Of a stretch of DNA of 64,000 nt, positions 1 to 64,000 are shown in pieces. The stretch is from Cupriavidus respiraculi (GTDB lineage Bacteria > Pseudomonadota > Gammaproteobacteria > Burkholderiales > Burkholderiaceae), in contig NZ_CAJZAH010000007.1 in assembly GCF_914271545.1 (NCBI RefSeq), forward strand, positions 1 to 64,000, read 5' to 3'. The position numbers and the translations under genes were made by a program. The notes beneath the pieces were generated by a model, which saw nothing but the letters and a program-made list of their open reading frames with translations, was not told where the DNA came from and made no database searches. Numbering within the stretch: the stretch's first letter is position 1; every line of letters begins with the position of its first letter.

Positions 1-387
1 CTTGGTCAGGTAGCCGGACGCGCCAGCGCGGATCAGGTTGATCGCGTACTGGTCCTCCGGGTAGGTGGACAGGATCAGCACGGGCAGGTCGGGGTAGCGT
101 TGGCGGATCAGGTTGATCGCGTACTGGTCCTCCGGGTAGGTGGACAGGATCAGCACGGGCAGGTCGGGGTAGCGTTGGCGGATCAGCTTCAGCACGTCGA
201 TGCCGTTGCGGTCCGGCATCGAGATGTCGAGCACCACCACGTCGAACTCGCTCTCGCGCAGCCGCGTCATGACTTCGTCGCCGCTGGCGGCTTCGCCCTC
301 GACGCGGATATCGGGCTCGTCGGAAATAAACTGGCGCAGACCGGCGCGGACGATCTGATGATCGTCGGCGATCAAAACGCGAATCAT
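1..387 (-). CDS. NarL/FixJ-type response regulator, receiver domain (partial, runs off the window)
   Basis: The visible 129 residues are a CheY-like receiver domain. The acidic pair is Asp8-Asp9, the phosphoacceptor is Asp54 in VVVLDISMPD, the switch Thr is in LILSTYPED, and the conserved Lys falls in GASGYLTK. The output domain lies beyond base 1; family resemblance suggests a LuxR-type DNA-binding domain, but it is not seen here. The ATG at 387 has a good ribosome site (GGGAGAACTCC). The striking oddity is that residues 70-94 and 95-119 are identical, encoded by an exact 75-bp tandem duplication. The segment from loop beta3-alpha3 through beta4 and alpha4 is therefore present twice, and the conserved Lys sits at 129 rather than about 104. 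This should disturb the receiver fold. Partner kinase and targets are unknown. Confidence 0.9.
   Translation of the reverse strand, partial: MIRVLIADDHQIVRAGLRQFISDEPDIRVEGEAASGDEVMTRLRESEFDVVVLDISMPDRNGIDVLKLIRQRYPDLPVLILSTYPEDQYAINLIRQRYPDLPVLILSTYPEDQYAINLIRAGASGYLTK
31..180. repeat. Exact 75-bp in-frame tandem duplication inside a receiver domain
   Basis: Bases 31-105 and 106-180 are identical. On the coding (minus) strand the 9-mer CTGATCCGC stands at each edge of the unit, so it occurs three times at 75-base intervals (codons 68-70, 93-95 and 118-120). Short direct repeats of this kind are typical endpoints for slippage or RecA-independent duplication. The unit is 25 codons, so the frame is kept. 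It could be a genuine recent mutation, a reversible switch or an assembly artefact. Confidence 0.97.
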
Positions 388-453
388 GGAGTTCTCCCTG
401 TCGGTGGGGTGTCGCCCCGGACGCCGGGACAGCGTGTGCTGCGGACTGAAGCA

Positions 454-500
454 TTGTAGTCCTTACAAGTCGCACGGACTGTCGGTGTCAGGCTGACACC
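454..500. promoter_or_regulatory. Two dyads upstream of the response regulator gene
   Basis: Two inverted repeats lie 70-110 bases upstream of the start at 387. The first is TTGTA-N5-TACAA at 454-468. The second is GGTGTCAG-G-CTGACACC at 484-500, with perfect 8-base arms. Both are plausible operator sites for the regulator itself or another dimeric protein. No clear -35/-10 pair was found, so the role is inference. Confidence 0.35.
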
Positions 501-518
501 AGAACGTCAAACCCGCAT

Positions 519-549
519 GAAAAAAAGGGACGGCCGAGCCGTCCCTTTT
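519..549 (-). terminator. Rho-independent terminator after metH
   Basis: An 8-bp perfect stem (GGGACGGC, loop CGA, GCCGTCCC at 527-545) is followed on the minus strand by a run of T residues (A run at 519-526 on the plus strand). It lies 34 bases past the stop of the downstream metH gene. A shorter T run on the plus side gives weak bidirectional potential. Confidence 0.85.
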
Positions 550-582
550 GCTTTGCGCGCCGCCGCCGGGCGGGCCGGGTGC

Positions 583-3362
<2,780 letters not shown>

Positions 3363-3366
<4 letters not shown>

Positions 3367-4490
3367 GCGGCGGCGGGGCTGTCGCCGCCAGCGTCCGGGT
3401 CGCGGTACTGGCCCGGCCAGGCGCGCGGCTTGCGGCTGGCCACGCGCTGAGCGATCGCCGCGATATGTTCTGGCGTGGTGCCGCAGCAGCCGCCAACCAG
3501 GTTGACCAGCCCCGACGCCGCGAACTCGTCGACCAGCGACGAGGTGACATCGGGCGTTTCGTCGAAGCCGGTGTCGCTCATCGGGTTGGGCAGGCCGGCG
3601 TTCGGGTAGCACGAGATCGCCGCGTCGCAGACCTTGGCCAGCTCGGCCACATAGGGACGCATCAGCGCGGCGCCCAGCGCGCAGTTCAGGCCGAAGGTAA
3701 TCGGGCTGGCGTGGCGCAGGCTGTTCCAGAACGCCTCCACGGTCTGGCCCGACAGGATGCGGCCGGAGGCGTCGGTGACGGTGCCGGAGATCATGACCGG
3801 CAGGCGTTCGCCCGTGTCCTCGAAGAGCTGGTCGATGGCGAACAGCGCGGCCTTGGCGTTCAGCGTGTCGAAGATGGTCTCGACGAGGAACACGTCCGCG
3901 CCGCCTTCCATCAGCCCCTTGCCCTGCTCGTAGTAGGACTGGCGCAATTCCTCGAAGGTCACGTTGCGCGCGCCCGGGTCGTTGACGTCGGGGGAGATGC
4001 TCGCCGTCTTGGGCGTGGGCCCGAAGGCGCCGGCGACGAAGCGGGGCTTGTCCGCCGTGCTGTACTTGTCGCAGGCCGCGCGGGCCAGGCGCGCGGCCTC
4101 CACGTTCATCTCGTAGGCCAGATCGGCCATCTTGTAGTCTTCCTGCGCCACGCGGGTGGCGCCGAAGGTATTGGTCTCGATCAGGTCGGCCCCGGCGGCC
4201 AGGTATTGCTCGTGGATCTCGCTGATGACGGCCGGGCGGGTCAGCACCAGCAATTCGTTGTTGCCCTTGACGTCGACGTGGTGGTCGGCGAAGCGCTCGC
4301 CCCGGTAGTCGGCCTCGCCCAGCTTGTAGCGCTGGATCATGGTGCCCATCGCGCCGTCCAGGATCAGGATGCGCTCGCGCAGCAGCCGCGGCAGGACCGC
4401 GGCCCGGGTATAGGGTCGCGCATAGGGCCGCGCATCGGGGCGCGGACTTGGCGCGGCGGGGCGGGAGGCGGAACTCGGGGCGGCGCTCAT
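3363..4490 (-). CDS. Methionine synthase, homocysteine S-methyltransferase part (MetH part 1)
   Basis: This 375-residue protein is the homocysteine-binding TIM barrel found at the N-terminus of full-length Met[11 protein letters not shown] lies at residues 44-53. The zinc ligands are the Cys in GLNCALGA (about residue 270) and the two Cys in [10 protein letters not shown] (about 335-336). The first 40 residues are a low-complexity Pro/Arg/Ala tail not seen in the core family. Together with the next gene (4-base overlap) it makes about 1,300 residues, close to the roughly 1,230 of single-chain MetH. A TAAAAT hexamer on the minus strand at 4522-4527 may be its -10 box. I saw no cobalamin or SAM riboswitch-like structure in the short upstream gap. 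Confidence 0.93.
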
Positions 4491-4620
4491 GGCAAAGGCT
4501 CGTTACGGGGAAAAGACAGCGATTTTAGCAGTTGGCCCCGCCGGACGCGGGGCGGCGGCTTGCGGCGCAAGGGCCGGCGCGCCTACACTCGGGCCATCCT
4601 CCTGCCCCAGGCGCCACGCC

Positions 4621-5013
4621 ATGCGACACCTCACTCCCGCCGACGCCCAGGCGCTCCTTGCCGATGCCCCCGACGCGCTGTTCGTCGACTGCCGCAGCGA
4701 AATGGAATATCTGTTTGTCGGCCACCCCAAGGGCGCGCACAACGTGCCCTGGAACGACGGACCGGACTGGGAGGTCAACCCGCATTTCGTGCAGGCGGTG
4801 AAAAAGCTGGCCGGGCACGCATCCGCCCGTCCCGTGCTGCTGATCTGCCGCAGCGGCAACCGCTCCAACGCGGCCGCCCAGGCGCTGGAAGGCGCGGGCT
4901 TTACCAATGTGTACAACGTGCTGCATGGCTTCGAGGGCGATCTGGATGCGCAGCGCCATCGCAATACCGTCAACGGCTGGCGGCACGACGGCATGCCCTG
5001 GGAGCAATATTGA
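4621..5013 (+). CDS. Single-domain rhodanese-like protein
   Basis: This 130-residue cytosolic protein is one rhodanese domain. The active-site loop is CRSGNRS with the sulfur-accepting Cys76, and the usual Asp-Cys-Arg of the N-terminal half is seen in LFVDCRSEMEY. Rhodaneses of this size transfer sulfane sulfur or act as sulfur carriers; the acceptor cannot be read from the sequence. A weak ribosome site precedes ATG 4621. The gene stands alone, divergent from metH by 130 bases and followed by a hairpin. The sulfur theme fits the methionine synthase neighbour, but a direct link is speculation. Confidence 0.88.
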   Translation: MRHLTPADAQALLADAPDALFVDCRSEMEYLFVGHPKGAHNVPWNDGPDWEVNPHFVQAVKKLAGHASARPVLLICRSGNRSNAAAQALEGAGFTNVYNVLHGFEGDLDAQRHRNTVNGWRHDGMPWEQY

Positions 5014-5033
5014 AGCCGCGATCGGTCGCGGTT

Positions 5034-5066
5034 GAAAAAAACGCCCGCGAAGCGGGCGTCGTTCTT
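5034..5066. terminator. Bidirectional terminator between rhodanese and DUF3567 genes
   Basis: An 8-bp stem (ACGCCCGC, loop GAA, GCGGGCGT at 5041-5059) has seven A residues on its left and a T-rich stretch on its right. It can stop transcription from both convergent genes; the minus-strand side is the stronger. Confidence 0.85.
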
Positions 5067-5093
5067 TATGGATAGCGGCAAGACCGCGGCGGC

Positions 5094-5351
5094 TCAGTGC
5101 ATGACCAGGGGATGCGTCATCACGGTGTCGAACTTCGCAAGAAAGTCATCCACCTCCTCCACCGACGGTTCGCTCTCGATCAGACGTTTCACGTCGGCGC
5201 GGAAATGCTCGGCCAGTTCTCCGCCGAGAAAGATCTCGCGCTTCAGATTCTTGTCCACGATCTCGTAGCCGCCGGAAGCGAGAGGTGCATGCTCGACGTC
5301 GGCACCGAATTCCACGATGCAATAGTTGTCGCTGTTGTAGATCATCTGCAT
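5094..5351 (-). CDS. DUF3567 family protein
   Basis: This small 85-residue acidic protein opens with MQMIYNSDNYCIVEFG, which I recognise as the start of the DUF3567 family of betaproteobacteria. Function is unknown. The ATG at 5351 is chosen because AGGAGG stands seven bases upstream and because the family begins there; the frame stays open a little further upstream. There is no signal peptide or membrane segment. The C-terminal half is rich in Glu and Asp and probably helical. It is followed by a strong terminator, so it is probably monocistronic. Confidence 0.85.
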   Translation of the reverse strand: MQMIYNSDNYCIVEFGADVEHAPLASGGYEIVDKNLKREIFLGGELAEHFRADVKRLIESEPSVEEVDDFLAKFDTVMTHPLVMH

Positions 5352-5581
5352 GGCAAACCTCCTGGCTGTCATGGGTCAAGCGGAAGTGGTTTGTTGATTG
5401 TTGCTCGACCGGATAAAAAGCGGTCTTCTTCCGCAAATTCACCTCTAAGCTGAGGGTGACTGCAGCGATTTCAAGCCATGCCAGGCTTCGGAACGACTCG
5501 GATTCGGTGCGCCCTCCACAGATTGGGCACTTCTATGGCGTGCAAGTTCTGGGCCCAGCGGAGAAAAGCGCCGGCCAATTA

Positions 5582-6424
5582 TTACGGCGTATCACACTGC
5601 GTGCCGCAAGCGGCGCGCCCCAGGAATCCGTCGAGGATCTCCCCGAAACGGGCGGGCTGCTCCACCGGCGGCAGGTGGGCGGCCTCGGGGACGATCTCCA
5701 GCCGCGCCCCGGGAATGGCGCTGGCGATCGCCTCGGCCTCGGCCACGGGGGTGCCCTGGTCCTGCTCGCCCACCACCACCAGCGTGGGGCAATGGATGCG
5801 GCCGATCGCCTGGTCCAGGTCGTATTCGAGAATGGCCAGGCACGCGCCGACGTAGCCGTGGACCGGCGTGGCGAGCACCATGCGGCGGATGCGCTCGACC
5901 TCGTCCGGATGGCTGGCGCGCCAGGGAGCGGTCAGCCAGCGCTGCAGGGCGCCGTCCACCACGCCTGCCATGCCGTGCGCTTCCGCATGGCCGATCCGCT
6001 CGTGCCACATCGGATGCGCCTCCATCGGCGTGCGGCGCGTGGTGTCGGCCAGCGTCAGCGACAGCAGGCGTTCGGGATGGCGCACGCCCAGCGTCTGGCC
6101 GATCATGCCGCCCAGCGACAGTCCGACGAAATGCGCCTGCGGCACTTCGAGCGCATCCATCAGCGCGACCACATCGTCGGCCAGCCGGGTCATCGTGTAC
6201 GGACCGACAGGCGCGCCGCTCTTGCCGTGCCCGCGGATGTCATAGCGCAGCACGCGATAGCGGCCGGCCAGGTGCGCGGCGGTGGCATCCCACAGCGTGT
6301 GGTCGGCGCCGAGCGCGTGGGACAGGATCACCCAGGGGCCGTCGGCCCCGTCGATGCGGACTTGCAGCTCGATGTCGCCGACGGAAATCCGGCGCGTTTC
6401 GAAGGGGGGCAGATTGCTGGTCAT
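5582..6424 (-). CDS. Alpha/beta hydrolase, 3-oxoadipate enol-lactonase (PcaD)-like
   Basis: This 280-residue alpha/beta hydrolase has the nucleophile elbow GLSLGG (Ser103), the oxyanion region LSHALGADHTLWD near the N-terminus and the catalytic His in PEAAHLPPVEQP near the C-terminus. The sequence looks like the PcaD branch, which opens 3-oxoadipate enol-lactone in the protocatechuate pathway. No other pca genes are nearby, so the true substrate is uncertain. The ATG at 6424 has a GGAG site. It is transcribed away from the DUF3567 gene's promoter side and may share a transcript with the DUF3108 gene 41 bases upstream. Confidence 0.82.
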   Translation of the reverse strand: MTSNLPPFETRRISVGDIELQVRIDGADGPWVILSHALGADHTLWDATAAHLAGRYRVLRYDIRGHGKSGAPVGPYTMTRLADDVVALMDALEVPQAHFVGLSLGGMIGQTLGVRHPERLLSLTLADTTRRTPMEAHPMWHERIGHAEAHGMAGVVDGALQRWLTAPWRASHPDEVERIRRMVLATPVHGYVGACLAILEYDLDQAIGRIHCPTLVVVGEQDQGTPVAEAEAIASAIPGARLEIVPEAAHLPPVEQPARFGEILDGFLGRAACGTQCDTP

Positions 6425-6465
6425 GACGGCTCCTGACGGGAAGACGTGAATGGGACCGCGACGCG

Positions 6466-7524
6466 CTAGCCGCCGCGCAGTATCAGGTCGATCTGCGTGC
6501 CATCGGGTTCGGTCTGGCGCAGCTTGACCGGCATCCAGCCCACCGCCTCGGCCAGCCAGACCTCGACCCGGCGGTGGTCGTCGGCGCGGCGCGGCAACCG
6601 GATGAAATGCCGGGCGCGCACGAAGCCGTTGCCGGTATCGACCTCTTCTTCCCCGACATACTGCACGCGCATCGGTTCCAGGTCACGCGTATCGGCCACC
6701 TGAAACGTTTCGGTGACGCCCGGCGTGGCATAGCGCTGCGGGTTGCCGCGCACCAGTCCCACCAGTTGCAGGAACACGCTGAAGCGGTCCTGCACGCCCT
6801 CGGGCAGCGGCTCCTGCCGTCCGGCCGCCTCGAAGACCAGGGTGCGCGCCGCGCGATCGAAGCGCACCGCCTGCTTGCGCTTGCGCCGCTCCTCCTCGTA
6901 GCGCTCGGGCGCGAGACCGCGCTCATCCAGCGCGCCCTCGCTGCGAAAGGCGAAGCGGAACCAGAGCATGCGCATTTCGACGGACAGCCGGTAGCGGCCG
7001 CCGCCCTGCTCCCACTGGATATTGCCGTCCGGGTTCTGCACGCCGTTGACGAAGCTGGCGTAGCGCAGCGTCGTGGACGGCGGCGCGGCGTAGCGCAGCG
7101 CGGGTGCGGCCGGCTCCTGCGGGGCGCCTGCCGCAGGCGCCGCGGGCGGTCCGGGCGGGGCGGCCGGCGCCGTGCCCTCGCCGCCGCTGCCGGCGGCCGT
7201 GGTGGTATCGCCGCCTTCGGAGGTGGCGAGCGGCGGCGCGGCGTCGGGTTCGGGCGCCGGCGCGGGAGGGGCCGGCCTCGTGGCCTTGGGCGGCGGCCGG
7301 GGCCGGGGCGGCGGCACGGCGACCGGCTGCGGCGGCACGAGGATGGCCTCCAGCACCGGCAGGTCCGGGGCGAGGGGCAGCGCAGGGCCGGGCATGCGCA
7401 CGAGGCCGACCCAGACCAGCAGATGGGCGCCCACCACGAGCGCGATCGCCACCGCCCAGCGCAGGCGGCGCCCGGTCTTGCCTTCAGGAGTGGCCGGCGT
7501 CTCCGGCCGGCGTTTGCCCGCCAA
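6466..7524 (-). CDS. DUF3108 protein with a TonB-like membrane anchor and Pro-rich linker
   Basis: The C-terminal two thirds match my recollection of DUF3108, a family of periplasmic or envelope proteins of unknown role (features such as YRLSVEMRMLWFRFAFRSEG and ARHFIRLPRR). The N-terminus has a short basic stretch, one transmembrane helix (AVAIALVVGAHLLVWVGL) and a long Pro/Ala-rich linker, an arrangement like TonB. Start choice is uncertain. The frame is open to an ATG at 7599, but that overlaps the IclR gene by 116 bases and the extra residues look like out-of-frame IclR sequence. TTG at 7524 (or 7533) is the more likely start. It overlaps or abuts the end of the IclR gene, so co-transcription is likely. 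Confidence 0.75.
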   Translation of the reverse strand: MAGKRRPETPATPEGKTGRRLRWAVAIALVVGAHLLVWVGLVRMPGPALPLAPDLPVLEAILVPPQPVAVPPPRPRPPPKATRPAPPAPAPEPDAAPPLATSEGGDTTTAAGSGGEGTAPAAPPGPPAAPAAGAPQEPAAPALRYAAPPSTTLRYASFVNGVQNPDGNIQWEQGGGRYRLSVEMRMLWFRFAFRSEGALDERGLAPERYEEERRKRKQAVRFDRAARTLVFEAAGRQEPLPEGVQDRFSVFLQLVGLVRGNPQRYATPGVTETFQVADTRDLEPMRVQYVGEEEVDTGNGFVRARHFIRLPRRADDHRRVEVWLAEAVGWMPVKLRQTEPDGTQIDLILRGG

Positions 7525-8317
7525 GGTATCCAAGTTCCGTCGAGATCTGTTGCGCGATGGCGCGCACGCGGCGGTCCACCGCGCCGCCCCATTCTGCATC
7601 GAACACGCTCTGGGCGCCGAGCACGATCAATGCCATCGCCACATGGCCGTTGGCATCGAACACCGGCATCGAGATCGCGTTGATACCGGGCAGCACCCCG
7701 CCGCGGATGCGCGCCGCGCCGTGCGCACGCACGTCCGCGCAGACGGCATCGTAGTCGGCCAAGGTGCGGGGCAGGTCGGGCACCTCGTCCTGCTGGCGTT
7801 CCCGCAGCTCGCGCTCGATCAGCGGCAGCGTCTGGCGGCGCGGCAGATAGGCGCCGAACAGGCGGCCGGTGGCCGAATTGAGCATGGGCATGACATCGCC
7901 CAGGCGCAGGCTGACGGTCACGGGATGGCTCGACTCTTCCCAGTGCACGATGGTGGGGCCATGGTTGCCCCATACCGCGATGCCCGCCGTCTGGTCGATT
8001 TCGTCCCGCAGTTGCGACAGGATGGGCCGCGCCTTCTTCACGGGGTCCAGCCGGTTCAGCCCCGCCAGGCCCAGCTGCAGCGCGAACGGCCCGAGATCGT
8101 AGCGCCCGCCCACGGGGTCTTGGGCGACCACGCCCAGGCGCTGGAAGCTGACCAGATAGCGGTGCGCCTTGGCCGGATTCATGTCGGCGGCGGCCGCCAG
8201 ATCGCGCAGCATCATCGCGCGCGGCGAGGCGGCGAGCGCCTGCAACAGCTTGAAGCCTACCTCGATGGACTGGATGCCGGAGCGCAGCCTGGAGTCGTCG
8301 TCGTCTGGTTCTGTCAT
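7484..8317 (-). CDS. IclR-family transcriptional regulator
   Basis: This 277-residue protein has an N-terminal winged helix-turn-helix (residues about 10-75, SIEVGFKLLQALAAS then RDLAAAADMNPAKAHRYLVSF) and a C-terminal IclR effector-binding domain. IclR proteins sense small organic acids and repress or activate an adjacent catabolic gene. Here the neighbour is the fumarylacetoacetate hydrolase-family gene on the opposite strand across a 207-base gap holding AT-rich repeats, so it is the likely target. ATG 8317 is chosen because the family core begins soon after; an upstream in-frame start at 8401 would cover the operator-like region. Confidence 0.9.
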   Translation of the reverse strand: MTEPDDDDSRLRSGIQSIEVGFKLLQALAASPRAMMLRDLAAAADMNPAKAHRYLVSFQRLGVVAQDPVGGRYDLGPFALQLGLAGLNRLDPVKKARPILSQLRDEIDQTAGIAVWGNHGPTIVHWEESSHPVTVSLRLGDVMPMLNSATGRLFGAYLPRRQTLPLIERELRERQQDEVPDLPRTLADYDAVCADVRAHGAARIRGGVLPGINAISMPVFDANGHVAMALIVLGAQSVFDAEWGGAVDRRVRAIAQQISTELGYLGGQTPAGDAGHS

Positions 8318-8369
8318 GCGGGGTCTTTCGGTTGGCGCGGCCCGGGCCGGCGTGGCCGGGAGCGGCGGG

Positions 8370-8405
8370 ACCAATTTACTATAGCGAAATGAATTTACCA
8401 ATTTT
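8370..8405. promoter_or_regulatory. AT-rich direct repeats between iclR-type gene and FAH-family gene
   Basis: In an otherwise very GC-rich gap, AATTTAC occurs at 8373-8379 and 8392-8398 (19 bases apart, nearly two helical turns), and ACCAATTT at 8370-8377 and 8397-8404. This is the natural place for the IclR operator and the divergent promoters. No exact consensus was matched, so it is a candidate only. Confidence 0.45.
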
Positions 8406-8524
8406 TAAGCCCCGCGCGCTTCGTCCGGCGGCCCCACCGCGAAAATGCGGCGCCGCATCACGGGTAGACTAGCGGCCTACCAGCGCCGGCGCGCCGCCGG
8501 CCCCGTCATGACGCAGGAACATCG

Positions 8525-9508
8525 ATGAAACTCGCCACCCTCAAGGACGGCTCCCGCGACGGCCAGCTCGTGGTCGTGTCGCGCGACCTGAAGACCGCGC
8601 ACTACGCCACCGACATCGCCGGCAAGCTGCAGACCGTGCTGGACGACTGGTCCTTCTACGCGCCCCAGCTGCAGGACCTGTACGACGCGCTCAACGCCGG
8701 CCGCGCGCGCCACCCCTTCGCGTTCGATCCGAAGCACTGCATGGCGCCGCTGCCGCGCGCGTACCAGTGGGCCGACGGCTCGGCCTACGTCAACCACGTC
8801 GAACTGGTGCGCAAGGCGCGCGGCGCCGAGATGCCGCCCGAGTTCTGGACCGACCCGCTGATGTACCAGGGCGGCTCCGACGACTTCATCGGCCCGCAGG
8901 ACGATATCGTCTGCGCCAGCGAGAGCTACGGCATCGACTTCGAGGGCGAGGTGGCGGTTATCACGGGCGACGTGCGCATGGGGGCGACGCCGGAGCAGGC
9001 CGCGGAGAGCATCCGGCTGGTGGTGCTCGTCAACGATGTCTCGCTGCGCAATCTGATTCCCGCCGAACTGTCCAAGGGCTTCGGCTTCTTCCAGAGCAAG
9101 CCGGCCACCGCCTTCTCGCCGGTTGCCGTGACCCCCGACGAACTGGGCGACGCCTGGCGCGATCGCAAGGTGCATCTGCCGCTGTCGATCTGGTGGAACA
9201 GCAAGAAGGTCGGCACGCCGGACTGCGGCACCGACATGGTGTTCGACTTCGGCCAGTTGATCGCCCATCTGTGCAAGACGCGCAATGCGCGCGCCGGCAG
9301 CATCGTCGGCTCGGGAACCATCTCCAACGTGGATCGCGGCAAGGGATACGCCTGCATCGCAGAGAAGCGGACGCTGGAGACGATCGACGGCGGCAAGCCG
9401 GTCACCGAATTCATGAAGTACGGCGACGCGGTCCGGATCGAGATGCTGGACGCGCAGGGGCGCAGCATCTTCGGCGCCATCGACCAGGTGGTGGCCCCGC
9501 CGGCGTAA
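8525..9508 (+). CDS. Fumarylacetoacetate hydrolase (FAH) family enzyme
   Basis: This 327-residue protein has the FAH fold: metal-binding ExE in DFEGEVAVITG, the following Asp in LVVLVNDVSLRN, and SKPATAFSPVAVTPDELG in the middle. Family members hydrolyse C-C bonds in beta-diketo acids or decarboxylate/hydrate 2-keto acids in aromatic catabolism. It resembles fumarylacetoacetase-like proteins with an N-terminal helical extension. No homogentisate genes are adjacent, so the substrate is open. Divergence from the IclR regulator suggests inducible expression. ATG 8525 has an AGGA site. Confidence 0.85.
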   Translation: MKLATLKDGSRDGQLVVVSRDLKTAHYATDIAGKLQTVLDDWSFYAPQLQDLYDALNAGRARHPFAFDPKHCMAPLPRAYQWADGSAYVNHVELVRKARGAEMPPEFWTDPLMYQGGSDDFIGPQDDIVCASESYGIDFEGEVAVITGDVRMGATPEQAAESIRLVVLVNDVSLRNLIPAELSKGFGFFQSKPATAFSPVAVTPDELGDAWRDRKVHLPLSIWWNSKKVGTPDCGTDMVFDFGQLIAHLCKTRNARAGSIVGSGTISNVDRGKGYACIAEKRTLETIDGGKPVTEFMKYGDAVRIEMLDAQGRSIFGAIDQVVAPPA

Positions 9509-9546
9509 GTCCAGGCACGGGACGCCGCGTTGGGGGAAACACGGCG

Positions 9547-9594
9547 TTGAGGCGGCCCGGGGATTGCATATAATTTGCCGACCGATCGGTCGGC
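9547..9594 (+). promoter_or_regulatory. Promoter with perfect 18-bp palindrome (TetR-type operator candidate)
   Basis: TTGAGG (9547-9552), a 16-base spacer and a perfect TATAAT (9569-9574) form a convincing sigma-70 promoter. Two bases after the -10 box begins GCCGACCGATCGGTCGGC (9577-9594), a perfect palindrome. A repressor bound there would cover the start point. Such short GC-rich palindromes are typical of TetR-family operators. No TetR gene is in the window. Confidence 0.7.
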
Positions 9595-9684
9595 GAAAGC
9601 AGTCGCCGGTCCGATTCCCGCGCCGTGCCGCTAGGCCCGGTCCCACTACGCCGTCGACCGAACTGGCTCGCGCCAGCCCCTCCG

Positions 9685-10536
9685 ATGACCGCCACGCCTG
9701 CCTCCGCACCGTCCCCCTCCCCGTCGTCCCCGCTCTCGCCGCGCTATGCGCGCTACAGCGCGCTGACCCTGCGCCAGCACGGGCCCATCCTCGAAATCGT
9801 CATGGGCGCCGCGCAGTCGGCCAACCAGAAACTCGCCACCGCGGATGCCAACATGCATCGCGAACTGGCGGAAATCTGGCGCGACGTCTCTGCCGACCCC
9901 GACGTGCGCGTCGCGCTGATCCGCGGCGAGGGCAAGGGCTTCTCCGCGGGAGGCGACCTGGCGCTGGTCGAGGAAATGTCCAACGACTTCGCCACCCGCA
10001 CGCGCGTCTGGCACGAGGCGCGCGACCTCGTCTACAACCTCGTCAACTGCGACAAGCCCGTGGTGTCCGCCATGCACGGGCCGGCGGTCGGCGCGGGCCT
10101 GGTGGCGGGACTGCTCGCCGATATCTCGATCGCCGCGCGCACCGCCCGCATCGTCGATGGCCATACCCGGCTGGGCGTGGCGGCCGGCGACCACGCCGCC
10201 ATCGTGTGGCCGCTGCTGTGCGGGATGGCGAAGGCCAAGTACTATCTGATGCTATGCGAGTCGGTCAGCGGCGAAGAGGCCGAGCGCATCGGCCTGGTAT
10301 CGCTGGCGGTGGACGAGGGCGAGCTGGTCGGCAAGGCCTTCGAGGTCGCCAACCGGCTGGCCGCCGGATCGCAAAGCGCAATCCGCTGGACCAAGTACGC
10401 GCTGAACAACTGGCTGCGGATGGCGGGCCCCGCCTTCGATACCTCGCTGGCGCTCGAATTCATGGGCTTCGCCGGGCCGGATGTGCACGAGGGCATGGCG
10501 AGCCTGCGGGAAAAGCGGCCGCCGCGCTTCGACTGA
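9685..10536 (+). CDS. Enoyl-CoA hydratase/isomerase family protein
   Basis: This 283-residue crotonase-fold protein has the oxyanion-hole segment [18 protein letters not shown] and a second [20 protein letters not shown]. The usual catalytic Glu region of enoyl-CoA hydratases is replaced by [20 protein letters not shown], so the two canonical glutamates are not both present. It may be a hydratase of another subfamily or a different crotonase reaction. The first 20 residues are a Ser/Pro-rich tail. ATG 9685 is the likely start; an upstream in-frame ATG at 9625 is possible. It is driven by the palindromic promoter upstream and so is probably repressed by a TetR-type regulator encoded elsewhere. 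Confidence 0.85.
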
Positions 10537-10645
10537 CGGCGAAGTAGCGGCGACAGGCGCAGGACCGCAGCATGGCTGGCACAAGCAGTCAGGCAGACAG
10601 ACCCACGGCCGCGCATCCGCGCGCCACGGCACCGGAGGCGACACC

Positions 10646-11524
10646 ATGTTTGGACAGATTCCCGATTTCAACGACGGCTTCGAGTTCCTGCGCAAGATGT
10701 GGGGCAACGCCGCGGGCATGCCCGCCGGCCTGATGCCAGGGCTCTCGTCGATGACCCCGCCGATGGACCTGGAGGAAGTGGACAGGCGCATCCAGGAACT
10801 GAAGACGGTGGAGAGCTGGCTGCAGTTGAACACCAACCTGCTGCGCACCACCATCCAGGGCCTGGAGGTGCAGCGCGCCACGCTGGTCGCGCTCAAGACC
10901 TTCGGCAACGCGCTGTCTCCGGAAGCCATGCAGAGCGCGATGGAAAACGTGGCGCGCGCGGCCAACGCGCCGAGCGCCTCGCCGCCCCGCCGGGACACCC
11001 GCCCGGAGCCGGCGCAGCCGTCGGCGGCGGGCCACGATCCCGACGCCGACAATAACGAGGAGGACGAGGAAGAACCCATTCCGGGCCAGCCCCCGTTCGA
11101 GCCCTCGTCTGCCGGGGAGGCGGCCGGTGCCGGCGCCACCGCGGGCGCCTCCGCCGCGCCCGAACCGGCCGCCCATGCCAACCTGTGGTGGGACATGGTC
11201 CAGCAGCAGTTCAACCAGATCGCGAGTACCGCCGCGGCCGCCAGCCTCGCGTCGCTTGGCAACATGGGCGGCTTCGGCGTACCCGGCGGCGGCGCGACGG
11301 AGGCGCCAGTCCCGTCGGGAACCGGCCCGACGGGGCAGCCGGCGGCCAAGCGCGCGCCCGCGAAGAAGGCGGCCGGCGCGAAGGCCGGCGCGAAAGGCGC
11401 CAACAACGGCAGCGCCAACGGCCGCAGCGGCAAGGCAGGCGCCAAGTCCGCCGGTACGGCGGGCAACGAGGGCGCCGGGAAAGGCCGCGCCAGGCGCGCA
11501 GGCCCGGACGGCGGCAAAAGCTGA
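10646..11524 (+). CDS. phaM: PhaM-like polyhydroxyalkanoate granule-associated protein
   Basis: The N-terminal about 100 residues ([20 protein letters not shown], then a helix with [20 protein letters not shown]) match PhaM of Ralstonia eutropha. That protein activates PHB synthase PhaC and tethers PHB granules to the nucleoid. The middle is acidic and low-complexity ([11 protein letters not shown]). The C-terminus is histone H1-like, with PAKKA-type Lys/Ala repeats ([15 protein letters not shown]), fitting DNA binding. At 292 residues it is somewhat longer than the about 263 I recall for PhaM, through the low-complexity parts. The ATG at 10646 has a GGAGG site. It lies 109 bases after the crotonase gene. 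Confidence 0.88.
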
Positions 11525-11760
11525 TTCCGCCGCGCCCTCGCAGGGCAGACCCGGCGCGGCGGGGCAAGCTCCGCTTGCGTGGCTTTTGCCGCCGGTAAAG
11601 TCGGGTCGGACTCACCGGACGCACGATATTGCGGGCAAGGGACGGATAAGCGCCGAACCTTTGCGCCGCGACGGGTTCTCACTTCTTTGGGGCGATTGGA
11701 AAAGCCCTATAAGAATGACTCGCATCTGGTAGAATCCGCCAGTAATTTCAAAGGCTTACC

Positions 11761-12624
11761 ATGCTCTACCCCGAACTGTTCAAATCGCTGGAAGCGGTGC
11801 GCTGGCACATGGACAAGGACATCCCCTGGGATTCCTTCGACGCCAGCCTGCTCACCGACGACCAGGCCAAGACCATCCGCATGAATGCCATCACCGAGTG
11901 GTCCGCATTGCCGGCCACCGAGATGTTCCTGCGCGACAACCGCCACGATTCCGACTTTTCGGCATTCATGAGCATCTGGTTCTTCGAGGAGCAGAAACAC
12001 TCGCTGGTATTGATGGAATACCTGCGCCGCTTCCGCCCCGACCTGGTGCCGACCGAAGAGGAACTGCACGCGGTGCGCTTCGAATTCGATCCTGCGCCGC
12101 CGCTCGAAACGCTGATGCTCCATTTCTGCGGGGAGATCCGCCTGAACCACTGGTATCGCCGTGCCGCCGAATGGCACACCGAACCGGTGATCAAGCATAT
12201 CTACCGCACGCTGTCGCAGGACGAAGCCCGCCATGGCGGCGCCTACCTGCGCTACATGAAGAAGTACCTGAACCAGTTCGGCGACAGCGCGCGCTCGGCA
12301 TTCGCCAAGATCGGCGTGCTGATGGCCTCGGCGCGCCGCACCGAGAAGCCGCTGCACCCGACCAACCTGCACGTGAACAAGTCGCTGTTCCCGAACGACA
12401 CCGTGCAGTCCCGCCTGCCGGATCCGGACTGGCTCGAGCACTGGCTCGATACGCAGATCCGCTTCGACGAGGGCTGGGAGAAGAAGGTGATCGAGCGCAT
12501 CCTGCACAATATGTCGCTGCTGTTCGAGCGGACCTTCGAAACCGTGCAGGACCTGAACCGGTATCGCAAGGAACTGAACGCGCGGCTGCAGGCGGCCGGC
12601 GGTGCGCAACCGGCGGAGATCTGA
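11761..12624 (+). CDS. Ferritin-like diiron protein (acyl-ACP desaturase-like)
   Basis: This 287-residue all-helical protein has two ExxH motifs in the right setting for a carboxylate-bridged diiron site: FFEEQKHS near residue 80 and LSQDEARHGG near residue 155. It is related to the ferritin-like/acyl-[ACP] desaturase superfamily but is short and lacks motifs I could tie to a specific reaction. The function (oxidase, desaturase-like or iron storage) is unknown. A TAGAAT hexamer about 25 bases upstream looks like its -10 box. It ends at a strong terminator, so it forms its own unit. Confidence 0.75.
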   Translation: MLYPELFKSLEAVRWHMDKDIPWDSFDASLLTDDQAKTIRMNAITEWSALPATEMFLRDNRHDSDFSAFMSIWFFEEQKHSLVLMEYLRRFRPDLVPTEEELHAVRFEFDPAPPLETLMLHFCGEIRLNHWYRRAAEWHTEPVIKHIYRTLSQDEARHGGAYLRYMKKYLNQFGDSARSAFAKIGVLMASARRTEKPLHPTNLHVNKSLFPNDTVQSRLPDPDWLEHWLDTQIRFDEGWEKKVIERILHNMSLLFERTFETVQDLNRYRKELNARLQAAGGAQPAEI

Positions 12625-12660
12625 GCCGGCGCCAACCCGCCCCAACGCAGTACCCACGAA

Positions 12661-12691
12661 CCCCATCCCCCGGATGGGGTTTTTTGTTTTT
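12661..12691 (+). terminator. Rho-independent terminator
   Basis: Stem CCCCATCC / GGATGGGG (12661-12679, loop CCC) is followed by six T residues, G and five more T residues. It ends the ferritin-like transcript and separates it from the unassigned genes that follow. Confidence 0.9.
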
Positions 12692-12863
12692 CTGGCCCCG
12701 CAACGCCCCCCGGCCACCAAGCCGGTGGGGAGCGACCAAAGTCGAAAGAGCGCATGCGAAATCCGGAGCGATCGGCGCCGAAGACGGCTACAAAGCAGTC
12801 TCCTTGTTCGCCAGACTGCCTGCGCGACGAGGTTCGTTCCGCGCCGCCACCATCCGGATTGCC

Positions 12864-15713
12864 ATGCCAGTACCTCCCGCTTCGCTCACCCCCACTTCCC
12901 TTGCGCTGACCAAGCGCGTGTACGACGTCGGCCCGGTCGACAAGCCGCGATACGAGCGCGCGCAAAATCTGATTCATCTGATACTGACCAACAAGGTGCC
13001 CAAGGACGAGGCGGCGCCCCGCTCTCTGGTCATCCGCCTCCATGAGGCGCTGCAGAAAGTCGTCGACCTGTTCAAGCTGTTCGTCGGCCGCCATCATCCG
13101 GATGCCCCCGATCGCAACACCATCGCGAATTGCGTGGCGTCGTTGAACTGGCGCGACCTGGCCTACCTGCACGAATGGCTCACCTACAACGAGCGGCCTC
13201 TGGCTGCGATGCTGGATCGAAACACGACGGCCGTCGCGGCGGACTTCACGCTGCTGCGGCAGTGCGTCGACGAAGAGTGGGTCGCACGGGACGCGCAGTT
13301 GCATACGGCCCCCTATTCCCAGGACCGATTCCAGGCCGCGCTCCGTGAGGCGCTCTACAAGATCGACGGCCGGGCACAAGCGGTCTGCGACCGCGAAGCG
13401 GCCGCCACCGACCTGAGAAGCGCGCTGACGGAGCTGACCCGACACGCCGGCGGCGGCAAGGGTCTGAGCGACGCGGAAAAGGCGCAATACCACGACACCA
13501 TCAAGGCCACGCTCGCAGAGTTCGACAAGCCGGCGCTGCGCCGGATCACGGACTGGTTCGATGGTCGCGACCTGGGCAACGCGGGCCCGGCGGCCCGCGA
13601 ATTGCTGGACATCGAAACGTGGCTGCGCACCTATATGGCAAGTCCGGAGTCATTGCGCGCCGACCGGCTCCGGCTCAATGCGGGCTTCTTCAAACAACAG
13701 CATCGCTGCCTGCAAGCCATCGCCGCCGGCATCGCATCGCCGGACGGTGCGCCGTTCCCGACAGCGCTTCCCAAACACCTGCTTCATTCACTGACGCCGG
13801 CCGAGCAAGACCAGCTGCATCTCGTCATCGACGCATATGGCAAGGCGTTCTCGCCCGTCGTGCGTCGCGAGATGCCGCAGTTGGTGCGCGGCCTTGCCAA
13901 CGCGTTGGTTGCCGAACACGACATGCTGGCGCGCGGGGCGGAACGCGGCGAGCTGTCGCCCTCCGCCGTTGGCCATATCCATGACGTCGTTCACGACGCC
14001 GTGGCAGCGATGAAGGCGGAAGGCTACCGACAGGGCGCTGCCTCCGTGCGCTATGTCGAGAGGCATCTGACCCGGGAAGGCGTCGATCACCTCAGGGCCG
14101 GACTTGCGAGCGAGCATCCCGCCGAGAAGCAGGCGGCGCAGTCGAAGCTTGCCTTGCTGGTCCGGCATATGCGCTTGCTGTCCGAGCTGCAACGTGTGCC
14201 GGCTCTGGGGGGCAGGGCCGATCCGGGCAACATCCAGTTCGGCAGCGAGACGCGAATGGCCTACGTGGGGCTGCTCGCGAGCGTCGGGCCGTTGCTTGGG
14301 GCCGATGCGTTGCGTCAGCTTGGCGAATGCGATCTCTTCGGATCGGGCACCGACGCGGTGGAAGCCAGCGGGCAGATGGCCCGCGCCATCGAACTGTGCA
14401 TTGCGAGCAGCGTCGATGCCAACGGCTTCACCGCGTGCTTCAAGGACCTGGTCGAAGCCGGCGTGGCGCTCACCGCGCAGGCCTTCGTGACCGACGCGGC
14501 GCCGGAAGACGCCGCTGACAGCAGGAATGTCGCGGTCTACGCCCGCTTGGCGGACACGATCGGCATGGCGCTCGAACCAGTACTTGACGGCCTGGCGCCG
14601 GACGCGCTTTCGGCGCTATACGCCAACCTGCGCAATCCGGTGTACGACGCCGTCACGGACGAGCTGACGCAGTCGGCCATCAAGCTCTCCCCTAAGCAGT
14701 CGATCGACCCCAAGACCGGCGCGCCCGTGACGATCAATGGACCGTTGCAAGGGGCGTCGCCCAGCGCCGTTGGCGGTATCACCGGAGCGCTCGTTGCAAC
14801 ATGTCAATGCTTCGACGCGCTTCGTGAGAGTGTTCGGGAAAGGTGCGGCGCGCAGGAGATAGCCGCGCCGGTCCCGGAAGACGCCCAGTTGGAGGCAGCC
14901 GCCGTTGTCCGTCGGGCGTACGGGATCGACACCGAGAGAACCACCGACGCAAGCGCCGCCATCGATGGCCTGACGTTCGTATTCATCGATCCGGATTCCG
15001 GTCGGCCCTATCGGGCTATCGTCAACTATGGCGAGATGACGCCGGAGCGCGTCGACGAGATGTGGGAGCGGCAGGCGAAGACGTTTTTCGACGTGCTGGA
15101 TCCGGCTCGACGCGAACAATTGCATGTCGATGTGAATGGCCAGCTCATCCTTTTCGAGGTCGACGAGCAGATGCCGAAGGACTTCAACCGCGGCCCTTAT
15201 TTCCTCGACGGTATCGAGTACGGCAGCGCCAGAACCGATGAAACACTGGCGGTGACGCTGCCGGCGTTCGTCGGCAAGTTGGCTAACCGGCTGGACAATG
15301 ATCCCCAGTGGGTGCTTTCGGTCAGCAGGCTGGCATCGCAGATGACGCAGTCTGCCCCCCAGACCCTCATCGAACGCCCAATCGGAAATCCGGTTCTGGG
15401 CATGCTCGGACCCGGTTACTTCAGCGACCGCCATGGCACCCCCTCGGCCTACCACATCACGCGACAAGGAGACGAGGCACTGGTCGTGGCCACATGGAAA
15501 AAGACCGACTTCGGACGCTTCGTATCGACTCCGGACGAGAACGGCGACCCTTTAGACACCCGATGCGCATACGACATACTGGGGTCGCACAGCTTTATCG
15601 AGTTCAGCACTGCGCTGGTTGCACGAAAGGACGGCACTGGCGCATTTTCCCGGGACGTGCCATGCACGGTAGCCATGGTGCTGGCTTTCGACCCTCACAG
15701 CCGACCGGCATAG
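12864..15713 (+). CDS. Large unassigned protein, candidate secreted effector
   Basis: I do not recognise this 949-residue protein. No signal peptide or transmembrane segment is evident. The N-terminus (MPVPPASLTPTSLALTKRVY) is Ser/Thr/Pro-rich. Residues about 30-600 look helical, with many short Leu/Ala-rich amphipathic stretches. The last about 300 residues look more alpha/beta (LTFVFIDPDSGRPYRAIVNY, QLILFEVDEQMP, ALVVATWKKTDFGRF). Size, soluble helical character and N-terminal composition are compatible with a type III effector, but no catalytic motif is visible. Start choice is uncertain: ATG 12864 has only a weak ribosome site and the frame is open upstream. Three lines counted by hand gave 62, 65 and 57 percent GC against 68 percent for a line in the Mla genes, so it may have been acquired. 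Confidence 0.7.
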   Translation: MPVPPASLTPTSLALTKRVYDVGPVDKPRYERAQNLIHLILTNKVPKDEAAPRSLVIRLHEALQKVVDLFKLFVGRHHPDAPDRNTIANCVASLNWRDLAYLHEWLTYNERPLAAMLDRNTTAVAADFTLLRQCVDEEWVARDAQLHTAPYSQDRFQAALREALYKIDGRAQAVCDREAAATDLRSALTELTRHAGGGKGLSDAEKAQYHDTIKATLAEFDKPALRRITDWFDGRDLGNAGPAARELLDIETWLRTYMASPESLRADRLRLNAGFFKQQHRCLQAIAAGIASPDGAPFPTALPKHLLHSLTPAEQDQLHLVIDAYGKAFSPVVRREMPQLVRGLANALVAEHDMLARGAERGELSPSAVGHIHDVVHDAVAAMKAEGYRQGAASVRYVERHLTREGVDHLRAGLASEHPAEKQAAQSKLALLVRHMRLLSELQRVPALGGRADPGNIQFGSETRMAYVGLLASVGPLLGADALRQLGECDLFGSGTDAVEASGQMARAIELCIASSVDANGFTACFKDLVEAGVALTAQAFVTDAAPEDAADSRNVAVYARLADTIGMALEPVLDGLAPDALSALYANLRNPVYDAVTDELTQSAIKLSPKQSIDPKTGAPVTINGPLQGASPSAVGGITGALVATCQCFDALRESVRERCGAQEIAAPVPEDAQLEAAAVVRRAYGIDTERTTDASAAIDGLTFVFIDPDSGRPYRAIVNYGEMTPERVDEMWERQAKTFFDVLDPARREQLHVDVNGQLILFEVDEQMPKDFNRGPYFLDGIEYGSARTDETLAVTLPAFVGKLANRLDNDPQWVLSVSRLASQMTQSAPQTLIERPIGNPVLGMLGPGYFSDRHGTPSAYHITRQGDEALVVATWKKTDFGRFVSTPDENGDPLDTRCAYDILGSHSFIEFSTALVARKDGTGAFSRDVPCTVAMVLAFDPHSRPA

Positions 15714-15769
15714 GAACTCCAGCGGGCGTCGTACAGGCCGGCGGGATCCACTTTCATCGGGAGCGCAAG

Positions 15770-16852
15770 ATGAAGCAATGTGTTTCTGTGAACGCCTATG
15801 GGACGCGTGTCAGCCGCAGCGATATCAAGCGGGCAGCGCACGGTTCGGACAAACCGACCGCCCGGCCAATCGCGAGCCGCGACGGTCCCGCCGGGCCGCT
15901 TGCCAAGGGCGCCAGGTGTCATGCAGGCCGGACACCGAAGCAGGCAGGTGTCGGCCTGGAGACCGTACTCGCCGCGTTGCCCCCGCGCCAGATCAAGAAG
16001 ATTTTCTGCACCGACGGTAAATCGCTGCGGGCGCTCAGCGTGACATCGACCGCGATGTCGTCGCTGTTGCGAGCCGATTATTTCTGGACCCACGTACCTT
16101 CCCCCAATACTCCGAAAACCATGATGCAGCTTGCCGAACTGGGAGTGGACAAAGACATGGTCGAACGCATACCCGTTCGCATGATCATGGCGCTGGCCAA
16201 TGCCTACCTGTCGGGCCAGTGCTCCCGGCGGCAGTGCAGATACGCGCTCAAGCTCCTGGCGCAGCCGCGGCCCCTCCGCCCCGGCGACGATGACCTGGCG
16301 CAGATGGGCCTGTCCGAAGCATCACGCCTTATCGAGGGACGCAGATTCCTGCTCGACGAGTGGGCGGTCATCGGGCTGATGAATGGCATCATCGATGTGC
16401 ACGACTTCGCCTACATCCGACCTGGGATTGGCATCGCGTTTCCCGAATTCTGGGCGCGGCGCTTTCCCGCCATGCGCAAGGAGTCGCCGTTTGCACTGAT
16501 ACCGCAGGACTTGCGCTACATCGGCGTCTATACGCCCGCAGCAATCGACTTGATGCGCGTCGGTCTGCTCCGCGACCGACCCGTCACGCTCGATGGGCCC
16601 TGCCGGACCAATGTGCTTGATGTGGCGGAAACCCTCGGCGTCTATACGGGACGAATGCACTACCTGCTGGGCATCGTGGCCGCGCGCGCGGCGGGCAGAA
16701 GCCCCGGGCCGCTGGGTGGAGACGCGAGCAATGAGGCGTTGAACCTGTCCTTCCAGGCCGCGTTCGGCATCGCCGTGGAACCGGCCGAAGGCGGGAACCG
16801 CGCCGCCGCGCCTGCCGCGCCGCGCCATCGGGAATTCTGTCATCTCGTCTGA
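15770..16852 (+). CDS. Unassigned protein, second gene of the 12.8-16.9 kb pair
   Basis: This 360-residue protein follows the previous gene by 56 bases with a GGGAG site before ATG 15770, so the two are probably co-transcribed. The first about 60 residues are Arg/Gly/Pro/Ser-rich and probably disordered. The rest is predicted largely helical (for example MMQLAELGVDKDMVERIPVR and LNLSFQAAFGIAVE), with no signal peptide and no enzyme motif I can name. An Ala/Pro/Arg-rich tail ends it. It might be an effector, or a partner or immunity-type protein of the larger neighbour; the sequence does not decide. A GC-rich dyad just past the stop (about 16857-16873) could be a weak terminator. Confidence 0.65.
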   Translation: MKQCVSVNAYGTRVSRSDIKRAAHGSDKPTARPIASRDGPAGPLAKGARCHAGRTPKQAGVGLETVLAALPPRQIKKIFCTDGKSLRALSVTSTAMSSLLRADYFWTHVPSPNTPKTMMQLAELGVDKDMVERIPVRMIMALANAYLSGQCSRRQCRYALKLLAQPRPLRPGDDDLAQMGLSEASRLIEGRRFLLDEWAVIGLMNGIIDVHDFAYIRPGIGIAFPEFWARRFPAMRKESPFALIPQDLRYIGVYTPAAIDLMRVGLLRDRPVTLDGPCRTNVLDVAETLGVYTGRMHYLLGIVAARAAGRSPGPLGGDASNEALNLSFQAAFGIAVEPAEGGNRAAAPAAPRHREFCHLV

Positions 16853-17064
16853 GCGATGCGCCGCCCCGGCGGCGTAGTCGCCTAAAATGCCGGTGTCCGA
16901 CGGAAACCCAAGCCGTCGGCTCCGCGCACGATCTGGCCAGAACTGTGTAGCAGCCCTTCCTGCAATGGCTGCCTCTTTCTCCGGTGCCATTTCCTCCCTG
17001 TCGCGGACCGCAAACCCATCCCGGCCGCCAGACTCCATCGCGGCCGGCGCCACACACCGGAACC

Positions 17065-17559
17065 ATGGCCGCCCCGAATTTCGAATCCAAACTGGTCCCC
17101 CCGGGGAACCCCGAAGCGCTGCAACGACAGCTTTCCGCCCTCCCCCGCCCCATGGTCTTCACCAACGGGGTATTCGACATCCTGCATCGGGGCCATGCCA
17201 CCTATCTGGCGCAGGCCCGCGCCATGGGTGCGAGCCTCGTGGTCGGCGTCAACAGCGACGCTTCGGTGCGCATGCTTGGCAAGGGCGACGACCGGCCGCT
17301 GAACAGCGAGGCGGACCGCATGGCGCTGTTGGCCGCGCTGGAATCGGTGGACCTGGTGGTGATGTTTACCGAGCAGACGCCGGTCGAACTGATTCGGCAA
17401 GTGCGCCCGGACATCTATGTGAAGGGCGGCGACTACGATATCGATACGCTGGAGGAAACGCGGGTGGTCCGCAGCTGGGGCGGGCAGGCGCATGCGATCG
17501 CGTTCCTGCACGACCGCTCCACCACCAAGCTGCTGCACAAGGTGCGGCAAGGCGGCTGA
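17065..17559 (+). CDS. rfaE2: D-glycero-beta-D-manno-heptose 1-phosphate adenylyltransferase
   Basis: This 164-residue cytidylyltransferase-fold protein has FTNGVFDILHRGH, with the nucleotidyl-transfer motif HRGH at residues 41-44, and IYVKGGDYD later. It corresponds to the C-terminal domain of HldE, which makes ADP-heptose for the lipopolysaccharide inner core. The kinase half is a separate gene not in the window. ATG 17065 is supported by where the family begins. A TAAAAT hexamer at about 16882 could be the -10 box. It is convergent with coaX, 32 bases apart. Confidence 0.92.
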   Translation: MAAPNFESKLVPPGNPEALQRQLSALPRPMVFTNGVFDILHRGHATYLAQARAMGASLVVGVNSDASVRMLGKGDDRPLNSEADRMALLAALESVDLVVMFTEQTPVELIRQVRPDIYVKGGDYDIDTLEETRVVRSWGGQAHAIAFLHDRSTTKLLHKVRQGG

Positions 17560-17591
17560 GCGAGATACCTCCCGCGCGCCGGCGCCCGGCG

Positions 17592-18428
17592 TCAGCCAGC
17601 CGTGGCGCCAGCCATCACGTGCAGGCCCAGCAGTACCAGGTTGTCATGCATCTCGAAGGGCATCGGCAGCGCGGGCGCCAGCACGTGGCGGGCGCCGCCG
17701 GACAGCAGGCAGTGGGCCGGTCCGAGCGCTGACAGCGCCCGCCATGCGCGTTCGATGGCGCCCACCTGGGCGGCGAGGCAACCCGCGGCGATGGCGTCGT
17801 GCGTGTTGTCGGCCCAGGGCGCCCGGGCCGCCGCGTCCTGCGGATCCACCGCAGGCAGCTGCGCGGTATTGCGGGCGAGCGCGTTCATCATCAGCTCCAG
17901 CCCCGGCAGGATCTGTCCGCCGGCGAAGCGCGCGCCGCCATCGGGCTGCGCGAGCACGACGTCCAGCGTGGTCGCCGTGCCGGCGGTGACGATCAGCAGA
18001 TGGCCGGCGCGCCGGAACGCGCGGGCCCCCACGCTCCCGGTCCAGCGGTCCACGCCCAGCTGCGTCGGTTCCCGGTAGCCGTTGACCAGTTCGCCCGCCG
18101 CGGCGGCGCTGCGCACCCAATGGATGCCGGGCAGCACGCCGAAGACCGCGGCCAGCGCGGCGTCGACACGCTCGGCCACCACGGGACCGGCCACGTTGCT
18201 GATCCAGACCGCCGGTGGCGCGCCGGCCGCCGAGGCCAGCGGCAACAGCGGCCGCCATTGCGCGGCCAGCGCGTCGGCGTCGTGGTGCGCGACCGCGCTG
18301 GCGTGGCGCCACGGTGTCGGCAGCGCTGCCGCGGCGTCCACGTTCGCGTGCGTATCGCACCAGGCCCATTTCAGGCGCGTATTGCCGATATCGATCAGCA
18401 GCAGCGGCGACGAGGGCGACGCGCTCAT
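17592..18428 (-). CDS. coaX: Type III pantothenate kinase
   Basis: This 278-residue protein has the ASKHA-type start [15 protein letters not shown], the substrate region [13 protein letters not shown] and GTATTLDVV. It phosphorylates pantothenate in the first committed step of CoA synthesis and is the CoaA-independent form typical of Burkholderiales. It starts inside the birA stop (ATGA, 4-base overlap), so it is translationally coupled to birA. The birA-coaX pairing is common in related genomes. Confidence 0.94.
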
Positions 18429-19312
18429 GCCTGCGCCCCGGCAACCGCGCCGCCCGCCGTGGCTGGCCGCAACGACAGTTCCCCGCTGGCGATGCGCTGC
18501 AGACCGGCATCGGTCTCCAGCAGCAGATGGCCCTCGCCATCCACGCCGCGCGCCATGCCCTGGGCCAGCAGCCGGCCGTCATGCAGCAGCCGCACCGGCT
18601 GGTCCCGGTAGGCATCGTGGGCGCACCAGCGTGGCGCCATCGGGCCGAAGCCCTGCGCCAGGAAATCGGCGTGCATGGCGGCGAGCCGGTTCAGCACGGC
18701 GGCCAGCAAGGCGGTAGGCCCTTGCACGACGTCGAAGCCGGTCGCGATCTCCGTCACGCCGGCCAGTTCGCGGCCCAGTGCGGCCTCCATTGCGGGATCG
18801 CGCACGAGGTTCAGGCCGATGCCGATCACCGCCCACACGCGTTCGGGCCCGGCCGGCACCGACTCGATCAAGATGCCGGCCAACTTGCGTTCGTCGATCT
18901 GCAGGTCGTTGGGCCACTTGAGCCCCACCGCGCGGCCCAGCGCCGGCTCGAAGTCAGCCAGCGCCTCGGCCAGCGCCAGCCCGACCGCCAGGCTCAGTCC
19001 GCTCAGCCGCGCCGGCGGCAGCGCCAGGGGCAGCGCCACCGAGAAGGTCAGGCCCGCCTGCCCCTGCCACGGGCGCCCCTGCCGGCCACGGCCGGCGCTC
19101 TGCCGGTAGGCCGCGCGCACGCGGCCGCCGCCGCCCCAACCGGCCTCGCGCACCGCGCGCGACAGGTCCGCATTGGTGGAACCGGTTTCGTCGACGATTT
19201 CCAGCAGCCAGTCGCGCGCGGTGCCGCCTAGCGCGGCGCGCAGGGACGGCGCGTCGATGCGCCACGGCGCAGGGGCTGGATTGGCTTGAAAATCGGGCGG
19301 GTCGGCTGGCAT
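18425..19312 (-). CDS. birA: Biotin-[acetyl-CoA-carboxylase] ligase, monofunctional
   Basis: This 295-residue enzyme attaches biotin to BCCP. Visible motifs are [10 protein letters not shown], the biotinyl-AMP loop GRGRQGRPW and [17 protein letters not shown]. The N-terminal winged helix of enterobacterial BirA is absent, so this form should not repress biotin genes. ATG 19312 is preferred; an in-frame ATG at 19354 is the alternative. It is the first gene of a birA-coaX operon, divergent from the MCE transporter genes. Confidence 0.93.
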
Positions 19313-19487
19313 GGGAAGGCGCGGAAGCGGGGCGGGAAAGCGGTCAGCCCGCATTGTAGCCGCGGCCCCCGCGGGCGATCGCCGCGACGGCCGTGGCGCC
19401 CGCGCCCGCCCTTCGCCCGACCGTGGTGCTTCGCGATGCCCCCCGCGTGGCTTAGAATCGGCACTCGTTCATCAGATCACCGACCCT

Positions 19488-20612
19488 TTGGAACGCTATA
19501 CGAGGCCAGATCTCGAGGTCACCCGGCAGGACGGCGCGGCGGCGGTACGCCTGCAAGGCGACTGGACCGCCCTGTCGCTGACCGAGGACCGCTGCGCGTT
19601 CGAGCTGCGCCGCCAGCTGCGCGAACTGGCGGGCGAGCGGACGCGATGGTCGCTCGCCGACATGGGCCGCCTGGACCATATCGGCGCGCAGCTGCTGTGG
19701 CAGGGTTGGGGCGCGAAGATGCCGGCCGCGCTCGAAGCGAACGACGGCCAGCGCCGCACGATCGAGCGGATCGCGGCGGTGCAGCGGCAGGGGTGGAAGA
19801 AGCGCATGGTCGAACGCTTCAACCCGATCACCCTCTTGGGCGCGTCGATCCTGTCGATGCTGTCGCAGCTGGGCAATGGCATCACCATGCTGGGCCAGCT
19901 GATGCTGGACCTGCTGCGCTTTGCCGCCGCGCCGCGCCGCGGCCCCTGGCGCGAGATCTCGGCGAACATCTACAACGCGGGTTACAAGGCGCTGGGCATC
20001 ACGGCGCTGGTGGGCTTCCTGATCGGCATCGTGCTCGCCTATCTGTCTGCCAACCAGCTGCGCACCTTCGGCGCCAGCATCTTTATCGTCAATATCCTGG
20101 GCATGGCGGTGATCCGCGAACTCGGCCCGGTGCTGGCCGCGATCCTGGTCGCGGGCCGCTCGGGTTCGGCCATCACGGCGCAGATCGGCGTGATGCGGGT
20201 CACGGAGGAACTGGACGCGATGCGCGTGATGGGCATTCCGCACGGCTTCCGCCTGATCATGCCGCGCGTGGTGGCGCTGTCGATCGCGATGCCGCTGCTG
20301 GTGTTCTGGACGGACCTGATGGCGCTCGCCGGGGGCATCATGGCCGCGCGGCTGCAACTGGGCATCAGCGCCACGTTCTTCCTGCGCGAGCTGCCGGAAG
20401 CGGTGCCGGTGGCCAATCTGTGGTTCGGCCTGGGCAAGGGCGTGGCGTTCGGCATCCTGATCGCGCTGACCGCCTGCCACTTCGGGCTGCGCATCAAGCC
20501 CAATACCCAGAGCCTGGGCGAAGGCACCACCGCGTCGGTGGTCACCTCCATCACGATGGTGATCGTGGCCGACGCCATCTTCGCCATCCTGTTCCGGAAC
20601 GTCGGCATATGA
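19488..20612 (+). CDS. MlaE-family ABC permease with N-terminal STAS domain
   Basis: This 374-residue permease has a cytosolic N-terminal part of about 100 residues that reads as a STAS domain (DGAAAVRLQGDWTALSL, LADMGRLDHIGAQLLW), then the MlaE permease with about five membrane helices (GASILSMLSQLGNGITMLGQ, ALGITALVGFLIGIVLAYLS, VIRELGPVLAAILVAGRSGS). It forms the membrane core of a phospholipid-type ABC transporter with the next two genes. In E. coli Mla the STAS protein (MlaB) is separate; here it is fused. The start is uncertain: no ATG fits, and TTG 19488 is the best candidate. The stop overlaps the next start (ATGA). Confidence 0.87.
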   Translation: MERYTRPDLEVTRQDGAAAVRLQGDWTALSLTEDRCAFELRRQLRELAGERTRWSLADMGRLDHIGAQLLWQGWGAKMPAALEANDGQRRTIERIAAVQRQGWKKRMVERFNPITLLGASILSMLSQLGNGITMLGQLMLDLLRFAAAPRRGPWREISANIYNAGYKALGITALVGFLIGIVLAYLSANQLRTFGASIFIVNILGMAVIRELGPVLAAILVAGRSGSAITAQIGVMRVTEELDAMRVMGIPHGFRLIMPRVVALSIAMPLLVFWTDLMALAGGIMAARLQLGISATFFLRELPEAVPVANLWFGLGKGVAFGILIALTACHFGLRIKPNTQSLGEGTTASVVTSITMVIVADAIFAILFRNVGI

Positions 20613-21445
20613 GCGCGGACACCGGCCGCATGCCGGCAGACACCATCATCGAGGTACGCGACCTGGTCAAGCGCTTCGGCAAGGCCGTGGTGCACGACCA
20701 TCTGAACCTCGACGTGTACCGCGGCGAGGTGCTGTCCATCGTGGGAGGATCGGGCACCGGCAAGACGGTGCTGCTGCGGCAGATCGTCGGACTGGAGCGG
20801 CCCACCTCCGGCACCATCCGCCTGTTCGGCGAGGACGCGACCCGGCTCGGCGCGCGCGAGCGCCAGTCGATGCGCAACCGCTGGGGCATGCAGTTCCAGC
20901 GCGGCGCGCTGTTCTCGGCGCTGTCGGTGCTCGACAATATCGCGCTGCCGCTGCGTGAACTTCGCTGCCTGCCCGACAATCTGATCTGCGAGGCGTCGCT
21001 GCTCAAGCTCGAGCTGGTCGGCCTGTCCGCCAAGGACGCGGACAAGATGCCGGCGGACCTGTCCGGCGGCATGGTCAAGCGCGTGGCGCTGGCCCGGGCG
21101 CTGGCGCTGGAGCCGGAGCTCGTGTTCCTGGACGAGCCCACGGCGGGCCTGGATCCGATGGCCTCCGACGACTATGTGGCGCTGATCCGCGACCTGCGCC
21201 GCGAACTGGGACTGACGGTGGTAATGGTGACGCACGACCTGGACACCCTGGTCGCGCTGTCGGACCGCGTCGCCGTGCTGGCCGACCGCAAGGTGCTGGC
21301 GGCGCTGCCGCTGCCGCAACTGGTGAAGGTCGACCATCCCTTCATCCACGAATATTTTCTCGGCGAGCGCGGCCAGCGCGCGCTGCAGGCCCTGCCCTCG
21401 CCGGCGAGCCCGATGCCCGGCGACGGGCAGTCTGGAGAGATGTAA
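20609..21445 (+). CDS. MlaF-family ABC transporter ATP-binding protein
   Basis: This 278-residue ATPase has Walker A GGSGTGKT (46-53), signature LSGGMVKR (about 150-157), Walker B LVFLDEPTAGLDP and the H-loop His in MVTHDLD. LSGGMVKR is the variant typical of MlaF/Ttg2A-type ATPases. It powers lipid movement between the membranes together with the STAS-permease and the MCE protein. It is coupled to both neighbours by overlapping codons (ATGA in front, TAATG behind). Confidence 0.93.
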   Translation: MSADTGRMPADTIIEVRDLVKRFGKAVVHDHLNLDVYRGEVLSIVGGSGTGKTVLLRQIVGLERPTSGTIRLFGEDATRLGARERQSMRNRWGMQFQRGALFSALSVLDNIALPLRELRCLPDNLICEASLLKLELVGLSAKDADKMPADLSGGMVKRVALARALALEPELVFLDEPTAGLDPMASDDYVALIRDLRRELGLTVVMVTHDLDTLVALSDRVAVLADRKVLAALPLPQLVKVDHPFIHEYFLGERGQRALQALPSPASPMPGDGQSGEM

Positions 21446-22386
21446 TGGAAAACAAGTCCAACGCCTTCCTCGCGGGCGTCTTCACCATCGGCCTGGTGGT
21501 GCTGACCGCGGCGGCGATCTTCTGGTTCAGCACCGACCATACCGAGCGCGTGCCGTTCGACCTGGTGACCCGCTCCACCGTCAACGGCCTCGGCCCCCAG
21601 GCCGACGTCAAGTATCGCGGCCTCGACGTCGGCAAGGTCGTCTCGATCCGCTTCGATCCGTCCGTGCCCGGCCAGATCATCGTGCGCATCAGCGTCGACA
21701 AGAACGCGCCGATCACGCGTACGACCTACGCCACGCTGGGCTTTCAGGGCGTGACCGGCATCGCCTACGTGCAACTGGACGACACCGCCGCGCAGGAAGG
21801 CAGCAATGCGCCGTCCCCGCCGCTGGCCACTTCCGAGCGCGCGGTCGCGCAGATCACGATGCGCCCCGGCTTCCTGGAGCAACTGGAAAAGCGTGGGGAT
21901 ACGCTGCTGACGCAGGCCGAGATGCTGATGACCTCGATCAACGACATGTTCCAGGGCGAGAACCGCCGCGAGGTCATGACGACGATTCGCTCGGTCAAGG
22001 AAGCGGCCGACGACTACGCGCGCCTCGCGCGCCGGCTGGAGCCGGCCGTGCGCGACCTGCCCCAGGTCACCGCCAACCTGAACGCCACGCTGGCGTCCAC
22101 GCGGCGGCTCGCGCAGGAACTGGGCAGCCCCAACGGCACGCTGCTGCGCACGGTCGACAACGTGGGCACCGATCTGCAAAGCGCCGCGCAGTCGGTGCAG
22201 ACCGCGGCCGGCAGCCTGGGCGAGGACACCCTGCCGCAGATCAACGGCCTCACACGCGACGCGCGCCAGACGGTGCGCTCGCTGGACCGCGCCGCCAGCC
22301 AGTTCAACGACAGTCCGCAGAGCGTGCTGTTCGGCGGCTCGGCGACGCCGCCCGGTCCGGGCGAACCGGGCTTCAGCGCGCCATGA
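21445..22386 (+). CDS. MCE (MlaD-family) substrate-binding protein
   Basis: This 313-residue protein is anchored by one N-terminal helix (residues about 8-28) with a periplasmic MCE domain at about 38-116 (VNGLGPQADVKYRGLDVGKV, TYATLGFQGVTGIAYVQLDD). A long helical C-terminal region follows, with regularly spaced polar residues that could form a tube-like bundle as in PqiB/YebT-like proteins. It is longer than MlaD of E. coli (about 183). It starts at the last base of the ATPase stop. It is the lipid-handling part of the transporter. Confidence 0.9.
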   Translation: MENKSNAFLAGVFTIGLVVLTAAAIFWFSTDHTERVPFDLVTRSTVNGLGPQADVKYRGLDVGKVVSIRFDPSVPGQIIVRISVDKNAPITRTTYATLGFQGVTGIAYVQLDDTAAQEGSNAPSPPLATSERAVAQITMRPGFLEQLEKRGDTLLTQAEMLMTSINDMFQGENRREVMTTIRSVKEAADDYARLARRLEPAVRDLPQVTANLNATLASTRRLAQELGSPNGTLLRTVDNVGTDLQSAAQSVQTAAGSLGEDTLPQINGLTRDARQTVRSLDRAASQFNDSPQSVLFGGSATPPGPGEPGFSAP

Positions 22387-22478
22387 AGGCCGCCACGAGG
22401 ATCGCCATGAGACTGCGCACCACGTCGGCCATCCGGTCCCCACGCGGGTGGACCATCGAACTTCATTCAAGGCATGTC

Positions 22479-23102
22479 ATGACACGTCTGCTTTCCCCGT
22501 TCCGCCGCGCGCGGGCCGCGCTCGCGGCGCTGGCCATCGGCGCCGTACTGGCCGGCTGCTCGCTGGTGCCCGACACGCAACCGGTGGTGACCTACGACCT
22601 GGGCCCCGCCGTCGCCACGACCGCGGCCACGCCGGCGGCCGCCACGCCGCTGCCGCCCCTGCGGGTCTTTCCCACCGACGGTCCGGCGTGGCTTGACGGC
22701 AATGCCATCTACTACCGGCTGCACTATGCGCAGGCCGAACGGCTGCAGCCTTACGCCACCCAGCGCTGGGTGATGTCGCCGGTGCGGCTGTTCGACGAGC
22801 GCATGCGCGAGGCCATCTCCGCCCGTGGCGCGCTGGGCTGGACCGGCGACAAGGCCACGCCGGCGCTGAAGGTGGACCTGCTGGACTTCGAGCAGGTGTT
22901 CGACAGCGCCACCGCCAGCCGTGGCGTGGTGCGCGCGCGGGCCACGGTGTTCCGCGACGGCGTGGTCGGGCAGAAGACCTTCGTGGCCGAGCAGCCGGCC
23001 CCGTCGGCCGATGGCGCCGGCGGCGTCAAGGCGCTGGCGGCGAGCTCCGACGCGGTGGTCCACGCGATCATGGACTGGGTCGCGACCCTGCCGCTGCGCT
23101 AG
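22479..23102 (+). CDS. ABC-type transport auxiliary lipoprotein (PqiC/DUF330-like)
   Basis: This 207-residue lipoprotein has basic residues, a hydrophobic stretch and a lipobox LAGC at about residues 25-28. It then shows the pattern of transport-auxiliary lipoproteins (VTYDLGPA, IYYRLHYAQAERLQPYATQR, WVMSPVRLFDERM). Such proteins sit in the outer membrane and accompany MCE transporters, as PqiC does PqiB. ATG 22479 gives a proper signal peptide. An ATG at 22383, overlapping the MCE stop, would add 32 residues. Confidence 0.85.
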   Translation: MTRLLSPFRRARAALAALAIGAVLAGCSLVPDTQPVVTYDLGPAVATTAATPAAATPLPPLRVFPTDGPAWLDGNAIYYRLHYAQAERLQPYATQRWVMSPVRLFDERMREAISARGALGWTGDKATPALKVDLLDFEQVFDSATASRGVVRARATVFRDGVVGQKTFVAEQPAPSADGAGGVKALAASSDAVVHAIMDWVATLPLR

Positions 23103-23129
23103 CCAGGGCGACGGACAAGGCAAATTCGC

Positions 23130-24392
23130 ATGGCCACGGTCGATCCCGCAACGGCCTCCCCGCCGCCACCGCCCCCGGTACAACCCGCCGACGCGGCCCC
23201 GGCTCCGCGGCATTCGCCGCTCGCGCGCGTGGGCCTGCTGTGCTTCACGCTGCTGGTGATTTTCGCCAGCCTGTATCCGTTCACGGGCTGGACCGACAAC
23301 GGCATCTCGCCCTTCGCCTTCCTGACCGCGCCCAAGCCGCGCTATATCACCGACTTCGACCTGCTGACCAATGTGATCGGCTATTGCCCGCTGGGCGCGC
23401 TGGTGGTGTTCTCGCTGCATCCGCGCGTCTCGGGCACGCGCGCCACGCTGGTGGCGCTGGTGGCCGGCGCGCTGCTGTCGGCCGTGCTCGAGGCGCTGCA
23501 GACCTGGCTGCCCAACCGCATCTCGTCGAACATCGACCTGATCACCAATGCGCTCGGCGCGCTGCTGGGCGCGGCCATCGCCGCGCCGTTCGCCGCGGCG
23601 ATGATCGACCGCGGTGCGCTGCGCCAGCTGCGCATCAGCTGGTTCGAGCCGCACGCCAGCTTCGCCATCATGCTGATCCTGCTGTGGCCGTTCGCGCAGA
23701 TCTTTCCGCAGGAGCATCTGTTCGGCATGGGCGGCATCGTGCGTCAGTGGCTGACCGATCCGGATTCATGGCCGATGCAGCTGCTGCAGATGGTGCTGCC
23801 CGGCGTGACCACGATCCAGGAGGACCTGGGCCTGCGCCCCGACGACATGCACAGCCAGGAGTTGCTGGAATCGCTGGTGACGGCCTGCGCCTGGCTTGGC
23901 ACTGGCCTGTTCGCCTCGGTGGCGATGCGCCGGCAGGCCCCGATGCTGGGCATTCTGGCGGCGCTGCTCTCCAGCGCGCTGCTGCTCAAGGCCTGGGTGT
24001 CGGAGCTGCAGTTCCGCGCCGACAGCCCGTTCAACTGGCTGTCGGAGGGCGGCCGCTTCGGCCTGCTGACCGGCTCGCTGCTGCTGGTGCTGCTGCTGCG
24101 GGTGCCGCGCTGGCTGCGCGGGGTGATCGCCATGGCGGCGCTGGCGGCGCTGGTGGTGCTGACCAACCTGCTGCCGTCCAATCCCTATGCGTGGATCTCG
24201 GACGAGAGCTGGCGCCTGGGCCGCTACGTCCATTTCAACAGCCTGTCCCAGTGGCTGGGCTGGCTGTGGCCGTTCCTGGCCTTCTGCTATGTGGCCTGGC
24301 GCTTCGAGCAGTTCGGCCTGCGCCGGCGCAGCGAACGGCGCGCGCGGCGACGCGCGGCGCGCCGCGCCGGCGGCGGAAATCCGGACGCCTGA
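23130..24392 (+). CDS. VanZ-like family membrane protein
   Basis: This 420-residue polytopic membrane protein starts with a Pro-rich cytosolic tail. A VanZ-like module follows (LLCFTLLVIFASLYPFTGW, DLLTNVIGYCPLGALVVFSL, ISSNIDLITNALGALLGA), then further hydrophobic helices to an Arg-rich C-terminus. The role of VanZ-like proteins outside glycopeptide resistance is unknown. It follows the lipoprotein gene by 27 bases and may be part of the same transcript. It ends 15 bases from the convergent pcp gene, with no obvious terminator between. Confidence 0.85.
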   Translation: MATVDPATASPPPPPPVQPADAAPAPRHSPLARVGLLCFTLLVIFASLYPFTGWTDNGISPFAFLTAPKPRYITDFDLLTNVIGYCPLGALVVFSLHPRVSGTRATLVALVAGALLSAVLEALQTWLPNRISSNIDLITNALGALLGAAIAAPFAAAMIDRGALRQLRISWFEPHASFAIMLILLWPFAQIFPQEHLFGMGGIVRQWLTDPDSWPMQLLQMVLPGVTTIQEDLGLRPDDMHSQELLESLVTACAWLGTGLFASVAMRRQAPMLGILAALLSSALLLKAWVSELQFRADSPFNWLSEGGRFGLLTGSLLLVLLLRVPRWLRGVIAMAALAALVVLTNLLPSNPYAWISDESWRLGRYVHFNSLSQWLGWLWPFLAFCYVAWRFEQFGLRRRSERRARRRAARRAGGGNPDA

Positions 24393-24407
24393 GCGCGAAG
24401 GCAGGGC

Positions 24408-25064
24408 TCAGTGCAGCTGGCCGCCGCTCTCGCGGGCGTCGGTCGCGGTGGACAGCGCGGTGGCCACCGCGCAACGCAGCCCCGCCACCAGCGTGGCGAG
24501 CGCCAGGCTGGGCTGGCCCGGGTGACGCGCCGCCTGCTCCGGCAGGTAGGGGATATGGATGAAGCCGCCGCGCGTATTGCGATCGCGGTCGCCGTGGCCG
24601 GCGAGCGCATGCATCAGCCCGTAGAACACGTGGTTGCAGACGAAGGTGCCGGCCGTCTGCGAGACCGAGGCGGGAATGCCCGCGGCGCGCATGTCGCGCA
24701 CCATGGCCTTGATCGGCAGCGTCGAGAAGTACGCGGCCGGGCCCCCGCCGGCGATGGGCTCGTCCACCGGCTGGCGGCCGGCGTTGTCGGCGATCCGCGC
24801 ATCGTCGATATTGATGGCCACCCGCTCCACCGACATCTCGGCCCGGCCTCCGGCCTGGCCCACGGCGATGGCAACGGCCGGCCGCAACTCTTCCAGCAGC
24901 GCCGCCATCGCGTCGATCGCCGCGCCGAACACGCACGGCAGCCGGCGCGCCACGATCACCGCGTCGCCCACGCGCTCGCCGTCCAGCGCGCGCACCGCCT
25001 CCCATGACGGATTGATGGGCTCGTTATCGAAGGGCTCGAAGCCGGTCAGCAGCACGGTACGCAT
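24408..25064 (-). CDS. pcp: Pyrrolidone-carboxylate peptidase (pyroglutamyl peptidase I)
   Basis: This 218-residue cysteine peptidase removes N-terminal pyroglutamate from peptides. Visible motifs are [20 protein letters not shown] at the start, the catalytic Cys in [16 protein letters not shown] and the catalytic His in [15 protein letters not shown] 25064 has GAGGA upstream. It is the last gene of the pxpB-pxpC-pxpA-pcp cluster, 50 bases after pxpA. It thus supplies free 5-oxoproline to the oxoprolinase encoded by the same operon. Confidence 0.95.
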
Positions 25065-25114
25065 CGCAGGTCCTCGGGATGGGTTCACATCGGCGTCAAC
25101 GGCGCTCTTCCGCG

Positions 25115-25855
25115 TCAACCGCCGGCCCGCACGGCGATGCCTTCTGCGCCGAGCCGCTCGCGGATGCGCCGCGCGAAGGCCAGCGCGTGCGCGCCGTCGC
25201 CATGCAGGCAGACCGTCTCGGCGCGGATCGGCACCCAGCTGCCGTCGACGGCGCGCACCTTCTGCTCGCGCACCATGGACAGGGTCTGGTCCAGCGCCAC
25301 CTGCTCGTCCTCGTGCAGCGCGCCCGGCGTGCCGCGCCTGACCAGTGAGCCGTCCGGGTTGTAGCCGCGGTCGGCGAAGACTTCCTCCTTGACCTTCAGC
25401 CCCGCCTCGCGCGCGGCGCGGATCATCGCGCTGCCGGCCAGGCCGAAGAAGATCAGCCCGCCATCGAAGTCGCGCACCGCGCGCACGATGGCGCCGGCCA
25501 GCACGGGATCGCGCGCCGCCTGGTTGTACAGCGCGCCGTGCGCCTTCACATGGGCCAGCCGGCCGCCCTCGGCCCGCGCGATGGCCGCCAGCGCGCCGAT
25601 CTGGTACAGCACGTCGGCGTAGACGAGCTCCGGCGCGCGGTTCATCTCGGTGCGGCCGAAGTTCTCGCGATCCGGATAGCTGGGATGCGCGCCGATGGCC
25701 ACGCCGCGCGCCAGCGCCCATTGCACCGTCTGGCGCATGGTCGCGGCGTCGCCCGCGTGCCAGCCGCAGGCGATATTGGCCGAGCTGATCAGGTCCAGCA
25801 GCGCCTCGTCGTTGCCGCAGCCTTCGCCGAGGTCGGCGTTCAGATCGATTTGCAT
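25115..25855 (-). CDS. pxpA: 5-oxoprolinase subunit A (LamB/YcsF family)
   Basis: This 246-residue protein opens with [20 protein letters not shown] and continues [20 protein letters not shown] and [15 protein letters not shown], all diagnostic of the YcsF/PxpA family. With PxpB and PxpC it hydrolyses 5-oxoproline to glutamate using ATP. It lies 86 bases downstream of pxpC. Confidence 0.95.
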
Positions 25856-25941
25856 GGCTCTCTCCTTGTCGATGCGCGCGGCCGGCGCGCGGCGGTGCGG
25901 TGCTGTCCGGTTACGTCGTTACGGTGAGCTCCGCGGCCGGT

Positions 25942-26967
25942 TCAGACCACGGACCGCGTGATGGCGCGGCGGCGCGCGGCGAGCGGCGCGCCGCCCGCAC
26001 CCGCCTGCCACGCCAGCGCCAGATCCACCTGGCGCAGGTAGCGGTCCAGCGCGGCCTGCGCCTCGGCCGCCTCTTCCAGCGAGACACGCACGAAACGTAC
26101 CGCGCCGCCCAGCGGCGCCTGCGCGAGCCGCCACAGGTCGGCGCCGATCACCACGCCGATCTTGGGATAGCCTCCGGTGGTCTGCGCGTCCGCCATCAGC
26201 GCGATCGGCTGGCCGCCCGGCGGCACCTGCATCACGCCCGGCACCACGCCGTGCGAGAGCAGGTCGGCGCCCTGCCAGGCCAGGCGCGCCAGCGCCGGGC
26301 CCTGCAGCCGGAAGCCCATGCGGTTGCTGTTCGGCGTCACGGTCCAGTCCGCCTCCCACAGCGCGGCCTGCGAGGCCGCGTCGAACTGCTCGTATTCGGT
26401 ACCCGGCAGCATGCGGATCGGCATGGCGGTGCCCAGAGGCTTTACGGGCATGGCCCAGCCCGGTGCCTGCACACCCAACGAACCCTGCTCGGCGGCCACC
26501 CCGGGCCTGCCCACCGGCAGCCGGTCGCCGTCGCACAGCGCGCGGCCGGCGAAGCCGCCGAAACCCGCCTTCAGGTCGGTGCTGCGCGAGCCCATCACCG
26601 GCGGCACGTCGATGCCGCCCGCCACGCAGAGGTAGGTGCGGGTGCCGCCCTGCGCCGCCGGCAGCGTCAGCGTCTGCCCCTCGCGCACGTCGAAGGCGTG
26701 CCAGGACCAGACAGGCACGCCGTCCAGGTTCGCGCGGCAATCGGCGCCGGCCAGCGCCACGCGCATGTCGGCACGGAAACGCACCGCGGCGCGGCCGAGC
26801 GTAAATTCGATCGCGGCGCAGTCCGCGGCGTTGCCCACCAGCCGGTTGCCGACCGTCAGCGCCACGCGGTCCAGCGCGCCGGTGCTGCCGACGCCGAAGC
26901 GCCGATAGCCCGTGCGGCCCAGGTCCTGGACGGCGGCCAGCGCGCCGGGACGCAGGATCTCGATCAC
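25942..26967 (-). CDS. pxpC: 5-oxoprolinase subunit C (biotin-dependent carboxyltransferase-like)
   Basis: This 341-residue protein (IEILRPGALAAVQDLGRTGY, SNRMGFRLQGPAL) belongs to the KipA/PxpC family. The GTG start at 26967 overlaps the pxpB stop as GTGA, so the two subunits are translationally coupled. It forms the catalytic complex with PxpB. Confidence 0.94.
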   Translation of the reverse strand: MIEILRPGALAAVQDLGRTGYRRFGVGSTGALDRVALTVGNRLVGNAADCAAIEFTLGRAAVRFRADMRVALAGADCRANLDGVPVWSWHAFDVREGQTLTLPAAQGGTRTYLCVAGGIDVPPVMGSRSTDLKAGFGGFAGRALCDGDRLPVGRPGVAAEQGSLGVQAPGWAMPVKPLGTAMPIRMLPGTEYEQFDAASQAALWEADWTVTPNSNRMGFRLQGPALARLAWQGADLLSHGVVPGVMQVPPGGQPIALMADAQTTGGYPKIGVVIGADLWRLAQAPLGGAVRFVRVSLEEAAEAQAALDRYLRQVDLALAWQAGAGGAPLAARRRAITRSVV

Positions 26968-27614
26968 GCGAGCACCTCCTGCGCCACGAAGCGCACCGTG
27001 TCGCCCGGTGCGAACAGGGATGGCGGATCGCGGTCGGCCACGAACAGCGCGGCATCGGTATGGCCGATCAGCTGCCAGCCGCCGGGCGCGGTGGCCGGAT
27101 AGATGCCGGTCTGCTCGCCGCCGATGCCCACCGAGCCGGCCGGCACCGCCATGCGCGGCTCGGCGCGGCGCGGCGTGGCGAGGGCGGGCTCCAGCCCGCC
27201 CATATAGGCGAAGCCGGGCTGGAAGCCGAGGAAGTAGACGACGTACTCGCCGGCGCTGTGCCGGCGCACCACCTCGCGCGGACTCAGGCCGGTATGGGCC
27301 GCCACGTCGGCCAGGTCGGGCCCGTGCTCGCCGCCATAGCGCACGGGAATCTCCACCAGCTTGCCGGTGGTATTGCGCGATTCGCCCGATGCCCAGGCCA
27401 GCTTCAGGTTGCGCTCCAGCGCCTCCGGGTCGGCCTGGCCGTCGAACACCAGCGTGAGGTTGTTCATGCCGGGCACCACGTCGACTACGCCGCGCCAGTC
27501 CCCGGCGCGCTCGGCCATGGCCCAGATGCGGCGCTGCACCTCCAGCGTAGCGGGCGGCGCTACGCTGCAAAGCAGGGCGTGCTCGGCAAGACGGTGAACG
27601 GTGCAACGGGTCAT
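26964..27614 (-). CDS. pxpB: 5-oxoprolinase subunit B (KipI family)
   Basis: This 216-residue protein has the KipI/PxpB pattern: VVPGMNNLTLVFDG, VEIPVRYGGEHGPDL, YVVYFLGFQPGFAYMGGL and APGGWQLIGHTDA. It is the first gene of the pyroglutamate operon. ATG 27614 is preferred; the frame is open a little further upstream. The AT-rich stretch around 27700-27735 is a likely promoter region. Confidence 0.94.
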   Translation of the reverse strand: MTRCTVHRLAEHALLCSVAPPATLEVQRRIWAMAERAGDWRGVVDVVPGMNNLTLVFDGQADPEALERNLKLAWASGESRNTTGKLVEIPVRYGGEHGPDLADVAAHTGLSPREVVRRHSAGEYVVYFLGFQPGFAYMGGLEPALATPRRAEPRMAVPAGSVGIGGEQTGIYPATAPGGWQLIGHTDAALFVADRDPPSLFAPGDTVRFVAQEVLA

Positions 27615-27804
27615 TGGCGGTGTCGGTGGTGGCCCAGCGTGCAGTGTAAGCCGCAGCAAGCCTGCGGAGCGCAAGCACAGGCCGAATATCGCTTCCGGTA
27701 ATTCATCGACAATTTATCTACAAATCATCATAAAGGAACGGGCGGAGCCGGGCAGTCGGGGTTGACCCTAGGTGCGCGGCCGGGACCCTTTACGGGGCGC
27801 GGAC

Positions 27805-27844
27805 GAAAAAAAAACCGGCCGGTGTGGCACCGGCCGGTTTTCCC
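27805..27844 (-). terminator. Strong terminator after lipA
   Basis: A 13-bp perfect stem (27812-27824 with 27828-27840, loop TGG) is followed on the minus strand by nine T residues. It lies 20 bases past the lipA stop. It also has T residues on the plus side. Confidence 0.93.
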
Positions 27845-27863
27845 TGGCTGGACTGCTGTCGCC

Positions 27864-28859
27864 TTACGCGAAGCCGGCCAGATGCGCCTGTTCGTCGGCG
27901 TGGTAGGAGCTGCGCACCATCGCGCCCACGGCGGCGTGGGTGAAGCCCATCTTGTAGGCCTCTTCCTCGAACATCTTGAAGGTGTCGGGATGCACGTAGC
28001 GGGTCACCGGCAGGTGGTGGTTCGACGGCGCCAGATATTGGCCGATGGTCAGCATGTCGATATCGTGGGCCCGCATGTCGCGCATGACTTCGAGAATTTC
28101 CTCGTCGGTCTCGCCCAGGCCCACCATCAGGCCGGACTTGGTGGCCACGTCCGGGCAGCGGCGCTTGAACTCCTGCAGCAGCTTCAGCGAGTGCGCATAG
28201 TCGGCGCCCGGGCGCGCCTGCTTGTACAGGCGCGGCACCGTTTCCAGGTTGTGGTTCATCACGTCGGGCGGGTTGCCCTGCAGGATGTCCAGCGCCTTGT
28301 CCAGGCGGCCGCGGAAGTCGGGCACCAGCACCTCGATGCGGGTGAGGGGCGACAGCGCGCGGGTTTCGCGGATGCAGTCGACGAAATGGCCCGCGCCGCC
28401 GTCGCGCAGGTCGTCGCGGTCCACGCTGGTGATCACCACGTAGTTCAGCTTCAGCTGGGCGATGGTGCGCGCCAGATTGCCCGGCTCGTTGACGTCGAGC
28501 GGATCGGGACGGCCGTGACCCACGTCGCAGAACGGACAGCGGCGGGTGCACTTGTCGCCCATGATCATGAAGGTGGCCGTGCCCTTGCCGAAGCATTCGC
28601 CGATATTGGGGCAGCTCGCCTCCTCGCACACCGTCACCAGGTTGTTGGCGCGCAGGATGTCCTTGATCTCGTAGAAGCGGGAATTGCCGGTGGCCGCCTT
28701 CACGCGGATCCATTCGGGCTTCTTCAGCTTCTCGGCCGGCACGATCTTGATCGGAATGCGGGCCGTCTTGTCGGCGGACTTCTGCTTGCGGGTCGGGTCG
28801 TAGGCCTCGGGGGCCGTTGCGGGTGCTTCGCTGGAAGCGGCGATCAGGGCATCGCTCAT
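27864..28859 (-). CDS. lipA: Lipoyl synthase
   Basis: This 331-residue radical-SAM enzyme inserts sulfur into octanoyl groups on lipoyl domains. Both iron-sulfur motifs are intact: the auxiliary cluster Cys78, Cys83, Cys89 ([12 protein letters not shown]) and the radical-SAM cluster Cys104, Cys108, Cys111 (CTRRCPFC). The C-terminal RSSYHADEQ supplies the conserved Arg-Ser-Ser. ATG 28859 is the family start. It follows lipB by 67 bases. Confidence 0.97.
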
Positions 28860-28926
28860 CGTGTTCTCCGCACGCCCTCTGGCGTGCAATGTCGGCTAAC
28901 CCGGCGCAATGCCGGTTCAGGCTGTG

Positions 28927-29652
28927 TCAGGCCGTGGCGGCAGACCGATCCGCCGCGACCGCGCGCTCGTGCGCCGCCGTCAGCACCTCGCACAGGGCCG
29001 CCGCCAGGCGCCGCGCGATCTCGGGTTGATGTGCCGCGCTCACCGGCTCGGCACGCAGTTCTCCACTGGCATCCGCCGCGCCGCGCGTGGCGCCGGCGCC
29101 GGCCATGTCGACCGTCTCGAGGCCGGCATAGCCGCAGGGGTTGATGCGCAGGAAAGGCGCAAGGTCCATCTCCACGTTCAGACTGACACCGTGATAGCTG
29201 CAACCGTTGCGGATCTTGAGGCCGAGCGCGGCAATCTTGGCGCCGCGGTGCGGCCCCGCGGACAGATAGATGCCGGGGGCGCCGGGCTTGCGTTCGGCTG
29301 CGAGATTATACGCCGCCAGCGTATCGAGTACCGCCTGCTCGATGCCGTGGACCAGTTCGCGCACCATCAACTTGCGCCGGCGCAGGTCCAGCAACAGGTA
29401 GACGACGATCTGGCCGGGGCCGTGGTAGGTGATCTGCCCGCCCCGGTCGATCCGTACCAGCGGGATCGCGGGGTCGGGTGCCAGCAGGTGCGAGGGATCG
29501 CCGGCCTGCCCGAGCGTATAGACCGGGGGATGTTCGACGACCCAGATCTGGTCGGGGGTGTCGGGCGTGCGCGCGTCGGTGAAGGCGCGCATCTCGTCGA
29601 AGCAGGCCTGGTAATCCACGCGGCCCCGTTCGAGGACTTCGATATCTGGCAT
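28927..29652 (-). CDS. lipB: Octanoyl-[ACP]:protein N-octanoyltransferase
   Basis: This 241-residue enzyme transfers octanoate from ACP to lipoyl domains, the step before LipA. Visible are [32 protein letters not shown], the catalytic Lys in [11 protein letters not shown] and the catalytic Cys in [14 protein letters not shown]. The C-terminus is about 25 residues longer than in E. coli, with an Ala/Glu-rich end. It is the first gene of a lipB-lipA operon. Confidence 0.96.
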
Positions 29653-29666
29653 GCCCGAGAGTGTAA

Positions 29667-29692
29667 CGAAAAGGGCCGGATCGCTCCGGCCC
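29667..29692 (-). terminator. Terminator upstream of lipB
   Basis: Stem GGGCCGGA / TCCGGCCC (29673-29692, loop TCGC) is followed on the minus strand by TTTT. It lies between the DUF2917 gene and lipB and should end the DUF2917 transcript. Confidence 0.75.
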
Positions 29693-29803
29693 CTGTCGTG
29701 TCATGGGTTTGCGCCGCCCGGGCCCGCCGCCTCTGGCGCGCGGCGAGAATGCACCAGCCGCAGGGGGCCGCGGGCGATGCCGCCCGCCGCCGGCCCCACC
29801 GCG

Positions 29804-30166
29804 TCAGGCGGCCGTGACGACGTTCTGGCTAGGCGTCCATTCCGTGCCTCGAACCAGCCGGCGTCCGATGCGCGCCACGACGTGGCCGAGGTGGGTGCCG
29901 GCGGGCCGGCGCGCTTCGGCGATCAGGGCCAGCCGCACCGGGCGCTGGGCGCGCGGATCGACGCTTAGCGTGACCTCTTCTCCCGCCGACAGCAGCAGGC
30001 TGCCGCCGCAGCGCAGCCAGTAGTCGGCCGAATCGCTATCGCGCGTGGCCCACAGGTCGACCCCGGCGGCATCCTCGACGTGCAGGCGCTGCGCGGTGTG
30101 GATCGACAAGGTCGTGACTTCGCCCGGGCTCAGGGAAAAAACGGTCGTTGTGAGCAAGGTTTCCAT
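29804..30166 (-). CDS. DUF2917 domain protein
   Basis: This 120-residue protein of the DUF2917 family has VDLWATRDSDSADYWL and LSAGEEVTLSV, a small beta-rich, possibly cupin-like fold. Function is unknown. ATG 30166 is preferred because GAAGGGTG stands at the right distance; a GTG at 30175 is also in frame. It is divergently transcribed from a GcvA-type LysR gene, which probably regulates it. Confidence 0.8.
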   Translation of the reverse strand: METLLTTTVFSLSPGEVTTLSIHTAQRLHVEDAAGVDLWATRDSDSADYWLRCGGSLLLSAGEEVTLSVDPRAQRPVRLALIAEARRPAGTHLGHVVARIGRRLVRGTEWTPSQNVVTAA

Positions 30167-30438
30167 TTTGTGCACCCTTCAGATGACTTGGCCCGTCAGC
30201 TTCACCCGCCGGAATGGCGCTTCCGGGATCGTTGCCCCCGCAGGGGGCGGGCCGGAAATCGATGCAAAACCGCAGTGCCGATGGAGTGCATTCTAGTGAT
30301 TGCCAAGGCGCTGCCAAAACGATATATATTGCGCTGGCTTGTTAGCAAAACTCACAACGGGAAGCCTTTGCGAACGCCGTTCGCAGCGGCCTTGCAGTAC
30401 CGCACAGCCCCGTTCCCAATGTCATTCCGGAGTCCACC

Positions 30439-31395
30439 ATGGCGTTCAAACTGTCCCGGGACGTCGACATGCCGCGCGCCTGGCACCGCGAACTGCCGCG
30501 CCTGCCGGCGCTGACCGCGCTGCGCGCGTTCGAGGCCGCCGCCCGCCACGAGAGTTTTTCCCGGGCGGCCACCGAGCTGTTCGTCACGCATGGCGCGGTC
30601 AGCCATCAGGTGCGGGCGCTGGAGGAAGAGCTCGGCCTGCCGCTGTTCGAGCGCCACGGCAAGCGCGTGAAGCTGACGCCGTCGGGCCGCGTCTACGCCG
30701 AACGGGTGCGCGACGCGATGCTGCAGATCGCGGACGCGACGCGCGTGCTGCAGGCCGGTGCCCGCGACAAGCGCCTGACCATCAGCACCATGCCGTCGTT
30801 CGCGGCGCGCTGGCTCACGCCGCGCATCGGCAGCTTTATCGAGCGCCACCCGGAGTTCGACGTCGAGCTGATGTCCTCCAACACGCTGGTGGACTTTGCC
30901 CGCGAGGAGGTCGACGTGGCGCTGCGCATGGGCAGCGGCGACTATCCCGGCCTGTATGTCGAGCGGCTGATCGACGATGTCTTCTTTCCCGTCTGCAGCC
31001 CCGACTTCAATGGCGGCAACCTGCCGCGAGCGCCCGCCGACATGCAGGGCTTGCCGCTGCTGCGCGGCGAGGGCGATCCGTGGAAACCGTGGTTCGAGGC
31101 GGCCGGGCTGGACTGGCCCGAGCCGCGCAAGGGCCTGTTCATGGAGGACTCGTCGCTGCTGCTGCAGGCCGCCGCCGCCGGCCAGGGCATTGCGCTGATC
31201 CGCTCCTCGCTGGCCTACAACGACCTGCTGGCCGGGCGCGTGGTGCGGCTGTTCGACGTGACCATCCCGTGTCCGTGGCTGCTGTATTTCGTCTGCGCGC
31301 CGGCCATGCTGCAAACCCCGAAGGTCCAGGCGTTCCGCGAGTGGCTGATGCCGGAAATGGAGGCGTTTCGCGCCGTGCTGGCGCAGTGGCGCTAG
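30439..31395 (+). CDS. LysR-family transcriptional regulator, GcvA type
   Basis: This 318-residue regulator has its N-terminal helix-turn-helix at about residues 20-80 (ALRAFEAAARHESFSRAATE, HGAVSHQVRALEEELG) and a periplasmic-binding-like effector domain (LTISTMPSFAARWLTPRIG). This belongs to the GcvA subgroup. It probably controls the divergent DUF2917 gene and itself. The 272-base gap contains an AT-rich patch (GATATATATTG near 30321-30331), the best promoter candidate. Confidence 0.92.
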   Translation: MAFKLSRDVDMPRAWHRELPRLPALTALRAFEAAARHESFSRAATELFVTHGAVSHQVRALEEELGLPLFERHGKRVKLTPSGRVYAERVRDAMLQIADATRVLQAGARDKRLTISTMPSFAARWLTPRIGSFIERHPEFDVELMSSNTLVDFAREEVDVALRMGSGDYPGLYVERLIDDVFFPVCSPDFNGGNLPRAPADMQGLPLLRGEGDPWKPWFEAAGLDWPEPRKGLFMEDSSLLLQAAAAGQGIALIRSSLAYNDLLAGRVVRLFDVTIPCPWLLYFVCAPAMLQTPKVQAFREWLMPEMEAFRAVLAQWR

Positions 31396-31408
31396 GCCGC
31401 CGGCCGCG

Positions 31409-32509
31409 CTAGCGGCCGCTCGTCCCGTCGATGTCGTTCCCGCCGTCGGCGCGCGGTGCGCCGTCGTCCGCGGTGGACCCCACGCGGCCCGCGCGGGGAT
31501 GGGCCTTGTCGTAGACCTTGGCCAGGTGCTGGAAGTCCAGCGCGGTATAGATCTGCGTGGTGGACACGCTGGCATGGCCCAGCATCTCCTGCACCGCGCG
31601 CAGGTCGCCGGAGGATTGCAGCACGTGCGTGGCGAACGAGTGCCGCAGCATGTGGGGATGCACGTCGGCCGGCACGCCGGCGCGAATGCCCTGCTGCTTG
31701 ATGCGCAGGCGCACCGTGCGATCCGACAGCCGGCGGCCGCGCGCGGTCAGGAACAGCGCATGCGCGTCCGAGGGCTCGGCCGTGGGACGCAGCCACGCAC
31801 CGCGCACCGCCAGCCAGCCGCGCAGCGCGGCGACGGCCTTGGCACCGACCGGCACGGTGCGCCGGCGCGAGCCCTTGCCGATCACCGTGACCTCGGCGCT
31901 CGCCAGGTCGATCCAACCGTTGGAGCGGTAGGCGCCATCCTCGACGTAGCGGGCATCGAGCTGAACGAGCTCCGATACGCGCAGCCCGCTCGAATAGCAC
32001 AACTCGTAGACCGCCTGGTCCCGCAGCGCCTCGGGACCCTCGCCGGGCGGCTGGGCCACCAGCGCCACCGCATGCTCCACGGACAGCGCCTTGGGCAGCG
32101 GACGGCCGGCCTTGGGCGCGCGCACGCCCTCCACCGGATTGGCGGTGACGCCGTGCCCATGGCGCGCCGCCCACAGATAGAAGCCCCGCCATGCCGACAG
32201 GGCGCGCGCGATGCTGCTGGCGGCGAGACCCGAGGCGCGCAGGCGCGCGGCGATATGACGGATATGGTCGGTGCGCAGCGCGACCACGGCATGCCCGGGC
32301 GCGTGGCGGGCGGCCTGCGACTGCAGCACGCCGAGCTCGCGGGCGTAGCCGGTCAGCGTGTGCGCGGCCAGCTTGCGGCTGGTCGCCAGCCATTGCAGGT
32401 ACGCCAGGATCAGCGGGTCGGTGGCCGCTGGCGCGGCGTCGGCATCCGTGCCGGCCGGTGGCGCGCCAGCAGCGGGCGCGGAGCCGGGAGCGGGCCGCGA
32501 GGCTGCCAT
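31409..32509 (-). CDS. xerC: Tyrosine recombinase XerC
   Basis: This 366-residue recombinase resolves chromosome dimers at dif with XerD. The N-terminal SAM-like domain starts with DPLILAYLQWLATSRK. The catalytic Arg is in YSSGLRVSELV, the Lys in GKGSRRRTVPV, the HxxR in HPHMLRHSFAT and the nucleophile Tyr in STTQIYTALD. It is longer than the usual about 300 residues through a low-complexity N-terminal tail of about 30 residues and an Arg/Gly/Asp-rich C-terminal tail. It follows the DUF484 gene by 10 bases, a common pairing. Confidence 0.95.
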   Translation of the reverse strand: MAASRPAPGSAPAAGAPPAGTDADAAPAATDPLILAYLQWLATSRKLAAHTLTGYARELGVLQSQAARHAPGHAVVALRTDHIRHIAARLRASGLAASSIARALSAWRGFYLWAARHGHGVTANPVEGVRAPKAGRPLPKALSVEHAVALVAQPPGEGPEALRDQAVYELCYSSGLRVSELVQLDARYVEDGAYRSNGWIDLASAEVTVIGKGSRRRTVPVGAKAVAALRGWLAVRGAWLRPTAEPSDAHALFLTARGRRLSDRTVRLRIKQQGIRAGVPADVHPHMLRHSFATHVLQSSGDLRAVQEMLGHASVSTTQIYTALDFQHLAKVYDKAHPRAGRVGSTADDGAPRADGGNDIDGTSGR

Positions 32510-32519
32510 GGCGGGAGAC

Positions 32520-33188
32520 TCAGTCGCGCAGGCGGTTCAGCGCGGCGCCCGCGACTTCGCCGATCTGGGCCAGATAGGCGGTGCCCATGCCTTCGTGGAA
32601 GCGGCGCGCGTCGGGCGAACCCAGCACCAGCAGCCCGAAGGCGGGCCCCGGTCCGTCGTCCTCGCGACCCGGCGCGCGCAGCGTCACCATCGCCAGCGAT
32701 GCGATGTCGTCGCGCTCCAGCCAGGCCGCGGCCTCGAAGCCGCTGTTCGGTCCGCAGTACGGGGTACGCAGGCCGTCGGCGAACAGCCGCACGTCGTCGC
32801 TGATACCTTGCGCCACCTCCATGTGGGTGTAGCTCTCCGCCACGCCCCACAGCCGCAACGCCACCGCGGGGACGTCGAAGACCTGCTGCAGGCCGTCCTG
32901 CACGGCGTACGGCAACGCGTGCGCATCCGGCTCGGCCAGCAGGCGCAGTTGCCACGTGTGCATGCGGCGCTGGGTACGGTCGTTCTCGTGGCCGTGACGC
33001 ACCAGGTCCGCGAGCCGCAGCTCCAGGCCCTTGTTCTTCTCGCGCAGGATTTCCATCTGGCGCTCCTGCAGCGACACCGCGCGATGGCTGTGCGGGCTGG
33101 TCAGCTGCACCGCCGCCAGCAACTCGGCGTGGTCTTCGAAGAACTGGGGATTGGTCTGCAGATAAGTGGCGACGTCTTGCGGATTCAT
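32520..33188 (-). CDS. DUF484 family protein
   Basis: This 222-residue cytosolic protein begins with PQDVATYLQTNPQFFEDHAE and SPHSHRAVSLQERQMEILRE, typical of DUF484, followed by a GAF-like domain (AVALRLWGVAES, GLLVLGSPDARRFHEGMGT). The function is unknown. In many proteobacteria it sits between dapF and xerC. Here xerC follows, but the upstream place is taken by a type III chaperone/effector pair. Confidence 0.9.
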   Translation of the reverse strand: MNPQDVATYLQTNPQFFEDHAELLAAVQLTSPHSHRAVSLQERQMEILREKNKGLELRLADLVRHGHENDRTQRRMHTWQLRLLAEPDAHALPYAVQDGLQQVFDVPAVALRLWGVAESYTHMEVAQGISDDVRLFADGLRTPYCGPNSGFEAAAWLERDDIASLAMVTLRAPGREDDGPGPAFGLLVLGSPDARRFHEGMGTAYLAQIGEVAGAALNRLRD

Positions 33189-33265
33189 TGGGTGTCCAGC
33201 GGAATATGTCCGCCGGAGTTTAGCAAAGGTCGCCAGCGAAGACGGCGCTACCGCCGCGGTCCCGC

Positions 33266-34888
33266 TCATACGGACGCTCGCCGCAAAGCGACCGGATGCC
33301 AGCCAGGCGCGGATTTCGCCGCGGCCGCGGTCGGCGTGCCCGCGGGCACGATTCCCGTCAACGCCGCGTCGAGGTCCAGATGCACCTCCGCGCCGCGGCG
33401 CTCCACGCCTGGAAGGGTCACGCCGAACTGGTCCATCGTCTGGTGGAAACGCTCGCCGAAGTCCAGCGCCGCGCGTTCCATCCGCCTTGCATCCGCATGC
33501 CGCACCGAACCGGCGGCATCGCATTGCACGCACGCGGCCTCGGCCTGTCGCGCGATGTCGTAGAGCGCTTCCACGGCCGCGGCGACGAACGGCAGGCCGT
33601 GATCGTCGACGGCCGCGAGAATGGCTTTGTAGCGCGGCGCGATCAGCCCGGCGCGAATGGCGTCCGCGATCAGCGCCACGAAGGGCGCATGGATCGCGGT
33701 CTTCAGGGCCCCCTTGGCAACGTGCTCCAGCCGCTCGACGCGATGCGCGCCGCCCTTGCCCCCGAAGCGGGTCGTGACGAAGTGGAGCATGTGGGCGACA
33801 TTGCGGTGCGCCGCCTCGACGCCATAGGCCAGCCGCCGGCCGATGCCGGCCGGCTCGCGCAGGCGCAGCGGCGGCCATCCCGCCTTCTCGAACTTGACGA
33901 AGAGCTGCGTGCCGCCGGTGCCGGGTTCGCGCAGCGTGTCGAACAGCAACGCCCCGCCGCCGCCGGGAAAGCGCTTGCGCATGTCTTCGATGCCGAACTG
34001 CCGGGGCGACGCGCCCGCGAACAGGCCCAGCCAGCGGAACCGCTCGGTGGCGGCCGACTTGCTGGCGAAGTGCGTGGAAGGGCGGGGATGGGCTTGCGGC
34101 GCGCCTTGCAGGAAGCGGTAGAGGCGCTGCTCCGGATCCCGCATGACCAGCGAGCCGTTGGTGACCATCTCGCTCAGGACGGCCGGCGGCGCATCGTCCA
34201 GCGGCCCGCTCGCGCGCGCCGCCGTGTCCTGCGCCGCGGCCACCGCCATCATGTACCAGGTGAGCGCGCGCGCCAGCCAGGCGTTGCAGCGCACCGCGTG
34301 GCCTTCGAGCCGGGCGGTACCCTGGTCGTCGCCCGGCAGCGCCGGCTGGCGCAGCGCGAGCGCGAGGTTCTGGCCGGCATGGACGAGCTCGGTGATCTCC
34401 CGCGGCGTCAGTGGCGTTCCGATCCTTGCCGCGTAGGCGTGCAGCACGCCGAGCGCCGCTTCGTCGATGCCGCGAGCCCGCTTGCGCAGCAGCGCGCCTT
34501 CGACCGCCGGCGCGAGCCCCGTCCCGCCCGCCCCGCCGCTGCCGTCGACCGCCCGGCACAGCCTTGCCGCCAGGCGCATGCCTGCGTGCAGCACAAGGGC
34601 CGGCACGGCCAGCGGCAGGCCCAGCACCACGCCGGCCAGCGCCAGGCCGGCGGCCTTGAACACCGCCGCCGTGCGCTCGCGATGCGTCAGCACCGTGCGG
34701 CGGCGCTGGCCGTCGCCGGGCCGCACCAGCCGCGCGGCGAGCCCGTCGACGATGCCCGTGGCAGGGCCGCCGGGCGTTGCCGCCGCAGGCCAAGTGCGAT
34801 CGGCGGCGTGGATGATGGCGCCGGCGTCGCGCGCGCCATGCGGCGGTCGCGCCGGCGGGGCCGTCAGCAGTGGCAGGCCATTGGGCAT
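33266..34888 (-). CDS. Probable type III secretion effector (unassigned family)
   Basis: I cannot name the family of this 540-residue protein. It starts one base after the stop of a CesT-type chaperone gene, with an AGGGGTGAG site inside that gene's end; the pairing is the main reason for the call. The N-terminal about 70 residues are Pro/Ala/Gly-rich and likely disordered, as in many effectors. Residues about 79-102 form a hydrophobic segment (LALAGVVLGLPLAVPALVLH) that could insert into a membrane. The rest is mixed helix, with a conserved-looking core (GALLFDTLREPGTGGTQLFV, VTTRFGGKGGAHRVERLEHV). No protease, kinase or phosphatase motif was seen. GTG 34897 is an alternative start. No secretion apparatus genes are in the window. 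Confidence 0.65.
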   Translation of the reverse strand: MPNGLPLLTAPPARPPHGARDAGAIIHAADRTWPAAATPGGPATGIVDGLAARLVRPGDGQRRRTVLTHRERTAAVFKAAGLALAGVVLGLPLAVPALVLHAGMRLAARLCRAVDGSGGAGGTGLAPAVEGALLRKRARGIDEAALGVLHAYAARIGTPLTPREITELVHAGQNLALALRQPALPGDDQGTARLEGHAVRCNAWLARALTWYMMAVAAAQDTAARASGPLDDAPPAVLSEMVTNGSLVMRDPEQRLYRFLQGAPQAHPRPSTHFASKSAATERFRWLGLFAGASPRQFGIEDMRKRFPGGGGALLFDTLREPGTGGTQLFVKFEKAGWPPLRLREPAGIGRRLAYGVEAAHRNVAHMLHFVTTRFGGKGGAHRVERLEHVAKGALKTAIHAPFVALIADAIRAGLIAPRYKAILAAVDDHGLPFVAAAVEALYDIARQAEAACVQCDAAGSVRHADARRMERAALDFGERFHQTMDQFGVTLPGVERRGAEVHLDLDAALTGIVPAGTPTAAAAKSAPGWHPVALRRASV

Positions 34889-34889
34889 G

Positions 34890-35330
34890 TCAGGCACTCA
34901 CCCCTCGCATCGACACGATGCGGCGCTCGCCCTCGGGCGCTTCGAGCCTGCCGCGCCAGAAATCCGCCACGTCGGCGAAGTCGCCCAGCAGCCCGGTCAG
35001 CGCTGCGCCGTCCAGGCGCTCCAGCGCAAAGCGTGCCCACAGCATGACGGTGCCGGTGTCCTGCTGGACGCCCAGCGTGCAGCCGCCGGTTCCCGCGCCC
35101 AGATAGTTGGCTTCGAGCAGGCCGCGCAACTGCGACGCGTCCGCGTTGGCCGCCAGGCGGCCGACCTGCGTGAACAGGTGGATATCGCCCGGACCGTCCG
35201 CGGCGGGCTCGTGGGAAACGCCAATGACGTTGCCGTCGATCTCGATTTCCTCGGTCTGCAACAGCTGGTCGGGCGCGATGGCGACGGCGAGCGCAGCCTG
35301 GCGGAGCAGCTCCTCGTAAGACGATGGCAT
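34890..35330 (-). CDS. CesT/Tir-family type III secretion chaperone
   Basis: This 146-residue acidic protein has the class I T3S chaperone layout: an N-terminal helix (SYEELLRQAALAVAI), strands around IEIDGNVIGVSHEP, then GDIHLFTQVGRL, LRGLLEANYLGAGTGGCTLG, TVMLWARFALERLDGAALTG and a last helix LLGDFADVADFWRGRL. These chaperones dimerise, bind the N-terminal segment of one effector and keep it secretion-ready. The gene abuts the putative effector gene that follows, the standard arrangement. No ortholog-specific name is justified. Confidence 0.8.
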   Translation of the reverse strand: MPSSYEELLRQAALAVAIAPDQLLQTEEIEIDGNVIGVSHEPAADGPGDIHLFTQVGRLAANADASQLRGLLEANYLGAGTGGCTLGVQQDTGTVMLWARFALERLDGAALTGLLGDFADVADFWRGRLEAPEGERRIVSMRGVSA

Positions 35331-35660
35331 GGCTCAGACTCGGTGAATGGCGTGGCTAGCGGGGCCGTGTGGGGACGCGGCAGCGGCAAGGCGCCAGATG
35401 GGATGGCACGAATGCGCGCCAATGTAGAGGCGTCGCACCGGCATCGTCTTCCGCTTTGCGCGGCAAGCCTAGCTTCGCGCACGCCGTTGTGCCGGGGCAT
35501 CAGGTATCGGCCTGATTTCGGCGGGCATGCCGCGTGCGGGCTCGGGCGCGCGCAGGCCGATGCGATACGCAGACGAGGGAGGAGAGGACGGCGGAAGGAG
35601 GGAGAGAGGAAGGCCGGACGCCACGCCAGGCGGCGTCCGGGGTTGCGGGGTGCCCCCCGC
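35331..35660. other. Gap between chaperone gene and gatB
   Basis: This 330-base gap holds a 9-bp stem (CCGGACGCC at 35614-35622 with GGCGTCCGG at 35632-35640) just past the gatB stop, a possible weak terminator without a T run. The part next to the chaperone gene should contain its promoter. I looked for TTCG-N16-TTCG (HrpB-type) and GGAACC-N-CCAC (HrpL-type) boxes and found neither. No gene is seen here. Confidence 0.5.
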
Positions 35661-37118
35661 TCAGCCCAGCTTCTGCTTCAGCAGGGCATTGACCTGGGCC
35701 GGATTGCCCTTGCCCTTGGTGGCCTTCATGGCCTGGCCGACCAGCGCGTTGAACGCTTTTTCCTTGCCGGCGCGGAATTCCTCCACCGACTTGGCATTGG
35801 CCGCCAGCACCTCGTCGATGATGCGCTCCAGCTCGCCGGTGTCGGACATCTGCTTCAGGCCCTTGGCCGCGATGATCGCGTCGGCGTCGCCGCCCGCCTC
35901 GCCCGCCCACATGGCCGGGAACACGTCCTTCTTCGCGGTGTTGTTCGACACGGTGCCATCGGCGATGCGCGCGAGCAGCGTCGCCAGCTGGGCCGGCTTG
36001 ACCGGCGCCGCGTCCAGCTCGATGCCCTCGCGGTTCAGCAGCGACGCCACGTCGCCCATCAGCCAGTTGGCCGCCGGCTTGGCGTTCGCCGCGCCGGCCG
36101 CCGCCACCACGGCCTCGAACCAGCTGGCCATGGACTTCGTCGCGGTCAGCACGCTCGCGTCATAGGCCGACAGCCCGTACTGCGAAACGAAGCGCGCCTG
36201 CATCGCGGCGGGCAGCTCCGGCATGCCGGCCTTGACGCGGTCGATCCAGGCCGGCTCGATCTCCAGCGGCAGCAGGTCCGGGTCGGGGAAGTAGCGGTAG
36301 TCGTGCGCGTCTTCCTTGGTGCGCATCGCGCGCGTCTCGCCGGTGTCCGGGTTGAACAGCACCGTGGCCTGCTGGATGGCGCGGCCGTCCTCGATCTCGG
36401 CGATCTGCCACTGGATCTCGTATTCGATGGCCTGCTGCAGGAAGCGGAACGAGTTCAGGTTCTTGATCTCGCGCCGCGTGCCGAGCTTGTCGCTGCCCAT
36501 GGGTCGCACCGACACGTTGGCGTCGCAGCGGAAGCTGCCTTCCTGCATGTTGCCGTCGCAAATGCCCAGCCACACCACCAGCGAATGCAGCGCGCGGGCG
36601 TAGGCCACGGCCTCGGCGGCGCTGCGCATTTCCGGCTCCGTCACGATCTCCAGCAGCGGCGTGCCGGCGCGGTTCAGGTCGATCCCGGTCATGCCGGCGA
36701 AGTCCTCGTGCAGCGACTTGCCGGCGTCCTCTTCGAGGTGGGCGCGGGTCAGGTTGACGGTCTTCTCGTACGACTCGCCCTTCTTGCCCTCGACCTGGAA
36801 CGTGAGGCTCCCGCCCTGCACCACCGGGATCTCGTACTGGCTGATCTGGTAGCCCTTGGGCAGATCGGGATAGAAGTAATTCTTGCGCGCGAACACGCTT
36901 TGGGGCGCGATCGTCGCGCCGATGGCCAGGCCGAACTGGATCGCGCGCTCGACCGCGGCGCGGTTGAGCACCGGCAGCGTGCCGGGCAGCGCCAGGTCAA
37001 CCGGGCAGGCCTGCGTGTTGGGCGCCGCGCCGAAGGCGGTGGACGCGCCGGAAAAAATCTTGGAGGCCGTCGACAACTGCGTATGCGTCTCGAGGCCGAT
37101 CACCACTTCCCATTGCAT
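35661..37118 (-). CDS. gatB: Aspartyl/glutamyl-tRNA(Asn/Gln) amidotransferase subunit B
   Basis: This 485-residue protein is the kinase/tRNA-binding subunit of the amidotransferase that converts Glu-tRNA(Gln) or Asp-tRNA(Asn). Typical motifs are [49 protein letters not shown]-like sequence (seen as [20 protein letters not shown]) and the C-terminal YqeY-like tail. It is complete, the last gene of gatC-gatA-lipoprotein-gatB. Confidence 0.97.
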
Positions 37119-37179
37119 GGCGGTATTCCTGTTCTCTTCGTTGGCGGCGGGCCGCGGCCCGCCTCCTGGTATCTGTTTT

Positions 37180-37628
37180 CTAGCGCGTCTGCGCGCAGGC
37201 GCCGGTACCCGGCTCGAACATCACGGGCCAGGCGTTCTCGTAGATGCCCGGCGTGCAGCGGCGCTCGCAGTTGGCATGCGCGAGCGTCACGCGCCGCGGG
37301 TCCTGCCAGACCATCAGCTTGCAGCCGCTGCCGTCGCGCGCGGCCAGCTCGACATGCGGCTTCTTGCGGACCTGGCGGAATTCGGCCAGGTCGAAGCTGC
37401 ACGAACCGCGCTTGCCCACCCACAGCTTCCACGACAGCTGCTGCACGGTGTTGTCGTCCACGCGCAGCTGCGCATCCTCGCGAAAGCCGTCTTCCTCCGT
37501 GCGCTGGCAGTTGCCCACCAGGTCGATGTCGCGGCTGGCGATCGGGCTGGGCGTGCCGAAACGCGGCAGCGGAATGCAGCCCGCCACGGCCGCGGCCAGC
37601 GCCAGCACCACGGCGAGCCGACGCGCGG

Positions 37629-37632
<4 letters not shown>
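37180..37632 (-). CDS. Small lipoprotein of unknown function inside the gat operon
   Basis: This 150-residue protein has a lipoprotein signal ([19 protein letters not shown], lipobox VAGC). The mature part has about six further Cys ([34 protein letters not shown]), suggesting disulfides in the periplasm. I do not recognise a family. Its ATG overlaps the gatA stop by four bases (ATGA), so it is translationally coupled to a tRNA-amidotransferase subunit although it belongs in the envelope. gatB follows 61 bases later. Confidence 0.8.
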
Positions 37633-39140
<1,508 letters not shown>

Positions 39141-39254
39141 GAGAATCGGGAAAGCGTCAGGGAAGCACCCGGAAACAGGAGCGCGCCGGATGGGGGCGCT
39201 GCGCTGCGGCCGGCGAGCCGTTGTGGCGCGGCCGCGCGCGGCGGCCGCCGCGCG

Positions 39255-39554
39255 CTATTCGATGACCTTGGGCACCAGGTACAGGCCCTCGGCGGTGGCC
39301 GGCGCCGGGCGCTGATAGTCGTCGCGGCGGTCCGGCTCGGTCACCGCATCGTCGCGCAGGCGCTGGGTCATCTCGCGCACCGCCGACAGCGGGTGCGCCA
39401 GCGGCGCCACGCCGGCGGTATCGACCGCCTGCATCTGCTCGACCAGGGAGAAGAAATGATTCAGTTGGCCAAGCGTCTGCCCCGCTTCGTCATCGCTGAT
39501 GTCGATGCGGGCGAGATGGGCGATGCGTTTGACGTCGGAAAGCTCGAGGGCCAT
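39255..39554 (-). CDS. gatC: Aspartyl/glutamyl-tRNA(Asn/Gln) amidotransferase subunit C
   Basis: This 99-residue subunit stabilises GatA-GatB. It reads [39 protein letters not shown] and ends [12 protein letters not shown] 39554 is the family start. It is the first gene of the operon and divergent from mreB across a 570-base gap. A TATAAT on the minus strand at 39734-39739 may be its -10 box. Confidence 0.95.
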
Positions 39555-39815
39555 GGCGAGGTAGGTACGGCGACGATTCCGTGCCGCTCCCGCCCGGCGG
39601 ATGCACCGCGCCGAAGCGGGTCGTGCGGGTCGCGCACCGGGGAGAGGCAAGCGGTCCGCAGGTGATGCGCGGGACGCCTGGAATCGTCAGATTTAAAGGT
39701 TTTTTCGGCCTTAATCCGGCCGAAACACGCGGAATTATAAGGTATCATTCCGTGTCTTCGCCCCCCTGCGGCGGCTCCGTCTCACGGATGTCCGGACGCG
39801 AAGCCAGGATCCTCC

Positions 39816-41168
<1,353 letters not shown>

Positions 41169-41402
41169 GACAACCGGCGGGGACGGTTCGTGCCGATGCG
41201 CGGCCTGCCTGAGCGAGCGGAGCCAGCCGCCTCGCGGCGCGGCGACCGCGCGCCCTGCACGCGGCGCCGCCCGGGACCCCCGTCCCGCCGCGCCGGCGCA
41301 CCGGACCTTCCCGCCACCGCCCGCCCCCACCTTCTGCAGCCCGCGCCATCGCGCCGCCCGTCGGCGCGCCGGCGCGGGCCACTCCTGCCTGCGCACGGGT
41401 AA

Positions 41403-42377
41403 ATGGATTACACGCCGCCGCCGCTCTTCAAGCAAGGGCCCTCCGCTGTCGCACGCCTGGTCATCTTCGTGACGATCGCGCTGGTGCTGCTGGTCGTCGA
41501 CGCGCGCTTCGATGCGCTGCGCGTCGTGCGCCAGGTCGCCGCCACGGTGCTGATGCCGGTGGAGCGCGCGGTGCTGGTGCCGCGCGACATGGCGCGCACC
41601 GCGTTCGACTACCTGCAGTCCTCCGCCACGCTGGCCACGGAGAACCGCGAGCTGAAGCGCCGCGCCGTGGCCCAGGCCGACGATGCGTTGCGCCAGGCCC
41701 AGCTAGACGCGGAGAACCGCCAGCTGCGCAAGCTGCTCGGGCTCAAGGAGCAGTCGGCCACGCCGGTGACGGCGGCCGAGGTGCTGTACGACGCGCGCGA
41801 TCCGTACAGCCAGCGCATCGTGATCGACCGCGGCAGCCAGCATGGCGTGCGCGCCGGCTATCCGGTGATCGACGACCGCGGCGTGGTCGGCCAGATCACG
41901 CGCGTCTCGCCCTTCCAGTCCGAGGTCACGCTGCTGACCGACAAGGAACAGGCGATCCCGGTGCAGGTCGTGCGCAACGGCCTGCGCAGCATCGCCTTCG
42001 GCGGCGCCCGCGCCGGCCTGCTGGACCTGCGCTTCATGGCCGCCTCGGCCGATCTGCAGCAGGGCGACCTGCTGGTGACCTCCGGGCTGGACGGCGTCTA
42101 CCCCGCGGGCCTGCCGGTGGCGAAGATCGTGCAGATCGAGCGCAAGGCCGATACCGCGTTCTCGCGCGTGTACTGCGAGCCGGTGGCCGGCGTGCGCTCG
42201 CACCGCCAGCTGCTGGTGGTGCGCTACGACGCCAACCTGCCGCCGCGCGACCAGACCTCGCCGCCCGAAGCGCCGGCGGCCAAGAACAAGCTCGGCGCCC
42301 CGCGCGGCACCGCGCCGTCGCAGAGCGCCGTGGCCAAGGAAGCCGCCAAGGCAGCCAACCAGGAGGCCGCGCAGTGA
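41403..42377 (+). CDS. mreC: Rod-shape-determining protein MreC
   Basis: This 324-residue inner-membrane protein has one helix (about residues 18-36), a coiled coil (about 75-110) and a periplasmic beta domain (SQRIVIDRGSQHGVRAGYPV, GVVGQITRVSPFQSEVTLLT). It links MreB to PBP2. The C-terminal about 50 residues are a Pro/Ala/Lys tail. It lies 234 bases after mreB and overlaps mreD (GTGA). Confidence 0.96.
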   Translation: MDYTPPPLFKQGPSAVARLVIFVTIALVLLVVDARFDALRVVRQVAATVLMPVERAVLVPRDMARTAFDYLQSSATLATENRELKRRAVAQADDALRQAQLDAENRQLRKLLGLKEQSATPVTAAEVLYDARDPYSQRIVIDRGSQHGVRAGYPVIDDRGVVGQITRVSPFQSEVTLLTDKEQAIPVQVVRNGLRSIAFGGARAGLLDLRFMAASADLQQGDLLVTSGLDGVYPAGLPVAKIVQIERKADTAFSRVYCEPVAGVRSHRQLLVVRYDANLPPRDQTSPPEAPAAKNKLGAPRGTAPSQSAVAKEAAKAANQEAAQ

Positions 42378-42886
42378 CGCATCCCCACTACCTGCTGCGC
42401 CCGGTCAATCCGGCGTTCATCGCGCTGAGCTTCGTGCTGGCCTTCCTGTTCAACCTGATGCCCTGGGGCGACATCCTGTGGGTGCCGGACATGGTGGCGC
42501 TGGTGCTGGTGTTCTGGAACATCCACCAGCCGCGCAAGGTCGGCATGGGCGTGGCGTTCGCGCTGGGCCTGCTGATGGACGTGCACGACGCGCGCCTGCT
42601 GGGCGAGCACGCGATGGCCTATACGCTGCTGGCCTACTTCGCCATCACCATCCATCGCCGCGTGCTGTGGTTTACCGTCTATACGCAGGCGCTGCACGTG
42701 CTGCCGCTGCTGTTCGTCGCGCACGCGGTGCCGGTGGTGATCCGCCTGGCGATGGGCGCGCCGCTGCCCGGCTGGCCGCTGCTGCTCGCGCCCGGCATCG
42801 AAGCGCTGCTGTGGCCGCTGGCCACCGGCCTGCTGCTCGCGCCGCAGCGCCGCTCGACCGACATCGATGAAACCCGCCCGATCTAG
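42374..42886 (+). CDS. mreD: Rod-shape-determining protein MreD
   Basis: This 170-residue membrane protein has about five helices (FIALSFVLAFLFNLMPWGDI, DMVALVLVFWNIHQPRKVG, GVAFALGLLMDVHDARLLGE). The GTG start overlaps the mreC stop by four bases. It scaffolds the elongasome. Confidence 0.95.
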   Translation: MTHPHYLLRPVNPAFIALSFVLAFLFNLMPWGDILWVPDMVALVLVFWNIHQPRKVGMGVAFALGLLMDVHDARLLGEHAMAYTLLAYFAITIHRRVLWFTVYTQALHVLPLLFVAHAVPVVIRLAMGAPLPGWPLLLAPGIEALLWPLATGLLLAPQRRSTDIDETRPI

Positions 42887-42919
42887 CGCCCCGCGCGCCC
42901 GCCTGGCTTTCGCAGCACC

Positions 42920-45262
42920 ATGACAGAAATCCGCAACGTCGAACTGGAACTCGGCCGCTTCCGCACGCGCGCAGCGGCCGCGGGCCTGTTCGCCGTGATC
43001 TGCTTCGGCCTGCTGTTCGCCCGCTTCTTCTGGCTGCAGTGGTACAAGCACGACCAGTACTCGGCCAAGGCCGAGGACAACCGCATCTCGGTGGCGCCGA
43101 TCGAGCCCAACCGCGGCATCATCATGGACCGCAACGGGGTCATCCTCGCGCGCAACTATTCGGCGTATACGCTGGAGGTGACGCCGTCCAAGCTGTCCGA
43201 CACGCTGGACAACACGCTGGAGGAGCTGTCCAAGCTGGTCGAGATCCAGCCGCGCGACCGGCGCCGCTTCAAGCGGCTGATGGAGGAATCGCGCAGCTTC
43301 GAGAGCCTGCCCATCCGCAGCCAGTTGACCGACGAGGAAGTCGCGCGCTTTTCCGCCCACCGCTTCCGCTTCCCGGGCGTCGATGTGCGGGCGCGGCTCT
43401 TTCGCCAGTACCCGCTGGGCGAGTCGGCCTCGCACGTGGTCGGCTATATCGGCCGCATCTCGCAGCGCGACCAGGAGCGCATCGAGGCGATGGATCTGGC
43501 CAACGACGCCAACCCCAAGGACTACGATCCGCGCCGCGACGCCGACAACTACAAGGGCACCAACTACATCGGCAAGATCGGCATCGAGCAGAGCTACGAG
43601 GCCGAGCTGCACGGCCTGACCGGCATCGAGGAAGTCGAGGTCAGCGCCGGGGGCCGCGCCATCCGCACGCTCTCGACGGTGCCCGCCACGCCGGGCAACA
43701 ATCTGATCTTGTCGCTCGATATCCGGCTGCAGCAGCTGGCCGAGGCGCTGTTCGGCGAGCGCCGGGGCGCGCTGGTGGCGATCGAGCCGGCCACCGGCGA
43801 CATCCTCGCCTTCGTCTCCAAGCCCACCTACGATCCGAACCTGTTCGTCGAGGGCATCGATACCGCCACCTGGAACGAACTGAACAACTCGCCGGACAAG
43901 CCGCTGCTGAACCGTCCGCTGCGCGGCGCCTATCCGCCGGGCTCCACCTACAAGCCCTTCATGGCGCTGGCGGCGCTCACCACTGGCAAGCGCACCGCGA
44001 ACTGGGGCATGTCCGATCCGGGCTATTTCACCCTGGGCAACCATACCTTCCGCGACGACAAGCCGGGCGGCCATGGCTGGGTGGACATGCACAGCTCGAT
44101 CGTGGCCTCGTGCGATACCTACTACTACGCGCTGGCGCGCGACATGGGCGTCAACGCGATCCACGACTTCATGAAGCCGCTGGGCTTCGGTCAGCTCACC
44201 GGCATCGATATCGAGGGCGAGAACAAGGGCATCCTGCCGTCCACCGACTGGAAGCGGCGCGCCTACCGCAAGCCCGAGCAGCAGAAATGGTATGACGGCG
44301 AGACCATCTCGCTGGGCATCGGCCAGGGCTACAACACCTTCACCATCCTGCAGCTCGCGCACGCCACCTCGATCATCGTCAACAACGGCGTGGTGATGAA
44401 GCCGCACCTGGTCAAGGCGGTGGAAGACTCGGTCACGCGCCAGCGCAAGCTGACGGTGCCCAAGGAAAGCTACCGCATCCCGTTCAAGCAGGCCCATATC
44501 GACGTGATCAAGAAGGCCATGGTCGGCGTCACGCACTCCGGCACCGCCGCGCGCGTGTTCGCCGGCGCCGCCTACGAGTCGGCCGGCAAGACCGGCACGG
44601 CGCAGACCTATTCGCTCGCCAAGGGCGAGAAGTACAACCACCATGCGCTCGAGGAGCGCAAGCGCGACCACGCGCTGTACACCGCGTTCGCGCCGGCCGA
44701 CACGCCGCGCATCGCGCTGGCGCTGATCGTGGAGAACGCCGGCTTCGGTGCGCAGCACGCCGCGCCGATCGCGCGCAAGGTGATGGACTACTACCTGCTG
44801 GGCAAGTGGCCCGAGGAACTGGCCGCCATCGCGCCGCCCGCGAGCGAACGCGCCGGCGGACTGCCGCCGGTGGACCGGCCCAGCGTCTTTACCACCGGCA
44901 ACACCGCCAGCATCGCCAGCGCCACCGTGATGGCGGCCAGCGAGCCCGCGGTGGCGACCTCAACCGGCGCGACCGGCGCCCCCAGCGCCGCCAGCGCCGC
45001 GCAGGCGGCGCCCGCGGCCACCGTGGCGCACGCCGCTTCGTCGGCGATTGCAGCCCCGGTCATCGACCCGGCGGCAATCCCCCCGGCGTCGGCGCCGCTC
45101 GCGCTCGACGAGCGCATGCTGCAGGCCCTGGGCCACAGCAAGCCGCTGCAGCCGCCCCAGCCCGCCTCGGCGCCCGCCGCCAGCCCGGCCGCCGCGCCGG
45201 CGAGCCCTAAACCCCGCGTCCGCCCGGTAGCCACCGCGCCGGCGAACGCGGCAACCCGTTGA
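42920..45262 (+). CDS. mrdA: Penicillin-binding protein 2 (peptidoglycan transpeptidase) with long Ala/Pro tail
   Basis: This 780-residue monofunctional transpeptidase has an N-terminal membrane anchor (AGLFAVICFGLLFARFFWLQ), a pedestal domain and a catalytic domain with Ser342 and Lys345 (GSTYKPF), the SxD motif in SCDTYYYALA and the KTGT box in SAGKTGTAQTYSL. It cross-links the lateral wall with RodA. Catalytic sequence ends near residue 632. The remaining about 148 residues are Ala/Pro/Ser/Thr-rich and repetitive, unlike E. coli PBP2 (633 residues). They would lie in the periplasm. Confidence 0.96.
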   Translation: MTEIRNVELELGRFRTRAAAAGLFAVICFGLLFARFFWLQWYKHDQYSAKAEDNRISVAPIEPNRGIIMDRNGVILARNYSAYTLEVTPSKLSDTLDNTLEELSKLVEIQPRDRRRFKRLMEESRSFESLPIRSQLTDEEVARFSAHRFRFPGVDVRARLFRQYPLGESASHVVGYIGRISQRDQERIEAMDLANDANPKDYDPRRDADNYKGTNYIGKIGIEQSYEAELHGLTGIEEVEVSAGGRAIRTLSTVPATPGNNLILSLDIRLQQLAEALFGERRGALVAIEPATGDILAFVSKPTYDPNLFVEGIDTATWNELNNSPDKPLLNRPLRGAYPPGSTYKPFMALAALTTGKRTANWGMSDPGYFTLGNHTFRDDKPGGHGWVDMHSSIVASCDTYYYALARDMGVNAIHDFMKPLGFGQLTGIDIEGENKGILPSTDWKRRAYRKPEQQKWYDGETISLGIGQGYNTFTILQLAHATSIIVNNGVVMKPHLVKAVEDSVTRQRKLTVPKESYRIPFKQAHIDVIKKAMVGVTHSGTAARVFAGAAYESAGKTGTAQTYSLAKGEKYNHHALEERKRDHALYTAFAPADTPRIALALIVENAGFGAQHAAPIARKVMDYYLLGKWPEELAAIAPPASERAGGLPPVDRPSVFTTGNTASIASATVMAASEPAVATSTGATGAPSAASAAQAAPAATVAHAASSAIAAPVIDPAAIPPASAPLALDERMLQALGHSKPLQPPQPASAPAASPAAAPASPKPRVRPVATAPANAATR

Positions 45263-45273
45263 AGGAGGCGCAG

Positions 45274-46416
45274 ATGGATCGCCGCCGCGCCCTGTCCCTC
45301 GTCAAGACGTTCCTGACCGGCTTCGACAAGCCGCTCGCGCTGATCGTGTTCCTGCTGTTCGCCACCGGCATCGTGGCGCTCTACTCCGCCTCGGTCGACG
45401 TACCCGGGCGCGTCGAGGACCAGTTGCGCAACATCCTGCTGTCCTATGTGGTGATGTGGATCATCGCGTACCTGCCGACGCAGACGCTGATGCGGGCGGC
45501 GGTGCCGCTGTACACCGTCGGCGTGGCGCTGCTGATCGCGGTGGCCATGTTCGGGCTGATCCGCAAGGGCGCCCGGCGCTGGCTCTATGTGGGCATGGTG
45601 ATCCAGCCCTCGGAACTGATGAAGATCGCCATGCCGCTGATGCTCGCGTGGTACTTCCAGAAGCGCGAAGGCACGCTGCGCTGGTTCGACTTCATCGTGG
45701 CCACGGTGCTGCTGGGCATACCGGTGGGGCTGATCGCCAAGCAGCCGGACCTGGGCACCGCGCTGCTGGTGCTGGCGGCCGGGCTGTACGTGATCTATTT
45801 CGCCGGGTTGTCGTGGAAGATCATCCTGCCGGTGATGGCGATCGCGATCACGCTGATCACCGCGCTGGTCACGTTCGAACACGACATGTGCGCGCCTGGC
45901 GTGAACTGGCCGGTGCTGCACGACTACCAGCAGCACCGCGTCTGCACGCTGCTGGACCCCACCACCGACCCGCTCGGCAAGGGCTTCCACACCATCCAGT
46001 CGACCATCGCGATCGGCTCGGGCGGCACGCTGGGCAAGGGCTGGCTCAAGGGCACGCAGACCCACCTGGAGTTCATCCCGGAGAAGCACACCGACTTCAT
46101 CTTCGCGGTGTACTCCGAGGAGTTCGGCCTGGTCGGCAACGCGGTGCTGCTGATCCTGTACCTGCTGCTGATCTTCCGCGGACTCTATATCGCGGCGAAT
46201 GCGCCGACGCACTTCTCGCGCCTGCTGGCCGGCGCGGTGACGCTGATCTTCTTTACCTATGCCTTCGTCAACATGGGCATGGTCAGCGGCATCCTGCCCA
46301 TCGTCGGCGTGCCGCTGCCGCTGATCAGCTATGGCGGCACCGCGCTGGTGACGCTGGGCATGGGCATCGGCATCCTGATGAGCATTTCCCGGCAGAAGCG
46401 GCTGATCCAGACCTAG
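45274..46416 (+). CDS. rodA: Peptidoglycan glycosyltransferase RodA
   Basis: This 380-residue SEDS protein (multi-pass membrane) polymerises lipid II with PBP2. Typical sequences are IQPSELMKIAMPLMLAWYF, PDLGTALLVLAAGLYVIYFA, EKHTDFIFAVYSEEFGLVGN and GVPLPLISYGGTALVTLG. ATG 45274 follows a perfect GAAGGAGG site inside and just after the mrdA stop. Confidence 0.97.
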   Translation: MDRRRALSLVKTFLTGFDKPLALIVFLLFATGIVALYSASVDVPGRVEDQLRNILLSYVVMWIIAYLPTQTLMRAAVPLYTVGVALLIAVAMFGLIRKGARRWLYVGMVIQPSELMKIAMPLMLAWYFQKREGTLRWFDFIVATVLLGIPVGLIAKQPDLGTALLVLAAGLYVIYFAGLSWKIILPVMAIAITLITALVTFEHDMCAPGVNWPVLHDYQQHRVCTLLDPTTDPLGKGFHTIQSTIAIGSGGTLGKGWLKGTQTHLEFIPEKHTDFIFAVYSEEFGLVGNAVLLILYLLLIFRGLYIAANAPTHFSRLLAGAVTLIFFTYAFVNMGMVSGILPIVGVPLPLISYGGTALVTLGMGIGILMSISRQKRLIQT

Positions 46417-46426
46417 CGGCGCCGCG

Positions 46427-47131
46427 CTACATCGCTCCCGGCGGGCGCGCGCGCACGGTCTGCTCCAGCAACGCGCGCAGCTTGGCCATGGCGCCGGGAT
46501 CGCCCCGCGCGGCCGAGCGCGCGTACCAGATCTTGGCCTGCTCGATATCCTGCTCCACCACGCCCGGTTCGCCGCGCTCGTAATAGCTGGCGACGATGTA
46601 TTGCGCGCCGCCGTCGCCCGCGGTCGCCGCGCGGCGATACCACTCGAACGCCTTGGCATAGTCGCGGTCCACGCCGCGGCCGGTGAAGTAGTTGGTGGCA
46701 AGCGCCACCTGCGCCTGCACATGGCCGCCCTGCCCCGCCTTCTCGTACCAGCGGTTGGCCTCGGGCAGCGACCTGGCCACGAGGTCGCCGCGCTCGTGCA
46801 GTTCGCCCCAGGTGAACTGGGCGTGCGTCATCTCGTTGTCCGCCGCCTTCTTCAGCCAGCCCAGCGCCTCCTGCGGGCGCGGGGCGGTGCCATCGCCGCG
46901 CAGCAGCATCATGGCGTAGTTGAACTGCGCCAGCCGGTTGCCCTGCCGCGCCGCCTGCGCGAAGTCGCGCAGCGCGGCGTCGAAGGCCCCTGCCTCGTAG
47001 GCGGCCACCGCCTGGCGCGTCATGGCTTCGGCCGGTTGCGGAGGACGCGGCGCCGCGCTCGCGCCGAGCCAGCCGGTGCAGACGAGAAGCGCGCAGGCGG
47101 CGCGGCTGGCAAGGCGGCGGGGGATCGGCAT
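46427..47131 (-). CDS. Sel1-repeat (TPR-like) exported protein
   Basis: This 234-residue protein has a signal peptide (ASRAACALLVCTGWLGASAA) and four or five Sel1-type repeats of about 36 residues (AQFNYAMMLLRGDGTAPRPQ, AQVALATNYFTGRGVDRDYA, YAKAFEWYRRAATAGDGGAQ, YIVASYYERGEPGVVEQDIE). Sel1 proteins are scaffolds for periplasmic or envelope complexes; the partner is unknown. ATG 47131 is chosen for the signal peptide. It is convergent with rodA, 10 bases apart. Confidence 0.88.
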   Translation of the reverse strand: MPIPRRLASRAACALLVCTGWLGASAAPRPPQPAEAMTRQAVAAYEAGAFDAALRDFAQAARQGNRLAQFNYAMMLLRGDGTAPRPQEALGWLKKAADNEMTHAQFTWGELHERGDLVARSLPEANRWYEKAGQGGHVQAQVALATNYFTGRGVDRDYAKAFEWYRRAATAGDGGAQYIVASYYERGEPGVVEQDIEQAKIWYARSAARGDPGAMAKLRALLEQTVRARPPGAM

Positions 47132-47320
47132 GGGTGGCTCCACATTGGGTCGCGCTTCCCAGCCAGTGTAGGAGCCGGCGTGAGGGGGCGGAAGCGGGCA
47201 CGCGCTGGCGGCGCAGCCGAACTGCCGCGCGTCGTGACACTCAATCATTCACGCCAGTAATGAGGCACGCTGACATTCCGCCCGCAACATCCGTTGCGGT
47301 AATGGCTCGCGTCGCGCGCT

Positions 47321-48016
47321 TCAGCCGACGAACCGATACCCCACGCCGACCTCGGTCAGCAGGAAGCGCGGCTGTGCCGGATCGGCCTCCAGCTTGTGCC
47401 GCAGATGGCCCATGTAGACGCGCAGGTAGTGACTGCTGTCCGCATGCGAGGGCCCCCAGACCTGGCGCAGCAGTTCGCGGTGGGTCAGCACCTTGCCGCG
47501 ATGCGCGATCAGCACCGACAGCAGGCGGTATTCCAGCGGCGTCAGGTGCACGGGTTCGCCGTCGCGCGTGACCAGGCGGTTGACCAGATCGATCTGCACA
47601 TCGCCCAGCACCAGTTGCGGGCTGCCCTGCGGATTGCCGCGCGCGTGCCGGCGCAGCAGCACGCGCAGCCGCGCCACCAGTTCGCCTACGCCGAAGGGCT
47701 TGGTCAGGTAGTCGTCGGCGCCGGCATCGAGCGCCGCGATCTTGTCGGCCTCCGCGGTGCGGGCGGACAGCACCAGCACCGGCACCTCGGTCCAGGTGCG
47801 CACGGTGCGGATCAGCGCCATGCCGTCGCCGTCGGGCAAACCCAGATCCAGGATCACCAGGTCGGGCTGGCGCGTGCCCGCTTCGGTCAATCCGCGTTTG
47901 AGCGACTCGGCCTCGTGCACGGTGCAGCCCTCGGCTTGCAGCGCCTCGCGCACGAAGCGGCGGATATGGGGTTCGTCCTCGACCAGCAGCACGCTGGGTG
48001 CAAATTCGAATGGCAT
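47321..48016 (-). CDS. kdpE: KDP operon response regulator KdpE
   Basis: This 231-residue OmpR-family regulator has a receiver domain with phosphoacceptor Asp57 (LVILDLGLPDGDG), Lys in DDYLTKPFGVGEL and a C-terminal winged helix (HLTPLEYRLLSVLIAHRGKV, YMGHLRHKLEADPAQPRFLL). It activates kdp under potassium limitation or osmotic upshift. The start follows the kdpD stop directly (TGAATG). It is the last gene of the operon. Confidence 0.97.
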   Translation of the reverse strand: MPFEFAPSVLLVEDEPHIRRFVREALQAEGCTVHEAESLKRGLTEAGTRQPDLVILDLGLPDGDGMALIRTVRTWTEVPVLVLSARTAEADKIAALDAGADDYLTKPFGVGELVARLRVLLRRHARGNPQGSPQLVLGDVQIDLVNRLVTRDGEPVHLTPLEYRLLSVLIAHRGKVLTHRELLRQVWGPSHADSSHYLRVYMGHLRHKLEADPAQPRFLLTEVGVGYRFVG

Positions 48017-50866
48017 TCAGCGGGGCTCCGGCTCCAGGGGGGTGATGGCGGGCGGCTCGGGTTCCACCGCGGGCGGCTCCCCGCGCGGCAGCGCCACGAC
48101 GAAGCGCGCGCCGCCGGTTCCGGAGCCGGTGGCACGGTGGGCCGGTTCGACCCAGATGCGGCCGCCATGCGCCTGCATGATGGCCTCGCAAACCGCCAGC
48201 CCCAGGCCCACGCCCGCGGTCGCGGACTCGCGGCCGCCGCGATGGAAGGTCTCGAAGATGGCCCGTTCCTGGCCGCGCGGCACGCCGGGTCCGTCATCCT
48301 CGACCGTGAGCCAGACCTCGGCGTCGGCCACGCGCCCGCCGATGCGGATCGCGGTGCCCACGGGCGTGTGCTTGGCGGCGTTCTCCAGCAGGTTGCACAG
48401 CACGCGCTCCATCAGCACGGCATCGCATTGGACCAGCGGCAGCGCGGCCAGAGCGGACACGGCGACGGGATGGCCCGCCAGCGCCTCGCGCATGCCGGCC
48501 AGCGCCGCGCCGACCAGTTCCTCGGCCGACTGCCATTCGCGCCGCAGCGGCACCGCCCGGCCCTGCAGGCGCGCCATGTCCAGCAAGTTGACCACCATCG
48601 CCCGCATGCGGGCGGCCTGCTCGCGGATCGCGGCCACCGTGACGGCCTGCCGCGGCGTGAGCGCGGCGCCATCGCGCTGCAGGCTCTCGGCCATGCCCAT
48701 CAGGCCGGTCAGGGGCGTGCGCAGATCGTGCGACACCGCCGCGAGCAGCGAGCTGCGCAGCCGTTCGGACTCGATCGACACCAGCGCCTGCTGCGCGACC
48801 TCGACGTAGTGCAGCCGCTCCAGCGCGACCGCCATCAGCGTCGCGAACATCTCGGCCTGCCGCCGGGCGGCCGGCTGAGCCAGCCGCTGCCAGGCGCGCG
48901 CCTCCACCGCCAGCACCCCGCGCGTGTGCATCGGCGCCTTCAGCGGCAGGTACAGCACGGTGCTGCCCGGTAGCGTGCCCGTGCCGGTGCCGGCGGCCTG
49001 GCCATGATCGAACACCCATTGCGCCAGCACCGGGTCGATGGCCTCGCCGTCGCCCGGGTGCTCCCCGCCCGGCGCGGCGTCCTCGCGCACCAGCTCGACC
49101 CGCCCGCCGGCCGGCCCCAGGAAGACCGCGACTTCGGCGTCGAAGGCGGCGCGCAGGAAGCGACCGCCGACCTCGACGATCTGGTCCGCGGTCAGCGCGC
49201 CCGACAGCTCGCGGGCGAGTTCGTACAGCGTGCGCGCTTCGGTCTCGCGCCCCACCGCCACCTCGGCCTGCTCGCGCAGGCCGGCGGTGAGCTGCCCGAT
49301 GACCAGGCCCACGGCGAGCAGCACGACGAAGGTGAGCAGGTATTGCACGTCGCCGACGGCAAACGACAGCCGCGGCGGCACGAAGAAGAAGTCGAAGGCC
49401 GCCACCGACAGCAGCGAGGCCAGCGCGGCGGGGCCGCGCCCGTGGCGCAGCGCCACGCCGGCCACGGCGGCCAGATACAGCATGGCGATATTGACCGGGT
49501 CGAACAGCGGCCGCGCCAGCGCCGACAGCGCGGTGGCGCCCAGGCACCAGGCGGCGGCCCACAGATAGTCGCGTCCCCGCGCGCCGGCGGGCGCAAGCGG
49601 CGCCTCGGCAGCAGCGCGCGCACGCGCGGCGCCGGCCACGTCCTCGCGTGCCACATGGACGACATCGATATCGGGGCAGCGCTGCGCCAGCGCGCGCGCC
49701 GTGCCGGGCCGGCCGGCACGCGCCCAGCGCCAGTCCAGCGGCCGAAGCATCGCGTCCCCCAGCCGGGCGCGCCAGCCCCGGTGGCCGTCCGCCGCGGACG
49801 GCAGCGGCGCCGGCGAGCGTCCGAGCACGGCTTTGGTCATGCTATGGCGCCGCACATAACCGGCGAGCGCGGCGCCCACGTCGGCGCCGGCCAGCGTCGC
49901 GGTGCGCGCGCCCAGTTCCTCGGCCAGCCGCATCGCGGCGGGAATGGCGCCGTCGTCGCGCCGCACCAGGCGCGGCGTCGCCACGGTCACCGCATGCCAG
50001 TCGCAGCCAAGCTGGCGGGCGAGCCGGCGCGCGCCGCGCACCACCTGCTCCGCGTCGGCGCCGGGGCCCACGCAGGCGAGAACCGCCTCCCGCGTGCGCC
50101 ATACCGGCTGCACCGACGCCGCGTGGCGGTAGGCCTGCACGTCGTCGTCCACCCGCTCCGCGGTACGGCGCAGCGCGAGTTCCCGCAGCGCGATCAGGTT
50201 GCCCTTGCGGAAGAAGTGGCGGGCGGCCTCGCGGGCCTGCTCCGGCAGGTAGACCTTGCCCTCCTCCAGGCGGCGCAGCAGCTCGTCCACCGGCAGATCC
50301 ACCAGCACCACTTCGTCGGCCTGGTCGAACACGGCATCGGGCACGGTCTCGCGCACGCGGATGCCGGTGATGCCGCCGACCGCTTCGTTCAGGCTGTCCA
50401 GGTGCTGGACGTTGACCGTGGTCCAGACGTCGATGCCGGCGGCCAGCAGTTCGTCGATGTCCTGCCAGCGCTTGGGATGCCGGCCCCCGGCCACGTTGGT
50501 GTGGGCCAGCTCGTCGACCAGCAGCAGCGCGGGCCGGCGCGCCAGCGCGGCGTCCAGGTCGAACGCCTGCAGCGTGCGGCCGCGGTACGGCACGGCCCGC
50601 ATCGGCAGCCGCTCCAGGCCGGCGGCCAGCGCCGCGGTGTCGGCGCGGCCGTGGGTCTCGATCACGCCGATGAGCACGTCGGCCCCGCGCTCGCGCAGCG
50701 TCACCGCCGCGCTCAGCATGGCGTAGGTCTTGCCGACGCCCGCCGACGCGCCGAAATACACGCGCAGCTTGCCGCGCGCCGCGCGCGTGTGCTCCGCCTG
50801 CACGCGGCGCAGCAGCGCATCGGGATCGGGCCGTTCGGAGGGGTCGCGCCGGGCGGCGTCTGGCAT
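48017..50866 (-). CDS. kdpD: Osmosensitive K+ channel histidine kinase KdpD
   Basis: This 949-residue sensor has the N-terminal KdpD domain with Walker A GASAGVGKT (39-47) and LLLVDELAHTNVAGGRHPKR, a USP-like domain and four transmembrane helices (YLWAAAWCLGATALSALARP, YLLTFVVLLAVGLVIGQLTA). A GAF-like domain, the H-box VSHDLRTPLTGLMG (about residue 712) and a C-terminal ATPase domain follow. It phosphorylates KdpE when potassium is low. ATG 50866 is preferred; ATGs at 50899 and 50938 are in frame. Confidence 0.96.
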   Translation of the reverse strand: MPDAARRDPSERPDPDALLRRVQAEHTRAARGKLRVYFGASAGVGKTYAMLSAAVTLRERGADVLIGVIETHGRADTAALAAGLERLPMRAVPYRGRTLQAFDLDAALARRPALLLVDELAHTNVAGGRHPKRWQDIDELLAAGIDVWTTVNVQHLDSLNEAVGGITGIRVRETVPDAVFDQADEVVLVDLPVDELLRRLEEGKVYLPEQAREAARHFFRKGNLIALRELALRRTAERVDDDVQAYRHAASVQPVWRTREAVLACVGPGADAEQVVRGARRLARQLGCDWHAVTVATPRLVRRDDGAIPAAMRLAEELGARTATLAGADVGAALAGYVRRHSMTKAVLGRSPAPLPSAADGHRGWRARLGDAMLRPLDWRWARAGRPGTARALAQRCPDIDVVHVAREDVAGAARARAAAEAPLAPAGARGRDYLWAAAWCLGATALSALARPLFDPVNIAMLYLAAVAGVALRHGRGPAALASLLSVAAFDFFFVPPRLSFAVGDVQYLLTFVVLLAVGLVIGQLTAGLREQAEVAVGRETEARTLYELARELSGALTADQIVEVGGRFLRAAFDAEVAVFLGPAGGRVELVREDAAPGGEHPGDGEAIDPVLAQWVFDHGQAAGTGTGTLPGSTVLYLPLKAPMHTRGVLAVEARAWQRLAQPAARRQAEMFATLMAVALERLHYVEVAQQALVSIESERLRSSLLAAVSHDLRTPLTGLMGMAESLQRDGAALTPRQAVTVAAIREQAARMRAMVVNLLDMARLQGRAVPLRREWQSAEELVGAALAGMREALAGHPVAVSALAALPLVQCDAVLMERVLCNLLENAAKHTPVGTAIRIGGRVADAEVWLTVEDDGPGVPRGQERAIFETFHRGGRESATAGVGLGLAVCEAIMQAHGGRIWVEPAHRATGSGTGGARFVVALPRGEPPAVEPEPPAITPLEPEPR

Positions 50867-50994
50867 TCGGATAGGCGGCTCAGCGGGTCGGTGGCGCATT
50901 GGAGCGCGGGGGCACGGCGCGCCGGCGCGGCGGCGCACGGCCGGGCCGAGTCACGGACGCGATTCTGCCACGCCCGCGCGCCGCGCACCCGGCG

Positions 50995-51612
50995 CTATTG
51001 CAGCGCGTCCAGCGCCAGATTGAGCCGCAGCACGTTGACCACCGGCTCGCCCAGCACGGCCAGCGGCGGCGGCTCGGTATGGTCCTGCACCAGCGCGAGC
51101 ACACGCTCGCGTTCCAGGCCGCGCAGCCGCGCCACGCGTGCCGCCTGGTAGCGCGCGGCCGCCGGGCTGATATGCGGATCGAGGCCGCTGCCCGAGGCGG
51201 TCACCAGGTCCACCGGCACCGGCTCGCGGTTGTCCGGATCGGCGGCGCGCAGCGCCGCGATGCGCGCGCGCACGGCCTCGGCCAGCGCCGGATTGCTCGG
51301 CCCCAGGTTCGAGCCCGACGACGCCGCGGCGTTGTAGGGCATGGGCGCGGTCGCCGACGGACGGCCCCAGAAATGGCGCGGGTCGGAAAACGGCTGGCCG
51401 ATCCAGGCCGAGCCGACGGTCTTGCCGTCGCGTTCGATCAGCGAGCCGCCGGCCTCGTGCGGAAAAGCCATACGGGCGATGGCGGTGACCGCGCCGGGAT
51501 AGAGCAGTCCGGTAACGATCGAGAGGACCGCGAACAGCGTCAGCGCCGGACGCAGCAGGCTCTGGCGCGGCGCCGGCTCCGCGGTCGCGCGATGGATGGA
51601 AGTCGATGTCAT
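50995..51612 (-). CDS. kdpC: Potassium-transporting ATPase subunit C
   Basis: This 205-residue subunit has one membrane helix ([20 protein letters not shown]) and a periplasmic domain with [20 protein letters not shown] and [20 protein letters not shown]. It assists assembly and ATP affinity of KdpFABC. The 128-base gap to kdpD is the longest in the operon. Confidence 0.97.
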
Positions 51613-51649
51613 GGTGAGGGGTTCCAGCGAAACAGCACATGAGAAAGCG

Positions 51650-53863
51650 TCAGGCCCAGCCCAGCGCGGCGATGACCATGTCGATGGCCTTGATGCCGGC
51701 GAACGGCACGGCGATGCCGCCCAGCCCGTAGACCAGCAGATTGCGCCGCAGCAGCACCGCCGCGCCCAGCGGGCGGTAGCGCACGCCGCGCAGCGCCAGC
51801 GGAATCAGCGCCACGATGATCAGCGCGTTGAAGACCACGGCCGACAGGATGGCCGAGGCCGGCGTGGCCAGGCCCATCACGTTGAGCAGGCCCAGTTGCG
51901 GATAGGTGGTGGCGAACGCGGCCGGGATGATGGCGAAGTACTTGGCCAGGTCGTTGGCGACGCTGAAGGTGGTCAGCGCGCCGCGCGTCATCAGCATCTG
52001 CTTGCCGATCTCCACGATCTCGATCAGCTTGGTCGGATTGCTGTCCAGGTCCACCATATTGGCCGCCTCGCGGGCCGCCTGGGTGCCGCTGTTCATCGCC
52101 ACGGCCACATCCGCCTGCGCCAGCGCCGGGGCATCGTTGGTGCCGTCGCCGGTCATCGCCACCAGCCGGCCCTCGGCCTGGTACTGGCGGATCAGCCGCA
52201 GCTTGGCCTCGGGCGTGGCCTCGGCGAGAAAGTCGTCCACGCCCGCCTCCGCGGCGATCGACGCGGCGGTCAGGCGGTTGTCGCCGGTGATCATCACGGT
52301 GCGGATGCCCATGCGGCGCAGCTCGCCAAAGCGCTCGCGGATGCCGGCCTTGACGACGTCCTTGAGCTCGATCACGCCCAGCACGCGCACATCGGCGCCG
52401 GTGCCGTCGCCGGTACCGGCTGACTCCACCACCACCAGCGGCGTGCCGCCGGCACGCGCGACCTCCTCCACCGCCCGGGACACCGCATCGGGAAACTTGC
52501 CGGCGCGCGCGGCGACGTAGCCGCGCACCGCGTCCGCCGCGCCCTTGCGCAGCGAGCGCACCGCCTGCATGCCGCCCGTCGCCTCTGCGCTCCCGCGCAA
52601 GTCCACGCCGCTCATGCGCGTCTGCGCGCTGAAGGCGACGAAGTCCACCTCCGTGGGCGCGGCGGGCGGCGCGGCGTGCGCCTGCCCCTGCCGGGCGAGC
52701 GCGACGATGCTGCGGCCTTCCGGCGTGTCGTCCGCCAGCGACGCGAGCCAGCATGCCTCGGCCAGCCGCGCGGCATCGACGCCCGGTGCGGGAATGAAGC
52801 GCGCGGCCTGGCGGTTGCCGTGCGTGATGGTGCCGGTCTTGTCCAGCAGCAGCACGTCGACGTCGCCCGCCGCCTCCACCGCGCGCCCCGATGTAGCGAT
52901 GACGTTGGACGCCATCATCCGGCTCATGCCCGCCACGCCGATGGCCGACAGCAGGCCGCCGATGGTGGTGGGGATCAGGCAGACGAGCAGCGCGACAAGC
53001 ACGGTGACGGTCACCGGCACGCCGGCCTGCGCCACCATCGCGCTGTACAGAGAGAACGGGCGCAGCGTGGCGGTGGCCATCAGCAGCACGATGGTCAGGC
53101 TCACCAGCAGGATGGTCAGCGCCAGCTCGTTGGGCGTCTTCTGCCGCTTCGCGCCCTCGACCATGGCGATCATGCGGTCGATAAAGGTCTCGCCGGGATT
53201 GGCGGTGATGCGCACCACGATCCAGTCCGACAGCACGCGCGTGCCGCCGGTCACCGACGAGAAGTCGCCGCCGGACTCGCGGATCACCGGCGCGGACTCG
53301 CCGGTAATGGCGCTCTCGTCGACCGAAGCCACACCCTCGACGACCTCGCCATCGCCGGGAATCGTATCGCCGGCTTGCACCAGCACCACGTCGCCCCGGC
53401 GCAGCGCGGCCGCGGCGCGCGGCTCGGTGGCGCGCGCGTGCGCCGGGCGGCCCGGGAGCAGCACCTTCGCCATCACGGTGGTCTTGAGCCCCCGCAGCGC
53501 CTGCGCCTGCTGCCGGCTGCGGCCTTCGGCCAGCGCCTCGGCGAAGTTGGCGAACAGCACGGTGAACCACAGCCAGACCGTCACCGCGAGCACGAAGCCC
53601 CACGATTCGCCGCCCGCCGGTGCCCATGCCGCCCGCACGCACAACAGTGTGGTCAGCAGGCTGCCGACGTAGACCACGAACATCACCGGGTTGCGCAGCT
53701 GCTGGCGCGGCGAGAGCTTGCGCACCGCCGCGACCAGCGCCGGACGGATCAGCGCGGCCGTGAACGCCTTGCCGGGGATCGGGGACGAGACCGGCGGCGG
53801 CGCCGCATCGGTCCGATGAACGCCATCGGCGCCGCGCGCCGTGGCCAGGGATTGCTGCTGCAT
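51650..53863 (-). CDS. kdpB: Potassium-transporting ATPase ATP-binding subunit B
   Basis: This 737-residue P-type ATPase has DKTGTIT with the phosphorylated Asp near residue 341, the actuator motif ITGESAPV and the hinge [20 protein letters not shown]. It energises K+ uptake. The N-terminal about 50 residues are a low-complexity extension. GGAGAAGAG precedes ATG 53863. Confidence 0.98.
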
Positions 53864-53937
53864 ACGCTCTTCTCCGCGTTTCGCGGCGGGCGGCGCGCCG
53901 CGCTGGACGCCGCCGCCCGCTGCCGTGATGGGGGATG

Positions 53938-55761
53938 TCAGGGGACCGGGTGGCCGGCGGCCGCGGCGCCTTGCAGGTGCTCGGCCACGGGCCCGAGCGC
54001 CAGCGCCGGGATATAGGTCAACGCGCCCACCATCAGCACGGCGGCGACCAGCAAGGCGACGAACAGCGGGCCGTGCGTGGGCATCGTTCCCGCGCCGGCG
54101 GGCAGGCGCCGCTTGGCCGCCAGCGAACCGGCCATCGCCAGCACCGGCACGATGACCGCGAAGCGGCCCAGCCACATCGCCACGCCCAGCAGCACGTTGT
54201 AGAACGGCGTGTTGGCGGACAGGCCGGCGAAGGCGCTGCCGTTGTTGTTGGCGGCCGACGACAGCGCATAGAGGATCTCCGCATAGCCGTGCGTGCCCGG
54301 ATTGAGCACGCCGGCGCGCCCGGCCTGGGCCATCACCGCGATGGCGGTGCCGGCCAGCACCAGCAGCGGCGTGACCAGGATCGCGAGGGCGGTCATCTTC
54401 ATCTCGAAGGTCTCGATCTTCTTGCCGAGGTATTCGGGCGTGCGGCCGATCATCAGGCCGGCCACGAACACGGCCAGCACCGCGTAGACCAGCATGCCGT
54501 AGAGGCCCGAGCCGACGCCGCCGAACACGACCTCGCCCAGCTGCATCAGCACCATCGGCACCATGCCGCCGAGCGCGGTGAACGAGTCATGCATGGCATT
54601 GACCGCGCCGCACGACGCCGCCGTGGTGATGACCGCGAACAGCGCGCTCGCCGCGATGCCGAAGCGCGCTTCCTTGCCTTCCATGTTGCCGCCGGCCTGC
54701 AGCGCCGAGGCGGCATGGTCCAGCGGCAGTCCGGCCAGCGCCGTGCCGGTGCCCCGCTCGGCCGCCGCCGCGAAGCAGGCCATGACGACGAAGATCGCGG
54801 TCATGGCCGCCAGCACCGCCACACCCTGGCGCCGGTCCCCGACCATCTCGCCGAACACGAAGCACAGCGCGGCCGGAATCAGCAGGATGGCCAGCATCTG
54901 CACGAAGTTGGCCAGCGCCGTGGGGTTCTCGAACGGATGCGCCGAATTGGCGTTGAAGACGCCGCCGCCGTTGGTGCCGAGCAGCTTGATGGCTTCCTGC
55001 GAGGCAACCGGGCCCATCGCGATCGTCTGGGTCCGCGCGGTCAGCGGCTGCGTTTGCGGCTGCCCGGCCGCATCGGTCACAGGGTTGCCGGCCGCGTCGA
55101 GCACCGGCGCGTCGTAGGTTACCGGCGCGACCAGCGCCACCTCCTTGTACGGGTCCAGGTTCTGGATCACGCCCTGGCTCGCCAGCACGAGCGCGACCAC
55201 CGTGGACAGCGGCAACAGCACGTACAGCGTGCAGCGCGTGATGTCGACCCAGAAGTTGCCGAGCGTCGCCGCGCCCTGCCGCGCGAAGCCGCGGATCAGC
55301 GCGAACACCACCGCGATGCCGGTGGCCGCGGAGACGAAGTTCTGCACCGTCAGCGCCAGCATCTGGGTTAGATAGCTCATCGTCGCCTCGCCCGCATAGC
55401 CTTGCCAGTTGGTGTTGCTCACGAAGCTGATGGCGGTATTGAAGGCGGAATCGGGCGATACCGCGCCGAAGCCCTGCGGGTTCAGCGGCAGCACGCCCTG
55501 CAGGCGCTGCAGCGCGTAGACCGCGAGCACGCCAAGCACGTTGAACGCCAGCAGGCTGAGCCCATAGTGGCGCCAGCCCATGCCCGCGTCGGCCCGCACG
55601 CCGGCAAGGCGGTACAGCGCACGCTCCAGCGGGCGGCCCCAGGCGGTGGCGCGGCTCTCGCCATCCTCCATCGCCACGCGCAGATAGCGGCCCAACAGCG
55701 GCGCGAGCACCAGCAGCACGGCCAGGTACAGCAGCAGCAGTCCGAGGAATTGTCCCGACAT
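53938..55761 (-). CDS. kdpA: Potassium-transporting ATPase potassium-binding subunit A
   Basis: This 607-residue channel-like subunit has selectivity-filter segments such as [33 protein letters not shown] and [20 protein letters not shown]. It is about 50 residues longer than in E. coli. The start shares one base with the kdpF stop (TGATG). Confidence 0.98.
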
Positions 55762-55850
55762 CAGAAGGCCTCCGGACGCAGCAGCGCGGCAAGCAGATAG
55801 GGCAGCAGCGCAAGCGCCAGCGCGGCCGCGAGCAAATCGGTCCAGTCCAT
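55761..55850 (-). CDS. kdpF: Potassium-transporting ATPase subunit F
   Basis: This 29-residue single-helix peptide ([20 protein letters not shown] and a short tail) stabilises the KdpABC complex. Its start overlaps the stop of a small ORF upstream (TGATG) and its stop overlaps kdpA (TGATG). Confidence 0.9.
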
Positions 55851-55987
55851 CAGCGCACCTCCCCGGCCACGGGTTGGCCGGCGGCGGCGCCGCCCGGCGT
55901 GCCGGCGTCGAGCGCCGCGCACAGCGGTAGCAGCGCGCCGGTCAGCGCGCCGAGCAGTAACAGCAAGGTGCAATAGAGTGCGTCCAT
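55850..55987 (-). CDS. Small membrane-peptide ORF in front of kdpF
   Basis: A 45-codon frame starts [20 protein letters not shown], a short head plus one hydrophobic helix ending in a Cys-containing stretch ([10 protein letters not shown]) and a Gly/Ala-rich tail. Its TGA overlaps the kdpF ATG, and the same TGATG link joins kdpF to kdpA, so the three would be translated as a coupled chain. From memory, short ORFs starting like MDxxY with one helix occur before kdpF in other bacteria; this is not verified. The ribosome site is poor. Function unknown. Confidence 0.6.
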
Positions 55988-56062
55988 GGCGGGATAGCCC
56001 GGTGTCCATTCAAGGCTTGCAGCTTAGGGAGGCGGACGTAAAAACGGTGTAGAGAGACAGGC

Positions 56063-56085
56063 GCGGGGTGTAAACGCGATATAAA
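56063..56085 (-). promoter_or_regulatory. KdpE-binding site upstream of kdp
   Basis: On the minus strand the sequence reads TTTATA-N5-TTTACACCCCGC. This matches the E. coli KdpE site as I remember it at 18 of 23 positions, all differences in the five-base middle. It lies 76 bases upstream of the first ORF of the operon. TAAGCT near 56021-56026 is a possible -10 box. Confidence 0.75.
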
Positions 56086-56139
56086 GACGGGGATGCCGGG
56101 GGCGAGGACTGCGGCCCGGCGAGAAAGACAGGAGCCGAC

Positions 56140-56484
56140 GTGAAGCTGATCGACATCGAACCGTTGCAGGGCGTGCTGGCGGAATTCGTCCGCGCGCGCG
56201 GCTGGCAGCGTTACCACTCGCCGAAAAATCTCGCGATGGCGCTCAGCGTGGAGGTGGCCGAACTGGTGGAGATCTTCCAGTGGAGCACCGAGGCGCAATC
56301 GCGTGCCATCATGGGTACCGCCGAGAGCGAGCACGTCCGGCACGAGCTGGCGGACATCTTCCTCTATCTGACGCAGTTGGCGAGCGCGCTCGACGTGGAC
56401 CTGAACGCCGCGGTCGAAGCCAAGCTCGCGCTGAACGCGAAGAAGTACCCGCCGCCGGACGAGGCCGAGCGCAACCAGGGCTGA
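56140..56484 (+). CDS. MazG-like nucleotide pyrophosphohydrolase
   Basis: This 114-residue all-helical protein has the ExxE...ExxD metal site of the dUTPase/MazG superfamily: SVEVAELVEIFQW and HELADIFLYLTQLA. It probably hydrolyses non-canonical nucleoside triphosphates. The GTG start at 56140 has AGGAGC upstream. It is divergent from kdp and likely co-transcribed with the DUF72 gene 22 bases downstream. Confidence 0.85.
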   Translation: MKLIDIEPLQGVLAEFVRARGWQRYHSPKNLAMALSVEVAELVEIFQWSTEAQSRAIMGTAESEHVRHELADIFLYLTQLASALDVDLNAAVEAKLALNAKKYPPPDEAERNQG

Positions 56485-56506
56485 AGCACGAGAACAGGAG
56501 ACCATC

Positions 56507-57382
56507 ATGACCGCCAAGTCCGGCGCCTCCAAGGCGCCAGCCGGCCCCGCCAATATCCGCGTCGGCATCGGGGGATGGAACTACGAACCGTGGCGCGACA
56601 ACTTCTATCCCGCGGGACTGGCGCAGACGCGCGAGCTCGAATACGCCAGCCGCCACGTCAGCGCGATCGAGATCAACAGCACCTACCACGGCACGCAGAA
56701 GCCCGCGTCGTTCGCCAAGTGGCATGACACCGCGCCGGAGGACTTCGTCTTCGCCGTCAAGGCCTCGCGCTACGCGACGAACCGGCGCGTGCTGGCCGAG
56801 GCCGGCGAATCGATCGATCGCTTCATCGGCAGCGGCATCGCGCAGCTGCGCGCCAAGCTCGGGCCGATCGTGTGGCAGTTCGCGCCGACCAAGGCGTTCG
56901 ACCCCGAGGACTTCGAGCGCTTCCTCGAACTGCTGCCCGCCGAGGTGGAAGGCCGCCCATTGCGCCATGTGCTGGAGGTGCGCCACCCCAGCTTCATGAG
57001 CGCCGAGTACCTGAAGCTGGCGCGCAAGTACAAGGCCGCCACGGTGTTCACGGATTCGCCCAAGTTTCCCTCCTTCGCCGACCTGACTGCGGACCTGGTC
57101 TATGTCCGGCTGATGCGCAGCGAGGCGCAGCGCAAGACCGGCTATGCGCCCCGGGCCATCGAGGAATGGTCCACGCGCGCGCGCGAATGGTCCGCCGGCG
57201 GCGTGCCGCAGGATCTGCCGCGCATCGAGGAGAAGGCGCCCGCCCGGCGCCAGCGCGACGTGTTCGTGTTCTTCATCAACGGCGCGAAGGAGCGCGCGCC
57301 GGCCGCGGCCGCGGCGCTGCTCGATACGCTGGGATGGGAGCCGCGCGAGCTGCCCGCGCGGCGCAGCGCGGCGCGGGCCTGA
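56507..57382 (+). CDS. DUF72 family protein (YecE-like)
   Basis: This 291-residue TIM-barrel-like protein has VGIGGWNYEPWRDNFYPAGL, IEINSTYHGTQKPASFAKWH, FVFAVKASRYATNRR and YVRLMRSEAQ, the hallmarks of DUF72. The function is unknown. ATG 56507 has an AGGAG site. The end is Arg/Ala-rich. Confidence 0.9.
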   Translation: MTAKSGASKAPAGPANIRVGIGGWNYEPWRDNFYPAGLAQTRELEYASRHVSAIEINSTYHGTQKPASFAKWHDTAPEDFVFAVKASRYATNRRVLAEAGESIDRFIGSGIAQLRAKLGPIVWQFAPTKAFDPEDFERFLELLPAEVEGRPLRHVLEVRHPSFMSAEYLKLARKYKAATVFTDSPKFPSFADLTADLVYVRLMRSEAQRKTGYAPRAIEEWSTRAREWSAGGVPQDLPRIEEKAPARRQRDVFVFFINGAKERAPAAAAALLDTLGWEPRELPARRSAARA

Positions 57383-57560
57383 GGCCGGCCCCCGGGGCGG
57401 CGTGCGGCCGGTCCCACATGAATCTTCTACGCCACCCTGGGATGCCGATCGATACTTTGCTAAGCTGAAAGCGGCAGATAGTGCTGCGTCGCCGGTCGGC
57501 GCTGGCTGGGCGGCCCGTCGACCGCGGCGCGCCGTCATTCCTTTCGACCTCACGGAGTGG

Positions 57561-58001
57561 ATGATGAAAACCGCACGCCAAGTCCTGGAAACCAAGCCGA
57601 CTCAGGCCATCTACAGCATCCAGCCCGGCGCCACCGTCTACGCGGCGCTGCAGATCATGGCCGAGAAGGGCATCGGCGCGCTGCTGGTGATGGAGCACGG
57701 CCGCATCGTCGGCATCCTCAGCGAACGGGACTACGCCCGCAAGGTGATCCTGATGCAGCGCACCTCGCGCGAGACGCTGGTGCGCGACATCATGACGTCC
57801 TCGGTGATCTACGTGCGCGCGGACCAGACCACCGACGACTGCATGGCGCTGATGACCCAGCACCGCCTGCGCCATCTGCCGGTCATGGACGGCGACGAGC
57901 TGATCGGCATGCTGTCGATCGGCGATCTGGTCAAGGACATCATCTCGGAGCAGCGCTTCATCATCGAGCAGCTGGAGCAGTACATCGCCGGCGCGCGCTG
58001 A
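57561..58001 (+). CDS. Two-CBS-domain protein
   Basis: This 146-residue protein consists of two CBS domains (residues about 8-65 and 75-135: AALQIMAEKGIGALLVMEHG, VGILSERDYARKVILM, CMALMTQHRLRHLPVMDG, IGMLSIGDLVKDIISEQ). CBS pairs bind adenosine nucleotides and act as energy sensors. No partner domain is attached. GGAG precedes ATG 57561; the second ATG at 57564 is also possible. Confidence 0.9.
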   Translation: MMKTARQVLETKPTQAIYSIQPGATVYAALQIMAEKGIGALLVMEHGRIVGILSERDYARKVILMQRTSRETLVRDIMTSSVIYVRADQTTDDCMALMTQHRLRHLPVMDGDELIGMLSIGDLVKDIISEQRFIIEQLEQYIAGAR

Positions 58002-58101
58002 AGCGGCGCCGATTCGCCCGCGGCAGGCAGCAAATCGTCGAAGCCTGGTCGATGCATTGGCGATGCATCGGCGATGACGGGCGTGATCGCGGGCAGGCGC
58101 C

Positions 58102-58107
58102 TATAAT
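58102..58107 (+). promoter_or_regulatory. Putative -10 box upstream of the MFS gene
   Basis: A perfect TATAAT lies 118 bases before the MFS start in a GC-rich gap. No convincing -35 hexamer was found at 16-18 bases distance. Confidence 0.4.
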
Positions 58108-58224
58108 GGCCCCTTCCCCGCGAATCGCGCCGCCAAGGCGCATCTTGCAGCCCCATCCGCCGACGCCGGGCAGGCATCGCCCCCGCCAGCGCGCGATGCC
58201 GCGCATGCCCGCCACGTATTACCG

Positions 58225-59841
58225 ATGCCCGCGTCCCAGCCTCCCGTTCGTCCTCCGCTCGACCCCACCGCTCGCCCTTCCGTCTCCGCATCGTCCCCCG
58301 CGCACCGCGTACCGGGACCGCTCGACCGCCCGCTGAACCACCAGGCCATCATGCGCGTCATCGGCGGCATCGTGCTGTGCATCCTGCTGGCCGCGCTGGA
58401 CCAGACCGTCGTCATTCCGGCCGTGCCGGCCATCGCGCAGGACCTGAACGGCTTCGGGCAGCTGTCGTGGATCGTCACCGCGTACCTGATCACCTCGACG
58501 GTGACCACACCGCTGTACGGCAAGCTGTCCGACACCTATGGCCGGCGCCAGCTGCTGATGGTGGCGATCGCGCTGTTCATCGTCGCGTCGCTCGCCTGCG
58601 CGCTGGCCCGCTCGCTCGAGCAGCTGATCCTGTTCCGGGCGCTGCAGGGCATCGGCGGCGGCGGGCTGATGTCGCTGGCCCAGGCGGCCATTGCCGATGT
58701 GGTGGCGCCGCGCCAGCGCGGGCGCTACCAGGGCTACCTTGCCAGCGTCTGGGCGGTGGCCTCGGTGGCCGGGCCGCTGGTGGGCGGCTGGGTGTCCGAC
58801 CACGTCTCGTGGCGCTGGCTGTTCTGGATCAACCTGCCGCTGGGCCTCGTGGCCATGTGGATGTGCCATCGCGGCCTGCGCCAGCTGCAGGCGCACGGCG
58901 TCAGGAATCCCGTGGACTGGCTGGGCGCCTTGCTGCTGACCGGCACGATCGTCGCCTTCCTGCTGGCGATGAGCTGGGGCGGCGATGTCTACGACTGGCT
59001 GTCCGCGCCCATGGGCGGACTGGCACTGGCCTGCGCGGCATCGACGCTGGCGCTGGTCTGGCGCGAGCGGCGCGCGGCCGATCCGATGCTCCCCCCGCGG
59101 CTGTTTTCCAATCGCGGCTATGTGATGGGCGTGGGCGCGTCGGCGCTGGCCGCGCTCGTGCTGTTCCTGTGCATCTTCACGCTGCCGCTGCATTTCCAGC
59201 TGGTGCGCGGCGCCAATGCGTCCCGCTCCGGCATGCTGGTGGTGCCGTTCCTGCTGGCCACCGTGGCCGGCAACTTCGTGGTGGCGGCGCTGGCCCCGCG
59301 CCTGGGCCGCATGCGCGGCATCCTGACCGGCGCCTTCGCGCTGACGGCGCTGGGCCTGGCGGCGCTGGCCGCGATGACGCCCGCCACCGCCCTGGCACTC
59401 GTGCTGGCGGCGATGATCGTGGGCGGCATCGGCGTCGGCATGGGCATGGTCGGCACCCTGATCACCGTGCAGAACGTGCTGGAGCGGCGCGACACCGGGG
59501 CGGGCACCGGCGCCCTGCTGGTGCTGCGCTCGCTGGGCAGCGCCTTCGGCGGGGCGCTCGCCGGCACGCTGCTCACGCTGGAATTTCGCCGCGCGCTGGC
59601 CGCCTCGGGCGTGGGCCGGGCGCTGGACCTAGGCGCGCTGCGCCACGGCAGCGAAGCGTTCGCGCAACTGCCGCCCGCCGTGCAACACATGCTGGCGGCC
59701 GGCGTGGAGTCCGGCTTCCAGCTGATCTTCGCCGCGGGAGCGGCCGCCGCGCTGCTCGCGCTGCTGATCGTGCGTCGCATGCCGGACGTGGAACTGCGCA
59801 GCGGCGTGGCCGAACACGCCGCCACGGCCGCGCTGGAATGA
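58225..59841 (+). CDS. MFS multidrug exporter, DHA2 (EmrB/QacA) family
   Basis: This 538-residue transporter has about 14 hydrophobic segments. Motif A is GKLSDTYGRRQLLM, the first helix carries LLAALDQTVVIPAVPAI and motif C is in VWAVASVAGPLVGGWVSDHV. DHA2 exporters use the proton gradient to expel drugs or other hydrophobic compounds; the substrate is unknown. No membrane-fusion partner or adjacent regulator is present. The N-terminal 38 residues are a Pro-rich tail, so a later start is possible. Confidence 0.92.
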   Translation: MPASQPPVRPPLDPTARPSVSASSPAHRVPGPLDRPLNHQAIMRVIGGIVLCILLAALDQTVVIPAVPAIAQDLNGFGQLSWIVTAYLITSTVTTPLYGKLSDTYGRRQLLMVAIALFIVASLACALARSLEQLILFRALQGIGGGGLMSLAQAAIADVVAPRQRGRYQGYLASVWAVASVAGPLVGGWVSDHVSWRWLFWINLPLGLVAMWMCHRGLRQLQAHGVRNPVDWLGALLLTGTIVAFLLAMSWGGDVYDWLSAPMGGLALACAASTLALVWRERRAADPMLPPRLFSNRGYVMGVGASALAALVLFLCIFTLPLHFQLVRGANASRSGMLVVPFLLATVAGNFVVAALAPRLGRMRGILTGAFALTALGLAALAAMTPATALALVLAAMIVGGIGVGMGMVGTLITVQNVLERRDTGAGTGALLVLRSLGSAFGGALAGTLLTLEFRRALAASGVGRALDLGALRHGSEAFAQLPPAVQHMLAAGVESGFQLIFAAGAAAALLALLIVRRMPDVELRSGVAEHAATAALE

Positions 59842-59924
59842 CCTTGCGCGCGGCCTGGCCGCGGCCGTCCGGCAGCGTGCGCGGGCGTACACTACGGCGA
59901 GTTCGACCGACGGAGTGTTTCGCC

Positions 59925-60563
59925 ATGCGCCGTGCCAATCCGCCCGCCCTCGGGCATCCCCTTTCCCATTGCGCGGCCGCGCTGCTGTGCGCCGCCGTCT
60001 CGTTCGGCGCCGCCGCCGCGGAACCGGCCGCGGGCGCTGCCGCCCGGCCGGGCCAGCCGGCCACCGCCGCATCGGGCTCGTGCCCGGCCACGCTGGATTT
60101 CCGCTTCCCCCGCCTGCAGGACGAGGCGCCCCAGAACCTGTGCCAGTACGCGGGCAAGGTGGTGCTGGTGGTCAACACCGCCAGCTATTGCGGCTTCACG
60201 CCGCAATACGAGGGACTGGAGGCGCTCTACGCCAAATACCGCGAGCGCGGGCTGGTGGTGCTGGGCTTCCCGTCCAACGATTTCTCGCAGGAGCCCGGGT
60301 CGGCCAAGGAAATCGCCGACTTCTGCTACAACACCTACGGCGTCAAGTTCCCGATGATGGCCAAGACCCATGTGCGCGGGGCCGACGCCAATCCCATGTA
60401 CGCCCTGCTGGCGCGCGAAAGCGGCGATACCCCCAAGTGGAACTTCTACAAGTACCTGCTCGACCGCAACGGCCGGGTCGTCGGCAGCTACGGCAGCAAG
60501 GTCTCGCCCAGCGACAAGCAGTTGGTGGCCAGGATCGAGCAGCTGCTCGCCGCGCCGCGCTGA
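59925..60563 (+). CDS. Exported glutathione peroxidase-family protein
   Basis: This 212-residue thiol peroxidase has a signal peptide (CAAALLCAAVSFGAAAAEPA), catalytic Cys89 in VNTASYCGFTPQYEGLE, the Gln/Phe region GFPSNDFSQEPGSAKEI and the Trp-Asn pair in PKWNFYKYLLDRNG. The Cys form usually works with thioredoxin or another thiol reductant. It should remove peroxides in the periplasm. It lies 83 bases after the MFS gene. Confidence 0.92.
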   Translation: MRRANPPALGHPLSHCAAALLCAAVSFGAAAAEPAAGAAARPGQPATAASGSCPATLDFRFPRLQDEAPQNLCQYAGKVVLVVNTASYCGFTPQYEGLEALYAKYRERGLVVLGFPSNDFSQEPGSAKEIADFCYNTYGVKFPMMAKTHVRGADANPMYALLARESGDTPKWNFYKYLLDRNGRVVGSYGSKVSPSDKQLVARIEQLLAAPR

Positions 60564-60598
60564 GCCCCTTTCCCCCTGCGCACGACAAGAGGAGCACG

Positions 60599-61450
60599 AT
60601 GAAACTGGTGAGAACTGGCGCGCCCGGCGAAGAACGGCCCGGCATGATCGATGCAGGCGGGCGCGTGCGCGACCTGTCGGGCGTCATTGGCGGCGTCACG
60701 CCCGAGGTGCTGTCGCCGCAGGGGCTGGCGAAGCTGGCGGCGCTGGACCCGCAGACGCTGCCGCTGGCGCAGGCCGGCCGCTTCGGCATGCCGTGGACCG
60801 GCATCGGCAAGGTGGTCGCCATCGGCCTGAACTACGCCGACCACGCCGCCGAGGCCGGCATGCCGCTGCCGGCCGAGCCCATCGTGTTCCTGAAGGCCAC
60901 CAGCTCGCTGAACGGCCCGGACGATCCCGTCATGCTGCCGCGGGACTCGGTCAAGACCGACTGGGAGGTGGAACTCGGCGTGGTGATCGGCACGCGCGCC
61001 CGCGACGTGCCGCGCGAGGCGGCGCTGGACCATGTGGCGGGCTATTGCGTGGTGAACGACGTCTCCGAGCGCGAATTCCAGATCGAGCGCGGCGGCACCT
61101 GGGACAAGGGCAAGGGCTGCGACACCTTCTGCCCGGTCGGGCCGTGGCTCGTCACGCGCGACGAGGTGCCCGACCCGCAGGCGCTGCGGCTGTGGCTGGA
61201 CGTCAACGGCGAGCGCGTGCAGGACGGCACCACCGCGACCATGGTGTTCGATGTCGCGACGCTGGTCAGCTACGTCAGCCGCTTCATGACCCTGCATCCC
61301 GGCGACCTGATCTGCACCGGCACGCCGCCCGGCGTGGGCATGGGCTTCAAGCCGCCACGCTTCCTGAAGGCCGGCGACACCATGCGCCTGGGCATTGACG
61401 GACTGGGCGAGCAGAGCCAGGCCGTGGTTGCCTACGACACGCAGCTCTAG
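60599..61450 (+). CDS. FAH-family hydrolase (ureidoglycolate lyase / 2-hydroxyhepta-2,4-diene-1,7-dioate isomerase-like)
   Basis: This 283-residue protein has IGLNYADHAAEAG, EPIVFLKATSSLNGPDDPV, metal ligands in KTDWEVELGVVIGTRARDVP, the Asp in GYCVVNDVSEREFQIERGG and DLICTGTPPGVGMG at the end. It is complete and the metal site is intact, but the family spans several substrates. An AAGAGGAGC site precedes ATG 60599. Confidence 0.88.
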   Translation: MKLVRTGAPGEERPGMIDAGGRVRDLSGVIGGVTPEVLSPQGLAKLAALDPQTLPLAQAGRFGMPWTGIGKVVAIGLNYADHAAEAGMPLPAEPIVFLKATSSLNGPDDPVMLPRDSVKTDWEVELGVVIGTRARDVPREAALDHVAGYCVVNDVSEREFQIERGGTWDKGKGCDTFCPVGPWLVTRDEVPDPQALRLWLDVNGERVQDGTTATMVFDVATLVSYVSRFMTLHPGDLICTGTPPGVGMGFKPPRFLKAGDTMRLGIDGLGEQSQAVVAYDTQL

Positions 61451-61472
61451 CCGAGCCGCGGCGACGGAGAAA

Positions 61473-61525
61473 CCCTGCTGCGAGCAGGGATGCACCACCT
61501 GCGGTGCCCTCGCGAGGGGCATCGC
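61473..61525 (+). other. Two hairpins between FAH-family and M20 genes
   Basis: Stem CCCTGCT/AGCAGGG (61473-61489) is followed by an imperfect stem around GTGCCC/GGGGCAT (61501-61525). There is no T run. It may be a weak terminator or a leader structure for the M20 gene. TATAGC near 61670 is a possible -10 box. Confidence 0.4.
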
Positions 61526-61721
61526 CTCTGATGGCTCGCAAGGGCTCGAGTTCCGCGTCGTTACCTGCGGTTCCATCTGTTGCCTTCTGCGCTCGCCGAA
61601 CCGTCCCCCGTTCGCAACAGTGCAACACTCATTTACGTCTTAACGGCCCGTTTGCGTTTCACCGCGCGGTATAGCGTGGAATACTGTTCTTCATCAGCAT
61701 TCGCTTGCACGAGCAGAGTCC

Positions 61722-62927
61722 ATGTCAGAAGCCGACCCCGTCTTTCTTGCTCCCCGTTTCTGCGAACTCGCGGATACCGCCGACAGCCGTGACGAGCTTC
61801 AGGCGATCCGCCGCACGCTGCACCAGCATCCCGAACTGGCGTTCCAGGAGGTGCGTACCGCCGAGCTGGTCGCCTCGCGGCTGGAGCAATGGGGCTACGA
61901 GGTGACGCGCGGCGTGGGCGGCACCGGCGTGGTCGGGACCCTGCGCAACGGGGTGGGCAGCGGCAGCGTCGGCGTGCGGGCGGACATGGATGCGCTGCCG
62001 ATGCAGGAGACCACCGGCCTGCCGTACGCGAGCGTCTGCGCCAACACCATGCATGCCTGCGGCCATGACGGCCACACCGCGATCCTGCTGGGCGCGGCTC
62101 GTCAACTGGCCCGCACGCGGAATTTCTCGGGCACGGTCCATCTGATCTTCCAGCCCGCCGAGGAAATCGGCATCGGGCTCAGCGGCGCGCAGCGCATGCT
62201 GGCCGACGGGCTGTTCGAGCGATTTCCCTGCGACGCCATCTTCGGCCTGCACAACCACCCGGGCGTGGCCGCCGGCACCTTCATGTTCCGCACCGGCCCG
62301 ATGATGGCCGCGTGCGACACGGTCACGATCCGCATCCACGGCAAGGGCGGCCACGCCGCGCGGCCGCATCACGCGATCGATCCGATCCTGGTGGCCGGCA
62401 GCCTGGTGATGGCGCTGCAGACCATCGTGGCGCGCAATATCGATCCCAATGAAACCGCGGTGGTCACCATCGGCTCGCTGCACGCGGGGCACGCGCCCAA
62501 CGTGATTCCCGAGAGCGCGACGCTGGAGATGAGCGTGCGCTCGTTCAGCCCCGAGGTGCGCGCGACACTGGAGACGCGGATCCGCAATCTGGTGCGGGCG
62601 CACGTGGAGGGCTACGGCGCCGAGGTCGACATCGACTACCGGCCGGGCTATCCGGTGGTGGTCAACAGCGAGCGCGAGACGGCGTTCGCGCGCCAGGTGG
62701 CGGAGGAACTGGTGGGCCCGGACAAGGTGGTGCCGCAGATTCCGCTGATCTCCGGCAGCGAGGACTTCTCGTACTTCCTGCAGCAGCGCCCGGGCTGCTA
62801 TGTGCGGCTGGGCAACGGCGCCGGCCGGCCGCTGCTGCACAACCCCGGCTACGACTTCAACGACGACAACCTGACCGTGGGCGCGGCCTTCTGGACCCGC
62901 CTGGTCGAGCGCTACCTCGCCGCCTGA
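61722..62927 (+). CDS. M20 family amidohydrolase (hippurate hydrolase-like)
   Basis: This 401-residue metallo-amidohydrolase has RRTLHQHPELAFQEVRTAEL, metal ligands in GVRADMDALPM, MHACGHDGHTAILLGAA, IFQPAEEIGIGLSGAQ and a final His in RPLLHNPGYDFND. This group removes acyl or benzoyl groups from amino acids. The substrate is not determined by sequence. Confidence 0.92.
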   Translation: MSEADPVFLAPRFCELADTADSRDELQAIRRTLHQHPELAFQEVRTAELVASRLEQWGYEVTRGVGGTGVVGTLRNGVGSGSVGVRADMDALPMQETTGLPYASVCANTMHACGHDGHTAILLGAARQLARTRNFSGTVHLIFQPAEEIGIGLSGAQRMLADGLFERFPCDAIFGLHNHPGVAAGTFMFRTGPMMAACDTVTIRIHGKGGHAARPHHAIDPILVAGSLVMALQTIVARNIDPNETAVVTIGSLHAGHAPNVIPESATLEMSVRSFSPEVRATLETRIRNLVRAHVEGYGAEVDIDYRPGYPVVVNSERETAFARQVAEELVGPDKVVPQIPLISGSEDFSYFLQQRPGCYVRLGNGAGRPLLHNPGYDFNDDNLTVGAAFWTRLVERYLAA

Positions 62928-62993
62928 GCGGCCCGTCGGCCCAACATTCGTGCAACGCCGCAGATCGCGCCGGATTTGCGGCATCATGGCGGG

Positions 62994-63293
62994 ATGACGT
63001 CCGCCGTTCCTTCCAGCGCGCCCTCCGGCCCGCCCATCCCCCGCCCCGCCCTGCCCGGCTCCGCCTGCGGCCACTGTGTCGCGCTGGCCGCCGACGCGCG
63101 CCGGCGCGAGCCGCACGAGCGCCTGGCGCTCAGGCACACCGCGCCGCTGGTCAGCCAGAGCGCGGCCGGCGTGCCCTTCAGCATGCTCAGCTTCGTCTGC
63201 CGGGAATGCGGCACCGGCTGGCGCCTGTACGATCGCGCCAACGAACTGTTCGTCTCCTGGGTGCCGGAGCGCGCCCCGGCCCCGCCCGGCTGA
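62994..63293 (+). CDS. Small zinc-ribbon-like hypothetical protein
   Basis: This 99-residue protein has two Cys pairs, CGHC near residue 24 and CREC near residue 66, that could bind one zinc. Between them is an Arg/Glu-rich, then hydrophobic stretch (LVSQSAAGVPFSMLSFVC). The ends are Pro-rich. I do not recognise a family. Codon pattern and position between two genes on the same strand support it as real. Confidence 0.65.
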   Translation: MTSAVPSSAPSGPPIPRPALPGSACGHCVALAADARRREPHERLALRHTAPLVSQSAAGVPFSMLSFVCRECGTGWRLYDRANELFVSWVPERAPAPPG

Positions 63294-63367
63294 GCGCTTC
63301 GGCTAAGATAGCGGCCGGCGCGGGCGCCGGCCCGCGCGCCGTCTCTTCCATCGTCTCCCTTTCCGCC

Positions 63368-64000
63368 ATGGCTATTTCCATTTCCACTCGCAGGCTGGCC
63401 GCCACGCTGATCGCCAGCGCGGCCGCCGCGGTTGCAGCGCCCGCCGCCAACGCCGCCGATCCCTATCCCTCGCGGCCCATCCGGCTGATCGTGGCCTATC
63501 CGACCGGCGGCATCAGCGATACCGTGGCGCGCGCGCTCGGCGAGCGCCTGTCCGACCAGATGGGCGCGTCGGTGGTGGTGGAAAACAAGGCGGGCGCGGG
63601 CGGCAGCATCGGCATGGACGCGGTGGCCAAGGCGGCGCCGGACGGCTACACGCTGGGCTTCTCGTCGACCAGCCCGCTGACGCTGAACCCGCACGTGGGG
63701 CGCGTCAACTACGATCCCCAGCGCGATATCGCGCCGGTGATGAGCGTGATGTATTCCCCGGTCGTGGTGGTGGCGACGCCGGCCTTCACCGGCAAGAGCT
63801 TCCAGGACCTGGTCGCGCAGGCCAAGGCCAAGCCCGGCACGGTGCGCTGGGCCACCTCGGGGCTCGGCACCGTGGGCCATGTGGTGCTGGAACAGGTCAA
63901 GTCGAAGGCGCAGGCCGACCTGACGCTGATCCCGTACAAGGGTGCCGGCCAGCAGTTGAACGACGCGCTCGGCGGCCAGTTCGAGGTGATGAGCACCAAC
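63368..64000 (+). CDS. Bug-family tripartite tricarboxylate receptor (partial, runs off the window)
   Basis: The first 211 residues are visible. There is a signal peptide (RLAATLIASAAAAVAAPAAN), then PYPSRPIRLIVAYPTGGISD, VVVENKAGAGGSIGMDAVAK and ADLTLIPYKGAGQQLNDALG, all typical of Bug/TctC periplasmic receptors, which are greatly expanded in Burkholderiales. The ligand is unknown. TAAGAT near 63304 is a plausible -10 box. Confidence 0.93.
   Translation, partial: MAISISTRRLAATLIASAAAAVAAPAANAADPYPSRPIRLIVAYPTGGISDTVARALGERLSDQMGASVVVENKAGAGGSIGMDAVAKAAPDGYTLGFSSTSPLTLNPHVGRVNYDPQRDIAPVMSVMYSPVVVVATPAFTGKSFQDLVAQAKAKPGTVRWATSGLGTVGHVVLEQVKSKAQADLTLIPYKGAGQQLNDALGGQFEVMSTN

What the first reader, a model, noticed from the sequence alone, without database searches (positions are those of the whole stretch)
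31..180. Exact 75-bp in-frame tandem duplication inside a response regulator receiver domain
Residues 70-94 and 95-119 are identical at the DNA level, doubling the beta4-alpha4 part of a receiver domain. CTGATCCGC occurs at both edges and the middle, which explains formation by slippage and predicts easy reversion. This could be an inactive or altered regulator selected in this strain, a reversible on/off switch (from memory, a reversible tandem duplication in phcA is reported for Ralstonia solanacearum), or an assembly error.
Basis: partly seen in the sequence, partly recalled or inferred. Interest (0 to 1): 0.78.

Follow-up and report, generated by a model that had tools for sequence, protein, structure and literature searches.

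The report
Repeated stretch in a bacterial regulator
A gene for a bacterial signalling protein carries a fresh, exact 75-letter repeat that examined relatives lack, and the way the genome assembly breaks there hints that the sequenced culture may have held cells both with and without it; this is a known kind of mutation, seen here in an unusual place.

Summary
In detail: window 28-186 is an exact 75-bp tandem repeat (84 of 84 positions match), in frame, doubling 25 residues in the receiver domain of a NarL/LuxR-type response regulator in a Cupriavidus near C. gilardii. The gene is cut there, and its C-terminal part lies at the end of contig C2, which ends in an exact copy of window 1-111. Seven contig-end pairs share exactly 111 bp and none more, pointing to a de Bruijn assembly with k=111. 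In a synthetic graph test a pure two-copy genome does not break at k=111; a one-copy plus two-copy mix breaks at exactly the base where C2 ends. So one-copy sequence was probably in the assembler's input, from a mixed culture or from wrongly merged read pairs (simulated: up to 11% of edges). Merging one-copy reads never gave two copies. All 67 parsed orthologue loci have one copy; the two copies are identical although near relatives differ by 7-16% in this unit, so the event is recent. Best reading: a recent microhomology/slippage duplication, probably unfixed, probably spoiling phosphorylation control. No evidence for an evolved switch.

The parts
1..387 (-). N-terminal 129 residues of a NarL/LuxR-type response regulator (start codon at 387); runs off the contig start. 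The rest (L002 1180-1500, minus strand) is at the end of contig C2.
   Evidence: ORF; Pfam Response_reg 105.3 bits, two stretches; C2 piece has Response_reg end and GerE HTH
28..186 (-). Whole exact tandem repeat, period 75 bp (two units plus 9 bp)
   Evidence: TRF; 84 of 84 matches
106..180 (-). First copy in reading order, codons 70-94 (end of alpha3, beta4, alpha4 by homology; the secondary-structure names are recalled)
31..105 (-). Second copy in reading order, codons 95-119, identical to the first
178..186 (-). Direct repeat CTGATCCGC (codons for Leu-Ile-Arg), first
103..111 (-). Direct repeat CTGATCCGC, middle (novel junction)
28..36 (-). Direct repeat CTGATCCGC, last
1..111 (+). Overlap with the end of contig C2 (C2:1582348-1582458); its right edge is the base after which one-copy and two-copy sequence would differ
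226..228 (-). Codon of Asp54, invariant in the 35-sequence alignment; presumed phosphorylation site
   Evidence: role recalled for receiver domains
1..3 (-). Codon of the invariant Lys, residue 129 here, 104 in AU9028

Best explanation
A recent in-frame tandem duplication of 75 bp, formed by slippage or microhomology-mediated joining between two 9-bp direct repeats (CTGATCCGC, both coding Leu-Ile-Arg in the same frame), is present in the sequenced DNA and most likely not fixed: cells with one and with two copies were both in the culture. The extra 25 residues push the invariant Lys from 104 to 129 and insert an extra strand-helix unit between the phosphorylatable Asp54 and that Lys, which most likely ruins phosphorylation-dependent control of the regulator while leaving its DNA-binding domain in frame. 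Shown: the duplication, its frame, the 9-bp repeats, single-copy orthologues, the 111-bp contig overlap and its position. Inferred: slippage as the mechanism, the mixture of cells, loss of control. My odds: duplication really in the DNA 0.9; both forms in the cells 0.55; regulator control spoiled 0.7.
For: Exact identity of copies over 84 bases while the 12 nearest distinct orthologues listed are 84-93% identical in this unit and 88-93% in the preceding 207 bases. One copy in 67 of 67 parsed orthologue loci, 53 distinct DNA sequences; the 68th locus was this genome's own C2 piece. Duplication-junction pattern in 1 of 398 family genomes, this one, against the one-copy exit pattern in 121 of 398 and in 58 of the 59 genus members searched, own included. 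C2 ends in window 1-111; 7 of 14 reported shared stretches between unmasked contig ends are exactly 111 bp and none is longer, so k=111. Synthetic graph at k=111: two-copy only, no break; one plus two copies, left unitig ends 84 bases into the repeat (= window 111), arms of 213 and 138 bp; two plus three copies ends 111 bases in (= window 138), which is not what is seen. mutS and mutL open, no mutator needed.
Against: No reads were available. Wrongly merged read pairs from a pure two-copy library give a one-copy edge share of 0.6-10.8% depending on insert size, so the break does not prove a mixed culture. A one-plus-three-copy mix would end C2 at the same base. C7 runs on through the right-hand branch point without a break, which the bare graph does not predict; I ascribe this to the assembler's path choice, untested. 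A similar test case in print found no genetic reversion of eight Xenorhabdus lrp mutations tested (PMC6786866, passages; the passages do not list a duplication among the tested ones).
Confidence: 0.5

Rival explanations
1. The duplication is fixed in the strain (all cells have two copies); the contig break comes from read pairs merged across the tandem repeat at the wrong register, which creates false one-copy sequence.
For: Simulation: with merging at 20 bases or more of exact overlap, a pure two-copy library yields a one-copy edge share of 0.6-10.8% and false merges outnumber right ones at 300-500 bp inserts (622 to 600, 670 to 263, 373 to 45, 22 to 1). From memory, a common pipeline that uses k=111 with 150-base reads also merges pairs by default; the pipeline of this genome is unknown.
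Against: Needs a merging step that is not documented here, and false edges must survive the assembler's coverage filters. Without merging a pure two-copy library gives none (0 against 9,785).
Confidence: 0.3
2. A maintained reversible switch: the in-frame Leu-Ile-Arg repeats make cells flip this regulator between one-copy (responsive) and two-copy (unresponsive or constitutive) forms, a selected form of phase variation.
For: The two Leu-Ile-Arg sites are exactly 75 bp apart in 67 of 67 parsed orthologues, so any slip between them stays in frame; the break pattern allows both forms in one culture. Precedents by title: 661-bp duplication in a two-component gene of Pseudomonas tolaasii, phcA of Ralstonia solanacearum (reference lists).
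Against: The 9-bp identity is kept in only 7 of 53 distinct orthologues (8 bp in 20) and no relative shows the duplication: no sign of selection for switchability. The even spacing follows from the conserved fold.
Confidence: 0.12
3. The two-copy form is not in the cells: a library or assembly artefact.
For: The repeat lies at a contig edge, where assemblies are least reliable, and no second assembly of the strain was available.
Against: At k=111 the two-copy path needs reads across the new junction; merging one-copy reads yielded no two-copy sequence. A pure one-copy genome gives no break.
Confidence: 0.06

Closest known systems
Spontaneous tandem duplications in global regulators, e.g. lrp of Xenorhabdus nematophila (PMC6786866, passages seen)
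   Same: Tandem duplications of 26-116 bp inside a regulator gene, 3 of 25 distinct mutations, arising and selected in culture
   Different: There phenotype and selection were measured, and the authors judged the lrp mutations not reversible; here neither was measured, and this one is in frame in a two-component receiver domain
Phenotypic switching in Pseudomonas tolaasii by a 661-bp duplication in a two-component sensor gene (Han et al. 1997; title seen in reference lists; details recalled)
   Same: Duplication inside a two-component gene
   Different: 661 bp against 75 bp; sensor against response regulator; switching shown there, not here
phcA alterations in Ralstonia solanacearum
   Same: Regulator gene of a related genus altered in a way reported as reversible
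   Different: phcA is a LysR-type regulator (title), not a response regulator
208.6-kb RecA-dependent duplication in Burkholderia thailandensis that activates the BfmSR two-component system (PMC12124856, passages seen)
   Same: Tandem duplication bearing on a two-component system in mixed populations
   Different: Whole genes duplicated between IS elements, raising dosage; here 75 bp inside one gene

Membership tests
NarL/FixJ-type response regulator | Receiver domain at the N-terminus | tested here: met
   PF00072, 105.3 bits, but split into two overlapping stretches by the duplication
NarL/FixJ-type response regulator | LuxR-type (GerE) DNA-binding domain | tested here: met
   PF00196 in the piece on contig C2, 56.4 bits; the two contigs were not joined
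NarL/FixJ-type response regulator | Usual spacing between the phosphorylatable Asp and the conserved Lys | tested here: not met
   Asp54 to Lys: 75 residues here, 50 in AU9028
UvrY/SirA/GacA response regulators | Score over the curated NCBIfam cut-off (280 bits) | tested here: not met
   Best named model for the C2 piece, 116.8 bits over 143 aa, below cut-off; the query is only part of the protein
Reversible tandem-duplication switch in a regulator | Exact tandem duplication within the coding sequence | tested here: met
Reversible tandem-duplication switch in a regulator | Both copy-number forms in one population | tested here: inconclusive
   Break position fits it but read merging can mimic it
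Reversible tandem-duplication switch in a regulator | Precise reversion with change of phenotype | not testable with these tools
   Needs culture or reads
Simple-sequence-repeat contingency locus | Many copies of a short unit | tested here: not met
   2.1 copies of 75 bp
Fixed domain architecture with an enlarged receiver | Two copies in orthologues | tested here: not met
   0 of 67 parsed orthologue loci; junction pattern only in this genome, 1 of 398. The pattern would miss junctions of the Leu-Ala-Arg type found in Ralstonia

The most novel reading that the evidence does not exclude
A built-in 25-codon toggle: because helices 3 and 4 of this receiver both end in Leu-Ile-Arg, coded 75 bp apart, slippage between them adds or removes exactly one strand-helix unit without ever breaking the frame, so cells flip a genus-wide conserved two-component regulator between a signal-responsive and a signal-deaf (or always-on) form, and the sequenced culture was caught with both.
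Probability: 0.12. Interest if true: 0.65.

Novelty: new member of a known kind. Interest (0 to 1): 0.38.

Why it matters
Small exact tandem duplications inside regulators are an underrated source of quick, possibly reversible change. Here the assembly itself carries a readable trace: with the k-mer size inferred from contig ends, the exact base of a contig break tells which copy-number forms the assembler saw. The same check could be applied to other draft genomes, provided read merging is ruled out. If the mixture is real, the conserved in-frame Leu-Ile-Arg pair would make receiver domains natural places for clean, frame-preserving slips.

Tried and rejected
Pattern for INLIRQRYP in the genus hit 1 of 60 but tests little, since relatives have RQRHP, RQRKP or RQRLP; replaced by a broader pattern. 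A gene name by literature was not reached: RqpR (listing only) and EmbR/BmfR of Rubrivivax (PMC3684757, passages) were considered; EmbR is 245 aa and lies beside bchG-bchP, so no orthology was shown. Hairpin-promoted slippage: weak, z -1.34 to -1.69, with 20, 9 and 14 of 200 shuffles folding as well. Mutator strain: mutS and mutL are open without stops. A within-assembly control (another exact tandem repeat of similar length assembled without a break) was sought in 1,256,000 bases and not found; the nearest is an imperfect 72-bp-period array in L211 with exact runs of 45 and 44 bases. Promoter and terminator scan of 1-1200: none found. Structure of the two-copy receiver: not obtained. PMC11868660 (review of phase variation) has no occurrence of duplication, tandem or direct repeat. 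PMC7694096 mentions tandem duplication, but not in phcA. Literature searches; 'in-frame duplication' with 'receiver domain' and 'response regulator' gave 0 papers.

Full report
What is there. The repeat is real in the given sequence: TRF reports 28-186, period 75, 100% matches, and 84 consecutive bases equal those 75 positions on. On the minus strand the ORF from 387 reads through both copies. Pfam sees a receiver domain split into two stretches. In frame, residues 70-94 recur as 95-119, and the invariant Lys is at 129 instead of 104. The 9-mer CTGATCCGC, coding Leu-Ile-Arg, lies at both outer edges and the middle.

The contig edge. The window is contig C7 from base 1. C2 (1,582,458 bp) ends in an exact copy of window 1-111. 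The piece on C2 carries the end of the receiver and a GerE DNA-binding domain, in frame to its stop. No other match to that piece in this genome exceeds 46% identity in the rows listed (the list was cut), so I see no second copy of this regulator. I compared the 400-base ends of all 18 contigs; five (C14-C18) read N there and say nothing. Among the other 26 ends, 14 pairs share a stretch; 7 of these are exactly 111 bp, 7 are 62-93 bp, none is longer than 111. This is what a de Bruijn assembly with k=111 leaves. Only C2 to C7 (111) and C11 to itself (85) are direct end-to-start overlaps. That k=111 fits a common pipeline for 150-base reads is from memory.

What the break means. At k=111 the 84-base repeated stretch is shorter than k, so a genome with two copies only should assemble through. 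In a synthetic graph (random letters, same lengths) it did: one unitig. A mix of one and two copies gave four unitigs, the left one ending 84 bases into the repeat, which is window 111, exactly where C2 ends; the arms were 213 and 138 bases. Two plus three copies ended 111 bases in, window 138, which is not seen; one plus three ends at the same base as one plus two. A break falling on that base by accident is of the order of one in millions (inference). So one-copy sequence was very probably in what the assembler was given. One point does not follow from the bare graph: C7 runs through the right-hand branch point unbroken; I ascribe this to path choice and did not test it.

The caveat that limits the claim. 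If read pairs were merged before assembly, a pure two-copy library makes false one-copy reads: share of one-copy edges 0.6% at 200-base inserts, 5.2% at 250, 9.9% at 300, 10.8% at 350, 7.3% at 400, 3.2% at 500; none without merging (0 against 9,785). The reverse does not happen: one-copy reads gave no two-copy sequence (0 of 54,165 spanning pairs; 0 against 11,383 edges). Hence the two-copy form was most likely in the DNA, while the one-copy signal has two possible sources.

Age and relatives. The C2 piece has a match in 60 of 60 genomes of the genus. Of 68 orthologue loci with DNA in hand, 67 could be parsed (the 68th is this genome's own C2 piece); all 67 have one copy, with the two Leu-Ile-Arg sites 75 bp apart; they make 53 distinct sequences. 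Outside the extra copy the protein differs from AU9028's at one residue (Tyr for His in RQRHP, in both copies), yet the DNA differs at 18 of 207 and, in the unit, 10 of 75 positions. The copies differ from each other at 0 of 75. The duplication is therefore recent. The junction pattern YAINLxRQR occurs in 1 of 398 family genomes (this one), the one-copy exit in 121 of 398 and in 58 of 59 genus members, own included. The junction pattern would miss Ralstonia-type Leu-Ala-Arg junctions.

Mechanism of formation. A 9-bp direct repeat at the breakpoints is the signature expected of slippage or microhomology joining (established knowledge). Exact 9-bp identity of the two sites occurs in 7 of 53 distinct orthologues and 8 bp in 20, so others could do the same. 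Hairpins are weak and mutS and mutL are open. In 1,256,000 bases of this genome no other exact tandem repeat of comparable length exists; in 896,921 bases around relatives' loci two shorter ones do, periods 20 and 54.

Likely effect. The gene lies beside a single receiver-domain protein and, in opposite orientation, an open CHASE3-HisKA_3-HATPase_c kinase, 80% identical over 437 residues to that of AU9028; metH lies upstream. The kinase being open suggests that the pathway is not decaying. The extra unit sits between Asp54 and the Lys that reads phosphorylation, so I expect loss of phosphorylation control; whether the regulator is then off or always on cannot be told.

Known precedents. Tandem duplications of 26-116 bp are 3 of 25 lrp mutations in Xenorhabdus; the authors tested eight isolates with distinct lrp mutations and found no genetic reversion (PMC6786866, passages). 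Titles only: Han et al. 1997 for P. tolaasii, Poussier et al. 2003 for phcA. PMC12124856 (passages) describes a far larger duplication. The finding is thus a new member of a known kind, with an unusual forensic handle on population mixture. My overall view: duplication in the DNA 0.9, both forms in the culture 0.55, control spoiled 0.7, evolved switch about 0.12.

Noticed in passing
G000 contig C11 (40,342 bp), both ends (L017, L035): The two ends share an exact 85-bp overlap, not the 111 bp of the other contigs: perhaps a circular replicon or a phage with terminal redundancy.
   Followed up: no
L073 3197-5749 (minus), Cupriavidus sp. AU9028: An 850-aa ORF with pentapeptide repeats and a SopA_C-like domain sits between metH and this regulator gene in AU9028; the window genome has only about 195 bp between the two ORFs.
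   Followed up: partly
L002 601-1131 (minus), contig C2: A protein with only a receiver domain lies just downstream of the duplicated regulator; AU9028 has a similar one.
   Followed up: partly
window 521-549: Inverted repeat GGGACGGC-CGA-GCCGTCCC with A and T runs between metH and the regulator, terminator-like by eye on the minus strand; the consensus scan reported none.
   Followed up: partly
L211 11177-11350: Imperfect tandem array of period 72 bp with exact runs of 45 and 44 bases in the same genome.
   Followed up: no
L151 1698, Methylobacter MAG: Exact tandem duplication, period 54 bp (59 matching bases), in a relative's locus; gene not examined.
   Followed up: no
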